From Patulibacter minatonensis DSM 18081 (GTDB lineage: Bacteria; Actinomycetota; Thermoleophilia; Solirubrobacterales; Solirubrobacteraceae), in the NCBI RefSeq assembly GCF_000519325.1, contig NZ_KI912613.1:3153432-3217431 (forward strand): DNA of 64,000 nucleotides, written 5' to 3'. Below the pieces are notes generated by a model, which had not been told where the DNA came from, searched no databases, and was given only the letters and a program-made list of their open reading frames with translations. Position numbers and translations under genes: made by a program. Every line of letters begins with the position of its first letter. The stretch's first letter is position 1. Positions 1 to 64,000 of this stretch are shown in pieces.

Positions 1-310
1 CACCGTCGACGACGTGCCGGGCGAGGTCCAGCTCGGCGGCGCCGAGGTCCTCACGTACCGCGAGATGATGCTGCGGACGGCCGACGCGCTGGAGCGCCGC
101 CGTCCGCCGATGGTCCCGGTGCCGTTCATGACGCCGCGGCTGTCGTCGCTCTGGGTCAGCCTCTTCGGCGGGGTCGAGTACCCGCTCGTCCGACCGCTGG
201 TCGAGGGCCTCCGCGCGGAGATGATCGTCACCGCCCCGCCGCCGGACGGGGTCAACGACGCACCGCTCGGCTTCGACGCCGCGGTCGCCGAGGCGCTCGC
301 GGACGACTGA
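1..310 (+). CDS. NAD(P)-binding (NmrA/atypical SDR-like) protein, 3' end
   Basis: The gene enters from outside the window; only the last 102 residues or so are present, read in frame from base 2 to the TGA at 308-310. The piece contains GGAEVLTYREMM followed by VPVPFMTPRLSSLWV and RPLVEGLRAEM. This order is typical of the C-terminal part of atypical short-chain dehydrogenase/NmrA-like proteins (YbjT/DUF2867 relatives), where it lies behind the Rossmann domain. The cofactor-binding glycine motif would be upstream and cannot be checked. An internal GTG at 14 could be called as a start but would leave a fragment with no Rossmann fold, so a partial gene is the better reading. Substrate unknown. 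Confidence 0.6.
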   Translation, partial: TVDDVPGEVQLGGAEVLTYREMMLRTADALERRRPPMVPVPFMTPRLSSLWVSLFGGVEYPLVRPLVEGLRAEMIVTAPPPDGVNDAPLGFDAAVAEALADD

Positions 311-361
311 TCGGGCCGCCGGGCGTGCCCTGCGCGTCCGTGGCTGCTTGACTCCATCCCG

Positions 362-1177
362 ATGCCGTTCGTCCCCCTCGTCGCGGTCGTGATGATGTTC
401 ACGACCTGGCTGGCGCTGAAGATCGTCCGGGCCCGGCTGCGGGCGCAGGAGCGGCGGGAGAACATCACGGTCGGCCGGCTCGTCAACCACACGGGTCTCG
501 ACGCCGCCACCGGCGCGGTGTACTCGATCCAGACGGCGTCGATCACGACCCCGACGGAGCGGCTCGACAGCATGTGGTCGACCGAGGACCTCGAGCGCCT
601 CGCGCGGTCCTACTGGCTGTACATGGAGAAGTTCTCGCTCGGCCTGGTGCGGGTGCACTACGACGACCGTGGGCGCTACGTCTGCTTCCTGACCCGGCAC
701 CTGCCGCTCCTGGGCTTCAAGGAGCCGGAGTACGAGTTCGGGGAGACCCTCGGCGTCGTGCGCTGGCCGATCGACCGCGGACTCCTGATCTCGCGCAAGG
801 GGCGGGGGAGGGGCTACCTCGAGATCGAGGTGCACCGGCGCGACGGCGTCGGGACCGACGAGACGCCGCTCAGCCGGGCGTACGTCGAACTCGAGGTCTC
901 CGGCTTCTACCCGACCATGAACTCGGGGCTCGCCTACCTCGTCTACAAGCACACGCAGTCGCGGTACCACGTGCTCCTCGCGTACGGCTTCATGCGCTCG
1001 CTGGCCCGCGCGGACCTGGCGCCGTCGAAGACCGGGCGGTTCGCCCGGGCGGTCGAGGGCGGCGGGGGCGGCGGATCGCCGGAGCCGATGCCGCGGGCGG
1101 GGACGGGACGCGCGCCGACGGACATGACCGAGGACGAGGCGTCCTCGGGCAAGACCCCGCGCGGCGCGGCCGGCTGA
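362..1177 (+). CDS. Membrane-anchored protein of unknown function
   Basis: I do not recognise this 271-residue protein. Residues 1-20 form one hydrophobic N-terminal segment (PLVAVVMMFTTWLALKIV) followed by a basic stretch, so it is probably anchored with the C-terminal part in the cytoplasm. The middle (about 40-220) is compositionally normal and rich in aromatic and charged residues; the last 45 residues are Gly/Pro/Ala-rich and probably disordered. It starts 51 bases after the preceding partial gene on the same strand, so co-transcription is possible. No Shine-Dalgarno precedes the ATG. It converges on glpX with a hairpin at 1240-1261 between them. Confidence 0.55.
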   Translation: MPFVPLVAVVMMFTTWLALKIVRARLRAQERRENITVGRLVNHTGLDAATGAVYSIQTASITTPTERLDSMWSTEDLERLARSYWLYMEKFSLGLVRVHYDDRGRYVCFLTRHLPLLGFKEPEYEFGETLGVVRWPIDRGLLISRKGRGRGYLEIEVHRRDGVGTDETPLSRAYVELEVSGFYPTMNSGLAYLVYKHTQSRYHVLLAYGFMRSLARADLAPSKTGRFARAVEGGGGGGSPEPMPRAGTGRAPTDMTEDEASSGKTPRGAAG

Positions 1178-1239
1178 CCGGCCGGTCCGGGGCCGGCACG
1201 TCCGAGGGTGCGCCGAGCCCGGTCGACGACCGCCGCGAT

Positions 1240-1261
1240 CCGCCCCGGACGCTCGGGGCGG
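1240..1261. terminator. Hairpin between convergent genes
   Basis: Stem CCGCCCCG (1240-1247) pairs with CGGGGCGG (1254-1261) across a six-base loop, between the convergent unknown gene ending at 1177 and glpX ending at 1278. There is no clear T-run, so this is a likely but unproven bidirectional terminator. Confidence 0.45.
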
Positions 1262-1277
1262 GGGCCGCACGGCCTCC

Positions 1278-2267
1278 CTAGGAGATGCCGTAGCCGGGCA
1301 TGTCCGCCAGCTTCAGGCGGCGGTGCCGGGCGTGGACGCGGCGGACGGTGTCCGAGCCGGCGCGCATGACGACGGACTCGGTCGTCGCGCCACCGCGCGG
1401 CGTGCGGCGCACGCCCTGGAGCAGCTCGCCGTCGGTGACGCCGGTGGCGGAGAACATGCACTGGTCGGCGTTGACCAGCGTGTCCTGCGTGAGCTGCTGG
1501 TCGAGGTCGTACCCGCCGGCGACCGCTGCCTGGCGCTCGGCCGCGTTGCGCGGGTAGAGCCGGCCGACGAGGGCGCCGCCGAGGCACTTGATCGCGGCGG
1601 CGGAGATCACGCCCTCCGGCGTGCCGCCGATGCCCCACAGCAGGTCGACGGCGGACTCGTCCATGACGGCGAGCAGCGAGCCCGCGACGTCGCCGTCGGA
1701 GATCAGGCGGACCTTGCCGCCGGCCTCGCGGATGGCCTCGATCTGCTCCTGGTGGCGCGGACGGTCGAGCACGACCGTCAGGACCTCGGAGACGTTCTTC
1801 TTGCGACGCTCGGCGACGAGGCCGATCGTCTCGACGACCGGGCGGTCCAGGTCGAGGAGGTCGGCGATGTCGCGGTCGCCGGCGAGCTTCTCCATGTAGA
1901 CGCACGGGCCCGGGTCGAACATCGACCCGCGGGGGGCGATGGCGATGACGGCGAGCGCGTTGGGCTGCCCCTTGGCGGTCAGCGTCGTGCCCTCGAGCGG
2001 GTCGACGGCGATGTCGACCTGCGGGCCCTCGCCGTTGCCGACCGACTCGCCGTTGTAGAGCATCGGCGCCTCGTCCTTCTCGCCCTCGCCGATGACGACG
2101 ACGCCGTCCATCGCGACGGACTCGAGCACGTGGCGCATGCCGTCGACGGCGGCCTGGTCGGCGGCGATCTTGTCGCCGCGCCCGGCCAGACGGGAGGCCG
2201 CGAGCGCGGCCGCCTCCGTCGTGCGGACGAGCTCCATGGCGAGGGTGCGGTCGGGCGTGGTGGTCAT
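1278..2267 (-). CDS. glpX: Fructose-1,6-bisphosphatase class II (GlpX)
   Basis: A 329-residue protein of the expected GlpX length. It catalyses hydrolysis of fructose 1,6-bisphosphate to fructose 6-phosphate in gluconeogenesis, in the cytoplasm. Seen in sequence: EGEKDEAPML near residue 60 and VDPLEGTTLTAKG near residue 80, the Li-sensitive phosphatase metal/phosphate motifs; LWGIGGTPEGV and the C-terminal GRLYPRN region also match the family. I place the start at the ATG whose protein begins MTTTPDRT, because homologues start near this point; an in-frame GTG at 2336 would add 23 low-complexity residues. Upstream is the RlpA-like gene on the same strand, 158 bases away with a hairpin between them, so glpX is probably its own unit. 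Confidence 0.95.
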   Translation of the reverse strand: MTTTPDRTLAMELVRTTEAAALAASRLAGRGDKIAADQAAVDGMRHVLESVAMDGVVVIGEGEKDEAPMLYNGESVGNGEGPQVDIAVDPLEGTTLTAKGQPNALAVIAIAPRGSMFDPGPCVYMEKLAGDRDIADLLDLDRPVVETIGLVAERRKKNVSEVLTVVLDRPRHQEQIEAIREAGGKVRLISDGDVAGSLLAVMDESAVDLLWGIGGTPEGVISAAAIKCLGGALVGRLYPRNAAERQAAVAGGYDLDQQLTQDTLVNADQCMFSATGVTDGELLQGVRRTPRGGATTESVVMRAGSDTVRRVHARHRRLKLADMPGYGIS

Positions 2268-2390
2268 GCGCTCTTCGTCGTCAGAGGTTGGTGCCCGTCC
2301 AGCTCGTCCCGTCGTCGACGGGGGCCGGACCGGCACGGCGATCCGGGCAGCTTAGGCCGTCACCGGCGGCCGGGGCGGGCCGGGGCGACC

Positions 2391-2406
2391 GGGACCCGCG
2401 GGTCCC
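2391..2406 (-). terminator. Possible terminator after the RlpA-like gene
   Basis: The perfect palindrome GGGACCCGCGGGTCCC lies 20 bases beyond the RlpA-like stop codon and could form a seven-pair stem. It has no T-tract on the transcribed strand, so it may be Rho-dependent or not a terminator at all. Confidence 0.3.
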
Positions 2407-2425
2407 GCCCGCCGACGGGCCCCGC

Positions 2426-3265
2426 TCAGCGCTGCGCGGGGGCGCTCGACGGCGTCTTGACGACCGGGAGGTCGTCGCGCTGCACGAACGAGACCGGGTT
2501 GACCCCGTCGACGCCGATCTGGTCGGCGACGTTCTTCGTCAGGTCGAAGTCGGCGTCGTTCGCGAACGGGCCGCGGTCGATCACCGGGGCGACGACGGTC
2601 TTGCCGCCGCGGCGGATCTCGACCTGGGTGCCGCACGGGAGCGTGCGGTTGGCGACCCCGACGGTGTCGGCCTGGAGCGTGACGCCGCAGGCGGTCTTCT
2701 TCCCGTAGAAGCCGGGGCCGTACCAGGTGGCCTTCGCGCGGCCGAGCACCGCGATGCGGACGCTCGGGGCGTCGGCGTCGGAGGTCGCGCGGGTGCTCGC
2801 CGCGGACGCCGCCTTCGCGTTGGACTCGGGCGCGAGGACCACGCGCAGCTCGTGCACGCGGGTGGCGCTCGTCTTCCACGTGACGGCGAACCGGCCGGTG
2901 GACCGGATCCGCGCGCCGGTGGCGCGCTGCCAGCGACCGGCGGGCGTCTTGCGCTCCACGTTCACGCTGCGGCCGGCCAGGTCGGTCCCGAAGGCGCCGC
3001 TGACGCGCACGGGACGCTTCGGGTCCTTCGTCGGCAGCGCGGACCACGTGCCCGCGCCGGCGAGCTCGGCGGACGCGCGGGTCGGCGTCGGGCCCTCGTC
3101 GGCGGGGGCGGCCGGGGCCGTCGGGGTCGCCGGGGCGGCCGTGGAGGTCGTCGCGGCGTCGAGGCCACCCGTCGGGGTGTCGGCGGCCATCACGGCAGAT
3201 GGGAGTGCGAGCAGCGACACGACGCCTGCGAGGGCGGTGCGCCGCACGGAAAAGGGTGCGATCAC
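2426..3265 (-). CDS. RlpA-like double-psi beta-barrel cell-wall protein
   Basis: A 279-residue secreted protein. Residues 1-27 form a signal peptide ([21 protein letters not shown]). An Ala/Pro/Thr-rich linker follows, then an Ig-like region (about 70-145), then a C-terminal RlpA-like double-psi beta-barrel (about 175-265) with [31 protein letters not shown] and VIDRGPF, the latter carrying the conserved Asp. RlpA proteins cleave or bind denuded glycan strands during division or growth. The start is a GTG. A c-di-AMP riboswitch occupies the 5' leader, so expression is very likely tied to this wall/osmotic second messenger. Catalytic activity is inferred; some relatives only bind peptidoglycan. 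Confidence 0.85.
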
Positions 3266-3279
3266 GTCATCCAGTTGGT

Positions 3280-3434
3280 TCTCGTTCCGTGCCTACGGGG
3301 TGAGCTGTCGGGCTCGCGCTGAACGAGTGCGCTACGGACCAGAAACCGGTCCGATTCGCCCCGACGAGCGGCCTCTTCAGGCTGCTCGCAGTGGGTCCCC
3401 CGCCGCGGGTCGAACAGGTCGTCCCGCGCTCGGC
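3280..3434 (-). promoter_or_regulatory. c-di-AMP riboswitch (ydaO-yuaA type)
   Basis: On the minus strand the leader of the RlpA-like gene contains, in order, GGGGGACCCAC, GGGGCGAATCGGACC, GTAGCGCA, CGCGAGCCCGACAGCT and CACCCCGTAGGCACGGA. These are the conserved blocks of the ydaO-yuaA riboswitch, in the right order and spacing, and match the better-conserved copy at 39.2 kb. Known members bind c-di-AMP and usually switch expression off when it is bound; in actinomycetes they often precede cell-wall hydrolase genes. Boundaries are approximate. Confidence 0.88.
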
Positions 3435-3441
3435 GTCGCGA

Positions 3442-3447
3442 AGTATG
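3442..3447 (-). promoter_or_regulatory. Putative -10 box of the riboswitch-controlled gene
   Basis: CATACT on the minus strand would place transcription start about 7 bases downstream, at the 5' edge of the c-di-AMP riboswitch. No good -35 is visible. Confidence 0.4.
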
Positions 3448-3535
3448 GCACAGGACGCCGGGGCGTCATAACGCCGTCGGCCGTCCTTCCGGGGAGCGGT
3501 GCGGGGCGGCCGAGGCCGTCCCGCACGCGGCGGCG

Positions 3536-4231
3536 TCAGCTCCGGCCGAGCCGCTTCAGGACGCCGCGGACCAGCTTCTCGCCGGTCTTCGCGGCCTCTC
3601 CGGCGAGCTCCACGCCCTGCTTCGTGGCGCCGCCGACGAGCCCGGCGACGCTGAGCCCGCCGCCGGTGCGGGCGTCGTCCGCGGACTCGGGCGTCGCCCA
3701 TCCCGAGCGCGGTGCGGGGGCGGTGGCGACGGGGGGCGTCGTCTCCTCGTCCGTCGCGGGCGTGCGGCGGGTCCCGCGGGCGGCCGACGTCCCGGACGAC
3801 GCGGTCGCGGGGACGCGCTTCGGCTTGGCGGCGGTGGCCTTGGGCTTGGCCGGGATGGTCTTCGCCGTGGTGGCCTTGGGCTTGGCCGGGGTGGTCTTCG
3901 CCGTGGTGGCCTTGGGCTTGGCCGGGGTGGTCTTCGCCGTGGTGGCCTTGGGCTTGGCCGGGGTGGTCTTCGCCGTGGTGGCCTTGGGCTTGGCCGGGGT
4001 GGTCTTCGCCGTGGTGGCCTTTGGCTTCGCCGTCGTGGTCTTCGCGGAAGCGGCCCGGGGCTTCGCCGGCGCCTTCGCCTTCGACGCGGCAGACCCGGTC
4101 CCGGCCGCACGGGTCTTCGCCGCCGCGGACCGCGGGCCGGCGGTGGCGCTCCCGCTCCCGGCGTCCTCCGCGTCCGCGGCGGTCCGCCGGGTGCTGCGCC
4201 GGCCCGGACGGGTGGAGGGCAGGTTGCCCAT
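3536..4231 (-). CDS. Lys/Ala/Pro-rich repeat protein (histone H1-like composition)
   Basis: A 231-residue very basic protein. Its centre is a run of about six 12-residue units of the type [12 protein letters not shown], flanked by further Ala/Lys/Pro-rich sequence, a composition like histone H1 tails and bacterial H1-like DNA-binding proteins. The last 40 residues are different: Gly/Ala/Val-rich then amphipathic and ending [13 protein letters not shown] choose the ATG at 4231 because GGAGAG lies 8 bases before it; an in-frame ATG at 4279 has no ribosome binding site. It is divergent from the primary sigma factor gene. Nucleoid or polymer (phasin-like) association is possible; function is not established. 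Confidence 0.65.
3832..4050. repeat. 36-bp tandem repeat inside the basic protein gene
   Basis: The unit is 36 bases (12 codons) and is repeated about six times; the central copies are identical or nearly so at DNA level, the outer ones diverge. Because the period is a multiple of three, copy-number change keeps the reading frame. Recent slippage or recombination is the simplest explanation for the identity. Confidence 0.9.
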
Positions 4232-4601
4232 CACGTTCTCTCCGGGTGCCTGCTCGTCGGGGCCGTCCGTGTCCGCCATCGTGCCCGGATGGTGGCGCAT
4301 CGGGCCGTCGGACCGCTCCGCGAGTGCGATACGGCACACGACCGCCCGATCGGGTGCGAATCCGTCTGCAGGGGTGCACCTTTTCGCAGTTGCGGGTGTA
4401 TTGGAGATCGAGGACGCCGCACCCGGTGTCGCTCCCGCGTCGCACGCGGGATGGTGGGTATCGGGCGTGGTAGACTCCCGGAACGCTGTCGGTAGCCTGG
4501 GCCGCTTGCGCCTTTCACCTGATTCGGCCGACGCACTCCTCTTCCTAATGCATTTTCCGTCCCGCCCTCGCCCGGCGGGACGCCGATGGGACGCCTCATA
4601 T
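4232..4601. promoter_or_regulatory. Divergent promoter region, basic protein / rpoD
   Basis: 370 bases without a supported gene. On the plus strand TAGACT at 4471-4476 is a good -10 candidate for the sigma factor gene, giving a leader of about 120 bases; no convincing -35 is seen. In the left half the minus strand must carry the promoter of the basic protein gene but no clear box was found. No known riboswitch pattern was recognised in the leader. Confidence 0.45.
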
Positions 4602-5702
4602 ATGTCTGCAGTCGAACTCCAGGAACTCGAAGAGGTCAAGACGCTGGTCCACCGCGGCCAGACGCTCGGGGTGCTCACCCACGCGGAGGTCAAGAAGGCC
4701 ATCGCTGAGCTCGACTTCGACGACTCCGACGTCGAGGAGCTCAACACCTACCTCGAGAAGATCGAGATCGAGCTCGTCGACGAGATCGATCCCGCGCAGG
4801 CCGACCAGGTCGAGCGCGCCCCCGAGAAGCGCACCCGCAAGAAGCGCGTCGCGACGCCGCTGGACCTGCGGCCCGACATGACGACGGACAGCCTCCAGCT
4901 GTTCCTGAAGGACATCGGCAAGGTCCGCCTCCTGACCGCGGCGGAGGAGGTCGACCTCGCCAAGCGCATCGAGCGCGGCGATCTCGACGCGAAGCAGAAG
5001 ATGGTCGAGTCGAACCTCCGCCTCGTCGTCTCGATCGCGAAGAACTACCGCAACCAGGGCCTGCCGTTCCTCGACCTGATCCAGGAGGGCACGCTGGGCC
5101 TCGTCCGCGCGGCGGAGAAGTTCGACTACCGCAAGGGCTTCAAGTTCTCCACGTACGCCACGTGGTGGATCCGTCAGGCGATCGCCCGCGCCCTGGCCGA
5201 CAAGGCCCGGACGATCCGCATCCCGGTCCACGTCGTCGAGAAGCTCAACAAGATCGGCCGCGCCGAGCGCAAGCTCGTCACGGAGCTCGGTCGCGAGCCC
5301 ACCCCGGAGGAGATCGCCGAGGTCACCGGCATCGACCCCGAGGAGGTCGAGTCGATCAAGCGCTCCGCCCAGGCCCCGGTCTCGCTGGAGAAGCCGGTCG
5401 GTGACGAGGAGGAGTCCGAGTTCGGCCAGTTCATCGCCGACGAGCGTGCGGAGTCCCCGTACGAGCGCGCGGCGGAGATCCTCACGAAGGAGCACCTCCG
5501 CGAGGCCCTCGAGAACCTGAGCTACCGCGAGCGCCGCGTCCTCGAGCTCCGCTACGGGCTCGGCGGCGAGAAGCCGTGCACGCTGGACGAGGTGGGCCAC
5601 CGCTTCAACGTCACGCGCGAGCGGATCCGCCAGATCGAGAACCAGTCGCTGAAGAAGCTGCAGAGCCTCGCGGAGGCCCAGAAGCTGCGGGACGTGGCGT
5701 AG
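4602..5702 (+). CDS. rpoD: Primary RNA polymerase sigma factor (RpoD/SigA family)
   Basis: A 366-residue sigma-70 factor. Domains in order: a short N-terminal acidic/helical part (1-85) in place of a full region 1.1; region 1.2 starting [17 protein letters not shown]; region 2 with [39 protein letters not shown] and the -10 recognition segment [17 protein letters not shown]; region 3 with [11 protein letters not shown]; and region 4 with a helix-turn-helix ending in [16 protein letters not shown]. Intact regions 2.4 and 4.2 mark a group 1 (housekeeping) or close group 2 factor. The start at MSAVELQEL is preferred; an ATG at 4548 is in frame but has no better ribosome site. A strong hairpin follows. 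Confidence 0.95.
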
Positions 5703-5728
5703 CCACGCCGTAGTCGCGACACGTCGAG

Positions 5729-5755
5729 GGGCGCCGAGAGGCGCCCTTCGTCGTT
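5729..5755 (+). terminator. Intrinsic terminator after rpoD
   Basis: GGGCGCC, loop GAGA, GGCGCCC, then TTCGTCGTT. The same GAGA loop and TCGTCGTT tail recur in the terminator after ftsZ. Confidence 0.75.
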
Positions 5756-5828
5756 CCCGGGGTCGGCGAAACGTCCACGACGTCCGTCCGGGCTGGCGGA
5801 CGCCGGCGGGCGCGCCGATCCGGACCCC

Positions 5829-7004
5829 ATGTCCCTCGATCTCCGTGCCTGCCTGACCGCCCTCGTCGCGGGCGGCGGATCCGACCTGCACCTGAAGGTC
5901 GGCCGGCCGCCCCTCGGACGCTTCGACGGGGTCCTGCGCCCGATCCTCCCCGGTCAGGAGCCGGCGACGGCGGAGGACACCGAGGAGGCGCTGCGGCACA
6001 TGCTCAAGGACGAGGAGAGCGCCCGCGTCTTCGCCGAGGAGCACGAGCTCGACCTCGCCCACCACGAGCAGGGCGTCGCCCGGCTCCGCGTCAACGCGTT
6101 CCGGCAGCGCGGCCTGGTCTCCATCGTCTGCCGCGTCGTCCCCGACGCCCCGTCGTCGCTGTCGGACCTCGGGCTCCCGCCCGCGATCGCGGAGCTCGCC
6201 GACGAGGAGCGCGGGCTCGTGCTCGTCACCGGCATCACCGGCTCCGGCAAGTCGACGACCCTCGCCGGGATGATCGATCGGATCAACCGGGCCAAGCCGT
6301 GTCACGTCGTCACGATCGAGGACCCGATCGAGATGCTGCACCAGGACCGCGTCGCGGTCATCAACCAGCGCGAGGTCGGCAGCGACACCGGGTCGTTCGG
6401 CCAGGCGCTGCGCCGCGTCCTGCGCCAGGACCCGGACGTCATCCTCATCGGCGAGCTCCGCGACGAGGAGACCGTCCGCGCCGCGCTGTCGGCCGCCGAA
6501 ACCGGCCACCTCGTCCTCTCGACCGTCCACACGATCGACGCCGCCGAGGCCGTCGGGCGCCTCGTCGGGTTCTTCCCGCCCCACCAGCACACCCAGATCC
6601 GCGAGATGCTCGCCACGACGCTGCAAGGCGTCGTCTCGCAGCGCCTCGTGCCGCTCGCCGAGGGCAAGGGGCGCATGGCGGTCTGCGAGATCCTCCGCGC
6701 CACCGGGCTCGTGAAGGACATCCTCCGCGACGCCGGCCGCACCGGCGAGCTCAACGCCGTGATCGCCGAGGGCGCGCACTACGGGATGCAGACCTTCGAC
6801 CAGGCGCTCTGCCGCTTCGTCCTCGACGGCGTCGTCGACCGGGCCGACGCGATGCGCGCCGCCGCCCGGCCGCACGACCTCGACCTGCTGCTGCGGGCCG
6901 ACGGACGGGCCGGCACCTCGATGGCGGACGTCGCCGACCAGGCCCGCCGCGGCGCCCGCGACACGGGCACCGATCCGCTCGTCCCCGCGCTGCCCGTCGT
7001 CTAG
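5829..7004 (+). CDS. pilT: PilT-type twitching/retraction ATPase
   Basis: A 391-residue secretion ATPase of the PilT/PilU group, which powers type IV pilus retraction at the cytoplasmic face. It begins with the PilT-type N-terminal domain (GGGSDLHLKVGRPP, residues 15-28). It then has Walker A GITGSGKST (135-143), the Asp box ILIGELRDEET, and the His box HLVLSTVHTIDAAEA with AEGKGRMAVCEIL downstream. The last 35 residues are not conserved in appearance. No other pilus genes lie in the window, so the substrate pilus is encoded elsewhere. The start ATG has no Shine-Dalgarno. Confidence 0.9.
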   Translation: MSLDLRACLTALVAGGGSDLHLKVGRPPLGRFDGVLRPILPGQEPATAEDTEEALRHMLKDEESARVFAEEHELDLAHHEQGVARLRVNAFRQRGLVSIVCRVVPDAPSSLSDLGLPPAIAELADEERGLVLVTGITGSGKSTTLAGMIDRINRAKPCHVVTIEDPIEMLHQDRVAVINQREVGSDTGSFGQALRRVLRQDPDVILIGELRDEETVRAALSAAETGHLVLSTVHTIDAAEAVGRLVGFFPPHQHTQIREMLATTLQGVVSQRLVPLAEGKGRMAVCEILRATGLVKDILRDAGRTGELNAVIAEGAHYGMQTFDQALCRFVLDGVVDRADAMRAAARPHDLDLLLRADGRAGTSMADVADQARRGARDTGTDPLVPALPVV

Positions 7005-7047
7005 GGGTCCGCGGGTGCGACGCAGCGGGGCGGGCCGCTTCATTCGG

Positions 7048-7053
7048 TAAAGT
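7048..7053 (+). promoter_or_regulatory. -10 box TAAAGT for a leaderless HxlR mRNA
   Basis: TAAAGT ends six bases before the HxlR ATG, so the transcript probably begins at the start codon itself. No Shine-Dalgarno is present. Confidence 0.5.
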
Positions 7054-7059
7054 GTCGGC

Positions 7060-7428
7060 ATGGCCGTCGATCCCACCTGCCCGGTGTGTCGCACCGCGGA
7101 CATCGTCTGCGGCAAATGGACGCTGCTCCTCGTGCGTGACCTCGCCGAGGGCAACACGCGGTTCTGCGAGCTCGAGCGCTCGCTGACCGGGATCAGCCCC
7201 CGCACCCTCTCGCTCCGCCTGCGCGGGCTCGAGGAGGAGGGCATCGTCGCGCGCCGCACGTACTCCGAGGTGCCGCCGCGCGTCGAGTACGCGCTGACCG
7301 ACAAGGGCCGCGCGCTGCTGCCGATCATCGAGGGCATGCGCGAGTACGGGACCCGGTGGCTCGGCGCCGCCGACGGCTGCGCCGACGACGTCGCCGCGGA
7401 CCCGGCGATCGTCGTCCTCGGCGCCTGA
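7060..7428 (+). CDS. HxlR-family winged-helix regulator
   Basis: A 122-residue DNA-binding protein. It shows the HxlR signature: an N-terminal Cys (PTCPVCRTADIVCGKWTLLLVRDL), the recognition helix segment GISPRTLSLRLRGLEEEGIV, and the wing RRTYSEVPPRVEYALTDKGRAL. Members act as dimers and often sense aldehydes, quinones or oxidants through the N-terminal Cys. It has CPVC near the N-terminus and another Cys in IVCGKW, unusual for carrying three Cys in 15 residues. No divergent partner gene marks its target; the PGRP amidase gene downstream is 92 bases away. Confidence 0.9.
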   Translation: MAVDPTCPVCRTADIVCGKWTLLLVRDLAEGNTRFCELERSLTGISPRTLSLRLRGLEEEGIVARRTYSEVPPRVEYALTDKGRALLPIIEGMREYGTRWLGAADGCADDVAADPAIVVLGA

Positions 7429-7520
7429 CCCCGGCCGGGGACCGCTGGGCCGGACGTTGCACGCCCGGTTCTTCGTCGCCCGACCGGAACTCTTGCGGCA
7501 CTGTGTGGTTTCCACCTCCG

Positions 7521-9290
7521 ATGCCGCCGACGATCGACCCCCACGACCACACCGGCGCGACGCCACCCGCGTCCGGGGCCGACGCGCGCCCCTCGTCCGC
7601 GCTGACCCGTCGCACCGTCGTCCGCGGCGGCGCCGTGGTCGGGGCGGCCGTCGTCCTCGGCGGCACCGCCGGAACGGGCACGGCGGCCGCGTCGTCGGCC
7701 CCGGGGCGTCTCGTGGTCCGACGCTCCGCGCTCGGGCCCGGACGGACGACCGGCGCGATCCGGGCGCCGCACCGCTTCGATCTGCTCGGCGCGCCCGTCG
7801 GCGTCGTCGACGGGATCGGGCTGCAGGTCCGCGCGCGTCCGCGCGGGGGCCGCTGGAGCGGCTGGCGGTCGCTCAGCGGGCACGACGGGCACGCCCCGGA
7901 CGGCCGCCGTGCGGCCATGAGCGACCCGCTCTGGTTCGGGGACGCCGTCGAGGTCGAGTTGCGGTCGCGGCGACGCCCGGCGAAGGACGTGCGGCTGGAC
8001 CTCGTCGCGGTGTCTCCCGGCGCCAAGCGCTCCGCGGGCGCCGCGAGCACCCGCGCGGCGACCGCCGGCGGGGCGCTGGGCGCGCGTCGTGCGGCGAGCA
8101 CGCGCGCGGCGGGGGCGCCGGCCACCACCCGCGCGGTCCCGACGATCATCCCGCGCGCCGCGTGGGCGTCGGGCCTGAAGACGCGCAGCGCCCCGACCTT
8201 CGGCTCGGTGCAGCTCGCGTTCGTGCACCACACCGTCAACGGCAACACGTACTCCGAGGACGAGAGCGCCGGGATCGTCCGGGCGATCTTCGAGTACCAC
8301 GTCCAGTCCAACGGCTGGAACGACATCGGCTACAACTTCCTCGTCGACCGCTTCGGCCAGATCTTCGAGGGCCGCGCCGGCGGCATCGACCAGCCGGTGA
8401 TCGGGGCCCAGGCGATCGGCTGGAACTCCGTCTCCACCGGCATCGCGATCATCGGCACGTTCGAGGGTCAGCCCGCGCCCCCGGCCGCCCTGAACGCCGT
8501 CGCGTCGATCATCGGCTGGAAGCTCCCGCTCCACGGCGCGCCGACCGCCGGGACGATCTCGCTGGTCTCGTCGGGCGGGTCCGGCAACCGGTACAAGAAG
8601 GGTGCGACGGTCGCGCTGAACCGCATCAGCGGGCACCAGGACGGCTGCTCCACCGACTGCCCCGGCACGAGCCTCTACGGTCAGCTGCCGGCGCTCCGCA
8701 GCACCGTCGGCGGCGTCGCGGCCGCGCCGATCGACGTGCCGACGCTGACGATCCAGGCGCCACCGGAGGCCGTCCGGTACGGCCAGACGGCCACGGTCGT
8801 CGGGCGCCTGACGTCCCACGGGTCCGGTGTCGGTGCTGCGATGGTCGTCGTCGAGAAGAAGAGCCCGACCGGGAAGTGGACCGCGATGACGCAGGTCCCG
8901 ACGGACGCCGACGGCAACTGGAGCGCCGGTCTCGTGATCCGCGCGGCCAGCGCCGTGCGGGCACGGGCGAACGGGGCGACCTCGCCGTCGGTGACCCCGG
9001 CGCTCGACCCCGCCCTCGCGCTCAACCAGCCGACGAAGCACCCGCGCACCGGACGGGACCTCGCCGTCCGCGGGAAGGCCCGGGGCGTCGACACCGTCTC
9101 GATCGTGCTCAAGCGGAAGCAGAACGGCCGGTACATCACCGCCGCCCGCCGCACCGCGAAGGTCAAGAACGGGGCGTACTCGGGCAGCGTGCCCGTCCGC
9201 CGCTCCGGCCTGCACTACGTGACGGTCGAGGTGAAGAGCGCCGGGCGGACCTGGCGCTCCGAGAAGCGGTCGCTGCGCTCGCGCGCCTGA
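7521..9290 (+). CDS. Secreted N-acetylmuramoyl-L-alanine amidase (PGRP/Amidase_2)
   Basis: A 589-residue exported protein. A twin-arginine type signal (LTRRTVVRGGAVVGA, about residues 28-42) is followed by a hydrophobic core and Ala-rich cleavage region. After about 130 residues of linker, the PGRP-type zinc amidase domain (about 205-400) shows AFVHHTVNGN, NDIGYNFLVDRFGQIFEGR, NSVSTGIAIIGTFEG and SGHQDGCSTDCPG. Together these supply the two His and the Cys of the zinc site plus the Tyr of the active site. Two Ig-like modules (about 415-500 and 505-589) fill the C-terminus. It should cleave the amide linking stem peptide to MurNAc. An in-frame start at 7356 would put non-conserved sequence before the signal and is rejected. 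Confidence 0.9.
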   Translation: MPPTIDPHDHTGATPPASGADARPSSALTRRTVVRGGAVVGAAVVLGGTAGTGTAAASSAPGRLVVRRSALGPGRTTGAIRAPHRFDLLGAPVGVVDGIGLQVRARPRGGRWSGWRSLSGHDGHAPDGRRAAMSDPLWFGDAVEVELRSRRRPAKDVRLDLVAVSPGAKRSAGAASTRAATAGGALGARRAASTRAAGAPATTRAVPTIIPRAAWASGLKTRSAPTFGSVQLAFVHHTVNGNTYSEDESAGIVRAIFEYHVQSNGWNDIGYNFLVDRFGQIFEGRAGGIDQPVIGAQAIGWNSVSTGIAIIGTFEGQPAPPAALNAVASIIGWKLPLHGAPTAGTISLVSSGGSGNRYKKGATVALNRISGHQDGCSTDCPGTSLYGQLPALRSTVGGVAAAPIDVPTLTIQAPPEAVRYGQTATVVGRLTSHGSGVGAAMVVVEKKSPTGKWTAMTQVPTDADGNWSAGLVIRAASAVRARANGATSPSVTPALDPALALNQPTKHPRTGRDLAVRGKARGVDTVSIVLKRKQNGRYITAARRTAKVKNGAYSGSVPVRRSGLHYVTVEVKSAGRTWRSEKRSLRSRA

Positions 9291-9320
9291 GCCGCGGCCG
9301 GGGCTCCTGCTGCCGGTCCT

Positions 9321-9343
9321 CGGTCGGGCGCGGGACCCGACCG
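9321..9343. terminator. Hairpin between amidase and fur-like genes
   Basis: CGGTCGGG, seven-base loop, CCCGACCG, between two convergent genes. No T-run on either side, so a bidirectional terminator is likely but not certain. Confidence 0.5.
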
Positions 9344-9357
9344 GACCCCCGCGACGA

Positions 9358-9825
9358 TCAGTCCGGGATCGTGGCGTCCGCCGCCCGGCACGCCGCACAG
9401 CGGCCGTGCAGCACGACGTCGTGGCCGGTGACCTCGAAGCCCGCACCGGCGCTCAGCCGGTGGATCGCGTCCTCGAGGCCGTCGTCGGTGAAGGGGACGA
9501 CCGCGCCGCAGACGCGGCAGACCAGGTGGTGGTGATGGTGGTCGGGGGCGAGCCGCTCGTAGCGCGCGATGCCCTGGCCGACCTCGATCCGCTGGACGAG
9601 GTGCAGCTGCTCCAGCTCGTCGAGGACGCGGTAGATGCTGGCGCGCCCGATCGTGCGCTCGCTGGCGCGGAGCTCGTCCTCGATCTCCAGCACCGTGCGG
9701 GCGCACCGCTGCTCGTCGAGCAGGTCCAGGAGCGCCGTGCGCGCACCGCCGCGCCGATAGCCGGCGTCCGTCAGGCGCTCCTCGGCGCGACGGCGCCAGG
9801 CGGTTCCCGAGTCCGTCGTGCTCAT
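9358..9825 (-). CDS. Fur-family metalloregulator
   Basis: A 155-residue Fur-superfamily repressor. It has the winged-helix part with GYRRGGARTALLDLL and TIGRASIYRVLDELEQL. The metal-binding dimerisation part has APDHHHHHLVCRVCG (C103, C106) and the C-terminal structural pair LHGRCAACR (C143, C146), so the four-Cys zinc site is complete. The subtype (Fur, Zur or PerR) cannot be assigned from this. It is divergent from the acidic-tailed unknown gene. The minus-strand -10 TATGGT (9834-9839) ends 8 bases before the ATG, suggesting a leaderless mRNA. Confidence 0.9.
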   Translation of the reverse strand: MSTTDSGTAWRRRAEERLTDAGYRRGGARTALLDLLDEQRCARTVLEIEDELRASERTIGRASIYRVLDELEQLHLVQRIEVGQGIARYERLAPDHHHHHLVCRVCGAVVPFTDDGLEDAIHRLSAGAGFEVTGHDVVLHGRCAACRAADATIPD

Positions 9826-9957
9826 CCCCACCCACCATATCGGGGCACGGTCGCGCCGCCGACGCCGTACCCCGGCCGTGGCGGGCCCGGTCGCGCCGGC
9901 GGTGCACGACCTCGTGCAGCCGCGAGGACCGCCGGGACCCGGGGAGAAGGCGGCGGC

Positions 9958-11853
9958 ATGCGTCACCCCCAGCTGCACGCAGCGCTCCGCACCGCCGGTC
10001 TCCACGCCGCCCGCGAGCTCGCGGAGCGGGTGCAGGACGGCGACGAGGTCCCGTTCGAGCTCCTCGAGCACGCCCGGCGTGCGCGGTCCGGCGCGTCCGG
10101 ACCGACCCTCTACTCCTACCGGCCGCTCGTCGGGCTCTACATCGAGCGCCACGCGGCCGCGATCGCCTCGCTCCCCGCCGTCGCGGAGGCCCAGCACACC
10201 ATGGTCGCCGCGTGGGGGGTCGAGGCCTACCTGCAGGCCCGGGGCGTCGAGCGCCCGCCCGCCGACCCGCACGACCGCGCCGCCCTGGCGGTCCGGCAGT
10301 TCCTCGAGCGCCTGTTCGAGGACACCCCCGACTTCGCCGTCCAGGAGGAGCACTTCGACCGCGCGTTCGCGGAGCTCGAGTCCGTGCTGACCGCCGACGC
10401 GACCGAGACGGTCGTGGTGATCCCGCTCGTCGGCGTGGACCCCGCGATGGCGACGGTGGCGATCACCCGCGGCGTCGCGCTCCAGCGCCCCGAGGCGCTG
10501 AAGGGCGAGGTCCCCGACGCCGCGCTCACCGGCCCGGACGGCCGCCCGGCCGACGCCGTGGCCACCCTGCGCTGGTCCGCACGCCCGGGGTCCGCGGAGA
10601 CCCCCCGCCGTGCCCGGGAGGCGTCCCGGCGCCTGATCACCGCGCTGCGGCTCCACGTCGTCGGTGCGACGCCGTCCGCCGGGCCCCTCGTGTGGCTCCG
10701 GCCCGCCGGGGCGCCGTGGCGCGCCATGGCGGTCGGCGGCACGTTCGCGTCGCGCGGCGTCGCGCCGCTCGACGCCGAGGACGTGCCGGACCTCCGCACC
10801 TTCGTCGACCTCGTCGCGCGGCGCCTGCCCAAGAGCGGCGAGGTCGCGTGGGCGCTCCGGCGCTGGACGCTGGCGCTGGACCGCGACCGGCCCGAGGAGA
10901 CGCTGACCGACCTGCTGCTGGCCGCCCGCGCCCTGCTGGAGCCCGAGGGACCGCGGTCCGGGCGGCTCGCCGGCCGCCTGGCGGCCCTGTGCGCGGTCGG
11001 GGACGAGCGCATGGCCCTCACGCGTCGCCTGTCGCGCCTGGCGCTGCAGGAGCAGGAGGTCGTCGCCGGCAGCCGGCGCATCGACCGCGACCTGCCCGAG
11101 CGCGTCGACGAGCTCTCCGACTGCCTGCGCGCCGTGCTGCGCGACTGCGTCGTCGGGCACCTGCGTGGCGACCTGGTGGAGCTCGCCGAGGAGATCCTCG
11201 ACGGCGTCGTCGACGAGGCGCACACCGACCGCACCGGGTGGCCGTCGGAGCGCAGCGCGGGGACCGGGCCGCTCGGGGAGCCGTCGTTCGTGTCGACCGA
11301 CGACGACCCGTTCGGCGTGCGCGCGGAGGAGGACGAGGCGACGGCGGACGACGACGTGGAGATCACCGCGGAGGACGACCTCGAGCCGACGGCCGACGAC
11401 GACGTCGAGGTCACCGCCGAGGACGACGTCGCGGCGACGGCGGAGGGCCCGGTGGTCGTCGTCGACCTCCCGCCGACCGGCGATCCGGCGGTGGCGGTCG
11501 AGGCGGTGCCCGACGACGCGACGATCGCGGCCTCGGGCGGCGTCCGCGGCGAGCAGCTCGACACGGACCCCGGGGCGGTCGCCCACGGTACGGGGGGCGG
11601 CACGGAGCCGTCCGATGCCGGCGGCGGGTCGACCCAGGACGACCTCGGATCCGGGACGGTGCCCGAGTTCCGGCCGGCGTTCCCCGCCGCGATCCGCCCG
11701 TTCGACCCGACCGGCGAGATCCGGGCGTCGCGCCGTGCGCCGGCGGCCGAGCAGCTGTGGCTCGACGTGACGTGGGACGAGCCGCAGATGGCCGACCCGA
11801 CGCAGGACGACGACGACTCCACCGGGCCCTGGCCCGTCAGCGAGGCCAGCTGA
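9958..11853 (+). CDS. Unknown protein with HEPN/ApeA-like segment and acidic repeat tail
   Basis: A 631-residue protein not assignable to a named family. Residues 1-290 are a mixed alpha/beta region. Residues 297-405 (ALRRWTLALDRDRPEETLTD, then LLLAARALLEPEG, then RLAALCAVGDERMAL and LQEQEVVAG) resemble the helical C-terminal HEPN part of ApeA-like proteins. However, the RxxxxH RNase motif expected there is replaced by QEQEVVAG, so nuclease activity is unlikely. Residues 440-631 are a disordered acidic tail with an approximate repeat TADDDVEITAEDD / TADDDVEVTAEDD. The start is well supported by GGGGAGAAGG seven bases upstream. It stands alone, divergent from the Fur-family gene and convergent with the ArsA-like pair. 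Confidence 0.6.
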   Translation: MRHPQLHAALRTAGLHAARELAERVQDGDEVPFELLEHARRARSGASGPTLYSYRPLVGLYIERHAAAIASLPAVAEAQHTMVAAWGVEAYLQARGVERPPADPHDRAALAVRQFLERLFEDTPDFAVQEEHFDRAFAELESVLTADATETVVVIPLVGVDPAMATVAITRGVALQRPEALKGEVPDAALTGPDGRPADAVATLRWSARPGSAETPRRAREASRRLITALRLHVVGATPSAGPLVWLRPAGAPWRAMAVGGTFASRGVAPLDAEDVPDLRTFVDLVARRLPKSGEVAWALRRWTLALDRDRPEETLTDLLLAARALLEPEGPRSGRLAGRLAALCAVGDERMALTRRLSRLALQEQEVVAGSRRIDRDLPERVDELSDCLRAVLRDCVVGHLRGDLVELAEEILDGVVDEAHTDRTGWPSERSAGTGPLGEPSFVSTDDDPFGVRAEEDEATADDDVEITAEDDLEPTADDDVEVTAEDDVAATAEGPVVVVDLPPTGDPAVAVEAVPDDATIAASGGVRGEQLDTDPGAVAHGTGGGTEPSDAGGGSTQDDLGSGTVPEFRPAFPAAIRPFDPTGEIRASRRAPAAEQLWLDVTWDEPQMADPTQDDDDSTGPWPVSEAS

Positions 11854-11876
11854 CGCGAGGAACCCGGGCATCGCGC

Positions 11877-11890
11877 GGGGCGGCCGCCCC
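11877..11890. terminator. Short palindrome between convergent genes
   Basis: GGGGCGGCCGCCCC lies between the acidic-tailed unknown gene and the ArsA-like pair. It could form a six-pair stem with a tight loop. Weak evidence for a terminator. Confidence 0.25.
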
Positions 11891-11896
11891 CGGCCG

Positions 11897-13020
11897 TCAG
11901 CCCCCGACGAGACGGTCGCGGACGGCCGCCAGCGCGGGCAGGTCGAAGACCTCGCCGTCCAGGGCCGCCACGACCGCCGGCCGCGGATCGCCGACCGCGG
12001 CCGCGAGCTCCGCGGCCGCCGCGTGGTCGCGCGCCGCCCGCGCCCGGTGCTCGTCCCAGGTCCGGCCGACCTTGCCGGCCAGCGCGGCGCCGAGCACGCC
12101 GTCCAGCTCGGCGGTGACGGCGTCTCCGTCGCGCGCGTCGTCGCGGGTGACGGTTTCGACGCGGTTGACGACGAGCCCGGTGAACGGCATCCCGACCGTC
12201 CGCAGGTGCTCGCGGAAGAAGCGGGCCTCGGCGCTCGGCAGCGGTCCGGGACCGCTGACGACGACGAACCGGGTCCGGTCGTCCCGCAGGATCGCGCGGA
12301 CGGCGACGGCCCGCGCGCCGAACCCGTCCGTGAGCGGCCCGAGCGCGTCGAAGAACGTCGCGAGGTCGCGGACGACGTCGACCCCCGTCAGGCGGGTCAG
12401 CGCCGAGAGCGCGAGCCCGGTGCCGCGGCGGGCGATGCGCGCCGCGATGCCGGTCCTCCCCTGCCCGAGGAGCGCCTGGACCGCGCGGCCCTCGAGGAAG
12501 CCGGCGATGCGGTCCGGTGCGTCGAGGAAGTCCAGCGCGTTGCGCGACGGGGGCGTGTCGAGCACGACGACGTCGAACCGCTCGTCGGCGACGAGGTCGT
12601 GGAGCCGGGCCACGGCGGTGAACTCGTGGCTGCCGCCCGCGGCCCCCGAGATCTGGCGGTAGAGCGGGTTCGTGAGGACCCGCTCGCGCGTCGCGAGGTC
12701 CGGGCTGAGCTCCGCGATCAGGCCGTCGAACGTGCGCTGCGGGTCGAGCATGCACGCCCACAGCTCGCCCGGGGGCGCGACGCCGAGCGTGGCGAGGCGG
12801 TCGGCGTCGACGCGCTCCGGGTCGTTCGTCAGGGAGCCGAGCCCGAGGGCGTCGGCGAGCCTGCGGGCGGGGTCGATCGTCACGACCGCCACCCGGGCGC
12901 CCCGCGACCGGCCAGGGCGAGGCCGAGCGCCGCCGCGGTCGTCGTCTTCCCGACGCCGCCCGGCCCGGCGCACACGACCACGCGGGCGTCGGCGAGCCGC
13001 TCGATCAGCGGGGCGATCAT
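11897..13020 (-). pseudogene. ArsA/Get3-like ATPase, second of pair, frameshifted
   Basis: The reading frame opens at the ATG at 13020, overlapping the previous stop as ATGA. It encodes 46 residues with the P-loop VVCAGPGGVGKTTTAAALGLALAG, then ends at a TGA at 12880-12882. The rest of the protein continues in another frame from about 12893 to the stop at 11897: RVAVVTIDPARRLADALGLGSL, DVVVLDTPPSRNALDFL, PTGLVVNR-like and a C-terminal helical part. Joining the frames gives about 374 residues of a normal ArsA/Get3-type anion-transporting ATPase. One missing base in the GGGGCGCCCGGG run (minus strand, 12894-12903) explains it. It is either a sequencing error in a GC homopolymer or a real inactivation. 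Confidence 0.8.
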
Positions 13021-14027
13021 CGGACGTCCCCGGAGGCGGCGCTGCGTGCCCGACGCAGTCCCTGGTCCAGGCGGTCCGCGAGCGCCGCGACGTCGTCGGG
13101 CCCCAGGCGCAGCACCGGGGCGGCGGGGAGCGTCACGACCGGCCGCCGGAACCCGCGGCGGAAGCGGAGGAGCTGTCGCTGCTGGTCGTGGGCGCGACGG
13201 GCGTGCGCGTCGGCGGCGGCGATCGCGGCGTCGTGCGGCGCTCCCGCGGCCAGCGCGTCGCGCTCGGCGCCGGAGAACCGGTCGGGCAGGACGCCGTTGA
13301 CGACGCCCAGCGCGACGGGCACGCCGACGCGTCCGCCGAGGGTGTCCTCCAGCTCCAGCGCCTCGCTGACCGGGAGCTCCTCCGCCGTGGCGACCACCAC
13401 GACGGCCGTCTGCGCGGGGTCCGCCAGCGTGGCCGCGATCGTCGCGCCCTGGCGGGCCACGGGGCCGACGCGGGCGGTGCGCGCGAACTGGTCGGGCGCG
13501 CCGAGCATCGTCGTCGCGTGGCCCGACGCGGGTGCGTCGAGGATGCAGAGGTCGTACGGTCGCGCGCCAGGGGTCCGCCGGACGGGCTGCGCGAGCTCCC
13601 ACACCTTCCCGAGCGCCAGGAGCTCCCGGAGGCCCGGGGTCGCGGCCGTCAGGCCCGTGAAGACCTTCCCGGAGCCGAGGAGATCAGCGATCGCGGCGAT
13701 CGGGAGCTGGTCGCGGAGGTACTCCCGCAGCGCGGCCTCCGGCGAGATCGACACGTGGTGCAGCGACCCGGCGGCGCCGGCCACCGGGACCGCGCGCTCG
13801 ACGAACAGGTCGCCGTCCTCCTCCGTCCGGTCGCCGCCGGCGCGCAGCGGGTCCGCGGGCGGGAGCAGCGTCTCGAGCACGTCGCCGCGGCGGCCGACCT
13901 CGGCGATCACGGCGCGCCGGCCCGCCCGGGCGGCGAGGACGCCGAGGGCCGCCGCGACGGTCGACTTGCCCACCCCGCCCTTGCCGGTCACGACGACGAG
14001 GCGCCGCTGGAGGAGGTCGTCGGGCAT
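13017..14027 (-). CDS. ArsA/Get3-like ATPase, first of pair
   Basis: A 336-residue P-loop ATPase of the ArsA/Get3/MinD class. It has Walker A VVTGKGGVGKSTVAAALG (residues 12-29), a switch I region with AEVGRRGDVLETLL, LCILDAPASGHATTML as switch II, and NGVLPDRFS in the nucleotide specificity loop. Two adjacent, overlapping ArsA-like genes are a conserved arrangement in actinobacteria (the mycobacterial Rv3679-Rv3680 pair is the best known). There they form a heteromeric ATPase rather than an arsenite pump; no arsB or arsR lies nearby here. -10 TAGGAT (minus strand, 14037-14042) ends nine bases before the ATG. The partner gene is frameshifted. Confidence 0.85.
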   Translation of the reverse strand: MPDDLLQRRLVVVTGKGGVGKSTVAAALGVLAARAGRRAVIAEVGRRGDVLETLLPPADPLRAGGDRTEEDGDLFVERAVPVAGAAGSLHHVSISPEAALREYLRDQLPIAAIADLLGSGKVFTGLTAATPGLRELLALGKVWELAQPVRRTPGARPYDLCILDAPASGHATTMLGAPDQFARTARVGPVARQGATIAATLADPAQTAVVVVATAEELPVSEALELEDTLGGRVGVPVALGVVNGVLPDRFSGAERDALAAGAPHDAAIAAADAHARRAHDQQRQLLRFRRGFRRPVVTLPAAPVLRLGPDDVAALADRLDQGLRRARSAASGDVR

Positions 14028-14176
14028 CCGCCGCCGATCCTATGGCGTCGCGCGGGCGGGCCGGTCCGCGGCCCGGCGGAACTTCGACGACCGGGAAGGA
14101 ACGCCGGGGGACGGGGCGAATCAGGTCATCGCAGGACGTCCCCGACGCCCGGCCTCCCACCGTGTCCCAGGACCAG

Positions 14177-15040
14177 ATGCCACACCACGTCTCGCGCGCC
14201 GCCTTCGGGTCGGCCCTGGACCGCGCTCCCGCGGCCCCGCGGCACGCCGTGGTGCAGGCCGATCCGCCGGCCGCGCCGGCGCCGACCGCCGGTCCGACCG
14301 TGATCGTCATGGCGAACCAGAAGGGCGGCGTCGCGAAGACGACGACGACCCTGAACCTCGCCGTCGCGCTCAAGGAGCAGGGCCACCGCGTCCTGGCGGT
14401 CGACCTGGACCCGCAGGGGAACCTGACGATGTCGCAGGGCCTCGACCCGGACCAGGTGGTCCCGTCGATGTACCACGTGCTCGTCCAGGGCCACCCGATC
14501 GCCGAGGTCACCCACGCGCGGGAGATCGACGTCGCCGCGGCCTCGATCGACCTGGCCTCGGCCGAGGTCGCGATGGCCCCGATGATCGGCCGCGAGCGTG
14601 CCCTCGAGCGTGCGCTGCGCGCCGTCCGGGACGACTACGACTACGTCTGCATCGACACGCCGCCCTCGCTCGGGCTGCTGACGATCAACGCCCTCTGCGC
14701 CGCGTCGAAGGTGATCGTGCCCGTCCAGGCCGAGTACCTCTCGCTGCGCGGGCTGGCCCAGCTGCGCCAGACCGTCGACATGGTCCGAGAGCAGCTGAAC
14801 CCGGGCCTGCAGATCCAGGGGATCCTCCCGACCCTCCTGGACACCCGCACCGTGCACGCCAAGGAAGCGCTGGAGATGCTCGAGGAGCACTTCGGCGCCG
14901 AGATGTTCGTGACCCGCGTGCGGAAGACCATCCGTTTCGCCGAGGCCCCCGTCAAGGGGATGTCGGTGCTCCGCTACGACCCTGACAGTACGGCCGCCCA
15001 GGCCTACCGCGACCTTGCTCAAGAGGTGCTCCGCTCATGA
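14177..15040 (+). CDS. parA: ParA-family ATPase coupled to ftsZ
   Basis: A 287-residue deviant-Walker ATPase: [56 protein letters not shown] and [16 protein letters not shown], all diagnostic of ParA/Soj. These proteins form ATP-dependent dimers on DNA and position chromosomes or division machinery. No parB lies beside it. The ATG at 14177 has AGGA five bases upstream; a GTG at 14162 is also in frame. The last codons overlap the start of ftsZ (ATGA at 15037-15040), so the two are translationally coupled. This context raises a role in placing the Z ring, as for MipZ, but that is inference. Confidence 0.9.
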
Positions 15041-16497
15041 CCCCGCAGAACCCGAACCGCTCCAGCCTCCGCGAGGGCCCGCTGGCCGACCTCTTCCGCC
15101 GCACCGACGAGGCTCCGCAGTCCTCGCCGGCCCCGGCGTCGCAGGCGGCCCATGACTCCCGCTACCCGCAGCGCGTGGGCCTCGACGCCGACCCGGCCCA
15201 GATCCTGGGCCTCGCCGACGTCGAGCCGACCCGCGAGGAGCTCGAGGGTCCGTACGTCGACCACGTCGCGCAGACCGCGGCGACCGTCGAGGCGTGGGGC
15301 GAGCGCAACCAGCCGATCCACAACGCCTACGGCCCGGTCATCCGCGTCGTCGGCGTGGGCGGCGGTGGCACCAACGCCGTCAACCGCATGGTCGAGGCCG
15401 GCATCACCGGCGTCGAGTTCATCGCGATCAACACCGACGCGCAGTCGCTGCTCGACTCCGCCGCGGACGCGACGATCCACATCGGCCAGGCCTCGACGCG
15501 CGGTCTCGGCGCCGGCGCGAACCCGGGCGTCGGCCGCACCGCCGCCATGGAGGAGTACGACGAGATCAAGACGACGCTCCGCGGCGCGGACATGGTCTTC
15601 ATCGCCGCCGGCGAGGGCGGCGGCACCGGCACCGGCGCCGCCCCGATCGTGGCGCGCATCGCCCGCGAGCTCGGCGCGCTGACCGTCGGCATCGTCACCA
15701 AGCCGTTCGCCTTCGAGGGCAAGCGTCGCGCCGAGTCGGCCGAGGTCGGCATCCGCGAGCTGTCGGAGGAGGTCGACACCCTCATCGTCGTCCCGAACAA
15801 CCGCTTGCTGTCGGTGCTCGAGCGCAACACGTCGATGGTCGACGCCTTCCGCGTCGCCGACGACGTCCTGCGCCAGGGCGTCCAGGGCATCTCGGAACTG
15901 GTCACGGTCCCGGGCCTCATCAACCTCGACTTCGCGGACGTCCGCACGATCATGCAGGACCGCGGCGCCGCCCTCCTGGGCATCGGCCACGGCACCGGCG
16001 AGTCCCGCGCGGTCCAGGCCGCCGAGCGCGCCGTCAGTTCCCCGCTGCTCGAGACCTCCATGGACGGCGCCAAGGCCATCCTGCTGTCCGTCGTCGGCGG
16101 CGGCGACCTCTCGCTGTGGGAGATCAACGAGGCCGCCGAGGCCATCGGCGCGGCCGCGCACCCCGACGCGAACATCATCTTCGGCGCGCAGGTCGACGAG
16201 AAGATGGGCGACGAGGTGTGGGTCACCGTCGTCGCCACCGGCTACGACCACCAGCCGCACCTGCACGCGGCCGACGTCGAGCCGACGACCGTGCGCCGGC
16301 AGACGCCGCGCGAGCGGGCCGAGGAGCGCGACGCCGGTCGGGAGCCCGTGCGCGCCACCCGCGAGCCGGTCTCGGCCTCGCGCGGCGGCATCGCCCCGCG
16401 CCCCGCCCGACGCCAGGAGGCGGCGCAGCCGTCGACGCGCGGCGGTGGCGGTGGCGGCGGCTGGGGCGTCCCGGAGTTCGCACCCCGCCACCGGTAG
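15037..16497 (+). CDS. ftsZ: Cell division GTPase FtsZ with N-terminal extension
   Basis: A 486-residue tubulin-like GTPase that polymerises into the Z ring. The conserved core begins near residue 98 ([20 protein letters not shown]) and carries the tubulin signature [12 protein letters not shown] (192-203), [18 protein letters not shown] and [12 protein letters not shown]. The C-terminal linker is Arg/Ala-rich then Gly-rich, and the protein ends VPEFAPRHR, recognisable as a variant of the conserved C-terminal peptide that binds membrane anchors. Unusual is the roughly 95-residue N-terminal extension, in place of the usual 10 or so residues. The gene overlaps parA by four bases and is not in a dcw cluster. 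A strong terminator follows. Confidence 0.96.
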
Positions 16498-16633
16498 CGG
16501 GGCAGGGGACCGGGCCCAGGCCCGGGCGTCGCGGGTCCGGGCCACGCCCGGGTCCCGGGTGCTCGGGCCACCCGGACGACATCCCCGGGCCGGGCGCGCG
16601 GAGCACCTGGCACGGCGCCCCTGAGCGGGCACC

Positions 16634-16668
16634 GACGGCCGCCGAGAGGCGGCCGTCCGTCGTTCTGG
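16634..16668 (+). terminator. Intrinsic terminator after ftsZ
   Basis: GACGGCCGCC, loop GAGA, GGCGGCCGTC (16634-16657), then CGTCGTT. Ten perfect stem pairs. The upstream part of this 183-base gap is GC-repetitive and holds no gene I can support. Confidence 0.8.
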
Positions 16669-16680
16669 GACCATCCGCCG

Positions 16681-18312
16681 ATGGCTCCGTCCCGCGGCAC
16701 CGTCGCCGCCGGCCACCCGCGGTCCGCCGAGATCGCCGCCGCCGTCCTGCGCGAGGGCGGGACCGCTGCCGACGCGACCGTCGCCGGCACGTTCGCCTCC
16801 TGGGTCTGCGAGCCGCTCCTGACCGGCCCTGCCGCGGGCGGGCACCTCCTCGCCGTTCCGCCCGACGGACCCGCTCTGGCGATCGACGCGTTCTGCCAGG
16901 TCCCGGGCCGGCGCCCCGCGGACGCCGGCGAGCGCGAGCGCACCGCCCGCGACCCGCTCGACGGGCTCCACGCCGTCGAGGTCGACTTCGGGGACGCCCA
17001 CCAGGTCTTCCACGTCGGCGGCGCGTCGGTCGCGGCCTTCGGGCTGCTGGACGGCCTGGTCCGGCTGCACGAGCGGTGGGGGCGACTGCCGCTCGCCGAC
17101 CTGGCGGCCCCCGCGGCGGCGATGGCGCGCGAGGGGGTCGTCCTGAACCGCCAGCAGGCGTTCGTCGCCGACCTCCTGCACGGGATCCTCGTGTCGTCGC
17201 CCGAGTCCGCGGCGCTCTGGGCCCCGGGGGACCTGCTCCTGCGGGAGGGCGACCTGCTCCGCGACCCGGAGCTCGGCGACACGATCGAGCGGCTCGGCGC
17301 CGAGGGCGTGGCGCCGCTGCGGGACGGCGATCTCGCCGCGGCGTGCGTCGACTGGGCCGCGCGGCACGGCGGCGTTCTGACCCGAGCCGACCTCGCCGGC
17401 TACCGGGCCGTCGAACGCGCCCCGATCCGGCTGCCGTACCGGGACCGCACCGTCCTGACGGTCCCACCGCCGTCGGCGGGCGGCGTGCTGCTCGCGCTGG
17501 CGCTCGCGCGGCTGGATCGCGATGCGGCGCGCGCCGGCGGCGTGCGCGCGCCGGTGGCCGTCGGACGACACGCAGAGGACGCGGAGGGCCCGAGCCCCGC
17601 CGAGCTCGTCGCCGCGATGGCCGACGCCGACGCCGAGCGCACGGACGCCTTCGAGCAGGGCCTCGTCCGCGAGGGCTTCGCCGACGAGCTGCTGCGGCTC
17701 CGCCTCGGCTCGACGACGCACCTGTCCGTGATCGACGCCGACGGCCTGAGCTGCGCGATCACGACGACCAACGGCGAGGGCTCCGGCGTGATCGTGCCCG
17801 GGACCGGGATCCACCTGAACAACATCATGGGCGAGGAGGACCTCAACCCGCGGCTGCGCGGGGGCGAGGGCTCCGTGGCGCGCGACCTGGCGCCGTTCCC
17901 GCCGGGCCGGCGGATGCCGTCGATGATGGCCCCGACCGCGGTGCTCGGTCCGGGCGGCCCCGCCGCCGCCGGCGGGCCGACGATCGGGACCGTCGAGGCG
18001 ATCCTCGGCTCCGCCGGCTCGGCCCGGATCCGCTCCGCCCTCCTGCAGACCGTGGTCGGACTGGTCGACCGTGGGCTCGGGCCGGTGGGCGCGGTCGAGG
18101 CCCCGCGCATCCACGTCGAGGAGGGCGTCGTCTACGCCGAGCCGGGTCTGCTGGGCGCGGTCGGCGACTGGACCGGGGGCCGGACCGCCGTCGAGTTCCG
18201 GGCGCAGAACCTGTACTTCGGCGGCGTCCAGCTCGTCGCGCGCGACCCGGCGACCGGCGTGCTCACGGGTGCGGCGGACCCGCGGCGGGGCGGGGCGGTC
18301 GCCGTCGCCTGA
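16681..18312 (+). CDS. ggt: Gamma-glutamyltransferase family protein
   Basis: A 543-residue Ntn-hydrolase of the GGT family. It cleaves gamma-glutamyl bonds, for example in glutathione or other gamma-glutamyl thiols/amides, and transfers the glutamyl group to water or an amino acid. The precursor self-cleaves before the catalytic Thr, here in LGSTTHLSVID (T345), followed by AITTTNGEGSG and a small-subunit region with GRRMPSMMAP. N-terminal family motifs are also present (VAAGHPRSAEIAAAVLREGG, GGTAADATVAG, PAAGGHLL). There is no signal peptide, so a cytoplasmic enzyme is implied, unlike the periplasmic E. coli GGT. No Shine-Dalgarno precedes the ATG. Confidence 0.9.
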   Translation: MAPSRGTVAAGHPRSAEIAAAVLREGGTAADATVAGTFASWVCEPLLTGPAAGGHLLAVPPDGPALAIDAFCQVPGRRPADAGERERTARDPLDGLHAVEVDFGDAHQVFHVGGASVAAFGLLDGLVRLHERWGRLPLADLAAPAAAMAREGVVLNRQQAFVADLLHGILVSSPESAALWAPGDLLLREGDLLRDPELGDTIERLGAEGVAPLRDGDLAAACVDWAARHGGVLTRADLAGYRAVERAPIRLPYRDRTVLTVPPPSAGGVLLALALARLDRDAARAGGVRAPVAVGRHAEDAEGPSPAELVAAMADADAERTDAFEQGLVREGFADELLRLRLGSTTHLSVIDADGLSCAITTTNGEGSGVIVPGTGIHLNNIMGEEDLNPRLRGGEGSVARDLAPFPPGRRMPSMMAPTAVLGPGGPAAAGGPTIGTVEAILGSAGSARIRSALLQTVVGLVDRGLGPVGAVEAPRIHVEEGVVYAEPGLLGAVGDWTGGRTAVEFRAQNLYFGGVQLVARDPATGVLTGAADPRRGGAVAVA

Positions 18313-18372
18313 CTCGGGCCGGGCGCCGCACCGGCGGGACGTCCGCACCCGGGTCGCTCCGGACCTGCGCCC

Positions 18373-18397
18373 TGGCGGTGGACTCCGGGAACCGCCA
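18373..18397. promoter_or_regulatory. Inverted repeat upstream of the GMC-BVMO-hydrolase operon
   Basis: TGGCGGT, an 11-base spacer, ACCGCCA. Candidate operator half of a two-site region together with the repeat at 18409-18427. Confidence 0.35.
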
Positions 18398-18408
18398 CTC
18401 GCCTCGTG

Positions 18409-18427
18409 ACTGTGGTCGAGCCACAGT
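18409..18427. promoter_or_regulatory. Perfect inverted repeat, candidate operator
   Basis: ACTGTGG TCGAG CCACAGT, seven perfect pairs around a five-base centre, ending 32 bases before the GMC oxidoreductase start. AT content is higher than its surroundings. The geometry suits a TetR- or GntR-type dimer, but no regulator gene is adjacent. Confidence 0.45.
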
Positions 18428-18459
18428 GTCGGCCGGCCGCCCGCGGGCGAGACTGGGCC

Positions 18460-20061
18460 ATGCCCAACGCCGACTACGTGATCGTGGGAGCCGGCTCCGC
18501 CGGCTGCGTCCTCGCCAACCGCCTGAGCGAGGACCCGGAGGTCCAGGTCCTCGTGCTCGAGGCCGGCGGGAAGGATGGGAGCGTCAACGTCAAGATCCCG
18601 GCCGCGTTCCCGAACCTGTTCCACACGGGGGCGGACTGGGACTACGCGACGGAGCCCGAGCCGCACGTCGACGGTCGGCGCATGTACGTGCCGCGCGGGA
18701 AGCTGCTCGGCGGCTCGAGCTCGATGAACGCCATGCTCTACGTCCGCGGCCGGCCGCTGGACTTCGACCTCTGGGAGGACCAGGGCGCGCCCGGCTGGGG
18801 CTGGGACGACGTGCTTCCGTACTTCAAGCGGGCCGAGAACAACGCCGGCGGCGCGTCCGAGTTCCACGGGGTCGGCGGCCCGGTCGAGGTCGCCGACCAG
18901 CGTTCCCCGCGGCCGCTCGGCACGGACATCCTCGAGTCGTGCGTCGCCGCCGGCATCCCGCGGGCCACCGACTACAACGGCCCCGAGCAGGACGGCGTCG
19001 CACCGTTCCAGGTGTTCCAGAAGAACGGTCGACGCTGGAGCTCCGCGGACGCCTACCTGAAGCCCGCGATGAAGCGCCCGAACGTCGAGGTGATCACGGG
19101 CGCGCTCGTCCTCGGGCTCGAGCTCGACGGGGACCGCGTCACGGGCGTGCGCTACTCCCGGAAGGGCCAGGAGTCCGTCGCGCACGCGACCCGCGAGGTC
19201 GTCCTCTCCGCCGGCGCGATCAACTCCCCGCAGATCCTGCAGCTCTCCGGGATCGGCGATCCCGAGGACCTCGCCGCCGTCGGGATCGAGGTCCGCCACG
19301 AGCTGCCGGGCGTCGGGAGGAACCTCCAGGACCACCCGTTCCTCGGCGCCCTCTACGAGGTGAACGACCCCGACACGCTCTACCAGGCCGACAAGCCGAA
19401 GCACCTGCTCGAGTGGGCGATGAAGCGCACCGGCAAGCTGACCTCGACCGTCGCGGAGGTCAACGCGTTCGTGCGGACCCGCCCCGGTCTCCCGGCGGCG
19501 GACATCCAGTTCCACATGGGTGCCGCGTACTACGAGGACCACGGCTTCGAGACCTTCGACGGGCACGCGATCGTGCTCGGGCCGGTCCTCGTCTCGCCGC
19601 AGGCCCGAGGCAAGGTGTGGCTCGCGTCGAAGGACCCGACCGCGAAGCCGCGGATCCTCACGAACTCGCTCGAGCACCCCGACGATCTGCGCTCGCTCGT
19701 CGCCGCCATGAAGCTCGCCCGCGAGATCGCCGCCCAGGAGCCGCTGCGGTCGAAGATCGTCCGTGAGATCAAGCCCGGGCGCGACATCGTCTCGGACGAG
19801 GACCTCGAGGACGACATCCGCAAGCGCCTGATGCTCATCTACCACCCCGTCGGCACCTGCCGGATGAGCGACACCGCCGAGCACGCCGTCGTCGACTCGG
19901 AGCTCCGCGTCCACGGTCTCAAGGGCCTGCGCGTCGCCGATGCCTCGATCATGCCCGTCATCACCGGCGGCAACACGAACGCGCCGACGATGATGATCGG
20001 CGAGCGCGCCGCCGACCTCATCCGCGGCCGGGTCGGGATCACCGCCGGCGCCGCCTCGTGA
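18460..20061 (+). CDS. GMC-family FAD alcohol oxidoreductase
   Basis: A 533-residue glucose-methanol-choline family flavoenzyme, similar in layout to choline/alcohol dehydrogenases. Visible features: the FAD Rossmann motif DYVIVGAGSAGCVLANRLSE at the N-terminus, GKLLGGSSSMNAMLYVRG (GMC signature 1), GAINSPQILQLSGIG (signature 2), the catalytic-His segment YHPVGTCRM, and the C-terminal NTNAPTMMIGERAADLI. It should oxidise an alcohol to a carbonyl, passing electrons to quinone or oxygen. It is the first of three overlapping genes; with a BVMO and a hydrolase behind it, the likely substrate is a secondary or cyclic alcohol. An upstream GTG at 18406 is less likely as start. Confidence 0.9.
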   Translation: MPNADYVIVGAGSAGCVLANRLSEDPEVQVLVLEAGGKDGSVNVKIPAAFPNLFHTGADWDYATEPEPHVDGRRMYVPRGKLLGGSSSMNAMLYVRGRPLDFDLWEDQGAPGWGWDDVLPYFKRAENNAGGASEFHGVGGPVEVADQRSPRPLGTDILESCVAAGIPRATDYNGPEQDGVAPFQVFQKNGRRWSSADAYLKPAMKRPNVEVITGALVLGLELDGDRVTGVRYSRKGQESVAHATREVVLSAGAINSPQILQLSGIGDPEDLAAVGIEVRHELPGVGRNLQDHPFLGALYEVNDPDTLYQADKPKHLLEWAMKRTGKLTSTVAEVNAFVRTRPGLPAADIQFHMGAAYYEDHGFETFDGHAIVLGPVLVSPQARGKVWLASKDPTAKPRILTNSLEHPDDLRSLVAAMKLAREIAAQEPLRSKIVREIKPGRDIVSDEDLEDDIRKRLMLIYHPVGTCRMSDTAEHAVVDSELRVHGLKGLRVADASIMPVITGGNTNAPTMMIGERAADLIRGRVGITAGAAS

Positions 20062-21635
20062 CCGCGCTCCTCGACGGCCTGCCCACCGCCACCGGACGCT
20101 CGCGTCCCGACGTCGACGTCGGGACGCTCATCGTCGGCGGCGGCTTCAGCGGCATCGCGATGGCCGTCGGCCTGCGGCAGGCCGGACAGGACGACTGGCT
20201 GCTCGTCGAGCAGGCGGACGAGCTCGGCGGCGTCTGGCGCGACAACGTGTACCCCGGTGCCGCGTGCGACGTGCCGTCGTACCTCTACTCGCTCTCCACC
20301 GACCAGCGGAAGGACTGGGACCGTCCGTGCCCGCGGCAGGAGGACATCCGCACGTACCTCCACGACGTCGCCCGGCACCACCGGCTGACCGAGCGCGTGC
20401 GGACCGGCGTGACGGTCGACCGGGCGTCGTGGGACGAGGCGACCGCGCGCTGGACCGTCGAGTTCGCCGGTGGCGAGCGGGTGACGTGCGCCGCGCTGGC
20501 GATGGCGTGCGGCCAGCTCTCGAAGCCGGCCTACCCGTCGATCCCGGGACGCGAGGACTTCGCCGGCGACAGCTTCCACTCCGCCCGCTGGGACCACGAC
20601 GTCCCGCTGAAGGGGCGTCGCGTCGCCGTCGTCGGCACCGGGGCGAGCGCCGCGCAGTTCGTCCCGCCCGTCGCCGAGGAGGCCGGGCACCTCGACGTCT
20701 ACCAGCGCACCGCGAACTGGATGCTGCCGCGGCGCAACCGGCCCTACGCGCCGTGGGCCCGCCGGATGATCCAGCACGTCCCCGGCCTGCAGGCGCTCCG
20801 CCGCACCGCGATGTGGACGTTCATGGAGTCCGGGATCGCGGCGCAGACGCGGATCCCGCCGCTCCGGCTGTCGCTCCGCGCGTGGTCCACGTGGCACATG
20901 CGGAACCAGGTGAAGGACCCGGCGCTGCGGGCGAAGCTCATCCCGGACTACCCGATCGGCTGCAAGCGCGTGCTCTTCAGCTCGTCGTTCCTCCCGGCGC
21001 TCGTCCGCGACGACGTCGAGGTCGTCGTCGATCCGATCGTGCGGGTCACGCCGACGGGCGTCGTCGCCCGCGACGCCGACGGCACCGAGACGGAGCGCCC
21101 GGTCGACGTCCTGATCTGGGGGACGGGCTTCAAGGCCCAGGAGTTCGTCGCGCCCATCGAGGTCGACGCGACCGACGTCGGCGGCACCACGCGGCGGCTG
21201 GCCGACGAGTGGCGGGACGGCGCGGCGGCGCACCTCGGGATCACCGTCGCCGGCTTCCCGAACCTCTTCCTCCTCTACGGCCCGAACACGAACCTCGGCT
21301 TCGGCTCGATCGTCGTGATGATCGAGGCGCAGGTCGGGTACGTCCTCGACGCGCTGCGGAAGCTGCGGACGAGCGGGATCGCCGCGCTGGCGCTCCGCGG
21401 CGACGTCCAGCGCGTGTCGACGGACGACGTGCAGGACCGGCTGCGCCGCTCGGTGTGGTCGAGTTGCGATTCCTGGTACCGCCAGGGGAAGGACGGACGC
21501 ATCGTGAACAACTGGCCCGGCCAGATGGTCGAGTACCGGCGCCACACGCGCGAGGTCGACCTCGACGAGTACGAGCCGATCGGCCGGGCCGAGGAGCTCG
21601 TCCGCGGGGCCGACGTCGCGGTGGCCGGCCGATGA
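20058..21635 (+). CDS. Type I Baeyer-Villiger flavin monooxygenase
   Basis: A 525-residue FAD/NADPH monooxygenase that inserts oxygen next to a ketone to give an ester or lactone. It has two dinucleotide-binding motifs (VGGGFSGIAMAVGL near residue 27; VAVVGTGASAAQFVP near 195). Between them is the BVMO fingerprint FAGDSFHSARWD, which fits FxGxxxHxxxWD and separates these enzymes from ordinary flavin monooxygenases. LGGVWRDNVYPGAACDVPS and the later WGTGFKAQEF are also typical. Its GTG start overlaps the GMC stop (GTGA) and its stop overlaps the hydrolase start (ATGA), so the three are tightly coupled. Confidence 0.92.
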   Translation: MTALLDGLPTATGRSRPDVDVGTLIVGGGFSGIAMAVGLRQAGQDDWLLVEQADELGGVWRDNVYPGAACDVPSYLYSLSTDQRKDWDRPCPRQEDIRTYLHDVARHHRLTERVRTGVTVDRASWDEATARWTVEFAGGERVTCAALAMACGQLSKPAYPSIPGREDFAGDSFHSARWDHDVPLKGRRVAVVGTGASAAQFVPPVAEEAGHLDVYQRTANWMLPRRNRPYAPWARRMIQHVPGLQALRRTAMWTFMESGIAAQTRIPPLRLSLRAWSTWHMRNQVKDPALRAKLIPDYPIGCKRVLFSSSFLPALVRDDVEVVVDPIVRVTPTGVVARDADGTETERPVDVLIWGTGFKAQEFVAPIEVDATDVGGTTRRLADEWRDGAAAHLGITVAGFPNLFLLYGPNTNLGFGSIVVMIEAQVGYVLDALRKLRTSGIAALALRGDVQRVSTDDVQDRLRRSVWSSCDSWYRQGKDGRIVNNWPGQMVEYRRHTREVDLDEYEPIGRAEELVRGADVAVAGR

Positions 21636-22480
21636 GCACCACCGACCGCGCGGCCGCGGCGACCGGGACCGGGACCATGCAGGCACCGGAGATCCACCAC
21701 CACCGCGAGGGCGCCGGCGAGCCGCTCGTCCTGATCCACGGGATCGGGCACCACTGGCAGGCGTGGGCGCCGGTGATCCCGGAGCTCGCTCGCGAGTTCG
21801 ACGTCCTCGCCTGCGACTCGCCCGGCTTCGGGCGCTCGCCCGGGCTGCCGGAGGACGTGCCGCGGACGATCCCCGCCTACGCCGACGCGTTCGCCGCCTG
21901 GATCGCCGAGCGCGGTCTCGACCGCCCGCACGTCGCCGGCAACTCGATGGGTGGCGCGATCGCCCTGGAGCTCGCCCGGCGCGGCGTCGTCCGCTCGGCC
22001 CACGCGGTGTCGCCCGCGGGCTTCTGGTCGGCCGGGGAGCGCCGGTACGCGCAGGCGTCGCTCGCGCTCCTGGCCGGGCTCCCGAAGGTGTCGCGCCCGG
22101 CCGTGTCGCGGCTGATCCGCACGCGGGCCGGTCGGACCGCGCTGGCCGGGACGCTCTACGGACGGCCGTGGCAGGTGCCCGCCGACGAGGCCGAGGCCAC
22201 CCTCCGGGACGCGTGGGGCGCGCCGGCTTTCGACGCCGCGCTGCGCGGCTTCGACGCCTACGACTTCGCGGACGGCGACGGCCTGCCGGACGACGTCCCC
22301 GTCACCGTGTCGTGGGGCTCGCGCGACCTGCTGCTCCCGTACCGGTCTCAGTCCGCGCGCGCCCGCTCGGCCCTGCCGCAGGCCCGCCACGTGACGCTCC
22401 ACGGCTGCGGGCACGTGCCGTTCACGGACGATCCGGGCGTCTGCGCGGCGGTCATCCGCAAGGCCGCGGGGCGGCGCTGA
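21632..22480 (+). CDS. Alpha/beta hydrolase (probable ester/lactone hydrolase)
   Basis: A 282-residue alpha/beta-fold hydrolase: oxyanion-hole motif VLIHGIGHHWQAW, nucleophile elbow AGNSMGGAIAL (Ser), acid in VTVSWGSRDLLLP, and the final His in LHGCGHVPFTDDP. The start overlaps the BVMO stop by four bases. Its position suggests it opens the lactone or ester made by the BVMO, finishing an alcohol-to-acid route. A start at the internal MQAPEIHH would remove the first 15 low-complexity residues; the overlapping ATG is preferred because of the coupling. Confidence 0.88.
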   Translation: MSTTDRAAAATGTGTMQAPEIHHHREGAGEPLVLIHGIGHHWQAWAPVIPELAREFDVLACDSPGFGRSPGLPEDVPRTIPAYADAFAAWIAERGLDRPHVAGNSMGGAIALELARRGVVRSAHAVSPAGFWSAGERRYAQASLALLAGLPKVSRPAVSRLIRTRAGRTALAGTLYGRPWQVPADEAEATLRDAWGAPAFDAALRGFDAYDFADGDGLPDDVPVTVSWGSRDLLLPYRSQSARARSALPQARHVTLHGCGHVPFTDDPGVCAAVIRKAAGRR

Positions 22481-22540
22481 CCGGCGCCTGGCGGCTGATC
22501 GGCGGCGGGCGTCCCGCCCCGACCGGCCGGCCGGACGCGG

Positions 22541-23068
22541 TCAGAGCGCGAGCTTGAAGCCGACGTGGGTCGGCTCGAACCCCATGGCGGCGTAGAATCG
22601 GTGGGCGTCGGGGCGGAACGTCCCGCTGGTCAGTTGGACGAGGCCGCAACCGCGCTCCCGTGCCCGCCGGATCGCGTGCTCGATGAGCGCGCGGCCCACG
22701 CCCCGGCGCTGCTCGGACGACGCCACGTGCATCGTCTCCAGCTGCGCCCGCTCGCCGTCGCGGGCGAACTCGGGCAGGAACGACAGCTGGACGACGCCCA
22801 CGACCGTCCCGTCGCGGTCCGCGACGACGAGGTCGTGGTCGTCCGCGCCGACGATGCGGCGGAAGCCGGCGCGCTGGCCGTCCGTCGGCCAGGTCCCGGG
22901 GACGCGGCCGCGCGTGATCTCGTCCGCGCCGATCAGCGCCAGGACGGCCTCCTCGTCGGCGAGCGTCGCCGACCGGATCGCGACGTCGTCGTCGGCCTCG
23001 ACCGGAGCGTCCGGGGAAGGCGATCCGCCGGCGTGCTGCGCCGACGCACCGGTGGCGTCGGCCGGCAC
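22541..23068 (-). CDS. GNAT-family N-acetyltransferase
   Basis: A 175-residue acyltransferase. After a disordered Ala/Pro/Asp-rich N-terminus of about 28 residues, the GNAT fold begins at VAIRSATLADEEAVL. The acetyl-CoA loop is SSEQRRGVGRALIEHAI (Q/RxxGxG/A), followed by GFEPTHVGFKLAL at the end. Substrate unknown. It begins with GTG one base after the stop of the Lon-domain gene, so the two are an operon. The first residues could be an over-extension; starts nearer DDVAIRS lack a good codon. Confidence 0.85.
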   Translation of the reverse strand: MPADATGASAQHAGGSPSPDAPVEADDDVAIRSATLADEEAVLALIGADEITRGRVPGTWPTDGQRAGFRRIVGADDHDLVVADRDGTVVGVVQLSFLPEFARDGERAQLETMHVASSEQRRGVGRALIEHAIRRARERGCGLVQLTSGTFRPDAHRFYAAMGFEPTHVGFKLAL

Positions 23069-23069
23069 C

Positions 23070-23693
23070 TCAGCCGAAGCGGACGACGCCGTTGCTCGCC
23101 CCGCGCACCTCGGCGAGGTCCGCGAACTCGAGCCGCTTGAGCGCCGCCCGCAGGAGGGCCAGGAGCTGCCGCAGCCGCGCGTTCTCCGACCGCGCCTCGA
23201 GCAGCTGCTGCTTGGCGTCGGGAGCGAACTCGACGGAGGCCGCGAGGTCGTACGAGCTGGCGGCGACGAGCTCCGCGGGGGAGACCTCGTGGTCCGTCGC
23301 CTGGTTGGCGAGCGACGCGTACGCCTGGCGCACCGCGGCGGCGGCGTCGTGGTCGAGGGTCTCCTGCTCGTCCTGCAGGAACTCGACCTGCGCCGAGGCG
23401 TAGGAGTGCCGGTGGTGCTCCTCGACCACCCGGAACGGGCGCGTGCCGCGGGTCACGACGTCCAGGCGCCCGTCCTCGAACCGCTGGAGCACCTCGGTGA
23501 CGCGCATCGCGCAGCCCACGGAGCGGGGACCGTCCTCGTCCACGAGCACGATCCCGAACTCGCGGTCCTCGTCGATGCAACGGGCACCGAGCTCCTTATA
23601 GCGCTCCTCGAACAGGTGCAGCGGCACCTGCTCGCCCGGGAGCGCCACCAGTCCGAGGGGGAACAGCGGCAGGTCCGGATCGGCGTCGTCCAT
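23070..23693 (-). CDS. Lon N-terminal-domain (LON substrate-binding) protein
   Basis: A 207-residue stand-alone LON domain without protease or AAA part. The opening LPLFPLGLVALPGEQVPLHLFEERY is the family hallmark, followed by FGIVLVDE, the beta-strand VTRGTRPFRVVE, and a helical C-terminus (about 120-190). Such proteins are common in actinobacteria and are thought to bind unfolded peptides; their partner is unknown. -10 TAGCAT (minus strand, 23702-23707) ends 8 bases before the ATG, so the mRNA is probably leaderless. It is divergent from photolyase. Confidence 0.88.
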   Translation of the reverse strand: MDDADPDLPLFPLGLVALPGEQVPLHLFEERYKELGARCIDEDREFGIVLVDEDGPRSVGCAMRVTEVLQRFEDGRLDVVTRGTRPFRVVEEHHRHSYASAQVEFLQDEQETLDHDAAAAVRQAYASLANQATDHEVSPAELVAASSYDLAASVEFAPDAKQQLLEARSENARLRQLLALLRAALKRLEFADLAEVRGASNGVVRFG

Positions 23694-23786
23694 GCCACCT
23701 CATGCTACGCCGGTCCGACCCGTGTTTCGACCCGATCGTGCGGGACCGCGAGCGTCCGGGCGCGCCTACGGGTACGTAGACCCGAC

Positions 23787-25226
23787 ATGGCCACCACCGA
23801 GATCGTCTGGTTCCGGCGGGACCTCCGCGTCCGCGACCACCCCGCCCTGCGGGGTGCCACCACCGACGCGGAGCGCGTCGTTCCGGTGTTCGTCGTCGAT
23901 CCGACGATCACCGGCGGCTCGGCGGCCAGCGGACCGCGGGCGCACTTCCTGGCGGGGTGCCTGAAGGAGCTCGACGCCGCCCTGCGGGAGCGCGGGGGAC
24001 GCCTGGTCGTCCGGCACGGCGACCCGGCCGACGTGCTGGTCGCGCTGGCGGAGGAGGTCGACGCCGGCGCGGTGCGGTGGACGAGCGACGCCAGCCCGCA
24101 CGCGCGGCGCCGCGACGCGCGGGTGACCGACGCCCTGGAGGCCGTCGGCGTCCGGGCCGTCCCGTCGCCCGGGCAGTACGTCGCCGATCCGTCGGAGCCC
24201 CGGACCGGGCAGGGGAAGCCCTACACCGTGTTCAGTCCGTTCCACCGCGTGTGGGAGCACCAGGACCGCCGCCGGGTCCTCGACGCCCCGCGCACCCTGA
24301 CCGTGCCGCAGGTCGCGGGGGACGGCCTCCCGTCGCCGGACGACGTGGGCGCCGGGGGCCTCCCGGACGTCCCCGAGCCGTTCGCGGAGCCGGGGGAGGA
24401 GGCGGGGCTGAAGGCCGCCCGCGGTTGGCTCGACGGTCCGATCCAGGACTACGACGACCTCCACGACGTCCTCGCCGGCAAGGAGGGGTCGAGCCGCGCG
24501 GCGGGCGGCACGAGCGGCCTGTCGGCCCACCTGCGGTGGGGCACGATCTCACCGCGGTGGCTGGAGGCGCGGGCGCGGAAGCTCTCCGGCGAGGGTCCCG
24601 CGGCGTTCGTGCGCCAGCTCGCGTGGCGCGACTTCTACGCCCACGTCTACCTCTTCCACCCGGAGGACCGTCGCCGCGCGCACCAGGCGCGGTTCCGGGA
24701 CCTCACCTGGGAGCCCGACGAGGAGGCGCTCGAGGCCTGGAAGGCCGGGCGCACGGGCTACCCGCTCGTCGACGCCGGGATGCGGCAGCTCGCGGCGACC
24801 GGCTGGATGCACAACCGCGCGCGGCTCGTGGTCGGCTCGTTCCTGACGAAGGACCTCCACGTCGACTGGACCGCGGGCGAGCGGCACTTCTACGCGCTGC
24901 TGCAGGACGGCGAGCCGACCCAGAACGACGGCAACTGGCAGTGGGTGACGTCGATCGGCGTGGACCCGAAGCCGTACTTCCAGCGGATGTTCAACCCGAC
25001 CCGGCAGCTCGTCCGCTTCGACCCCCGCGGCCGCTACGTGCGGCGGTGGGTGCCGGAGCTCGCGCACGTGCCGGACGAGCGGATCGCCGAGCCCTGGAAG
25101 ATGGGGCCGATCGAGCAGCAGGAGGCCGGGTGCGTGATCGGCGAGGACTACCCGGCGCCGATCGTCGACCACGCCGAGGAGCGCGAGCGGGCGGCGGCGC
25201 GCTACCGGGCGGCGGGCGAGAGCTGA
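23787..25226 (+). CDS. phr: Deoxyribodipyrimidine photolyase (class I CPD type)
   Basis: A 479-residue cryptochrome/photolyase. The N-terminal antenna-binding Rossmann domain starts TEIVWFRRDLRVRDHPAL. The C-terminal FAD domain carries LSAHLRWGTISPR, FVRQLAWRDFYAHV, GYPLVDAGMRQLAATGWMHNR, RLVVGSFLTKDLHVDW and QNDGNWQWVTSIGVD. The last three are photolyase signatures, including the Trp residues used in electron transfer and the Asn that protonates FAD. It repairs cyclobutane pyrimidine dimers with light. The gene ends 25 bases inside the convergent GH57 gene. Confidence 0.95.
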   Translation: MATTEIVWFRRDLRVRDHPALRGATTDAERVVPVFVVDPTITGGSAASGPRAHFLAGCLKELDAALRERGGRLVVRHGDPADVLVALAEEVDAGAVRWTSDASPHARRRDARVTDALEAVGVRAVPSPGQYVADPSEPRTGQGKPYTVFSPFHRVWEHQDRRRVLDAPRTLTVPQVAGDGLPSPDDVGAGGLPDVPEPFAEPGEEAGLKAARGWLDGPIQDYDDLHDVLAGKEGSSRAAGGTSGLSAHLRWGTISPRWLEARARKLSGEGPAAFVRQLAWRDFYAHVYLFHPEDRRRAHQARFRDLTWEPDEEALEAWKAGRTGYPLVDAGMRQLAATGWMHNRARLVVGSFLTKDLHVDWTAGERHFYALLQDGEPTQNDGNWQWVTSIGVDPKPYFQRMFNPTRQLVRFDPRGRYVRRWVPELAHVPDERIAEPWKMGPIEQQEAGCVIGEDYPAPIVDHAEERERAAARYRAAGES

Positions 25227-26656
25227 GGGTCGCGGGTCGCGGGGTCCGGGGGCTCCAGGTGGGGCGCGAGCCCGCGCAGCCCCGCGTCGAGCGTCCCTGG
25301 CGCCGCGAGCTCCAGGCGCAGGGCCTCCGCGTGGCCGGCGAAGCGTCGCTCCGGGTAGTCGCCGGCCGTCCCGCGGGTGCGGAGGAACGCCCAGTCGCTC
25401 GACTGCAGCGCGAGCAGCTCGCGCCACGCGCGCGGCGTCGCCCGAGGTCCGGCGGCCAGCACGTCGAGCTCCAGCCGGCGGGCCTCCCAGGCCAGCTCGG
25501 CGACGCCGGGGCCGCTCCAGGTGGAGAGGTCCCGCGGGGTGCCCCACGTCGTGGTGCGCCGCGCCGGGGCGGGGAGCGGCGGAGGACCTGCGCGCCGGGC
25601 TGCTGCTGCGGCGTCGTCGGCGTGGACGATCCGCAGGCCGCGGGCGGCGGCCTCGTCGAGCACCGCCTCCAGCCAGCCGACGCCCTCGATCCACCAGTGC
25701 CCGAGGAACTCGGTGTCGAGCGCGACGGTCGCCAGGCCGCCGTCGGCCACCCGGGCGATCGCCGCGTCGACGAACGTGGCGGCGTCGACCCGGGCGCGGC
25801 GGCCGGCACGGGCGGGGTCCCACGCGTGCCCGTCGTTGCTCCACGGCTGCAGGTGGAAGGTCGTGCGCCGGTGGGTGTCGCGGTACGGCGCCGCGGCCGG
25901 CATCGCGCCGTCCGACCAGACGAGGTCCATCAGCGCGCGGTCGATCGGCAGGAGCATCGTGCCCGCCGCGGTCGCGTAGGGCGTCAGGTGGGCGGGGGAC
26001 CCGTGGCCGAGCGGGTCGGTGAGGTCGACGCACGTGGTCCGCACCCCGTGGTCGACGAGCGCGCCGTCCAGGCGCGGGTCGTAGGCGCACTCCGGGAGCC
26101 ACAGGCCGCCGGCCCACGGACCGCGGCGCCTGCGGTGTGCGTCGATGCCCGCCCGGAGCTGGGTCGCCACACCCCCCGGGGACGCCAGGAGCGGCAGGAC
26201 GGCGTGGGTCGCGCTCGACGTCCACGACGCGTGGCGGAGCAGCGTCCCGGCGACCTCGGCGGCGTCCGCGGTCCGGCGCCGCGCGGTCCGGTAGTGCTCC
26301 CGGAGGGCCCGCAGCGACCGGGCCTCGTCCTCGTGCCCGCCGGCGAGGAAGCCGTCGATCTCCCGGCCGTAGACGTCCTCGCGGGTGTCGTCGAGGAAGG
26401 TCCGGAAGCGGTCGACGACGCCGGGCGCGAGCAGCTGGTCGGCGAGGACCGGGGTCACCGAGACCGTCAGGGCCCGGGCGCCCGCGTGCCGGTCGAGGAG
26501 CTCCCCGAGCGGCAGGTAGCAGGTGGCGGCGGCCTCCCAGAGCCACTCCTCGCCGAACGGCCAGGTGTCGAACCCCTCGACGTACGGCAGGTGCGTGTGC
26601 AGGACGATCGCGAGCGCGCCCGGACCGCCGCCGTCGCCGGGGCCGGCGCTGCTCAC
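25202..26656 (-). CDS. GH57 1,4-alpha-glucan branching enzyme
   Basis: A 484-residue family 57 glycoside hydrolase. Motifs seen: LHTHLPYV (motif 1, residues 19-26), GGLWLPECAYDP with the nucleophile E189 (motif 3), and VALDTEFLGHWWIEG with the acid/base D314 (motif 4). These match the branching-enzyme subgroup rather than amylopullulanases. The enzyme makes alpha-1,6 branches in an alpha-1,4-glucan. It starts with GTG overlapping the upstream methyltransferase stop (GTGA). A methyltransferase-GH57 pair is the arrangement of mycobacterial Rv3030-Rv3031, implicated in 6-O-methylglucose lipopolysaccharide; that assignment here is by analogy. The 3' end overlaps photolyase. Confidence 0.9.
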   Translation of the reverse strand: MSSAGPGDGGGPGALAIVLHTHLPYVEGFDTWPFGEEWLWEAAATCYLPLGELLDRHAGARALTVSVTPVLADQLLAPGVVDRFRTFLDDTREDVYGREIDGFLAGGHEDEARSLRALREHYRTARRRTADAAEVAGTLLRHASWTSSATHAVLPLLASPGGVATQLRAGIDAHRRRRGPWAGGLWLPECAYDPRLDGALVDHGVRTTCVDLTDPLGHGSPAHLTPYATAAGTMLLPIDRALMDLVWSDGAMPAAAPYRDTHRRTTFHLQPWSNDGHAWDPARAGRRARVDAATFVDAAIARVADGGLATVALDTEFLGHWWIEGVGWLEAVLDEAAARGLRIVHADDAAAAARRAGPPPLPAPARRTTTWGTPRDLSTWSGPGVAELAWEARRLELDVLAAGPRATPRAWRELLALQSSDWAFLRTRGTAGDYPERRFAGHAEALRLELAAPGTLDAGLRGLAPHLEPPDPATRDPQLSPAAR

Positions 26657-27471
26657 GGCCGGAGCACGGCCACGAAGTCGAGCGCCTCGTCCAGGTCCGC
26701 CCCGTCGTCCTCGGACCGCAGGACGAAGTCCGACGCCGCGATCGCGGGGGTGAAGCGGTCGTAGAACGGCTTCGTGATCCGCAGGCCCTTGTGGATGCGG
26801 TCCCACGCGGCGTGCTCGAGCGCCCAGGCGTGGAGCTTCAGCTTGCGCGCGTGGTAGAGCCCGAGGAGCTCGACGGACCCGAAGTGGCGCTCCAGGAGCT
26901 CGCGGTACTCGCCGGCGCGGTACTCCTTGACGTGCCACGGGTTCTCCGACTTCTCGGCGCCGGGGGGCGCGAGGGTCAGGAGGTTCGGGGTCGAGACGTA
27001 CGCCTCGCCGCCCGGGCGGAGCAGGCCCCTGAACCGCTCGAGGATCGCGTCGGGGTCCTGGACGTGCTCGATCGTCTGCAGGAAGACGAGGACGTCGCAC
27101 GGCTCGTCGAACGTCTCGACCAGCGTGCGGACGAAGCGGGTGCGGTCGTCGGTGTAGCGCAGCCGGGCGTGCTCGAAGGCCTCGGGGTTGGCGTCGACGC
27201 CGACCGCCTCGGCGGCCACGCGGCCGAGCACGGCGGTGCCGTAGCCCTCGCCGCACGCCAGGTCGACGACCTGCTGCGGGCCGCCGCCGGTCGGGCCCGC
27301 GACGGTGCGCTCCTCGACCCGCGCCGCGATCCACTCGTAGACGACGAGGTGCCGCCGGTACCAGTAGTTCTCCTCCGGCACGTCGGGCAGCGTCCGCTCG
27401 CCCGTCAGCGACAGCGGGGGCACGCCCTCGGGCTGGTCCCGCTGGACGTACAGGGGCGGCGCGTCGCTCAT
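26653..27471 (-). CDS. SAM-dependent methyltransferase (Rv3030-like)
   Basis: A 272-residue class I methyltransferase. SAM-binding motif I is VVDLACGEGYGTAVL, with AVGVDANPE as motif II and FLQTIEHVQDPDAIL plus LRPGGEAYVSTPN further on. The lead-in LTGERTLPDVPEENYWYRRH is, from memory, very like mycobacterial Rv3030, which sits beside the GH57 gene Rv3031. I infer O-methylation of a polysaccharide made with the downstream branching enzyme. -10 TAGATT (minus strand, 27481-27486) ends nine bases before the ATG: leaderless. Confidence 0.85.
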   Translation of the reverse strand: MSDAPPLYVQRDQPEGVPPLSLTGERTLPDVPEENYWYRRHLVVYEWIAARVEERTVAGPTGGGPQQVVDLACGEGYGTAVLGRVAAEAVGVDANPEAFEHARLRYTDDRTRFVRTLVETFDEPCDVLVFLQTIEHVQDPDAILERFRGLLRPGGEAYVSTPNLLTLAPPGAEKSENPWHVKEYRAGEYRELLERHFGSVELLGLYHARKLKLHAWALEHAAWDRIHKGLRITKPFYDRFTPAIAASDFVLRSEDDGADLDEALDFVAVLRP

Positions 27472-27533
27472 CGGCCCGGGAATCTACGGGACGGCCGTCG
27501 CCCGCCGCCGCGCCCGTCCCCGGGGCGGGCGCG

Positions 27534-27539
27534 TAGACT
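27534..27539 (+). promoter_or_regulatory. -10 box TAGACT of the second methyltransferase gene
   Basis: TAGACT ends ten bases before the ATG at 27550. It shares a 78-base divergent region with the minus-strand box AATCTA at 27481-27486. No Shine-Dalgarno. Confidence 0.45.
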
Positions 27540-27549
27540 GCGGCGGCCC

Positions 27550-28491
27550 ATGAGTCCCTTTCCTACCACTGGTAGTGCCGCGGCCGAGCCGGAGGTCGCC
27601 GAGCAGATCCGCGACGTCAACACCCGGTACCACGACGGCGCCGCCGCGCAGTACGACGCGAAGTGGGGCATCGACTGGGGCGAGGTCGGCGCCGACCAGA
27701 TCCGTCAGAAGCTCGAGAAGCTCCTCGGCCGCCCCCTGCCGACGTTCGGCCGCTCGCTCGAGATCGGCGCCGGGACCGGCTACTTCACGCTCCACATGCT
27801 GAAGGCGGGGATCGTCCGGGAGGCCGTCGCCACCGACATCTCGCCGGGCATGATCGCGGTGCTCGACGAGAACGCCCGCACGCTTGGGCTGCAGGTCGAG
27901 TCGCTCGTCGCCGACGCCGAGAAGCTGCCCTTCGACGACGCGTCCTTCGACCTCGTCCTCGGCCACGCGGTCCTGCACCACATCCCGGACCTGGCCGCCG
28001 CCTTCGCGGAGTTCCACCGCGTCCTGCGCCCCGGCGGCGTCATCCTCTTCGCGGGCGAGCCGTCCCGCACGGGCGACCGGATCGCCGTCGTGCCCAAGCG
28101 CGCCGCGCACCGCGTGTCGCCGCTCTGGCGCCGGGCGATCAAGGCCCGCCCGGCCGAGCACGGCCACGACGACGGCGGCGCCGAGAACCACGCGCTCGAG
28201 TCCCAGGTCGACGTCCACGCCTTCGTGCCGGCCGAGCTGCGCGCCCCGATCGACGCCGCGGGCTTCGAGAAGGTCGACGTGCGGGGCGAGGAGCTGGCGG
28301 CCAACTGGTTCGGCTGGTTCAACCGCGGCCTCGAGGCCTCCGCGCGCGACGAGGACGTCCCGTGGGGCTGGAAGATGTACGCCTTCAAGGGCTACCTCTT
28401 CTTCCAGAAGGTCGACCGCCGGCTGCTCGAGGGGCGGCTGCCGGCGGGGATCTTCTACAACCTCATGGTCACGGCGCGGAAGCGCGGCTGA
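27550..28491 (+). CDS. SAM-dependent class I methyltransferase
   Basis: A 313-residue methyltransferase of the Methyltransf_11/UbiE-like type. Motif I is SLEIGAGTGYFTLHML, followed by ATDISPGMI, DAEKLPFDDASFDLV and LGHAVLHHIPDLAAAFAEFHRVLRPGGV. A C-terminal region of about 90 residues after the Rossmann fold (NWFGWFNRGLEASARDED, FKGYLFFQKVDRRLL) is probably the substrate lid. It is divergent from the Rv3030-like methyltransferase, so it may act on the same glycan or a lipid, but no substrate can be read from the sequence. Confidence 0.85.
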   Translation: MSPFPTTGSAAAEPEVAEQIRDVNTRYHDGAAAQYDAKWGIDWGEVGADQIRQKLEKLLGRPLPTFGRSLEIGAGTGYFTLHMLKAGIVREAVATDISPGMIAVLDENARTLGLQVESLVADAEKLPFDDASFDLVLGHAVLHHIPDLAAAFAEFHRVLRPGGVILFAGEPSRTGDRIAVVPKRAAHRVSPLWRRAIKARPAEHGHDDGGAENHALESQVDVHAFVPAELRAPIDAAGFEKVDVRGEELAANWFGWFNRGLEASARDEDVPWGWKMYAFKGYLFFQKVDRRLLEGRLPAGIFYNLMVTARKRG

Positions 28492-28512
28492 CGGGCCGGG
28501 CCGGACGCGCGC

Positions 28513-28535
28513 GGGCCCGGCGAAGCGCCGGGCCC
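28513..28535. terminator. Strong hairpin between convergent genes
   Basis: GGGCCCGGCG, loop AAG, CGCCGGGCCC: ten perfect pairs between the methyltransferase (ending 28491) and the secreted unknown gene (ending 28587). The tail is GT-rich rather than T-rich. Probably serves both strands. Confidence 0.65.
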
Positions 28536-28586
28536 GTGTGTGGTCCTCTCGGTGCGGACCGCCGTCCCGTCCGCGCCGGCGGGGAC

Positions 28587-29996
28587 TCAGCCGGCCGGGT
28601 CCTTGGCGCTGGTCCCGTAGGAATCGGGGGCGATCAGGTTCGGCAGCGGGTTGGCGCCCATGCCGTCGCGGTCGCAGTCGCTCCCGCCGTCGGACCGGCT
28701 GTCGCAGCTGAGATCCGACGCGATGTCGAGGGCCGCGATTCCTCCGCCCGGATCCACGATGCCGGTGTTGATCTTGTCGACGAACTTCGCGTCGATCGAC
28801 CGGTCGAAGGCCCAGTGGTGGATCTTGCGCAGGAAGATCGTCTTCGCGCCCGATCCGCCGGCCTTCGGGTAGTAGTACGCCTCGGTGGCGGGGTAGCCGT
28901 TGCCGTCGGTGTGGACCTTGAAGCTGCCGTCGGAGTTCTGCTTGATCGTGACCTTCACGTCGACGCTCCAGGCACCGATCCCGATCGAGTTCGTGACGGA
29001 GTTCAGCAGGGAGACCTTCGCGTACACGGTGTCGGTCTTGGCGGAGCCGTAGATCGACGCGGTGTTGTCGTACCGCGCGTGGAAGTCGGTGCTGGTCACG
29101 TACTTCTCGGCGGACTTGTTGGTGATCGGCAGCGCGGCGTGCGTCGAGCCACCCTGGAGTCCCTCGGGGAGCGGGTACTTGTGCGGCCAGTAGAAGCCGC
29201 CGGTGATGCGCGACGGACCCGGCAGGTCCTTGTACTTCAGTCCCCAGAAGTTCTTCGGGAACGAGTCCGCGATGTGCGTCGGGTCCACGTTCAGCGAGAC
29301 CTCGCCGGTCTCGGTGTCCCAGAACAACGACGCCCGGGACGGCACGCCCGACGACGGCACGCTGTTCCAGCCGCGGCCGTCGCCCTTCAACAGCCGGCCA
29401 CCGGCCTGGCTGTTCGGGATGAAGAAGCGGAACATCACCACGCCGGCCTTCCCGGTCTTCGCCGGGGTGCGCTCGACGATGCGCTTCGTGTCGGCCGGGA
29501 GCGGCCCGAAGCCCGTGCTGCGCGCCAGGTCCCAGAGGCCGCTGACCTCCGGGGTCGACGGCGGCGTCGGCGGCTGCGGCGTGGTCGGCGGCTGCTGGCC
29601 CGGACCGCACTTCGGCACGCCCTTCAGCGCACCGTCGGTGTACGTCTTCAGCAGCTGGTCGGGGACGTAGTAGCTCCCGACCTTGTCCCAGAGCTTCGAG
29701 CCGTACGCCATCTGCCCGGTCGTCTGGCAGGTGATCCGGACCCAGCTGCCCTTCTTGACGTAGTTCACCTTCGCGCGCGGCTCGAGCTGCGGCGCGGTGC
29801 GGCCGTCGATGTCGGCCTTCGCGAGGTAGGCGTTGGTCGCTTTCCACGGCTCGAGCGACGTGACGTGGGCGGCTGAGGCCGCGGCGGGCGCCAGCAGCGA
29901 CGCGGCACCGACGGCGGCGGTGATGCCGAGGCCGATGGTGCGGCGGGCGGTCCGGCGACGGGGCGCCTGGAGTGGGGTGGACGGAGTGACGGACAC
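28587..29996 (-). CDS. Secreted protein of unknown function
   Basis: A 469-residue exported protein. An N-terminal signal (RRRTARRTIGLGITAAVGAA then LLAPAAASAAH) begins with several Arg and may use Tat or Sec. Residues about 48-130 look like an SH3-type module (VKKGSWVRITCQTTGQMA, DKVGSYYVPDQLLKTY) with a likely disulphide. A Pro/Thr-rich linker (133-148) leads to a roughly 300-residue C-terminal domain I cannot name. The latter contains DLARSTGFGPLPADTKRIVE and many aromatic residues, and ends in a Cys-containing Asp-rich stretch. The start is GTG with GAGGAG seven bases upstream. A three-half-site inverted repeat lies about 95 bases upstream. Cell-wall binding is possible. Confidence 0.65.
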   Translation of the reverse strand: MSVTPSTPLQAPRRRTARRTIGLGITAAVGAASLLAPAAASAAHVTSLEPWKATNAYLAKADIDGRTAPQLEPRAKVNYVKKGSWVRITCQTTGQMAYGSKLWDKVGSYYVPDQLLKTYTDGALKGVPKCGPGQQPPTTPQPPTPPSTPEVSGLWDLARSTGFGPLPADTKRIVERTPAKTGKAGVVMFRFFIPNSQAGGRLLKGDGRGWNSVPSSGVPSRASLFWDTETGEVSLNVDPTHIADSFPKNFWGLKYKDLPGPSRITGGFYWPHKYPLPEGLQGGSTHAALPITNKSAEKYVTSTDFHARYDNTASIYGSAKTDTVYAKVSLLNSVTNSIGIGAWSVDVKVTIKQNSDGSFKVHTDGNGYPATEAYYYPKAGGSGAKTIFLRKIHHWAFDRSIDAKFVDKINTGIVDPGGGIAALDIASDLSCDSRSDGGSDCDRDGMGANPLPNLIAPDSYGTSAKDPAG

Positions 29997-30089
29997 GGGG
30001 TGGCTCCTCGGGGAAGGACGACCGGGGAGGCCGTCTGGTGGAGCCAGGCTGACAGCGCAGACCTCCGACGGAGCGGCCTCCTCAGGAAC

Positions 30090-30119
30090 CTCTCACGGGT
30101 CGTGAGACGCTCGTGAGAG
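30090..30119. promoter_or_regulatory. Triple CGTGAG half-site element, candidate operator
   Basis: CTCTCACG at 30090-30097, CGTGAG at 30101-30106 and CGTGAGAG at 30112-30119. The outer copies form an eight-base perfect inverted repeat and the middle one is a direct repeat of the third. It lies in the promoter region of the secreted unknown gene; the rest of this 187-base gap holds nothing I recognise. Confidence 0.5.
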
Positions 30120-30183
30120 CCGGTGTCTGCACGACGCCGGAAGTCGTCCGGTGGGTATGAGGAGCGGCCCCGCGTCGGGGTCG

Positions 30184-31080
30184 TCAGTCCGCGCCCGCGG
30201 AGCCCGGTTCGCGGGCGTCCTCGGGCACGGGCAGGCCGTACCGGCGGGCGTGCTCGCGGATCAGGCGGCGCCGGTCGGCGTCCGGCAGCGGGACGTCGTG
30301 CGGATCGGCCCAGACCATCCGCTCGGGGGCGTCGCGCATCCGGACGACCCGGGCGGGGACGCCGGCCGCGACCGCGTTGGTCGGCACGTCCTTCGTGACG
30401 ACGGCATAGGTGCCGATCACCGCGTTGTCCCCGACCGTGGCGCCGCGCAGCACGGACGCGCCGTACCCCACCCAGACGTTGTGGCCGACCGTCACCGGTC
30501 GCGTGTAGATGCCCTGGGCGCGGATCGGGGCGTCGGTCCAGGCGACGGAGTGGTCGAAGTCGATGAACATCGAGCGGTCGGCGATGATGCACTCGCGGCC
30601 GATCGAGATCCGCTCGTAGGTGGAGAGCGTGCACTCCTGGCCGATGACGCTCTTGCTGCCGATCACGATCTCGCCCTCGTGGCAGCGGACCTTCGTGTCG
30701 TCGCCGATCCAGCTCCAGCGGCCCAGGCGGACGACGGCGTCCGGCCCGAGCTCGAAGTGCACGCCCGAGCAGATGAACGCCGGCCCGTCGAACTGGATCC
30801 GCTCCCGGTACTTCAGCTTCAGCCGCAGGGCCCGCGCGAAGAGGATCCAGTAGCGCCAGCCGAGCATCCGGTGCGTCCGGGCGTGCCGCAGCAGGTGCAG
30901 CAGGCCGCCGCGGGCGGGGGCCGGCGGCCGGCGGATGTCGGGCGCCGGACCGGGGCCCGCGCGGTCCGGCCCGTGGTCGGTCCCGGGCGCCGCGGCCGTC
31001 TCCGGCACGTCCTCGTGCCCGGACGTGGGCTCCTCAGGAGCGTCGCCGGCGCGGCGGGCGGGGGTGGAGTCGGTCGCCAC
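30184..31080 (-). CDS. Hexapeptide-repeat (left-handed beta-helix) acyltransferase
   Basis: A 298-residue protein. About 55 disordered residues are followed by a helical segment (HARTHRMLGWRYWILFARAL) and then a left-handed beta-helix with repeated [LIV]G-x4 turns. It contains VRLGRWSWIGDDTKVRCHEG, VIGQECTLS, FIDFDHSVAW, VGHNVWVGYGASVLRG and VGDNAVIGTYAVVTKDVP. These are sugar O-acyl/acetyltransferases acting on the catalytic His in the FDHS/GHNVW region. From memory the sequence resembles mycobacterial Rv3034c, a neighbour of the methylglucose lipopolysaccharide genes, which fits the nearby GH57 and methyltransferase genes. -10 TAGGCT (minus strand, 31087-31092) ends six bases before the GTG. 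Confidence 0.85.
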   Translation of the reverse strand: MATDSTPARRAGDAPEEPTSGHEDVPETAAAPGTDHGPDRAGPGPAPDIRRPPAPARGGLLHLLRHARTHRMLGWRYWILFARALRLKLKYRERIQFDGPAFICSGVHFELGPDAVVRLGRWSWIGDDTKVRCHEGEIVIGSKSVIGQECTLSTYERISIGRECIIADRSMFIDFDHSVAWTDAPIRAQGIYTRPVTVGHNVWVGYGASVLRGATVGDNAVIGTYAVVTKDVPTNAVAAGVPARVVRMRDAPERMVWADPHDVPLPDADRRRLIREHARRYGLPVPEDAREPGSAGAD

Positions 31081-31148
31081 GGACCAAGCCTAGGCCCGCG
31101 ACGTCCGGCGCGTCGTCCGAGCCCGGGGTGCGTCCGTCACGCGGTCGC

Positions 31149-32522
31149 TCACCGCCGGATCTCCGGGAGGACGCGCGCGGCGCCGGCCCACGGCAGCGCC
31201 CCGCGCTGCGGGTCGGTGGCCGCGCCGCCGTCCAGGACGCCCGCCCCGAGCAGCCAGAGGGTGCCGACGAGCGTCAGCGCCGCCAGGCCGGCCCCCGCGC
31301 GCGGCACGCGCTGCCAGGCCCAGCCGACGGTCGCGGCCACCACCGGCAGCGCCGCCGCGGCCCCGGCCCCGCCGAGCCAGTTCGTCGCCGGCCAGGGCGA
31401 GAGGATCGCGTAGGGCACGGTGGCGGCGACGAGGACGAGGAGCAGGAAGAGCACGCTGACCTCGACGTGGATCTCGTCGGCGAAGACGCGGAACAGCCGC
31501 GACCGCCGCCAGTGGACGAGGCGCCAGACGGCGACGCCGACGAGCCCGAGCACGGGCGCCCACCGCAGCAGCCCGAAGTCGCGGTCGACGAGGAGCCCGA
31601 CGGGCGAGACGACGATCCGCCGGGCGACGTCCCACGCCCCGTCGAAGAACATCGGCAGCGACCAGCCGACCTGCGGGGCCCACGGCGTCGGTCCCCCGTA
31701 GATGCGGTCGTTGACCGTCAGCAGGATGAACGCCGAGAGCAGGAGGACCTCGAGCGCGAGGTACCCCATGAGTCCCCGGCGCCGGCGACGCATCCAGCGG
31801 GTCAGCGCCGCGGCGACCACGAGGGCCGCGGGGGCGAGGGGCAGCCAGATCCACGGGACCAGCGCGCAGAGGGTCGCGCACGCCAGCGCCGCGCCCGTCC
31901 GGGGGTGGTCGCGGACGGCGAGCGCCGCGGAGACCGCCCCGGTCAGGAGCAGCGCGGTCGGCGCGGTCGGCCCGATCTGCGTGGCACCGAGGACGATCGG
32001 GGGCGACAGCGCGACGACCACCACGCCGCGGGTCGCCCACGGGTCCGGGACGATCCGACGGGCCAGGCCGAGGGCCAGCACGAACGCCGCGGCGAGGAGT
32101 CCGGCGCACCAGAGCTGCACGGCGAGCGGTCCGCCGATCCCGGTGGTGCGGCCGACCCAGTAGGCCGGGGCGAGCACGGCGCCGAGGCCCAGGCCGCTCG
32201 GCTCGACGAAGCCGCCGGGGGCGAGTGGCGGACCCTCGCGGCCGCGCTCGTCCCGCCGCACGGCGACGTTGTTGGCGAGGGCCGCCCCGGGGCGCACCCC
32301 GGCGATGCCGCCCCAGTGCTCGTAGGGCCGGGCGATGTACTCGTCGAGGAGGTCGATGTCCCGGTCGGTGACGATCGAGTGGGCGACGAGCAGCCGGTGC
32401 GCCTCCGTCTGCGACAGGTCGCGTCCCGGTGCCGCGGGGAGCGTCAGGCCCGCCGCGTAGACGGCGACCAGGCCGGCCCACAGCAGGAGCAGGCGGAGGG
32501 GACGGGGGAGGGTCGAGATCAC
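31149..32522 (-). CDS. Polytopic membrane protein, glycosyltransferase-like
   Basis: A 457-residue membrane protein with about 10 hydrophobic segments (for example LLLLWAGLVAVYAAGLTL near the N-terminus and LMGYLALEVLLLSAFILL mid-protein). The first extracytoplasmic loop holds SQTEAHRLLVAHSIVTDRDI and GGIAGVRPGAALANN. The topology, with a large first loop after helix 1 carrying acidic residues, resembles GT-C glycosyltransferases, but I see no clear DXD/DE motif, so this is only a suggestion. The start is GTG. It stands 68 bases upstream of the acyltransferase gene on the same strand. A TAGCGT box lies about 40 bases before the start. Confidence 0.6.
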   Translation of the reverse strand: MISTLPRPLRLLLLWAGLVAVYAAGLTLPAAPGRDLSQTEAHRLLVAHSIVTDRDIDLLDEYIARPYEHWGGIAGVRPGAALANNVAVRRDERGREGPPLAPGGFVEPSGLGLGAVLAPAYWVGRTTGIGGPLAVQLWCAGLLAAAFVLALGLARRIVPDPWATRGVVVVALSPPIVLGATQIGPTAPTALLLTGAVSAALAVRDHPRTGAALACATLCALVPWIWLPLAPAALVVAAALTRWMRRRRRGLMGYLALEVLLLSAFILLTVNDRIYGGPTPWAPQVGWSLPMFFDGAWDVARRIVVSPVGLLVDRDFGLLRWAPVLGLVGVAVWRLVHWRRSRLFRVFADEIHVEVSVLFLLLVLVAATVPYAILSPWPATNWLGGAGAAAALPVVAATVGWAWQRVPRAGAGLAALTLVGTLWLLGAGVLDGGAATDPQRGALPWAGAARVLPEIRR

Positions 32523-32613
32523 GGCGGGCGTGCCGCCCGTGGGCCCGGGGGCAGGCCCGCACGCTAGCGGTCCGCCCCCGTCCGGACGCCGCGCCCGCGC
32601 CGCGGGCCGCGGC

Positions 32614-34098
32614 TCAGCCGGCGACCCGCCGGGCGGTCTCGGTCAGCAGCCGCACGCCCCAGCCGCTCGGGCCCTTCGCGAGGTACTTGCGCGGCAGGTC
32701 GTGCGAGAGCGCGGCCATGTCGACGTGCGCCCACGGCGCGTCGCCGGTGAAGCGCTCGAGGAACGCGGCCCCCTGGATCGGGTGCGCGACGCGGCCGCCG
32801 CTGTTGGTCAGGTCGGCGAGGCGGCTCTTCAGGAGCTCGCGGTGGGCGTCCTCGAGCGGCAGGCGCCACACGCGCTCGCCGGTCGCCTCGCCCGCGGCAG
32901 TGACCTCCGCGAGCCAGTCGTCGTCGCGGCCCATCAGGCCGGCGTGCGAGGTCCCGAGCGCGGTGACGACGCCGCCGGTCAGCGTGGCGATGTCGACGAG
33001 GCGCTCCGCGCCGAGCTCCAGCGCGTACGTCAGGCCGTCGGCGAGGACGAGCCGGCCCTCGGCGTCGGTGTTCGTGATCTCGACCGTCGTGCCGTTCTTC
33101 GCCGTGAAGACGTCGTCGGGCTTCATCGCCGAGCCGTTGACGAGGTTCTCCGTGGAGCAGACCACGGCGAGGACGCGGACGGGGAGCCGCAGACGGGCGA
33201 TCGCCTCCATCGCGCCCAGCACCGCCGCGCCGCCGGACATGTCGAAGCGCATCGTCCGCATCGAGAGCGGCGGCTTCAGCGAGTAGCCGCCGGTGTCGTG
33301 CGTGACGGCCTTGCCGACGAGTCCGAGCAGCGGCCCGGCGGCCCCGGGGCCCTCGTAGCGGAGGGTGATCAGCGCCGGGGGCTCGTCGCTGCCGTGCGAC
33401 ACCGCGGAGAAGAGGCCCATGCCCCGGCGGCGCAGCGCGCCGATCCCGACCTCCGCCGTCGCGGTCAGGCCGTCGAGCTCGTCGCCGATCGCCAGCGCGC
33501 GCGCGACGAGCGCCCGCGGGGTCAGGTGGTTCGACGGCAGCTGCTGGAGCACGCGGGCGCCGTTCTGGGCGGACCCGACCGCCGCGCCGGCGGTGACCGC
33601 CGCGCCCGCGTCGTCGTCCGGCACGCCGCCGCCGGGGCCCGCGATCCGCACGGCCGGCGTGTCGTCGGGGGCGGGCTCGGGATCGGGGTCGGACGCGGGC
33701 CGGCCGACGACCTTGGCCGGCTCGTGGAGCGCGAGCGCCGCCGCCGTGGCGACCGGACCCGCGCTGTCCGCGTCGTCCAGGACGACCACGACCGACCGTG
33801 CGCGGAGCCCGCGCGCGTGACGGACCGCGGCACCGGCCGCCGACCTGAGGTCCTCCGCCGTCGGCGCGTCGCCCACGCCCGCCAGCACCCAACGCGTCCC
33901 GTCGTCGCCGTGGGTGTGCGCCACGGACCCGGCCGCGCTGCGGGCCTCCCCGCTCTCGACGAGCCGGCCGAGCGCCGCCGGGGCGTCGTCCGGCGCACCG
34001 AGGGGGCCGTCCGGCCCGAGCAGCACGACGACGGCGTCCGCCTTCGGGTCCTCGTCGCGGAGGGCGGAGACGGGGGGACGCGGTGCGGTGTCGGTCAC
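32614..34098 (-). CDS. pepA: Leucyl aminopeptidase (M17, PepA-like)
   Basis: A 494-residue M17 metallopeptidase. The C-terminal catalytic domain has GKAVTHDTGGYSLKP (metal Lys and Asp), MRFDMSGGAAVLGAM (metal Asp), and the family signature NTDAEGRLVLADGL (metal Asp/Glu and catalytic Arg). The N-terminal macro-like domain contains a 30-residue Asp/Pro-rich insertion. One residue differs from the usual GKGxTFDTGG, with His for Phe. It removes N-terminal residues from peptides in the cytoplasm, normally as a two-metal hexamer. The start is GTG; -10 TAGGGT (minus strand, 34106-34111) ends seven bases before it, indicating a leaderless mRNA. Confidence 0.93.
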   Translation of the reverse strand: MTDTAPRPPVSALRDEDPKADAVVVLLGPDGPLGAPDDAPAALGRLVESGEARSAAGSVAHTHGDDGTRWVLAGVGDAPTAEDLRSAAGAAVRHARGLRARSVVVVLDDADSAGPVATAAALALHEPAKVVGRPASDPDPEPAPDDTPAVRIAGPGGGVPDDDAGAAVTAGAAVGSAQNGARVLQQLPSNHLTPRALVARALAIGDELDGLTATAEVGIGALRRRGMGLFSAVSHGSDEPPALITLRYEGPGAAGPLLGLVGKAVTHDTGGYSLKPPLSMRTMRFDMSGGAAVLGAMEAIARLRLPVRVLAVVCSTENLVNGSAMKPDDVFTAKNGTTVEITNTDAEGRLVLADGLTYALELGAERLVDIATLTGGVVTALGTSHAGLMGRDDDWLAEVTAAGEATGERVWRLPLEDAHRELLKSRLADLTNSGGRVAHPIQGAAFLERFTGDAPWAHVDMAALSHDLPRKYLAKGPSGWGVRLLTETARRVAG

Positions 34099-34206
34099 CC
34101 GCAGAACCCTACGGCCCCCGCCGACCCCTGCCGGGCCCCGGACGTCCGGGCGCACGCGCTGGAGGACCGCACACCCCGCCGTCCCGCCGTCCGGTGGAGG
34201 TCCGCA

Positions 34207-34212
34207 TACACT
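34207..34212 (+). promoter_or_regulatory. Putative -10 box of the thiolase gene
   Basis: TACACT, giving a leader of about 50 bases with an AGAGAGAGGA ribosome site. The etfB operon uses the same hexamer at 43573-43578, also with a leader. Confidence 0.4.
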
Positions 34213-34269
34213 TCCTACCCTCCGTAGGCACGCCCGTGTCCACGAGCGGCAGAGAGAGGACCTCGCACC

Positions 34270-35448
<1,179 letters not shown>

Positions 35449-35451
35449 CCG

Positions 35452-35489
35452 GGGGCGGTTCGCCGGGCGGGTGCCCGGCGAACCGCCCC
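35452..35489 (+). terminator. Very strong hairpin after the thiolase gene
   Basis: Seventeen perfect pairs, GGGGCGGTTCGCCGGGC with GCCCGGCGAACCGCCCC, loop GGGT. It starts a few bases after the stop. No T-run follows. Confidence 0.7.
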
Positions 35490-35577
35490 GCCGTGCCTCG
35501 GCGACGTCGCTGCCGTGCCCCGCGACGACCGCCGAACGGCGTTGTGCCCGCCCGCGCCGGGCCGTAGGGTCCGGCGC

Positions 35578-36840
35578 ATGGCGGAGTCCCGCGGCCTCAA
35601 CGACGCCCTCCGCGACGCGCTGGAGCGCGAGCCCGGCAACGACGACCTCCGGCGACACCTCGCCGAGCAGGAGCTCCTCTCGGGCGACGCGCCCGCCGCC
35701 CTCGAGCACTGCCGGCGCCTGCTCGGGTCCGATCCCGGCGACCCCGGACTGCTCGACCTCGCCGCCCGCGCCGCGAAGGCCGCCGGCGACGACGTCGCGG
35801 CCGAGCGCTACGCCGCCGCCCTCGGGCCCCGGCCGCCCGCACCCACGGCCCCCGGCGCGGACCGCGGCCCGGGCGACTCCCGGACCCCGCCGCCCCGTCG
35901 CGCGCGCAACCCCGTCGCCGGAGACTGGGACGACGACGAGGACGACGAGGACGACGACGGATGGCTCGACGTCGAGCGCTCCGTCGTCCGCCTCGAGGAC
36001 GTCGGCGGGATGGAGCAGGTCAAGCGCCGCCTGCAGCTGAGCTTCCTCGGGCCGCTCGCCAACCCCGAGCTGCGCGCGAGCTACGGCGCCCAGCTCCGCG
36101 GCGGCCTGCTCCTCTGGGGCCCTCCGGGCTGCGGCAAGACCCTGATCGCCCGCGCGCTCGCGGGCGAGCTGGGCGCGAGCTTCGTCTCCCTCGGCATCAG
36201 CGACGTCCTCGACATGTGGGTCGGGAGGTCGGAGCAGAACCTCCGCGAGGCGTTCGACCACGCGCGCCGCACCTCGCCGTGCGTCGTCTTCCTCGACGAG
36301 CTCGACGCGCTGGGACAGAAGCGCAGCCAGCTCCGGCACTCCGGGGTCCGCACGACCGTCAACCAGCTGCTCTCGGAGCTCGACGGCGCCGAGCGCGACA
36401 ACGACGGCCTCTTCGTCCTCGGCGCCACGAACCACCCGTGGGACGTCGACACCGCGCTCCGGCGGCCGGGCCGCTTCGACCGCTCCGTCCTGGTCCTGCC
36501 GCCCGACGAGCCGGCGCGCGCGGCGATCCTCCACGGCGCCCTCGCGTCGCGGCCGACGGCGAAGGACGTCAACGTCGACGAGATCGTCGCCCGCACCGCC
36601 CTGTTCTCCGGTGCCGATCTCGTCCGCCTCGTCGACGACGCGACCGAGCGCGCGATGGAGCGGGCCGTCCGCTCCGGCAAGGTCGACCCGGTCACGCGCT
36701 CCGACCTGCGCGCCGCGACGAAGGAGTCCCGGCCGTCGACGACCTCCTGGTTCGACGTCGCCAAGAGCTACGCCACCTTCGCCGACGAGGGCGGCGAGTA
36801 CGACGAGCTCCTCGACTACCTGAAGCGGCACAAGCGGTGA
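35578..36840 (+). CDS. AAA+ ATPase with TPR-like N-terminus
   Basis: A 420-residue classical-clade AAA+ ATPase. Residues 1-82 form TPR-like helices (NDDLRRHLAEQELLSGDAPA and AALEHCRRLL). An acidic stretch (DDDEDDEDDDGW, near 118-129) follows, then the AAA module with Walker A GPPGCGKT (181-188), Walker B VVFLDELDALG (236-246) and the second region of homology TNHPWDVDTALRRPGRFDR with arginine finger. Similar single-ring ATPases remodel or extract proteins; no protease domain is present. The stop overlaps the start of the TPR membrane protein (GTGA), so the two are coupled. -10 TAGGGT (35565-35570) ends seven bases before the ATG. Confidence 0.85.
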   Translation: MAESRGLNDALRDALEREPGNDDLRRHLAEQELLSGDAPAALEHCRRLLGSDPGDPGLLDLAARAAKAAGDDVAAERYAAALGPRPPAPTAPGADRGPGDSRTPPPRRARNPVAGDWDDDEDDEDDDGWLDVERSVVRLEDVGGMEQVKRRLQLSFLGPLANPELRASYGAQLRGGLLLWGPPGCGKTLIARALAGELGASFVSLGISDVLDMWVGRSEQNLREAFDHARRTSPCVVFLDELDALGQKRSQLRHSGVRTTVNQLLSELDGAERDNDGLFVLGATNHPWDVDTALRRPGRFDRSVLVLPPDEPARAAILHGALASRPTAKDVNVDEIVARTALFSGADLVRLVDDATERAMERAVRSGKVDPVTRSDLRAATKESRPSTTSWFDVAKSYATFADEGGEYDELLDYLKRHKR

Positions 36841-38003
36841 CGGGCGATCCGGAGCTCGTGGGCGGCCGGGTCGACCCGGCCGCGGACGCCCTGCAGCGGA
36901 GTTCCGCGCTCACGGCCGTCGGGCGGCACGCGGAGGCCGAGGCCCAGCTCCTCGGCGCGCTGTCGGACCTGCCCGACGACCCGCTGCTCCGGACCGAGCT
37001 CGCGCGCGTCCTGCTCCTCCAGGGGCGCGGGAAGGACGCGCTCCCGCACGCGGAGCGCGCCGTGGCCGCCGCCCCGGAGTTCGCCTATGCCCACGCGATC
37101 CGGGCGCTCGTGCTGTCCACGGACCTGCGCCGCAAGCGCGAGGCGGTCGACGCCGCCCGCGAGGCGGTCCGGATCGACCCGGAGGACCCGTTCTGCCACC
37201 TCACGCTCGCCCGCGCGTGCCTGCGCTCGCGGTGGTTCCCCGAGGGCCTCGACGCGGCCGACCGCGCCGTCCGGCTGGATCCGGAGCGCTCCGACGCCCA
37301 CAGCGTCCGCGGGGCGGCGCTCCTGGCGCTGGACCGCGACGCCGAGGCCGAGGCGGCCTACCGCGAGGCGCTCCGCCTGGACCCGGGCGACGCGGACGCC
37401 CTGAACGACCTCGCGATCGCCGTCCGCGCACAGGGCAAGGAGCGCGGCGCGGAGGCGCGGGGGCTCTTCGAGGACGCCGCGCGCGCCGATCCGGAGGACG
37501 CCGTCGCCCGCGGCAACCTGGCCTCCGACGCCCGGAGCTGGGTCAACGGGCGGTGGGGCTGGGCGGTCGTCGCGTTCGCCGTCTTCCGCGCCCTCGGCAC
37601 GCTGACGGGCGACACCGAGGACCGCACGTCGGTCGCGATCGTCTGGGCGGCGATCGCCGCCGGCGTCACGGTGTTCCTGCTCGTCCGCGCCGCCCGGCGC
37701 CGGGCGGCCCTGAGCCCGGCCGCGCGCCGGCTCCTCGACGACCAGTCGTGGACCGACCGCGTCCAGCTCTCGCGCTGGCGGCCCATCTGGTGGTTCATCC
37801 CCGCGCCGGTCTGGCTCGGGATCTCGGTCGTCCTCGCGGCGGTCGCGGTCGTGGGGTTGACCGGCGCGCCGCGCTCGGACGGGCTCTGGTTCCTGCTCGC
37901 CCTGGCGATCGCCGTCGGCATCGGCACCGGGCGCCGGACGTGGCGCCTGCACGGGGAGCCGCGGTGGGCCCGGCGCCCGGCGGCCCGCGACCCGGAGGCG
38001 TAG
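36837..38003 (+). CDS. TPR-repeat membrane protein, partner of the AAA+ ATPase
   Basis: A 388-residue protein. Residues about 10-225 hold six or so tetratricopeptide repeats (for example GRHAEAEAQLLGALSDLPDD and AEAEAAYREALRLDPGDADA). Four hydrophobic segments follow, around 238-256, 262-284, 318-340 and 348-366, so it is an integral membrane protein with a cytoplasmic TPR domain at its N-terminus. It begins with GTG inside the stop of the AAA+ gene. A TPR-bearing soluble ATPase plus a TPR-bearing membrane protein suggests a membrane recruitment pair, but the cargo is unknown. Confidence 0.75.
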   Translation: MTGDPELVGGRVDPAADALQRSSALTAVGRHAEAEAQLLGALSDLPDDPLLRTELARVLLLQGRGKDALPHAERAVAAAPEFAYAHAIRALVLSTDLRRKREAVDAAREAVRIDPEDPFCHLTLARACLRSRWFPEGLDAADRAVRLDPERSDAHSVRGAALLALDRDAEAEAAYREALRLDPGDADALNDLAIAVRAQGKERGAEARGLFEDAARADPEDAVARGNLASDARSWVNGRWGWAVVAFAVFRALGTLTGDTEDRTSVAIVWAAIAAGVTVFLLVRAARRRAALSPAARRLLDDQSWTDRVQLSRWRPIWWFIPAPVWLGISVVLAAVAVVGLTGAPRSDGLWFLLALAIAVGIGTGRRTWRLHGEPRWARRPAARDPEA

Positions 38004-38043
38004 GGCGGACGGTCCCGGCGCCGCCCGTCGCCGTCCCGGACGA

Positions 38044-38064
38044 CCGGCCCACCCGTCGGGCCGG
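38044..38064 (+). terminator. Hairpin after the AAA+/TPR operon
   Basis: CCGGCCC, seven-base loop, GGGCCGG, 40 bases after the TPR gene. The 191-base gap that contains it also carries the TAGGGT -10 box of the next gene. Confidence 0.4.
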
Positions 38065-38181
38065 CCGACGCCGGACGGCCGTCGCACCGGGGGGGGAGCG
38101 CGGCCGTCGCACCGCCGGAGGGCTCGGCCGCGCGGGCGATCGGCGCCACGCCGCCTTGACCGGCCCCTGAGGACCCGCGGG

Positions 38182-38187
38182 TAGGGT
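38182..38187 (+). promoter_or_regulatory. -10 box TAGGGT of the HAD gene
   Basis: TAGGGT ends seven bases before the GTG at 38195. This argues for that start over the in-frame GTG at 38186, which lies inside the box. Confidence 0.5.
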
Positions 38188-38194
38188 GCGCGCT

Positions 38195-39058
38195 GTGTCC
38201 GACGCCCCGACCCCCGTCGCCCAGCCCGTGACCGACGCCTCGACCCCCGTCGCCGTGCCGCCGGGCGACGGCGACCCCGGCTCCCGCGCCGCCGTCTTCT
38301 TCGACCTCGACAAGACGCTCGTCGCCGGATCGTCGGGCTTCTACTGGGCCCGCGCCGCAGCCGCCCAGGGCCTGATCTCCCGCCGCCGGCTGGCCGCCGA
38401 CGGCTGGGAGAACCTGAAGTTCCGCATGCGCGGGTCGACCGACGAGTCGACCCAGCGGGTCTGGGAGCGCGCCGGCGCCTTCATCGCCGGCCAGCGGGTC
38501 CGCGACTTCGACCGCCTCGCCCCGCGGGTCCTCGCCGGCCTGCTCCCGCGGCTGTACCCGAGCATGCTCGCCCTCGCGTGGGAGCACCAGGACGCCGGGC
38601 GCCCGGTCTACATCGTCACCGCGTCGACGCAGGAGACGGCGGACATGGTGGCCCGCGTCGTCGCGTTCGACGGCGGCATCGGCGCACCGCTCGAGCAGCG
38701 CGACGGGCGCTACACGGGCCGGCTGTCGGGCCCGATGACCTACCGCGAGGGCAAGGTCGCGGCCATCGAGGCCCTGGCCGCACGCGAGGGGTTCGACCTC
38801 GCCGCGTCGTGGGCGTACTCCGACAGCGAGTCGGACCTCCCGATGCTGCGCGCCGTCGGTCACCCCGTCGCCGTGAACCCGGACCGCGAGCTCGCCCGCG
38901 TGGCCGCCGACGAGGGGTGGGAGGTCATCCGGCTGGAGCGCCTGTCGAGCCACGTGCGGACCGTCGTCGCCCTGGCGGCGCTCGGGACCCTGGGCGGCCT
39001 CGGCCGGGCCGCGACGGCCGGCCGGTCCCGGGCGGCGCGGGCGCGCACCGGCGGCTGA
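38195..39058 (+). CDS. HAD-superfamily IB phosphatase (SerB/CicA-like)
   Basis: A 287-residue HAD hydrolase. Motif I is AVFFDLDKTLVAGSSGF (nucleophile Asp plus acid Asp), motif II is VYIVTASTQETADMVA, and motifs III/IV are GKVAAIEAL and AYSDSESDLPMLRAVG. This is the subfamily IB pattern shared by phosphoserine phosphatase and CicA-like lipid-related phosphatases. A hydrophobic stretch near the C-terminus (VVALAALGTLGGLG) may touch the membrane. The usual neighbour in actinobacteria, a glycerol-3-phosphate acyltransferase, is absent here, so the substrate is open. The start at 38195 is chosen from the -10 box spacing. Confidence 0.85.
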   Translation: MSDAPTPVAQPVTDASTPVAVPPGDGDPGSRAAVFFDLDKTLVAGSSGFYWARAAAAQGLISRRRLAADGWENLKFRMRGSTDESTQRVWERAGAFIAGQRVRDFDRLAPRVLAGLLPRLYPSMLALAWEHQDAGRPVYIVTASTQETADMVARVVAFDGGIGAPLEQRDGRYTGRLSGPMTYREGKVAAIEALAAREGFDLAASWAYSDSESDLPMLRAVGHPVAVNPDRELARVAADEGWEVIRLERLSSHVRTVVALAALGTLGGLGRAATAGRSRAARARTGG

Positions 39059-39204
39059 CGACCGCTCCGCGAGCGGTCCTCCGCTCGCCGCGCGTCGACG
39101 TCCGCGCGTCGGTTCCTCCCCGGGCGTCCAGACCCGCGATCCCCGTCGGGGAGGGCGATCGCGGGCCAACGCTTCGCACGCGCCGTCTCTTCGGATACGC
39201 TTCG

Positions 39205-39363
39205 GCGCTCCATAACCCATTGCCGAGTCCCCGCCGCACGTCGACGGGGAACGGGGGACCCATTGATCGCCTTCGGGCGGTCGGGGGCGAATCGCCGGAG
39301 TGATCCGGCGTAGCGCAGTCTCAGAGCGCGAGCCCGTCAGCTAACCCCGTAGGCGCGAGAGAC
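39205..39363 (+). promoter_or_regulatory. c-di-AMP riboswitch (ydaO-yuaA type)
   Basis: The leader shows the ydaO-yuaA consensus in order: CATAACCCATTGCCGAG, GGGGAACGGGGGACCCATT, GGGGGCGAATCGCCGG, CGTAGCGCAGTCTCAGAGC and CCCGTCAGCTAACCCCGTAG. TACGCT at 39196-39201 could be the -10 box. The class binds c-di-AMP and usually represses gene expression when occupied. It precedes a muralytic Rpf-like gene, the classic actinobacterial target. The GTG start lies about 15 bases past the 3' end with GAAGGA between. This accounts for most of the 319-base gap. Confidence 0.95.
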
Positions 39364-39377
39364 GAAGGACGGTCCCC

Positions 39378-40043
39378 GTGAGCCAGACTCGCGAACAGGA
39401 CTCCAGCCTGCGCTGGAGTCGCAGCCTGCGTGCGTCGCAGGCCCGCCGCGCCGCTGCGGCACGCATGCGCCGGTGGAGCCGGCGTCGCCGGATCACCGCC
39501 ACGACGCTGGTCGTCGGCGTGCTCGGCTTCGGTGGCGTCGCCGCCGCCCAGCAGGCCACGAGCAGCGGCTCGGCATCGACCGGGTCGGCGCAGGTCGCCG
39601 CCGGCGGCGTGACCGCGGCACAGAAGAAGCTCGGCGTCACCGCGGACGGCATCGTCGGCCCGCAGACCCGCAAGGCGCTGAAGTCGTGGCAGCGACGGAA
39701 CGGCCTCGAGGCCGACGGCGTCCTCGGGCCCCGGACGCTGAAGGCGATGGGCGTCTCGGCCCAGGCCGGCTCCCGGTCCGCGACGACGAAGGACGCGGCC
39801 GCGGTCGGCTCCGCGCCCAACGCGACGCTCGCCAAGATCGCCCAGTGCGAGTCCGGTGGCGACCCGACGGCGATCTCGCCGAGCGGCCAGTACCGCGGCA
39901 AGTACCAGTTCGACCGCCAGACGTGGGCGGCCAACGGCGGCTCCGGCGACCCGGCGGCCGCCTCCGAGGCGACCCAGGACCGCATCGCCGCGAAGCTGCT
40001 CGCGGACCGGGGCACGGCGCCCTGGCCCGTCTGCGGGAAGTAG
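39378..40043 (+). CDS. Resuscitation-promoting-factor-like transglycosylase
   Basis: A 221-residue exported or membrane-anchored muralytic enzyme. A highly basic N-terminus (RRWSRRRR) precedes one hydrophobic segment (about 40-58). It continues with a PG-binding-1 domain (about 76-125, VTADGIVGPQTRKALKSWQ and LEADGVLGPRTLKAMG) and a C-terminal Rpf fold (about 148-221). The latter contains the catalytic Glu E158 in KIAQCESGG and ends APWPVCGK, whose Cys pairs with that of CESGG. Rpf proteins cleave peptidoglycan glycan strands and promote regrowth of dormant cells. There is no LysM, unlike many Rpfs. The start is GTG with GAAGGA; the c-di-AMP riboswitch is upstream. Confidence 0.9.
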   Translation: MSQTREQDSSLRWSRSLRASQARRAAAARMRRWSRRRRITATTLVVGVLGFGGVAAAQQATSSGSASTGSAQVAAGGVTAAQKKLGVTADGIVGPQTRKALKSWQRRNGLEADGVLGPRTLKAMGVSAQAGSRSATTKDAAAVGSAPNATLAKIAQCESGGDPTAISPSGQYRGKYQFDRQTWAANGGSGDPAAASEATQDRIAAKLLADRGTAPWPVCGK

Positions 40044-40051
40044 CGAGCGCC

Positions 40052-40080
40052 TCCCGCGGACGGTCCGCCCGTCCGCGGGA
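40052..40080 (+). terminator. Terminator hairpin 1 after the Rpf-like gene
   Basis: TCCCGCGGACGG pairs with CCGTCCGCGGGA (12 pairs, five-base loop), nine bases after the stop codon. Confidence 0.65.
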
Positions 40081-40089
40081 CGAAGCGAG

Positions 40090-40119
40090 CGCCCCCGATC
40101 GGCCCGTCGGTCGGGGGCG
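40090..40119 (+). terminator. Terminator hairpin 2 after the Rpf-like gene
   Basis: CGCCCCCGA pairs with TCGGGGGCG with a 12-base loop. Both hairpins are preceded by GCGAGCGC, a small direct repeat suggesting a duplicated terminator. Confidence 0.55.
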
Positions 40120-40159
40120 TCCCTCCCGAGGACCCACCGCGGTGTGATTGGGTTCCGGC

Positions 40160-40666
40160 GTGCCCGAACCCCTGCGCAGAGACCCGATCGGCGAGGCGCG
40201 GCGCCACTGGACGGAGCGCTGGGGCTCCGAGCCCGCCCGTCCGATGGCCGCGGTCACGTCCGTCATGCGCGTCCAGCAGATCCTGCTCGCGCAGCTGAAC
40301 GCGGTGCTCCGCGACCACCGGCTGACGTTCCCGCGCTACGAGGCGCTGATGCTCCTGTCGTTCACGCGCGAGGGTGCGCTGCCGCTGGGGAAGCTCGGCG
40401 AGCGGCTCCAGGTGCACCGGACGAGCGTGACCAACATCGTCGACAAGCTCGAGATCGACGGGTTCGTCCGCCGCGTCCCGCACGAGAGCGACCGGCGGGC
40501 GACGCTCGCCGAGATCACGGACGAGGGCCGGTCCGTGGCGCAGGCGGCGACGCTCGACATGAACGCCGCGGCGTTCTCGCTCGAGGCGCTCGGTGCCGAC
40601 GACCAGGAGCGGCTGACCGACCTCCTCGAGGCCGTCCGCCGGGGCGCCGGGGACTTCGAGAGCTGA
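40160..40666 (+). CDS. MarR-family transcriptional regulator
   Basis: A 168-residue winged-helix regulator. Helices before the DNA-binding domain (VMRVQQILLAQLNAVLRDHRL) are followed by FPRYEALMLLSF, the recognition helix in LGERLQVHRTSVTNIVDKLE, and the wing VRRVPHESDRRATLAEITDEGR, all typical of MarR. The ligand is unknown. The GTG at 40160 is chosen; a TTG at 40148 is in frame. It precedes bioY by 154 bases containing a long hairpin, so regulation of biotin uptake is possible but unproven. Confidence 0.9.
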   Translation: MPEPLRRDPIGEARRHWTERWGSEPARPMAAVTSVMRVQQILLAQLNAVLRDHRLTFPRYEALMLLSFTREGALPLGKLGERLQVHRTSVTNIVDKLEIDGFVRRVPHESDRRATLAEITDEGRSVAQAATLDMNAAAFSLEALGADDQERLTDLLEAVRRGAGDFES

Positions 40667-40702
40667 CGCCGCGGGAAGCCGCCCGCCGCCCCTGTCGCGC
40701 AC

Positions 40703-40749
40703 CACGATCGCAGGTCCGTGACGGGGCGCACAGCCCGTCCCCGATCGTG
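40703..40749 (+). promoter_or_regulatory. Nested inverted repeat in the bioY leader
   Basis: CACGATCG (40703-40710) pairs with CGATCGTG (40742-40749). Inside this GACGGG (40720-40725) pairs with CCCGTC (40734-40739). As RNA it would be a two-part hairpin ending 71 bases before the bioY ATG. It matches no riboswitch I know; a MarR operator, a terminator of the marR gene or an attenuator are all possible. Confidence 0.4.
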
Positions 40750-40820
40750 ACCCGGCCGGCCGGCCCCGGAGACCCCCGCCCGGAAGCGGACCGGCGTCCG
40801 CGTGTGAAAGGGTCACCTAC

Positions 40821-41417
40821 ATGAGCACGCTCACGTCCCCCGCCGCGACCGTCGGCCCACGCACCGTCCTCGCCGATCTCGTCCCCGGGACCCGGGTCCG
40901 CGACGGCGTCCTGATCACCTTCGGCGCGCTGTTCACCGGTCTGATGGCGCAGATCACGATCCCGATGACGCCGGTGCCGATGACGGGCCAGACGCTCGCC
41001 GTCGGGCTCGTCGGCGCCACGCTGGGCATGCGTCGCGGCACCGCCTCGATGCTCCTCTACGTCCTGCTCGGGTTCGCGCTCCCCGTCTACGCCGACGGCG
41101 GCTCGGGCGTCGAGACCCTCTGGGGCGCGAGCGGCGGCTACCTGCTCGGCTTCGTCCTCGCGACGGCGCTGATCGGCCGTCTCGCGGAGGCCGGCGCCGA
41201 CAAGAAGGTGCATCTCGCCTTCGCCGCGTTCGTGCTCGCCCAGCTCCTCGTCTTCGTCCCGGGCGTCGTGGTGCTTCAGGCCGTGACGGACATGAGCTGG
41301 GGCGACGCGATCCACCACGGATTCACCGTCTTCATCGTCGGCGGGCTCGTGAAGGCCGCGGTCGGCGGGGCGCTGCTGCCCGCCGCCTGGAAGGCCGTCC
41401 GCCGCTACGAGGGCTGA
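40821..41417 (+). CDS. bioY: Biotin transporter substrate-binding subunit BioY
   Basis: A 198-residue membrane protein with about six hydrophobic segments, the S component of an ECF transporter for biotin. Family features: AQITIPMTPVPMTGQTLAVGLVG, TLGMRRGTASMLLYVLLGFALPVYADG, and GGYLLGFVLATALIG. No EcfA/EcfT genes are beside it, so it either uses a shared energising module or works alone as some BioY proteins do. The ATG is preceded by GTGAAAGGGTCAC. Confidence 0.93.
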   Translation: MSTLTSPAATVGPRTVLADLVPGTRVRDGVLITFGALFTGLMAQITIPMTPVPMTGQTLAVGLVGATLGMRRGTASMLLYVLLGFALPVYADGGSGVETLWGASGGYLLGFVLATALIGRLAEAGADKKVHLAFAAFVLAQLLVFVPGVVVLQAVTDMSWGDAIHHGFTVFIVGGLVKAAVGGALLPAAWKAVRRYEG

Positions 41418-41482
41418 CGCAGCCCCGTCGGACCACGCGCGGGCCCCGGCCCGTGGGCGGACCGTCCCGGTCGGTCTCCACC

Positions 41483-43249
41483 TCACGCCGGCCGGTCGGC
41501 GACCACCGTGATCGGCGGACCCGCCAGCCACGACCCCGGCGCCTGCTGCCACAACAGCCGGAGCCGGTCCCCCGGATCCGGGACCGCTGCACCCGACCGC
41601 ACCGCCACGCCCTGCGGGTCGGTACGCAGCGGGCCGCTGAAGACGTCGCCGTCGCCGGGGCCCCCGCACCCGGGCCGCGGCGTGCCGCACGCGCGGAGCG
41701 CGACCGGGCGCCAGGTCTCGTCCTCGTCGTCCCACCGCTGGATCGCGACGGTCTGCGGGCCGACGCCGCGGCGCACCTGGGCGAAGACCCACAGCCGGCG
41801 CGACGCTCCCGACCCGACGATCCGCGGCCAGAACGGCAGCGCCAGCGCCCCGGCAGCCGGCTTCGGGGCGCCGTGCGTGTCGAGGACGCCGCTCTGCCAG
41901 TCGCGGTAGCGGCGACGGTCGTCCTCCGAGAGCCCCGTCTCGGCCGGATCGATGTCCCGGATCAGGAACTGCGCGGCGCTGACGACGCCCGGGGAGCGCC
42001 AGGCGAGATAGCCGCTCCAGCCGACGAACCGCGCCTGGTCGGCGCGCGTGAACGGCTGGTACGGATCGTCCTCGCGCGCCTCGTAGCCGTACTCCGTGAG
42101 CCACACCGGGGCCGGGACGCCCGGGGCGCCGTCCAGCACGATCCGCCGCGCGTCCCGCAGCCGTCGCAGCAGCGACTGGAGCTTCGCCTGGTCCGCGAGC
42201 TGCACCCGGTCGCGGCCGACCGCCGGGGTCCCGGGGGTCACGTAGCGGGTGTACGGGTGGAACGCGAGCCCGTCGGCGGTGACGGGCCGGAAGTCCCGGC
42301 ACGCGCCGTCGGTGACCGGCCGCAGCGCGTCGTCGACGCAGGCCAGCCGGCGGAGGAACCGCAGGGGAGGGACCCCGGCCTCTCCGTCGCGTCCGCCGAT
42401 CGACGTCAGGTTGCCGAGGAGGACCGTCGCGCCGGGGGACGCCTCCCGGATCGCGGGCGCCGCCGCCTCGTGCATCGCGCGGTAGACGTCGGCCGACGCG
42501 GCGTCGAACCTCGTGCCCTCTCGGCGCCACTGGGGCGACAGGAACGCCGGGTGGTTCGGCTCGTTCCAGGTGGCGTAGAGGTCGACGCGGGGGAGGGGCC
42601 GTCCGTCGGACCCGGTCGCCGACCCGTCGTAGCGCCGGGCCACCGCCGTCGCGAACGCACGGAACTCCGCCGGGTCGGGGCGGAGCCGGGGCCGGTCGCG
42701 GTCCGGCGACGCCGGGTCGACGGCCCACCGGGGTGCCCAGAACGCGACGTCGACCAGCACCCGGAGTCCGGCGCGCCGCGCCTCGCGGACGGCGACGTCG
42801 AGGTGGTCCCACGCACCCGGGGCGTACGTCGAGGGCACGCCGGCGCGGAAGGCGCCGCCGGGCTTCGTCGTCGACCGCGGATCGGGTGCGATCCGCGACC
42901 AGCTCGCGGTGAGACGGACGACCCCGACCCCGAGGTCGCGGGCCACCCCGAGGTCGCGGCGGACGCGATCGGGTGTCCGGTTCAGGAGCTCGGCGTCGTC
43001 CTGCACGACGAGCGGCACGGCGGAGCCGGGCTGCGCCCGTGCGGTCGGCGCGACGACGGCCGGGAGGATCGCCGCCAGTGCCGCGCCGGCGGCGACGGCC
43101 ACGCGCCCGACGGTGCGACGGCGGCTCCCCGGAGCGCCGCGGACCCCGTCCGTGCGGCCGCTCGAAGGGACGCCCGCGGCGGGGACGCCCGCGACCCCGG
43201 CGGATGCGACGGCGGCGCGGGGGTAGTCACCGGACGTGCGCACCGTCAC
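41483..43249 (-). CDS. Secreted clan GH-A glycoside hydrolase (GH5/GH39-like)
   Basis: A 588-residue exported enzyme. A long basic/Ala-rich N-terminal region leads to a signal segment (VGRVAVAAGAALAAILPAVV, about 47-66) and likely cleavage after ARA. The TIM barrel has ATWNEPNHPAF with the acid/base E230 and PVWLTEYGYE with the nucleophile E386, plus HPYTRYV; this Asn-Glu / Glu pair defines clan GH-A. The pattern SRIAPDP, then WDHLDVAVREARRAGLRVLVD, fits cellulase- or xylosidase-like families such as GH39/GH5. The last about 120 residues form an extra beta domain. Substrate not determinable. The start is GTG; an in-frame GTG six bases on is equally possible. Confidence 0.75.
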   Translation of the reverse strand: MTVRTSGDYPRAAVASAGVAGVPAAGVPSSGRTDGVRGAPGSRRRTVGRVAVAAGAALAAILPAVVAPTARAQPGSAVPLVVQDDAELLNRTPDRVRRDLGVARDLGVGVVRLTASWSRIAPDPRSTTKPGGAFRAGVPSTYAPGAWDHLDVAVREARRAGLRVLVDVAFWAPRWAVDPASPDRDRPRLRPDPAEFRAFATAVARRYDGSATGSDGRPLPRVDLYATWNEPNHPAFLSPQWRREGTRFDAASADVYRAMHEAAAPAIREASPGATVLLGNLTSIGGRDGEAGVPPLRFLRRLACVDDALRPVTDGACRDFRPVTADGLAFHPYTRYVTPGTPAVGRDRVQLADQAKLQSLLRRLRDARRIVLDGAPGVPAPVWLTEYGYEAREDDPYQPFTRADQARFVGWSGYLAWRSPGVVSAAQFLIRDIDPAETGLSEDDRRRYRDWQSGVLDTHGAPKPAAGALALPFWPRIVGSGASRRLWVFAQVRRGVGPQTVAIQRWDDEDETWRPVALRACGTPRPGCGGPGDGDVFSGPLRTDPQGVAVRSGAAVPDPGDRLRLLWQQAPGSWLAGPPITVVADRPA

Positions 43250-43363
43250 AGCATCCCGCGCGCCCGCACCGACCGCGCCGACCGGCGCGACGCGCTGCTC
43301 GCGGCCCGCGGCGTGCCGTCCCACGGTACGCCGCTCCAACGGCCGCGGCGGGGCGCCGGACGT

Positions 43364-43393
43364 GGCGCGATCCCGGCGGGATAGGATCGCGCC
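43364..43393. promoter_or_regulatory. Perfect 10-bp inverted repeat in divergent region
   Basis: GGCGCGATCC, a ten-base spacer, GGATCGCGCC. It lies between the divergent glycoside hydrolase gene (start 43249) and etfB (start 43614). Spacing of one DNA turn per half-site suits a dimeric regulator; the second half-site overlaps a TAGGAT -10-like box. The rest of this 364-base gap has no supported gene. Confidence 0.45.
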
Positions 43394-43572
43394 GACGCGC
43401 GGCGGCACCGACTCTCGCAACCGGCATCGTCCCCTGGGGCGTACCGTCGACCGAGGGACACGGCGGGGACCGGACGCGTGGTGCACGCTGACATCGAGCC
43501 CCGCCACCGCTCGCGAAGTTACCGCCGGTCGGAAAATAGGAGGACGTCCGAGTATCTCTCGGGAATCCCCGC

Positions 43573-43578
43573 TACACT
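43573..43578 (+). promoter_or_regulatory. Putative -10 box of the etf operon
   Basis: TACACT, 35 bases before the etfB GTG, giving a short leader with a clear GGAGG ribosome site. Confidence 0.4.
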
Positions 43579-43613
43579 CCGACCGCCCGTTGGCCCCCAA
43601 GGAGGCTCACAAA

Positions 43614-44408
43614 GTGACAAAGATCGTCGTCCTGGTGAAAGAGGTCCCGGACGCGGCCGTTCAGAAGCAGGTCGACTCGTCCACCGGTCGTCTCGACCGC
43701 AGTGGCGAGAAGACGCTGAACCCGTTCGACACCCACGCCATCGAAGCCGCGCTGCAGCTCAAGGAGAGCGGCGCGCTCGACGTCGACGAGGTCGTGGCCG
43801 TCACGGTCGGCCCGTCGAGCGCCGTCAAGGCGCTGCACAAGGCCGTCTCGCTCGGCGCGGATCGCTCGATCCACCTGACCGACGACGCCCTCGTCGGCTC
43901 CGACGTGGTCGGCACGGGGTACGCCCTGGCCGAGCTCATCAAGCGCGAGAGCCCCGACCTGGTCCTCGCGGGTCAGCAGTCGGACGACGGCCAGTCCTAC
44001 GCCGTCGGCGCCGCCGTCGCCGAGTACCTGGGGTGGCCCGGCCTCACCCAGGTCATCAAGCTCGACGTCGACGGGCAGACGCTCACCTGCGAGCGCCAGG
44101 CCGAGTACGGCTACGACACCGTCAAGGTGACGCTCCCGGCCGTGATCTCGGTCGGCGACGCCATCAACGAGCCGCGCTACCCGTCGCTGAAGGCGATCAT
44201 GGGCGCAAAGAAGAAGCCGCTCGAGTCGCTGTCGCTCGGCGACGCCGAGATCGACGCCTCGAAGGTCGGCGAGGCCGGCCGCAAGGCCGTCTGGACCGGC
44301 TCGCAGGAGCCGCCCGCGAAGGCCGCCGGCGAGCTGATCGAGGACGAGGACACCGCCGAGACGGTCGAGAAGATCGTCGCCTGGCTCGACGACAGGAAGC
44401 TGATCTGA
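43614..44408 (+). CDS. etfB: Electron transfer flavoprotein, beta subunit
   Basis: A 264-residue ETF beta subunit, which binds AMP and docks acyl-CoA dehydrogenases. Seen: KIVVLVKEVPDAAVQ at the N-terminus, LNPFDTHAIEAALQLKE, VAVTVGPSSAVKALHKAVSLGAD and LVLAGQQSDDGQSYAVGAAVAEYLG, and the conserved PRYPSLKAIMGAKKKP near residue 195 (the recognition loop lies nearby). The GTG start has GGAGG ten bases upstream; the longer in-frame ATG and GTG starts upstream are not conserved. The stop overlaps the etfA ATG by one base. Confidence 0.96.
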   Translation: MTKIVVLVKEVPDAAVQKQVDSSTGRLDRSGEKTLNPFDTHAIEAALQLKESGALDVDEVVAVTVGPSSAVKALHKAVSLGADRSIHLTDDALVGSDVVGTGYALAELIKRESPDLVLAGQQSDDGQSYAVGAAVAEYLGWPGLTQVIKLDVDGQTLTCERQAEYGYDTVKVTLPAVISVGDAINEPRYPSLKAIMGAKKKPLESLSLGDAEIDASKVGEAGRKAVWTGSQEPPAKAAGELIEDEDTAETVEKIVAWLDDRKLI

Positions 44409-45379
44409 TGACGAACATCCTGGTCTACGCGCTGCACCACGAGGGCGCGATCAACAAGAACTCCCTCGGCGCCGTCTCCAAGGCCGCCGAGCTGGCCTCC
44501 GAGCTCGGCGGCGAGGCCCACGCGGTCTTCGTCGGCGAGGACGTCTCCGACGACACCGCGGGCTCCATCGGCACCTACGGTGCCACCAAGGCGTTCCGCG
44601 TGAAGGCGCCGGCCGGCGTCTCGCAGCCGGTCGTCGACGCGCTCGACGCGGTCCTCGAGTCCGGGGACTACGGCTACGTCATCTTCGGCGGCGGCCTCCT
44701 CGGCTTCGAGGCCGGCGCCGGCCTCGCCGCCCGTCGTGGCGGCGGCATCGGCGTCGAGATCACGGGTCTGAAGGTCGCCGACGGCAAGGTCGTCGCCGAG
44801 CGCCCGATCCTCGGCGACACGCAGATCTCCGACATCTCGTTCGAGGGTCTCGGCGTCATCGCCGCGCGCCTGAACGCGTTCGAGCCGAAGGAGTCCGGCT
44901 CCCCGGTCTCCGTCGAGGACGTCGACGTGACGCTCTCCGACGCGGCCGGCAAGCTCGAGGTCGTCACGCGCGGCGAGCAGCGCGGCGCCGACGTCAACAT
45001 CGAGGACGCGCAGGTCCTGATCACCGGTGGCCGCGGCCTCGGCTCGGCGGAGAACTTCTCCGTCGCCGAGGGCCTGGCCGAGGCGTTCGGCGGCTCCGCC
45101 GCCGTCGCGGCGACCCGCGCGGCCGTCGACGCCGGCTGGTTCCCCTACGCCGGGCAGATCGGCCAGACGGGCAAGACCGTCGCGCCGAAGCTGTACCTCG
45201 GTCTCGGGGTCTCGGGCGCGATCCAGCACAAGGTGGGCATGCAGTCCTCCGACGCGATCGTCGCCATCAACAAGGACGGCAACGCCCCGATCTTCGAGTT
45301 CGCGGATCTCGGCGTCGTCGGCGACCTGCACTCGATCGTCCCGGCGCTCGCCGAGGCGATCAAGGCCAAGAAGGGCTGA
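44408..45379 (+). CDS. etfA: Electron transfer flavoprotein, alpha subunit
   Basis: A 323-residue FAD-binding ETF alpha subunit. The C-terminal FAD domain is intact: VLITGGRGLGSAENFSVAEG, GAAVAATRAAVDAGW-like sequence, QIGQTGKTVAPKLYLGLGVSGAIQH and SDAIVAINKDGNAPIFEFADLGVVGDL. With EtfB it carries electrons from acyl-CoA and related dehydrogenases to ETF-QO, encoded next. The start codon shares its A with the etfB stop. Confidence 0.96.
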   Translation: MTNILVYALHHEGAINKNSLGAVSKAAELASELGGEAHAVFVGEDVSDDTAGSIGTYGATKAFRVKAPAGVSQPVVDALDAVLESGDYGYVIFGGGLLGFEAGAGLAARRGGGIGVEITGLKVADGKVVAERPILGDTQISDISFEGLGVIAARLNAFEPKESGSPVSVEDVDVTLSDAAGKLEVVTRGEQRGADVNIEDAQVLITGGRGLGSAENFSVAEGLAEAFGGSAAVAATRAAVDAGWFPYAGQIGQTGKTVAPKLYLGLGVSGAIQHKVGMQSSDAIVAINKDGNAPIFEFADLGVVGDLHSIVPALAEAIKAKKG

Positions 45380-45389
45380 GGACTCCGGC

Positions 45390-47117
45390 ATGGCTGCTTC
45401 CCACAACGGCGGCGTCGCTCCGTCGCAGTTCCCGCCCCCGGTCGACGTCGTCGAGGAGTTCGTCGCCGCGCCGACGGACCCCGAGGACGAGCGCATCGAG
45501 GTCGGGGTCGCCATCGTGGGTGGCGGCCCTGCCGGCCTGGCGTGCGCCAACAGGCTGCTCCAGCTCCTCGCCGAGGACCCGGAGCTCCTGGAGTCGCTCG
45601 GCGAGGTCCCCGTCGCGGTCGTCGAGAAGGGCAAGGTGTGCGGCGCGCACAACATGTCCGGCGCCGTGATGAAGCCGGGCCCGTTCAAGACGCTCTTCCC
45701 GGACGTCGACCTGAACGACATGTCCTGGGCCTACACCGAGGCGGAGGACGACGGCGCCGTGTGGCTGCGCAACGAGAAGAAGTCCTTCTCGTTCCCGACC
45801 ACGCCCCCGAACTTCAAGAACAAGGGCAACTGGGTCATCTCGATCTCCCAGATGTGCCGCTGGCTCGCCGAGCAGGCCGAGGACGCCGGCGCGTACATCC
45901 TCACGGAGACCGCCGCGTCGAAGCTCCTCGTCGAGGGCGACGACGTGGTCGGCATCCGTACCGGCGACAAGGGCCGGGGCAAGGACGGCTCCGAGAACAA
46001 GAACTTCGAGCCCGGCATGGACATGACGGCCAAGGCGACCGTCCTGGCCGAGGGCACCTGGGGCCACCTGACCGGCGCCGCCGTCAAGCGCTTCGACCTC
46101 GCCGCCGGCAAGGACCCGGCGATCTGGGAGATCGGCGCCAAGGAGGTCTGGAAGGTCAAGAAGCCCTTCAAGAAGGTCATCCACACCTTCGGCTGGCCCG
46201 CCCGCCCGAAGAAGAAGCTGGCCGAGGCCGGCGGTGGCTGGATCTACCCCCTGGGCGACGACCAGGTCTCCATCGGCTACGTCATCCCGCTCCACACGCC
46301 GGACGCCACGGCGTCGGTCCACGACCTGCTGCAGGCCTTCAAGGCCCACCCGTACGTCCGCGAGATCCTCGAGGGCGGCGAGCGCACCGCCTGGGGCGCG
46401 AAGGCCATCCAGGCCGGCGGCCTGAAGTCGATGCCGAAGCTCTCGACGCCCGGTGCGGTCATCGCCGGCGAGTGCGCCTCGATGGTCGACATGGCCCGCC
46501 TGAAGGGCGTCCACATGGCGATCGAGGCGGGGCGCCTCGCCGCCGAGTCGATCTTCGAGCAGCTCAAGGCCGGGTCGAACGACTTCTCGTCGTACGAGAC
46601 CGCGATCGAGGAGTCGCTCGTCGGCAAGACGCTCGCCGAGGTCCAGAACAACCGGCCGCTGCTCGACTCGCACTCGCTGCTCGTCGGCGCCGGCCTCTCC
46701 GGCCTGGACTTCATCACGAAGGGCAAGCTGCCGCCGGGCAAGGGGCCCGAGCTGCATCGCGACGCCGAGGTCGAGGTCTCGATCCCGGCCAAGCCGCTGA
46801 AGGACCGCTACCCGCAGCCCGACGGCAAGTACTTCTTCGACAAGCTCTCGTCGGTCTTCATCACCGGCAACGCGACGCGCGACGACGCGCCGAGCCACAT
46901 CCGGATCGAGAAGCACGTCAAGCGCGACGTTGCAGAGGCCTGGGCCTGGATGTGCCCGGCCGGCGTGTACGAGATCGAGGACGACCAGCCCAAGGAGGGC
47001 TACGTCGACGTCACGGTCAACTACACGAACTGCGTGCAGTGCGGCGCGATCACCGCCCGCGGTGGTCGCCTGACGCCCCCCGAGGGCGGCGACGGCCCGT
47101 CGTACCAGGCCACCTGA
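45390..47117 (+). CDS. ETF:quinone oxidoreductase, atypical cluster site
   Basis: A 575-residue membrane-associated flavoprotein that oxidises reduced ETF and reduces the quinone pool. It has the FAD motif VAIVGGGPAGLACANRL, VCGAHNMSGAVMKP and GGWIYPLGDDQVSIGYV, the region ASMVDMARLKGVHMAIEAGRLAAE, and a C-terminal iron-sulphur region. In the latter, C522 (CPAGVYE), C548 and C551 (NCVQC) are present but the fourth position, normally Cys in NCVHCKTC, is Ile554 (NCVQCGAIT). The [4Fe-4S] cluster must therefore be three-Cys ligated, altered or lost. It follows etfA by ten bases, forming an etfBA-QO operon; a strong terminator follows. Confidence 0.92.
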   Translation: MAASHNGGVAPSQFPPPVDVVEEFVAAPTDPEDERIEVGVAIVGGGPAGLACANRLLQLLAEDPELLESLGEVPVAVVEKGKVCGAHNMSGAVMKPGPFKTLFPDVDLNDMSWAYTEAEDDGAVWLRNEKKSFSFPTTPPNFKNKGNWVISISQMCRWLAEQAEDAGAYILTETAASKLLVEGDDVVGIRTGDKGRGKDGSENKNFEPGMDMTAKATVLAEGTWGHLTGAAVKRFDLAAGKDPAIWEIGAKEVWKVKKPFKKVIHTFGWPARPKKKLAEAGGGWIYPLGDDQVSIGYVIPLHTPDATASVHDLLQAFKAHPYVREILEGGERTAWGAKAIQAGGLKSMPKLSTPGAVIAGECASMVDMARLKGVHMAIEAGRLAAESIFEQLKAGSNDFSSYETAIEESLVGKTLAEVQNNRPLLDSHSLLVGAGLSGLDFITKGKLPPGKGPELHRDAEVEVSIPAKPLKDRYPQPDGKYFFDKLSSVFITGNATRDDAPSHIRIEKHVKRDVAEAWAWMCPAGVYEIEDDQPKEGYVDVTVNYTNCVQCGAITARGGRLTPPEGGDGPSYQAT

Positions 47118-47168
47118 GGAGGACCCGGTCGGCCGCCGTCCGGCGGCACCGGCAGGGCAGGATCGCCG

Positions 47169-47204
47169 AGGGGCCCGCAACTTGCGGGCCCCTCGCGCGT
47201 TTGT
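47169..47204 (+). terminator. Intrinsic terminator after the etf operon
   Basis: AGGGGCCCGC, loop AACTT, GCGGGCCCCT (47169-47193), then CGCGCGTTTGT. Confidence 0.8.
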
Positions 47205-47266
47205 AGGGGTGCGACCGTGCGCCATGATGGGCACGCGTCCTCCGCACCCCCGATCCGGACCCCGCC

Positions 47267-48067
47267 TTGCCCGCTCCACTCACCGGTCCCCGCCGGTCAC
47301 GTCGTCTGCTCCCCCTCACGGGGCTCGCACTGCTGCTCGCCGCGCCCGTCGGCGCGTCGGCCGCGACCACCGTGCCGGCCGGTGCCGTCGCGGTGTCCCG
47401 GGGCGTCTGCACGACCTCCGCGACCGACGCCTCCGCGCGCGCGGCGACGTTCACCGTCCGGATGAAGGACGTGCCGCCGAGCTCGTCCTACGGCTTCTCC
47501 GTCCGGCTCGAGGAGCGTCTGCCCGGGGCGAAGTGGAAGGCGCTGAAGGGCGCGTCGGTGCCGACGGGCTTCGGCGACTTCGTGACCGCGAAGTCGGGCG
47601 CGCCGAGCCTGAGCCGGCGCTTCAACGTGCAAGGCCTCCACGCGGGCAGCAGCTACCGCCTGCGGGCGACCTACCGGTGGTCCACCGGCGGCGCGTCCCG
47701 CGCGGTGCGCAGGACGAGCCGTGCGTGCGTCGTGAAGGACCTGCGGCCCCACGTCGGGCTGACCGGCGACTTCGGGTGGCTCCCCAGCACCGCCGGCGGC
47801 GAGGTCGCGTACCGGATCGGACTGCGCGCGGACGGCCTCGACGCCCTCAAGGGCGTCGACGTGCCCGTCGTCGTCCGGCAGGGTCAGACGGTGCTCGCCA
47901 CCGGGGTCCTCCATCCCGCCGCGGCGACCGAGAACGTCCTGCTCCCGGGCAAGCGGTGCACCCAGGGCGTGCCGGTGATGGTGCAGATCGATCCCGACGG
48001 GCTCGTCGACGCGCGCCCGGACACCGACGGGCAGCTCACCGCCTCCTGCGCTCCGGTGACCCGATGA
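47267..48067 (+). CDS. Secreted protein, fibronectin/CARDB-like, unknown function
   Basis: A 266-residue exported protein starting with TTG. The signal peptide is clear: RRSRRLLPLTGLALLLAAPV then GASAA. Two beta modules follow: residues about 40-150 (PSSSYGFSVRLEERLPGAKW; GSSYRLRATYRWSTGGA) look like a fibronectin-type fold with a Cys pair. Residues about 155-266 (GGEVAYRIGLRADGLD; VPVMVQIDPDGLVDARPDTD) look like a CARDB/adhesion-type beta sandwich, also with a Cys pair. No enzyme motif is visible. The TTG start is chosen because it sets the signal peptide exactly; no better codon exists. It is 76 bases before rpmE2. Confidence 0.6.
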   Translation: MPAPLTGPRRSRRLLPLTGLALLLAAPVGASAATTVPAGAVAVSRGVCTTSATDASARAATFTVRMKDVPPSSSYGFSVRLEERLPGAKWKALKGASVPTGFGDFVTAKSGAPSLSRRFNVQGLHAGSSYRLRATYRWSTGGASRAVRRTSRACVVKDLRPHVGLTGDFGWLPSTAGGEVAYRIGLRADGLDALKGVDVPVVVRQGQTVLATGVLHPAAATENVLLPGKRCTQGVPVMVQIDPDGLVDARPDTDGQLTASCAPVTR

Positions 48068-48143
48068 CGCGGCGTCGTCACGGTCCCACGGCGGCGAGAG
48101 CGCACCGTGCCCACCGCCCGGTGGCTGCTAGGGTTCCCCGGCC

Positions 48144-48422
48144 ATGAAGACTGAGATCCACCCCGAGTACGCCCCCGTGGTCTTCCGTGACGCCGGTGCC
48201 GGCGCCACGTTCATCACCCGTTCGACCGTCAAGAGCGACAAGACGATCGAGATCGACGGGACGACCTACCCGGTGATCGACGTCGAGCTCTCGTCGGCCT
48301 CGCACCCGTTCTACACGGGCAAGCAGAAGATCGTCGACACCGCCGGTCGCGTCGAGCGCTTCAAGCGCCGCGCCGCCAAGCGCCAGGCCGACGAGGCTGC
48401 GCAGGCTCCCACGGAGTCGTAG
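48144..48422 (+). CDS. rpmE2: 50S ribosomal protein bL31, type B
   Basis: A 92-residue bL31. It opens [20 protein letters not shown] and contains [10 protein letters not shown], with [41 protein letters not shown] after it. The zinc-binding Cys motif of type A is absent, so this is the zinc-free (C-) form normally induced when zinc is scarce. Whether a type A copy exists elsewhere cannot be seen. It is the first gene of the rpmE-prfA-prmC block. -10 TAGGGT (48129-48134) ends nine bases before the ATG. Its stop shares a base with the next GTG. Confidence 0.95.
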
Positions 48423-49639
48423 TGCCCGGGCGCTCCGCCCGCACCCGGCCGTTCGACCAGGACGGCCCCGCGGAGCGCCTCCCGCCCCCGACCCGGACAT
48501 CCGTGGGATCTCCCGGTCGGAGGCTCAGGTCCGGTGGACCTCCCGTCGACGGGCGCCGTATGGAAGCGCCCGTCCGGACCCCCCGCGCCGCCCCCGAACG
48601 CGAGCGACCGACCAGGTCGCCCGAAGACGGCGGACGCCCTCCGCGGCGCCGCGAGCGCGGCGGGGAGTACGCCGACCAGCAAGACGCGCCCGTCGGCGGT
48701 CAGGCCGTCATCGAGGGCGTGATGATGCGCGGCGTCCGCCACTGGGCCGTCGCGATCCGCAAGCCGCTCCCGGAGCAGTTCGTCGACGGCTCCGTCCCGA
48801 CGGGCGAGGCCTCGCGCGGCGACATCGACGTCGAGGTCTTCCCGTTCTCCTCGATCCTCGCGCGGAAGAAGATCCTCCGGACCCCCGTCCTGCGCGGCAT
48901 GGTCGCGCTCGTCGAGTCCTTGAAGATCGGCTTCCGCGCCCTGCAGATGGCCGCGAACGCCCAGCAGGCGGACGACGAGCCGGAGATCGGGCGCGGCGAG
49001 TGGATCATCGCGGCGCTCGGCGGGATCGGCCTCGCCGTCGGCCTGTTCTTCCTGACGCCGGTCGGCATCACCAGCCTGATCAAGGACCAGCTCGGCAGCG
49101 GCTGGCTCTTCTGGACCGTCGAGGGGGTCCTGCGGACGGCGATCTTCCTCGGCTACCTCGTGCTCGTCACGCGCCTGGCGGACCTCAGACGGGTCTTCGA
49201 GTACCACGGGGCCGAGCACAAGACGATCGCCTGCTACGAGGCCGGGCTCCCGCTGACGCCGGAGAACGCGCAACGGTTCAGCCGTCTGCACCCGCGGTGC
49301 GGGACGAGCTTCATGCTCATCGTGATGATCGTCGCGATCTTCGTCTTCGCGCCGCTCGGGCTGCTCGACTGGTATTGGATGATGGCCAGCCGGATCATCG
49401 GGATCCCGATCGTCATCGGCCTCTCGTTCGAGGCGATCAAGTTCGCCGGCAAGCACCGCGGCAACGGCGTCGTCGGCTTCCTCATGTGGCCGGGACTCCA
49501 GCTGCAGCGCCTGACGACGAAGGAGCCCGACCACGACCAGCTGGCCGTGGCGATCGCCGCGATGCAGGCCGTGCTGGACCGCGAGGACCCGCGCACCGCG
49601 ACCCGCCGCGAGCGCGCGGGCATCGAGGTCGCCGCCTAG
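48422..49639 (+). CDS. DUF1385 (YqhQ-like) membrane protein
   Basis: Up to 405 residues. The first about 90 are disordered, Pro/Arg-rich and poorly constrained, and an ATG at 48560 would shorten them by 46. The DUF1385 core begins VGGQAVIEGVMMRGVRHWAVAIRKP. It includes the conserved VLRGMVALVESLKIGFRAL and FEYHGAEHKTIACYE, LHPRCGTSFMLIVMIVAI and a final RLTTKEPDHDQLAVA. About four or five hydrophobic segments are present. The function of the family is not established; in Gram-positives it often sits next to prfA as here. The GTG start overlaps the rpmE2 stop by one base, which favours the long form. Confidence 0.85.
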   Translation: MPGRSARTRPFDQDGPAERLPPPTRTSVGSPGRRLRSGGPPVDGRRMEAPVRTPRAAPERERPTRSPEDGGRPPRRRERGGEYADQQDAPVGGQAVIEGVMMRGVRHWAVAIRKPLPEQFVDGSVPTGEASRGDIDVEVFPFSSILARKKILRTPVLRGMVALVESLKIGFRALQMAANAQQADDEPEIGRGEWIIAALGGIGLAVGLFFLTPVGITSLIKDQLGSGWLFWTVEGVLRTAIFLGYLVLVTRLADLRRVFEYHGAEHKTIACYEAGLPLTPENAQRFSRLHPRCGTSFMLIVMIVAIFVFAPLGLLDWYWMMASRIIGIPIVIGLSFEAIKFAGKHRGNGVVGFLMWPGLQLQRLTTKEPDHDQLAVAIAAMQAVLDREDPRTATRRERAGIEVAA

Positions 49640-49670
49640 ACCCGCGTGGCGTCCTCCTCGCCACCGGGCG

Positions 49671-49676
49671 TAAGCT
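49671..49676 (+). promoter_or_regulatory. -10 box TAAGCT of prfA
   Basis: TAAGCT ends eight bases before the GTG at 49685, supporting that start and a leaderless prfA transcript inside the cluster. Confidence 0.45.
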
Positions 49677-49684
49677 CGGTGGTC

Positions 49685-50737
49685 GTGATCGAGGCGCTGG
49701 TGGAACAGATCGAGGCCCGGTTCGCCGAGCTCGAGGCACAGATCGTCGATCCCGACGTCATCGGCGACCGCCGGCGCTACGCCGAGGTCGGACGCGAGTA
49801 CCGCCGCATGACGAACGCCAACGCGCTCGCCGGCCAGTGGCGTCACGCGGTCGACGACGCCGCCGGCGCCCGCGAGATGCTCGCCGACGACGAGGACCCC
49901 GAGATCCGCGAGATGCTCGACGCCGCGAAGCTGCGGATCACCGAGCTCGAGGAGGAGATCCGCGTCGCGATGGTCGACCCGGACCCCAACGACGACAAGG
50001 ACGTCATCGTCGAGATCCAGGGCGGCGCCGGCGGCGAGGAGGGCGGCCTGTTCGCGGGAGACGTCCACCGCATGCTCGTGAAGTACGCCGAGCGCCGCGG
50101 CTTCAAGACCGAGTCGCTGTCGGTCTCCGACGGCAAGTACACCTTCGCCGTCAAGGGCGAGGGCGCGTTCTCCGTCTTCAAGTGGGAGGCCGGGACCCAC
50201 CGCGTCCAGCGCGTGCCCGCCACCGAGACGCAGGGCCGCATCCACACCTCCACGTGCACCGTCGCCGTGCTCCCCGAGGCCGAGGACGTCGACATCCACA
50301 TCGAGCAGAGCGACCTCCAGATCGACGTCTACCGCTCGTCCGGCCCGGGCGGCCAGTCGGTGAACACCACGGACTCTGCCGTGCGGATCACGCACAAGCC
50401 CTCGGGCGTCGTCGTCTCGATGCAGGACGAGAAGTCGCAGCTCCAGAACCGCGAGAAGGCGCTCCGCGTTCTCCGCGCCCGCCTCTACGAGCACGCCGTC
50501 GCCGAGCAGCAGGCCGAGCAGTCCGCCGCCCGCTCCGCCCAGGTCGGCACCGGCGACCGCGCGGAGAAGATCCGCACGTACAACTTCGGCGAGGGTCGCG
50601 TCACCGACCACCGCATCAAGCTCACGAAGTACGCGCTCGAAGCGATCCTCGAGGGCGAGCTCGAGGAGTTCACCGGCGGTCTGCAGGCGGACGAGAAGCG
50701 CCGACTGCTCGAAGAGCTCGCCGCCTCCGGCGCGTGA
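49685..50737 (+). CDS. prfA: Peptide chain release factor 1
   Basis: A 350-residue class I release factor for UAA/UAG. The stop-recognition tripeptide is PAT in [18 protein letters not shown], the RF1 rather than RF2 (SPF) type. The peptidyl-tRNA hydrolysis motif is GGQ in [18 protein letters not shown], whose Gln is the target of PrmC methylation. The start at [13 protein letters not shown] is chosen from the -10 box and from family length; an in-frame start at 49646 adds 13 residues. Its stop overlaps the prmC GTG, so the modifying enzyme is translated with its substrate. Confidence 0.96.
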
Positions 50738-51582
50738 TCGACGGGACCGTCGGGGTCGCCGTCCGGCGCCTGACCGCCCGGTTCGCCGCGGTCGGCCTCG
50801 ACTCGCCGCGCCTGGACGCGGAGCTGCTGGTCGCGGACGCGATCGGCGCGGACCGCGCGCGGCTCTTCCTGTCGCCGGACCGGCCGCTCACCGCCGAGCA
50901 GGTGGCCGCGATCGCCGCGCACGAGGAGGGCCGGGCGGTCCGCCGCGCCTCGGTCGCGCACCTGCTGGGCGTGCGCGGGTTCCGGAACCTCGACCTGCGC
51001 GTCGACGGCCGTGTCCTGATCCCGCGGCCGGAGACCGAGCTGCTCGTCGAGCTCGGGCTGGAGCTGCCCGACGGCGCGACCGTCGTCGACGTCGGGACGG
51101 GCAGCGGCGCGATCGCCCTGGCCCTGGCCGACGAGCGCCCCGACCTCGTGGTCCATGCGACCGACGTCTCGGAGGACGCGCTCGTGGTCGCCCGCGAGAA
51201 CGCGCGGGTCCTCCGCTCCCCGGTCGTCTTCCACCACGGCGATCTCCTCGACGGCGTCCCCGCGCTGCCGGGCGACGTCGCCGTGCTCTCGAACCCGCCG
51301 TACGTCCCCGACGGGGACCTCGCGGGCCTCGCGCCGGAGGTCGCCGACCACGACCCGCACCTCGCGCTGTTCGGGGGCCCCGACGGGCTCGACGTCGTCC
51401 GCCGGCTGCTGCCCGCCGCCCGCGCGTTCGGCGCCACGCTCGTCGGGGTGGAGATCGGGATCGGCCAGGCCGACGCCACCGCGGCGCTCGCCCGGGCGGC
51501 CGGATTCCCGGACACGGAGGTCCGGGACGACCTCGCCGGCATCGGCCGGATCGTGGTCGGGCGCGCGCCGGACCGCTGCTAG
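50734..51582 (+). CDS. prmC: Release factor glutamine methyltransferase PrmC
   Basis: A 282-residue SAM-dependent N5-glutamine methyltransferase acting on the GGQ motif of release factors. The N-terminal helical domain is followed by [12 protein letters not shown], motif [33 protein letters not shown], and the catalytic/binding motif SNPPYVP. The GTG start overlaps the prfA stop by four bases. The stop TAG overlaps the -10 box of the next gene. Confidence 0.94.
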
Positions 51583-51592
51583 CCTCGCCCGC

Positions 51593-52267
51593 GTGCAGCT
51601 CCCCACCGTCCTGCGTCGCGCGACCCCCACGAGGCTGAAGCACGACGTCCGCCTGCGGGCCGCGTTCGTCGGACGCGGCCTGATCCCGCCGCGCTCGATG
51701 CATTCGGAGGAGGAGGCCGCGCTGCTGCTGCGGCGCTCCGCGGGCAAGGCCGTCGTCGTGGAGCTCGGCGTGTACGAGGGCGGCTCCGCCGCGCTGCTGG
51801 CCGAGCGCCTGCGCTCCGGCACCGCCCTGCACCTCGTCGACCCGTTCGGCGCGCACGACACCGCGCTCCCGCCCGGCTGGGGCGCGCTCGAGGACGCGAC
51901 GAAGAAGGTCGTCGCCCGCGCCGCCCGCACCGGTGCCGCCGACGGCGGGGCCCCGGCCGTCCACTGGCACGTCGCGCTGAGCCAGGACCTCGCGCCGCGG
52001 TGGACCACCCCGATCGACGTGCTCTTCATCGACGGCGACCACTCCGAGGAGGGCTGCCGGCGCGACTGGGACGGCTTCCACGAGCACGTCGCCGCCGACG
52101 GGGTCGTCCTCTTCCACGACTCGCGTCTCGGGGTCCCGGGCGGCCGCGGGCTGCCCGGCCCGACCGCCGTCGTCCAGCGGCTCTTCCACGGGGCCGACGC
52201 CGTCGCGGGCTGGGAGGTCGTCGAGGAGGTCGACCGCACGACCGTGGTCGCCCGCACCGCCTCGTGA
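51593..52267 (+). CDS. Class I methyltransferase (Methyltransf_24 type)
   Basis: A 224-residue SAM-dependent methyltransferase. The SAM-binding region is VVVELGVYEGGSAALLAERL. It is followed by LHLVDPFGAHDTA and the family-typical IDVLFIDGDHSEEGCRRDWDGF with VVLFHDSRLG, as in CmcI/macrocin-O-methyltransferase-like enzymes. The substrate is unknown. It is an insertion between prmC and sua5 relative to most genomes. -10 TAGCCT (51580-51585), which overlaps the prmC stop, ends seven bases before the GTG start. Confidence 0.85.
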   Translation: MQLPTVLRRATPTRLKHDVRLRAAFVGRGLIPPRSMHSEEEAALLLRRSAGKAVVVELGVYEGGSAALLAERLRSGTALHLVDPFGAHDTALPPGWGALEDATKKVVARAARTGAADGGAPAVHWHVALSQDLAPRWTTPIDVLFIDGDHSEEGCRRDWDGFHEHVAADGVVLFHDSRLGVPGGRGLPGPTAVVQRLFHGADAVAGWEVVEEVDRTTVVARTAS

Positions 52268-52298
52268 GCACCGTCCTCCCGCGGTCGGGCCCGGTCGC

Positions 52299-52934
52299 GT
52301 GAGCACTGAGCAGCTGCCGCTGGACCCCGCGGCGATCACGGCGCTCACCGCCGAGACGACCCGCGGGGGCGTGGTCCTGTTCCCCGCCGAGGGGGTCTAC
52401 GGCCTCGCGGCCGACCCGAACGACCCCGACGCCGTGCGCGCGCTCGCGACGCTGAAGGGCCGCGACCCCCGCAAGCCGTCCGCGGTGCTGCACTGGACCC
52501 TCGACGCCGCGCTGGCGGCCGTCGACGGCGCGGGGGAGGACGTCCTCCACGCGATGCGGTGCCTGCTGCCCGGCCCCGTCGGCGTGCTCGTCCCCAACCC
52601 CGCACGCCGCTACGCGCTCGCGCTGGGCGACGACCCGACGACGCTCGGGCTCCGCGTCCCCCTGCTGGCCGCGGCCGTCGACGCGCCCGCGGTCGTGCAG
52701 ACGAGCGCCAACCGCGCGGGCGGCCCGGATCCCGCGCAGATCGAGGACGTCCCGGACGACATCCGCGACGCCTGCGCGCTCGTCCTGGACCGCGGGCGAC
52801 GCTCGGGGCGTCCGTCGACGATCGTCGACCTGCGCGGGCTCGCGACGGGCGACGGCTGGAGCGTCGTCCGCGAGGGTGCGGTGCCCCGGGCGGAGATCGG
52901 GCGCCTGCTCGACGGGACCGGCGCACCCCGCTGA
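52299..52934 (+). CDS. L-threonylcarbamoyladenylate synthase (Sua5/YrdC)
   Basis: A 211-residue YrdC-domain protein, which makes the threonylcarbamoyl-AMP used for t6A37 in tRNA. Features: GGVVLFPAEGVYGLAADPND, LKGRDPRKPSAVLHW (the KxR..KP substrate motif), LLPGPVGVLVPNP, LGLRVPLLA, QTSANRAGG and RPSTIVDL. Length matches YrdC-only enzymes without the Sua5 C-terminal domain. The start is GTG. The gene is in its usual place after prmC and before rpiB. Confidence 0.93.
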   Translation: MSTEQLPLDPAAITALTAETTRGGVVLFPAEGVYGLAADPNDPDAVRALATLKGRDPRKPSAVLHWTLDAALAAVDGAGEDVLHAMRCLLPGPVGVLVPNPARRYALALGDDPTTLGLRVPLLAAAVDAPAVVQTSANRAGGPDPAQIEDVPDDIRDACALVLDRGRRSGRPSTIVDLRGLATGDGWSVVREGAVPRAEIGRLLDGTGAPR

Positions 52935-52960
52935 GACGACGGGCCCGGGCGAGCGCCCTC

Positions 52961-52966
52961 TACGAT
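52961..52966 (+). promoter_or_regulatory. -10 box TACGAT of rpiB
   Basis: TACGAT ends six bases before the ATG at 52973; the rpiB mRNA is probably leaderless. Confidence 0.45.
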
Positions 52967-52972
52967 CCGCCC

Positions 52973-53467
52973 ATGCGGATCGCCGTCGCCTCCGACCACG
53001 CCGGGTTCACCCTCAAGGAGCACGTCAAGGCCGCGCTGTCCGCGCAGGGCCACGACGTCCTCGACGCCGGCACCACGTCCGACGCGTCGACCGACTACCC
53101 CGAGTACGCCGCCAAGGCCGCCCGTCAGGTCGCGGCCGGGGACGCGGACCGCGGCGTCGTCGTCTGCGGCTCCGGCAACGGCGTCACGATCACCGCGAAC
53201 AAGATCGCCGGGATCCGGGCCGTCAACGCCCACGACGCCGCCGAGGCGACGATGGCCCGGCAGCACAACGGCATCAACGTCCTCGGGCTGTCGCAGGCCC
53301 GCCTCGACGGCGCCGCCGCCGAGGAGATCGTCGCCGCCTTCCTGAGCACCGAGTTCGAGGGCGGCCGCCACGAGCGCCGCATCGGCGAGATCGCGGACGT
53401 CGAGGGCGGGGGCGACGGCACGGCCCCCGCCTCGACGGAGATCCCGCCGGTCGCACCGACCCACTGA
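52973..53467 (+). CDS. rpiB: Ribose-5-phosphate isomerase B
   Basis: A 164-residue RpiB that interconverts ribose 5-phosphate and ribulose 5-phosphate. Seen: [56 protein letters not shown] (active-site Cys), and [23 protein letters not shown]. The catalytic core ends near residue 142; the last about 20 residues ([18 protein letters not shown]) are a tail of unusual composition. The tail's DNA, together with the stop codon and 42 bases of spacer, is repeated downstream with a 99-base period. Confidence 0.95.
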
Positions 53468-53664
53468 TCGAAGGGTCCTCGACGTCGGACGCCGCGCCAC
53501 CCACCCGGGGGCGACGGCACGGCCCCGGTGGAGACGGACGTCCCGCCGATCGCACCGACGCACTGATCGAAGGGTCCTCGACGTCGGACGCCGCGCCACC
53601 CACCCGGGGGCGACGGCACGGCCCCCGCCTCGACGGAGATCCCGCCGATCGCACCGACCCACTG
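53411..53664. repeat. 99-bp tandem repeat duplicating the rpiB 3' end
   Basis: Copies begin at 53411, 53510 and 53609 (each at GGCGACGGCA); the third is partial and ends with the CCACTG of the tail. Each copy carries the rpiB C-terminal codons, the stop and a spacer. In-frame stops recur at 53465, 53564 and 53663. The copies are nearly identical; the middle one differs in a short block (GTGGAGACGGACGTC for GCCTCGACGGAGATC). The period is 33 codons, so the frame is kept. This fills the first half of the 343-base gap before glyA. Confidence 0.95.
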
Positions 53665-53694
53665 ACGCGCACAGAGGTCCACCGGCGGGACCGG

Positions 53695-53700
53695 TAGCCT
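53695..53700 (+). promoter_or_regulatory. Putative -10 box upstream of the ZTP riboswitch
   Basis: TAGCCT, TANNNT-type, ending a few bases before the first riboswitch helix. It lies 30 bases after the last 99-bp repeat copy. Confidence 0.4.
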
Positions 53701-53702
53701 CC

Positions 53703-53783
53703 CTCTTCGTCGCGACTGGCGCCACGGGTGGAACCGACCACCGGGGAGCGACGAGGCAGCACCGCCGCGCGCCTGGGCACCCG
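53703..53783 (+). promoter_or_regulatory. ZTP (pfl) riboswitch
   Basis: In order: CTTCGTCGCGACTGGCG, CGGGTGG, CCACCGGGGAGCGACGAGG and CCGCGCGCCTGGGCAC. These are the highly conserved blocks of the pfl RNA: CGACUGGCG, CCACCGGGGAGC and CGCCUGGGC. The flanks TTCGTCG and CGACGAG can pair as the closing stem. The class binds ZTP/ZMP, which accumulate when 10-formyl-tetrahydrofolate runs short, and turns expression on. Location before glyA is a known arrangement. Confidence 0.95.
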
Positions 53784-53810
53784 AACCGCACGTTCCCGAA
53801 GGAGACGCCC

Positions 53811-55094
53811 GTGTCCGAACTGCCCAACGACTACTTCAACGCCTCGCTGGCGGAGGTCGATCCGGAGGTCGCGGCCTCGGTCGCCGACGAGCTCCGGCGC
53901 CAGCAGGACACGCTGGAGATGATCGCGTCGGAGAACTTCGTCCCCCAGTCGGTGCTGGAGGCCCAGGGCTCGGTCCTCACGAACAAGTACGCGGAGGGCT
54001 ACCCCGGCCGCCGGTACTACGGCGGCTGCGAGCACGTCGACGTGATCGAGCAGCTCGCGATCGACCGGGCGAAGGAGCTGTTCGGGGCCGAGCACGCCAA
54101 CGTGCAGCCCCACGCAGGCGCGCAGGCCAACAACGCCGTCTACCACGCGCTGCTGCAGCCGGGCGACCGCGTGATGGGCCTGTCGCTCTCCCACGGCGGG
54201 CACCTGAGCCACGGCATGAAGCTCAACGTGTCCGGGAGGCTCTACGACATCGTCGCGTACGAGGTCGACAAGGACACCTCGCTCGTCGACATGGACGAGG
54301 TCGCCCGGATCGCCCGCGAGACGAAGCCGAAGATGATCATCGCCGGCTGGTCGGCGTACCCGCGGCACCTCGACTTCGCGCGCTTCCGGGAGATCGCCGA
54401 CGAGGTCGGCGCGTACCTCTGGGTCGACATGGCGCACTTCGCCGGGCTCGTCGCCGCCGGCCTGCACCCCAGCCCCGTCCCGCACGCCCACGTCGTGACC
54501 ACCACGGTCCACAAGACCCTCGGCGGCCCCCGCTCGGGGATCATCCTCTGCAAGCAGGAGTTCCAGAAGAAGATCGACCAGGCGATCTTCCCCGGCCAGC
54601 AGGGCGGCCCGCTGGAGCACGTGATCGCCGCCAAGGCCGTCGCGCTGAAGATCGCCGCGTCGGACGCCTTCAAGGAGCGCCAGCAGCGCACCATCGACGG
54701 CGCACGCGTCGTCGCCGAGGAGCTGCTCGCCGCCGGTGGCGGCCTGAACGTCCTGACCGGCGGCACCGACGTGCACCTGACCCTCGTCGACCTGCGCGAG
54801 ACCGAGCTGGACGGTCAGCAGGCCGAGGACCGCCTGCACGAGGTCGGCATCACGGTCAACCGCAACGCGGTGCCCTTCGACCCGCGCCCGCCGATGGTCA
54901 CGAGCGGCCTGCGCGTCGGCACCTCCGCCCTCGCCACGCGCGGTCTCGACGTCGACGCGTTCCGGGAGGTCGGCAAGGTCATCGGCCAGGCGCTGCAGGG
55001 CGACGACGCCGCGTTCGCCGCCGCGAAGGACGACCTCGCCGCCCGCATCACCGCCGTCGCCGCGGCGTACCCGCTGTACACGCACCTCGGCTGA
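53811..55094 (+). CDS. glyA: Serine hydroxymethyltransferase
   Basis: A 427-residue PLP enzyme converting serine and tetrahydrofolate to glycine and 5,10-methylene-THF, the main entry of one-carbon units. It has [43 protein letters not shown], and the PLP-lysine motif [16 protein letters not shown] (K235). The GTG start is preceded by GAAGGAG. Control by the ZTP riboswitch in its leader is strongly indicated. A hairpin follows. Confidence 0.97.
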
Positions 55095-55111
55095 GCACGC
55101 GGAGCGCGCCG

Positions 55112-55136
55112 CACCCGCCCGGACCACGGGCGGGTG
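55112..55136 (+). terminator. Intrinsic-like terminator after glyA
   Basis: CACCCGCCCG, loop GACCA, CGGGCGGGTG: ten pairs, 17 bases after the stop. No T-run. Confidence 0.65.
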
Positions 55137-55167
55137 GGGCCGCCCCCGCGTCTAGAGTGCCTCCCGG

Positions 55168-56364
55168 ATGAACTGGCGCGATCCCATCGTGGGGCTCCTG
55201 ATCGCCTTCGCGGTCAGCGCGGCGCTCACCCCCGTGGTCGCACGCGCCGCGGTCGTGTTGGGCGCGATCGACCGGCCCCGGGGCCGTGGGCTCGCCGCCG
55301 GCGGCACGCCGCTGCTGGGCGGTCTGGCGATCCTGATCGCCGTCGTCGTCGCGGTGGTCCTCGACATGCCGGACGCCGCGCCCCAGGCCCACAACCTGCG
55401 GGCGATCCTGCTCGGCGCCGTCCTGATCTCGGTGATCGGCGCCGTCGACGACCGCTTCGACCTCCCGTGGGCGGTGAAGCTCGTCGGGCAGGTCGCGGCG
55501 GCCTGGATCCCGGTGTCGCAGGGGGTGCAGGTCACGAACATCACGTTCCCGTTCGTCGGCGCGGTGCAGTTCTCGTCGGTGCCGAGCTGGTCCCTGACGA
55601 TCCTCGGCTTCGTCGTCCTGATGAACGTCGTCAACTTCTCCGACGGCATCGACGGGCTCGCGGCGGGCATCGCGGCGATCGGGGCGCTCGCGCTCGGCAT
55701 CGTCGCCGCCGACCTGATGAAGGACCACGCCGCGCTGCTCGCCGCCGCGACGGCCGGCGCGGCGCTCGGGTTCCTCGTCCACAACTTCCATCCCGCCAGG
55801 GTCTTCATGGGGGACACCGGGGCGATGCTGCTCGGCTACCTGTTGGCGGCGGTCGCCGTCGAGGGCGCGGTGAAGACCCAGGTCGTCCTGGCGCTGGTCG
55901 TGCCGTTCCTCGTGCTCGCGCTGCCGGTGCTGGACACGACCTTCGTGGTGCTCAAGCGCCTGAAGTCCGGTGTCCCGATCTACAACGCCGACCAGGAGCA
56001 CTTCCACCACCGGCTCAGCCGGCTCGGGTTCAGCCCGCGGCGGATCGTCGTCTATCTGTACCTGTGGGCCGGGTCGCTCGCGGGCCTCGCCGTCGCGCTG
56101 CGCTTCGTCCCGTACTCCGACAACCGCGGCCACTTCGACGCCGCGTGGACGACCGTGATGGGTCTGATCCTCGTGGCATGCCTCGCGGTGTCGGTCTACC
56201 TCGTCATCGTCCTCGAGATCCTGAAGCTCCGCCGGATCGACGCGCTGCGCCTGCGCCGCGCGCGGCCGGACATCACGGAGGACGAGATCGACGCCGACGT
56301 CGCGCGCGCGCTCGAGACCGGCGAGTTCTCGGCGATCACCGGCGAGCACAACCCGGTGGGCTGA
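55168..56364 (+). CDS. wecA: Undecaprenyl-phosphate sugar-1-phosphate transferase (WecA/TagO type)
   Basis: A 398-residue polytopic membrane enzyme of the MraY/WecA family, which starts cell-envelope glycans by moving GlcNAc-1-P (or a similar sugar) to undecaprenyl phosphate. About 10-11 hydrophobic segments. Catalytic/metal motifs: GAVDDRFDLPWAVKL, NVVNFSDGIDGLAAG, HPARVFMGDTGAMLLG, and the cytoplasmic His-rich loop DQEHFHHRLSRLGFS, which marks WecA rather than MraY. It sits just before the atp genes, as in mycobacteria (rfe). -10 TAGAGT (55153-55158) ends nine bases before the ATG. Confidence 0.92.
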   Translation: MNWRDPIVGLLIAFAVSAALTPVVARAAVVLGAIDRPRGRGLAAGGTPLLGGLAILIAVVVAVVLDMPDAAPQAHNLRAILLGAVLISVIGAVDDRFDLPWAVKLVGQVAAAWIPVSQGVQVTNITFPFVGAVQFSSVPSWSLTILGFVVLMNVVNFSDGIDGLAAGIAAIGALALGIVAADLMKDHAALLAAATAGAALGFLVHNFHPARVFMGDTGAMLLGYLLAAVAVEGAVKTQVVLALVVPFLVLALPVLDTTFVVLKRLKSGVPIYNADQEHFHHRLSRLGFSPRRIVVYLYLWAGSLAGLAVALRFVPYSDNRGHFDAAWTTVMGLILVACLAVSVYLVIVLEILKLRRIDALRLRRARPDITEDEIDADVARALETGEFSAITGEHNPVG

Positions 56365-56381
56365 GCACCGGCCGGGCCGGC

Positions 56382-57020
56382 TCAGGGCTCGGCGGTGACC
56401 CCGGGGTCGAGGCGCCCGTAGATCGCCCGCAGCCACATGGACGAGATCGCGTCGACCAGCGTCGTCGTGTCGAAGTCCTCGTCGCGCACCAGCTGCTGGT
56501 AGAGCGAGCGCTCGACGCTCCAGACCAGCGCGAAGGCCGTCGGCCGGGCCGGGAACGCCGGGGCGTTCCCCGCGGCCTGCTCGGTGACGATGCGGTCCTC
56601 GGTCGCGTCGACGAACCGGCCGATCAGCGTACGCCAGTGGTCGGCGACGTCGCGCTCGTAGGTCCCGACCTCGACCATCGCCCGCAGCAGCGGCCCGTGC
56701 TCGACGAACAGCGCCGAAACGTCCCGGATCGAGGTGCGCAGCGCCTCGTGGCTGATGCCGGTCCCCGACCACCAGAGCTCCGCGGCCCCGTAGAGCTCGT
56801 CGGCGACCGTCGCCGTCAGGCGCTCGAGGACCTCGCGCTTGTCGCGGAAGTAGAAGTAGAAGGACGTGCGCGAGATCCCGGCCCGGCCCGCGATCCGCTC
56901 GACCCCGAGCTCGGCGTAGGTCTCGCCCTCGGCCAGGAGCTCCTCCATCGCGCGGAGCACGTCCCGCTGGATCCGCTCGCGCTTGGGGGTGCTCTCGGTC
57001 CTCCTGGGGGGCGGTGCCAC
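56382..57020 (-). CDS. TetR-family transcriptional regulator
   Basis: A 212-residue repressor. The N-terminal helix-turn-helix is [30 protein letters not shown], split here across helices 2-3; the ligand domain (about 75-205) is of the EthR-like layout. The start is GTG; -10 TACGCT (minus strand, 57027-57032) ends six bases before it. It is divergent from the rubredoxin gene with a 97-base gap, so rubredoxin is the likely target. Confidence 0.88.
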
Positions 57021-57117
57021 GCGCCGAGCGTACCCGTCAACGGAGGGGCGCCCGGTGTCCCGGAGTCCGACGGGGTGGGGGGACGGCCAGGCATCGCCGG
57101 GCGGCGGGCGCTACAAC

Positions 57118-57288
57118 ATGCCCGTGGAGCAATGGATCTGTGAACCCTGCGGTTTCATCTACGACCCCGAGGAGGGGGACCCCGACGGCGGCATCCCGCC
57201 CGGAACCGCGTTCGAGGACATCCCCGACGACTGGTCGTGCCCGGTGTGCGGCGCCCAGAAGGACGAGTTCGAGAAGCTCGAGGACTAG
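57118..57288 (+). CDS. Rubredoxin
   Basis: A 56-residue iron protein: [17 protein letters not shown] and [15 protein letters not shown] give the two CxxC(G) motifs binding a single Fe. [13 protein letters not shown] is a strong family mark. Rubredoxins carry electrons to alkane hydroxylases or to oxygen/peroxide detoxifying enzymes. The divergent TetR resembles the alkB-rubredoxin-alkU arrangement, but no alkB lies in the window. The exact partner is open. Confidence 0.95.
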
Positions 57289-57371
57289 CGCGGCCGCAGG
57301 ACCGCCCGGCGGGCGCACGGGGGACGCGCAGCCTCGTCCACCGGTCACGACGAGGCGCGTCGGCGCTCGTT

Positions 57372-57377
57372 TAGGAT
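57372..57377 (+). promoter_or_regulatory. -10 box TAGGAT of the antiporter gene
   Basis: TAGGAT ends seven bases before the GTG at 57385. No Shine-Dalgarno is present, so a leaderless mRNA is likely. Confidence 0.5.
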
Positions 57378-57384
57378 CGACGGG

Positions 57385-59160
57385 GTGCTCGAAGAGCTCC
57401 TGCTCCTCGCCGGTCTCCTGCTCGTCGCAGGACTCGCGGCCTCCCTCTTCGCGGGGCGACTACGCGTCCCGGCCCTCGTCGTCTTCCTCCTGCTCGGCAT
57501 GCTCGCCGGGCCGGACGAGCTCGGCATCATCGAGACTCGCGACGCGGAGCTGATCCGCGACGTCGGGCTCGTCTCCCTCGTCCTCATCCTCTTCGAGGGC
57601 GGGCTGGCCTCCGGACTCCGGGAGATCCGGCCCGTCTTCGGCACCGCGGCGCTGCTCGCGACGGTCGGCGTGCTGATCACGACGACGGTGGTCGGCACGG
57701 TCGCGTTCATCACGCTGGACGTCAACTTCGAGCAGGGGCTCCTCCTCGGCGCGATCGTCGCGTCCACCGACGGCGCGGCGATCTTCGCGCTGCTGCGCGG
57801 GTCGACGCTCCGCAAGCGCCTGGCGCGGACCCTCGAGGGCGAGGCCGGGATGAACGACCCGGTCACCGCGCTCCTCGTGATCGGCCTGATCGACCTCAGC
57901 AAGGGGGAGGGGTCGGTCCTCGACATCTTCGTGACGATGGCCTCCGAGCTCGCGATCGACGCGATCGTGGGCACCGCGATCGGCCTGCTCGCCGTCCAGG
58001 CGTTCCAGCGCGCCCGGCTGGCGTCCGAGGGGCTCTACCCGGTGGCCTCGCTCGCGACGGCGATCCTGGCCTACGCCGTGGCGACGAACCTGCACGGCTC
58101 CGGACTCCTGTCGGCCTACGTCGCGGGACTCATCCTCGGGTCCTTCCCGATCCAGGGCAAGCGGTCGATCACGGCCTTCCACGATGGCATCGCGTGGGTC
58201 GCCCAGCTCGGCATGTTCCTGGCGCTCGGCCTGCTCGTGAACCCGCACTCGCTGGGCGACGTCTGGGTGGAGTCGCTGGTGATCACGGCCGCGCTGCTGT
58301 TCCTCGGCCGGCCGATCTCGGTGATGGCGATCCTCACCCCGATGCGGTTCACGATGCGCGAGCAGATCGCGGTGTCGTGGGCCGGGCTGCGCGGTGCGGT
58401 GCCGATCGTGTTCGCGACGTTCCCCGTGATCGCCGGCGTCCCGCGCGCGGACGAGTTCCTCTCGATCGTCTTCTTCGTCGTGGTGCTCACCACGATCCTG
58501 CAGGGCGTCACGTTCGAGGGGCTCGCCGTGCGGCTGGGCGTCACGACGACCGAGCCGGCGATCGACCGGCCGCTGGTCGAGGTGATGGCGGTCCGGGAGC
58601 TCGGGGCCGAGGTCGTCGAGGTCCACGTGCGGCAGGGCGACGCCATGGTCGGCGCCCGCGTGAAGGACCTCGGCCTGCCGCGGGACGCGCTGGTCAACGT
58701 CCTGGTGCGCGGCGACGAGGCGCTGCTGCCCCGGGGCTCCACCACCCTCGAGAGCGACGACCGCCTCCACCTGCTCGTGCGCCGCGAGGTCGCCGGCCAG
58801 ATCCCCGGGCTGATCGAGCGCTGGCGTGCCGGGCCCGTCGGCCCGGTGGCCCGCCCCGCCCGCCGCCACACCGCGATCCGGCCGATCTTCCGCGCGGGCC
58901 CGTGGGACGCCCGGGACGGCGACCCCGCCGAGCCGCCGACCATCGCCGGCATCGAGGTCGTCGAGCGGGTCCGCCTGCGCCGCGACCGGCCCGGCGCCCT
59001 CGTGGTCCTCGCCGACGGCCGGTACGGCGTCTCGGGCTCGATCGCGATCGTCGGATCGCGGCAGGCGGTCCAGGGCGCCGCCCGGCGCAAGCTCGAAGGG
59101 GCCCCGGACGACGCCGAGGCCGGCTGGTGGCAGGAGGTCGTCGGCGCCTGCGCCTTCTGA
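57385..59160 (+). CDS. Potassium/proton antiporter, NhaP2-like (CPA1)
   Basis: A 591-residue cation:proton antiporter. About 12 membrane segments span residues 1-390. Conserved segments include LILFEGGLASGLREI, ASTDGAAIFALLRG and EGEAGMNDPVTALLVIGL, the latter two holding the Asp residues of the transport site. The soluble C-terminus contains a TrkA_C/RCK_C domain (about 410-480; VVEVHVRQGDAMVGARVKDL, GLPRDALVNVLVRGDEALLP) that gates transport by nucleotide binding. A further CorC-like part follows (about 530-590). This layout is that of K+/H+ antiporter NhaP2/CvrA, used in potassium and pH homeostasis. c-di-AMP can bind RCK_C domains in other bacteria; not tested here. Confidence 0.9.
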   Translation: MLEELLLLAGLLLVAGLAASLFAGRLRVPALVVFLLLGMLAGPDELGIIETRDAELIRDVGLVSLVLILFEGGLASGLREIRPVFGTAALLATVGVLITTTVVGTVAFITLDVNFEQGLLLGAIVASTDGAAIFALLRGSTLRKRLARTLEGEAGMNDPVTALLVIGLIDLSKGEGSVLDIFVTMASELAIDAIVGTAIGLLAVQAFQRARLASEGLYPVASLATAILAYAVATNLHGSGLLSAYVAGLILGSFPIQGKRSITAFHDGIAWVAQLGMFLALGLLVNPHSLGDVWVESLVITAALLFLGRPISVMAILTPMRFTMREQIAVSWAGLRGAVPIVFATFPVIAGVPRADEFLSIVFFVVVLTTILQGVTFEGLAVRLGVTTTEPAIDRPLVEVMAVRELGAEVVEVHVRQGDAMVGARVKDLGLPRDALVNVLVRGDEALLPRGSTTLESDDRLHLLVRREVAGQIPGLIERWRAGPVGPVARPARRHTAIRPIFRAGPWDARDGDPAEPPTIAGIEVVERVRLRRDRPGALVVLADGRYGVSGSIAIVGSRQAVQGAARRKLEGAPDDAEAGWWQEVVGACAF

Positions 59161-59579
59161 CACGAGGATCGTCCCGGACCCTCCGCCGGGCGGGTGCGGC
59201 GTCGCTCGCCGGTCGCGGGCGACGACCGCGGACCCGCCGGACACCCGTCACACACGGGCGATACGAGGACTTCCGCGTATGCGGCCGTCGCAGGGCGCGG
59301 TGAGCGGCGGCGCGCCACCATCGTATCCGCGGGCACCACCGCTCGTGACGCCTCGCACAAGCCCTAGCACAAGGCGGCACGAAACCCCGAAAACCCGCTT
59401 GAAACCGGGCGACACGGCCCCAGGGACTTGTATATGGTGGGGCTCCGCCGCCGAACCCCTCCTCATCGCAGCACCGCTGTGGTCCGAGAGGGGAATCCTG
59501 CGTGGTCGATCCCGTCGACCGCAGCAGATCGGCGGACTGCACCTCATGGCGCACCCAACCCACACCAGCGATTCCCGCG
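59161..59579. promoter_or_regulatory. Upstream region of the atp genes
   Basis: 419 bases without a supported gene between the antiporter and the small AtpZ-like gene. TTGTATATGG near 59428-59437 is the most AT-rich spot and may be the promoter of the ATP synthase operon, but no consensus pair of boxes at proper spacing is seen (TTGAAA at 59399-59404 is too far away). Short ORFs on both strands here lack any family signal. Confidence 0.35.
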
Positions 59580-59771
59580 ATGCCGACTCCCGACCGACCC
59601 CCAGCGGGCGGAGCCGTGGCGGGGATGACCATCCTCACCGCGATGGTGCTCGGACTCGCGGTCTTCGGCGCGCTCGGCGCGCTGCTCGGATCGCTGGGGC
59701 TCGGGTTGATGGTGGGCGCGTTCTTCGGGCTCTTCGGCGGGACCGCCGCAGTGATCGCCCGGTTCCGATGA
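59580..59771 (+). CDS. Small AtpZ/AtpI-like membrane protein
   Basis: A 63-residue protein with two hydrophobic segments (TILTAMVLGLAVFGALGALLG and GLMVGAFFGLFGGTAAVIA) joined by a short loop. This size and shape fits AtpZ-type accessory proteins of F-ATPase operons. It lies 22 bases before the AtpI-like gene. The ATG at 59580 is preferred; an earlier GTG at 59502 would add 26 residues without predicted structure. Identification rests on size and position, as the sequence itself is not diagnostic. Confidence 0.6.
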   Translation: MPTPDRPPAGGAVAGMTILTAMVLGLAVFGALGALLGSLGLGLMVGAFFGLFGGTAAVIARFR

Positions 59772-59793
59772 CCCTCGGGCCGGCCATCCACGC

Positions 59794-60159
59794 ATGCTGA
59801 ACGTCCGCCTGCTCGACATCGCCGTCGTGATCGCTGCACTACCGATCGTGCTGCTGCTCGGCGCCCCGGCCGTCGGCTGCCTCGTCGCCACGATCGTCTG
59901 GATCGTCCAGCGCATCGTCGCCGGCGTCGTCGAGGGCAAGGCCCGCGAGCAGGACGACCCGCGCGCGGCGCTCAAGCTCAACTTCGTCGCGATGATGGCG
60001 CGCGTCTGGCTGATCTGCCTGGCGATCGTCCTCTGCGGCGTCGCGGTCGACCGCCGCGACGGCGCCGCGGCCGCGGCGACGATGCTCGTCGCCTTCACGG
60101 TCTACCTGGCCGTCACCCTCCTCACCCGCACCACCGACAGGAAGTCTGTCCACGCATGA
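59794..60159 (+). CDS. atpI: AtpI-like ATP synthase accessory protein
   Basis: A 121-residue membrane protein with four hydrophobic segments (ALPIVLLLGAPAVGCLVATI, WLICLAIVLCGVAV, and others). It has the place and topology of AtpI, a chaperone for c-ring assembly. The stop overlaps the atpB ATG by four bases (ATGA), so it is translationally coupled. Sequence alone is weakly diagnostic. Confidence 0.7.
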   Translation: MLNVRLLDIAVVIAALPIVLLLGAPAVGCLVATIVWIVQRIVAGVVEGKAREQDDPRAALKLNFVAMMARVWLICLAIVLCGVAVDRRDGAAAAATMLVAFTVYLAVTLLTRTTDRKSVHA

Positions 60160-61046
60160 GCACTCGCGCGAAGGTCCGCATCTCCCTCGGGGTCTACGTC
60201 CTTCTGATCATCGCCGCCGTCGCGGCGTTCGGTGCGACGAAGAACGCCGACTCGTCGTTCGAGCCGGCCAACGAGTTCAAGGTCGACAAGTGGATCGATC
60301 TCGGTCCCCTGTCGATCAACAAGGCCGTCCTCTACATCGTCATCGCGGGCTTCCTCACGGTGTTCACGATGATGTGGGTCGCCAAGCGGATGCAGGCCAA
60401 GCCCAACCGCACGCAGACGGTCGTCGAGCTGATCTACACCTCGATGCGCGACAACGTCACGGGGGCCAACATGGACTCCCGAATGGCGACGCGGTGGTTC
60501 CCCTTCATCGCCACCATCTTCCTCTTCATCTGGTACTCGAACCTGATCGGGTACATCCCGCTGCCGACGAACACGGAGCACAAGTTCGACGTGTTCGGGC
60601 TGCAGGTCCCGCACTTCGCGCTCTACGCGGCGACCGCCAACCTCGGCGTCCCGCTGATGATCGCGATCCTCGTGTTCGTCTTCTACACGGGTGAGGGCAT
60701 CAAGAAGAAGGGCCTCTTCGGCTACCTCGGCAGCCTCGTGCCCGCCGGCGTCACCGGTCCGATGGCCGTCTTCATCTGGTTCCTGGAGTTCCTCTCGAAC
60801 TTCATGCGCCTGATCTCGCTCTCCGTACGTCTTTTCGCCAACATCCTCGCCGGCCACCTGATCATCCTCTTCATGAGCGGTGGTCTGGCCGTCCTCCTCG
60901 GCATCCACGCGGTCGGCATCATCGCCCTTCCCGCGGGCATCCTGCTCTATCTCTTCGAGATCGGGCTGGTCGCCACCCTGCAGGCCTTCATCTTCGCCAC
61001 TCTCACGGCCATCTACCTCGGTGGCGCCGTGTCCGAGTCCCACTGA
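60156..61046 (+). CDS. atpB: F-ATPase subunit a
   Basis: A 296-residue membrane subunit forming the proton half-channels of FO. The essential Arg is R225 in SLSVRLFANILAGHLIILFM, and the second conserved element is FEIGLVATLQAFIFATLTAIYLGG near the C-terminus. An extended N-terminal region before helix 1 faces the outside. Coupled to atpI by a four-base overlap and 22 bases ahead of atpE. Confidence 0.95.
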   Translation: MSTRAKVRISLGVYVLLIIAAVAAFGATKNADSSFEPANEFKVDKWIDLGPLSINKAVLYIVIAGFLTVFTMMWVAKRMQAKPNRTQTVVELIYTSMRDNVTGANMDSRMATRWFPFIATIFLFIWYSNLIGYIPLPTNTEHKFDVFGLQVPHFALYAATANLGVPLMIAILVFVFYTGEGIKKKGLFGYLGSLVPAGVTGPMAVFIWFLEFLSNFMRLISLSVRLFANILAGHLIILFMSGGLAVLLGIHAVGIIALPAGILLYLFEIGLVATLQAFIFATLTAIYLGGAVSESH

Positions 61047-61068
61047 GTCACCTAAAAGGAGCAGTACC

Positions 61069-61335
61069 GTGGACCTCACGATCATCACGCAGCTTGCGGC
61101 CGTCGACGACGCGTCCGACGCCGGCAAGGCCATCGCCCTCGCCCTCGGCGGCGGCCTCGGCGCCGCCGGCGCCGGCATCGGCATCGGCTACCTCTTCGGC
61201 AGCGTCGTGCAGGCGCTCGTGCGCCAGCCGGAGCTCAAGGACGAGATCACCAGCATCCAGTGGCTCGGCTTCGCCCTCACGGAGGCCGTGTTCTTCTACG
61301 GCCTCGTCGCGGGCCTCCTGGCCTTCTTCCTGTAG
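61069..61335 (+). CDS. atpE: F-ATPase subunit c
   Basis: An 88-residue two-helix proteolipid. The first helix has the GxGxGxG packing motif (LGGGLGAAGAGIGIGYLFG) and the loop is VRQPEL. Helix 2 carries the ion-binding carboxylate E72 in FALTEAVFFYGLVAGL. The Gln and Thr/Ser ligands of Na+-type rings are not obvious, so it is probably a proton ring. The GTG start has AAAAGGAG seven bases upstream, the strongest ribosome site in the operon, as expected for the high c stoichiometry. Confidence 0.96.
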   Translation: MDLTIITQLAAVDDASDAGKAIALALGGGLGAAGAGIGIGYLFGSVVQALVRQPELKDEITSIQWLGFALTEAVFFYGLVAGLLAFFL

Positions 61336-61341
61336 GCCGCG

Positions 61342-61923
61342 ATGAGTCTGCTCCTGCAAACCATCACGCCGCTCGCTGAAGCGGCCGCTGGTGCCGAGGA
61401 CGAGAACAAGAGCTTCCTGGTCTCCCCGGATGCGGGGGCGATGATCTGGACGCTGATCGTCTTCGTCATCGCCTGGATCGTCCTGGCGAAGGTGGCGTTC
61501 CCCAAGATCGGGGAGGCCCTGGACAAGCGCCAGGCCGCCATCAACGAGTCGATCGAAGCCGCCGAGCGCGACCGCGCCGAGGCCGAGAAGCTGGCTGCCG
61601 AGAACCGGCAGAACCTGCTCGAGGCCCGGACGCACGCCGAGGACATCCTGACGCGTGCCCGCAAGAGCGCCGACGCCCACGAGGCCAAGGCCCGCGACGA
61701 GGCGAAGACCAAGGGCGAGGAGATCCTCGACCAGGCGCGCAAGGACATCGAGGCCGAGACGCGGCGCGCGATCAGCGAGATCCGCACCGAGGTCGCCGAC
61801 CTCACGATCCAGGCGACCGCCAAGGTCACCGGCAAGACGCTCGACGGGGACGACCAGCGTCGCCTCATCGAGGAAGCACTCGACGGGCTCGACTTCTCCG
61901 CGCTGAGCGGCGAGCGGAGGTAG
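61342..61923 (+). CDS. atpF: F-ATPase subunit b
   Basis: A 193-residue peripheral-stalk subunit: one N-terminal membrane helix (GAMIWTLIVFVIAWIVLAKVAF, about 32-53) followed by a long charged coiled coil (AAERDRAEAEKLAAENRQNL onward). ATG six bases after the atpE stop. The length is longer than the E. coli subunit (156), as in many actinobacteria. Confidence 0.93.
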   Translation: MSLLLQTITPLAEAAAGAEDENKSFLVSPDAGAMIWTLIVFVIAWIVLAKVAFPKIGEALDKRQAAINESIEAAERDRAEAEKLAAENRQNLLEARTHAEDILTRARKSADAHEAKARDEAKTKGEEILDQARKDIEAETRRAISEIRTEVADLTIQATAKVTGKTLDGDDQRRLIEEALDGLDFSALSGERR

Positions 61924-61927
61924 CACC

Positions 61928-62458
61928 ATGGACCAGATCTCCCGCGTGTACGGCCGGTCGCTGTTCGAGGTCGCCCAGGAGCGCGACGTGGTCTCCGAGG
62001 TGCGCGAGCAGCTCGGTCAGATCGTCGAAGCCCTCTCGGAGAGCCGCGAGCTGCAGCTGTTCCTCGCGTCCCCGCAGTTCTCCTCCGAGGAGAAGCGGGA
62101 CGGGTTGCGCCGGGCGATCGACGGCGCCGACCCCATCGTCGCCAACCTCCTCGACGTCATGGTCGAGAATCAGCGGCTGTCGCTGCTGTCGGAGGTCCGC
62201 ACCGAGTTCGATGCTCGGTACGACGACCTCCACAAGGTCCTGCCCGTCCGGATCTCGACCGCGGTCGAGCTGGACGAGGAGACCACCGCCCGGATCGGCC
62301 GTCAGGTCGGCGAGGGAACGGGCCGCGAGGTCCAGCTCACCACCGAGGTCGATCCGGACCTCATCGGCGGCATCGTGCTGCGCGTCGGGAACCAGATCCT
62401 CGACGCCTCCATCCGTCAACGACTCGAAAACCTGCGTCGACAGGTGGCGACGGCGTAG
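61928..62458 (+). CDS. atpH: F-ATPase subunit delta
   Basis: A 176-residue OSCP/delta subunit linking F1 to the b stalk. It has RVYGRSLFEVAQERDVV at the N-terminus, the helical bundle with LQLFLASPQFSSEEKRDGL and VANLLDVMVENQRLSLL, and the family end GGIVLRVGNQILDASIRQRL. Five bases after atpF. It is a stand-alone delta, not the b-delta fusion found in mycobacteria. Confidence 0.95.
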   Translation: MDQISRVYGRSLFEVAQERDVVSEVREQLGQIVEALSESRELQLFLASPQFSSEEKRDGLRRAIDGADPIVANLLDVMVENQRLSLLSEVRTEFDARYDDLHKVLPVRISTAVELDEETTARIGRQVGEGTGREVQLTTEVDPDLIGGIVLRVGNQILDASIRQRLENLRRQVATA

Positions 62459-62499
62459 TCCGCCGTCGTCGATCGCCACTTCCGTAGGAGCCCTGCACC

Positions 62500-64000
<1,501 letters not shown>

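What the first reader, a model, noticed from the sequence alone, without database searches (positions are those of the whole stretch)
53411..53664. In-frame 99-bp tandem duplication of the rpiB 3' end, with its stop codon
Three copies (two full, one partial) at exact 99-base spacing each carry the rpiB C-terminal tail codons, a TGA and about 42 bases of spacer. The 33-codon period keeps the frame, so each copy restores the same tail and stop. The copies are nearly identical apart from one block, pointing to recent amplification or repeated gene conversion. It sits directly before the ZTP-riboswitch promoter of glyA. It could act as a safety stop, a regulated readthrough module or a transcription buffer between rpiB and glyA.
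Basis: seen in the sequence. Interest (0 to 1): 0.6.

Follow-up and report, generated by a model that had tools for sequence, protein, structure and literature searches.

The report
Tandemly repeated tail of rpiB gene
The last codons of a sugar-phosphate isomerase gene (rpiB) and its stop codon have been copied head to tail two extra times in the gap before the next gene; sister species carry two copies or one, in a different reading frame, so this looks like an ordinary intergenic tandem repeat kept similar by exchange between copies and not a readthrough device.

Summary
Positions 53407-53665 hold 2.6 copies of a 99-nt unit (two full, one tail-only), each carrying the rpiB tail and a TGA, directly before a ZTP riboswitch and glyA in a Patulibacter genome. 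Seven genus relatives were searched. Two sister species (G007, G002) have two copies starting 98 nt apart, so the second copy is out of frame; in G007 the rpiB stop is TAG and in G002 the second copy is broken by an insertion. Two more distant species have the tail once, two lack the tail, and in one draft rpiB was not found. The first duplication is therefore older than the three species; only the third copy is particular to this genome. The copies exchange sequence: copies 1 and 3 differ at 1 of 60 sites, copy 2 at 8-9. The 33-codon period is a coincidence of this genome, so the readthrough and safety-stop readings lose their basis. No terminator was found and no RNA element was shown. Tandem arrays of 55-110 nt periods are common in this genome; one that includes a gene's tail and stop is rare. 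Verdict: real, largely ordinary, a locally arisen minisatellite under concerted evolution.

The parts
52973..53467 (+). rpiB, ribose-5-phosphate isomerase B, 164 aa, stop TGA
   Evidence: reading frame; NCBIfam PRK05571 1.2e-50 and TIGR01120 above cut-off
53407..53505 (+). repeat copy 1: last 19 codons of rpiB, stop 53465-53467, spacer
53506..53604 (+). repeat copy 2: full unit, stop 53564-53566; keeps ancestral-like states at several tail sites
53605..53665 (+). repeat copy 3: tail and stop only; 1/60 difference from copy 1
53398..53437 (+). near-perfect 15-bp inverted repeat inside the rpiB 3' coding end; weaker in relatives; copies 2 and 3 lack its left arm
   Evidence: dG -33.4, z -4.8 for the 45-nt segment; z -2.0 and -2.5 in relatives
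53695..53700 (+). putative -10 (TAGCCT) of the glyA promoter; TANNNT at this place in most relatives (inferred)
   Evidence: sequences and alignment
53702..53785 (+). ZTP riboswitch (RF01750)
53811..55094 (+). glyA, serine hydroxymethyltransferase

Best explanation
A local tandem duplication of the rpiB 3' end with downstream DNA arose in the common ancestor of three Patulibacter species. Copies then exchanged sequence by gene conversion or unequal exchange, and a third copy was added in this genome's lineage. Only the first tail is translated; the extra ones are untranslated DNA between the rpiB stop and the glyA promoter, with no function of their own shown. Shown: the array, its copy number and spacing in relatives, substitutions shared within genomes. 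Inferred: the mechanism (replication slippage or unequal crossing-over), the direction of conversion, absence of translation of the extra tails, and near-neutrality.
For: Copy number follows relatedness: 3 here, 2 in G007, 2 in G002, 1 in G001 and G004, no tail in G003 and G005. Tail and spacer are homologous across the three array-bearing species. Terminal copies of all three share C at tail alignment column 66 where first copies of the relatives, window copy 2 and single-copy outgroups have G, so duplication predates the split; columns 23, 24, 45 (window copies 1 and 3), 55 (window copies 2 and 3) and 56 (both G002 copies) are shared within a genome, so copies exchanged. Parsimony over 945 trees groups window copies 1 and 3, next to the terminal copy of G007, at 29 steps; grouping first copies together needs 34. 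Spacing of 98 in both relatives breaks the frame. Tandem arrays are frequent in the genome: 23 of period 55-150 and at least 85% matches in 1.26 Mb.
Against: A 29-nt core of the spacer differs at only 1-3 sites between species (counted on the alignment), fewer than third codon positions of rpiB (about 20%; binomial P 0.013-0.14), while DNA past the last copy hardly aligns; this hints at constraint. Parsimony margins are small (60 sites, 8 sequences). G002 and G007 are draft metagenome-derived assemblies. No reads were available to confirm three copies.
Confidence: 0.83

Rival explanations
1. The array is a functional RNA or DNA element (mRNA 3'-end structure, insulator or upstream element of the glyA promoter), and exchange keeps it intact.
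For: Spacer core unusually conserved in three species; strong inverted repeat at the rpiB 3' end, z -4.8; position directly before the glyA promoter and riboswitch. A variable repeat upstream of M. tuberculosis fpg1 correlates with its expression (PMC2734929).
Against: Four genus relatives have the same rpiB-glyA order and riboswitch without any array. Fold energies of whole copies are within the shuffle range. No terminator. The strong hairpin is in translated sequence and cannot form in copies 2 and 3. One relative's second copy is disrupted.
Confidence: 0.1
2. In-frame safety stop or regulated readthrough module, as proposed by the first reader.
For: In this genome the period is 99 and the frame is kept.
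Against: 98-nt spacing in both relatives puts the second stop out of frame; G007 uses TAG; single-copy relatives have no second stop of this kind; arrays in this genome show no bias to multiples of three.
Confidence: 0.02
3. Assembly artefact in copy number.
For: Short tandem repeats can be misassembled; no reads were seen here.
Against: Copy 2 differs from 1 and 3 at 8-9 tail sites, so copies are distinguishable; the tail and spacer duplication recurs in two independent assemblies.
Confidence: 0.05

Closest known systems
Bacterial intergenic minisatellites / VNTR loci (for example ETR-F/VNTR3239 between rnc and fpg1 of M. tuberculosis, PMC2734929)
   Same: Short head-to-tail units of tens of nt between two genes, starting close to a stop codon, copy number differing between lineages, absent in relatives
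   Different: Here the unit includes the coding tail and stop of the upstream gene; variation was seen between species only, no strain data
MIRU (mycobacterial interspersed repetitive units)
   Same: Intergenic units of 40-100 bp, in tandem, in actinobacteria
   Different: MIRUs are one dispersed family at 41 loci (as cited in PMC2734929); the rpiB unit occurs at one locus only
REP/BIME-type palindromic repeats
   Same: GC-rich inverted repeat within a repeated unit between genes
   Different: REP families are dispersed and extragenic (general knowledge); this unit is single-locus and partly coding. No Y1_Tnp (PF01797) gene was found in this genome

Membership tests
Intergenic minisatellite / VNTR-like tandem repeat | head-to-tail near-identical units of about 10-100 bp | tested here: met
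   99 nt, 2.6 copies, 89% matches
Intergenic minisatellite / VNTR-like tandem repeat | copy number differs between related lineages | tested here: met
   3, 2, 2, 1, 1 tail copies in the species that have the tail, none in two; between species only
Intergenic minisatellite / VNTR-like tandem repeat | copy number differs between strains of one species | not testable with these tools
   one genome per species is held
MIRU / dispersed repeat family | same unit at many loci | tested here: not met
   only matches of about 27 nt elsewhere in the genome
Readthrough / double-stop module | frame between stops conserved in relatives | tested here: not met
   98-nt spacing in G007 and G002
Intrinsic terminator | GC hairpin followed by a T run | tested here: not met
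   0 sites in 52900-54000; terminators without a T run are not covered by that scan

The most novel reading that the evidence does not exclude
The spacer core and the downstream rpiB-tail copy form a small conserved cis element of the rpiB-glyA junction in one Patulibacter clade, maintained by gene conversion with the live gene end, and the copy number tunes rpiB mRNA 3'-end stability or glyA promoter activity.
Probability: 0.06. Interest if true: 0.4.

Novelty: new member of a known kind. Interest (0 to 1): 0.15.

Why it matters
Mostly as a clean small example: a gene's own end duplicated into the intergenic region, dated by relatives, with mosaic exchange between the live end and its copies. 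It also cautions against reading function into a repeat whose period is divisible by three. If the spacer core is truly constrained, it would mark a clade-specific cis element between rpiB and a glyA preceded by a ZTP riboswitch.

Tried and rejected
Spacer as a decayed copy of the DNA downstream of the last copy, including the glyA promoter: no similarity beyond shuffles (lowest p 0.18). Spacer as a direct or inverted piece of rpiB: not significant except one of six comparisons (G002 inverted, p 0.004), so not claimed. Terminator: none. Repeat as member of a dispersed family: single locus. Quasipalindrome correction as source of the TG to CC change in copy 1 (it perfects the 15-bp inverted repeat): possible, known as a mutation type (PMC7202029, abstract only), but two substitutions do not prove it. 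Plasmid and viral searches gave only distant rpiB relatives. Literature searches found no description of this locus.

Full report
Observation. The array is real and as described: a 99-nt unit, two full copies and a third that ends at its stop codon, at 53407-53665. The unit holds the last 19 codons of rpiB with the stop, plus 39 nt of spacer. Copies 1 and 2 have identical spacers; copy 3 is followed by unrelated sequence. The array lies between rpiB (52973-53467) and a ZTP riboswitch (53702-53785) that precedes glyA (53811-55094).

Relatives. In the genus (eight genomes with this one) rpiB was found next to the ZTP riboswitch in six others (the riboswitch was recognised by its conserved motifs, not by a covariance search there). 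G007 has two copies and rpiB ends in TAG; G002 has two copies, the second with a 12-nt net insertion and neighbouring substitutions; G004 and G001 have a single tail; G003 and G005 end nine residues earlier and have no tail. In G006 (82% complete) no close rpiB was found. In both two-copy species the copies start 98 nt apart, so the second tail is not in the rpiB frame. The 33-codon period is a feature of this genome alone. Among 23 tandem arrays of period 55-150 and at least 85% matches in 1.26 Mb of this genome (this one included), 6 have a period divisible by three, as chance would give; that count includes some arrays in coding sequence.

History of the copies. Rows of tail sequence were aligned and compared. 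Column 66 separates terminal copies (C in all three species) from first copies of the relatives, window copy 2 and the single-copy outgroups (G): the duplication is older than the three species. The spacer is also homologous in all three. Other columns are shared within a genome: 23, 24 and 45 by window copies 1 and 3, 55 by window copies 2 and 3, 56 by both G002 copies. Exhaustive parsimony (945 trees; the broken G002 copy 2 was left out) puts window copies 1 and 3 together, beside the terminal copy of G007, with window copy 2 nearer the first copy of G002 (29 steps; 34 if first copies are forced together). The live rpiB end is thus a partner in the exchange; the direction cannot be fixed. 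The margins are small and this is a reconstruction, not a measurement.

Structure. The rpiB 3' end forms a near-perfect 15-bp inverted repeat (53398-53437; -33.4 kcal/mol, z -4.8 for the 45-nt segment), weaker in G007 and G002 (z -2.0, -2.5). That segment was chosen after seeing the fold, so its z is flattering. Copies 2 and 3 lack the left arm. Whole copies and the whole array fold within the range of shuffles (z -0.95 to -1.75). No terminator-like or promoter-like consensus site was found; that scan covers T-run terminators and sigma-70 consensus only. A TANNNT hexamer stands just before the riboswitch in this genome and most relatives, the likely glyA -10; the array lies upstream of it.

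Possible constraint. A 29-nt spacer core differs at 1 to 3 sites between species, against about 20% at third positions of rpiB (binomial P 0.013, 0.052 and 0.14; the core's bounds were chosen by eye). This is the one observation that plain neutrality does not readily explain, and it carries the novel case.

Base rate. In 60 stretches of 20 kb plus the window, tandem arrays of 55-150 nt period and high identity number 23. Many belong to dispersed palindromic families with periods of 61-74 nt, some starting right after a stop codon. The rpiB unit is not one of them: it matches only its own locus. Of 75 arrays tested, three had a likely coding stop within the first unit: the rpiB array clearly, and two weak, lower-scoring ones. 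A crude gene caller was used, and in its first form it missed rpiB itself, so this is a rough count.

Conclusion. Real, ordinary in kind, uncommon in detail.

Noticed in passing
L211:19771-19990; L174:4635-4857; window 16506-16576: A 74-nt GC-rich hairpin unit (around GACCCGAGCTTCTCGGGT) recurs at many places in this genome and in five of seven genus relatives, often head to tail; at L211 it begins directly after a stop codon. No Rfam match for the L211 array. A diverged copy lies in the window just after a TAG that ends a plus-strand reading frame.
   Followed up: partly
L166:4499-4731, 5806-6103; L162:16189-16359; L185:5186-5307; L201:16163-16294: 61-nt palindromic tandem family (CTGCGGATTCCTGCCG...CGGCAGCGATCCGCAGC), 30 matches in the genome.
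   Followed up: partly
L178:692-891; L158:17191-17379; L190:10861-11045; L159:9027-9400: 70-nt palindromic tandem family (CGTGTCGG.TTCGGTACC...GATCCGACACG), 32 matches here and almost none in seven genus relatives, so apparently expanded in this species; no Y1_Tnp gene in the genome.
   Followed up: partly
L180:6636-6884; L183:2808-2976; L185:15521-15762: Another dispersed tandem family around GGTCGGATACCGACC, periods 61-72.
   Followed up: no
window 50722-50799: Weak 36-nt period repeat (2.2 copies, 75% matches) that includes the stop TGA of a plus-strand reading frame at about 50735.
   Followed up: no
window 3833-4069: Tandem repeat in a predicted coding region, 36 nt x 5.9 copies, 97% matches.
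   Followed up: no
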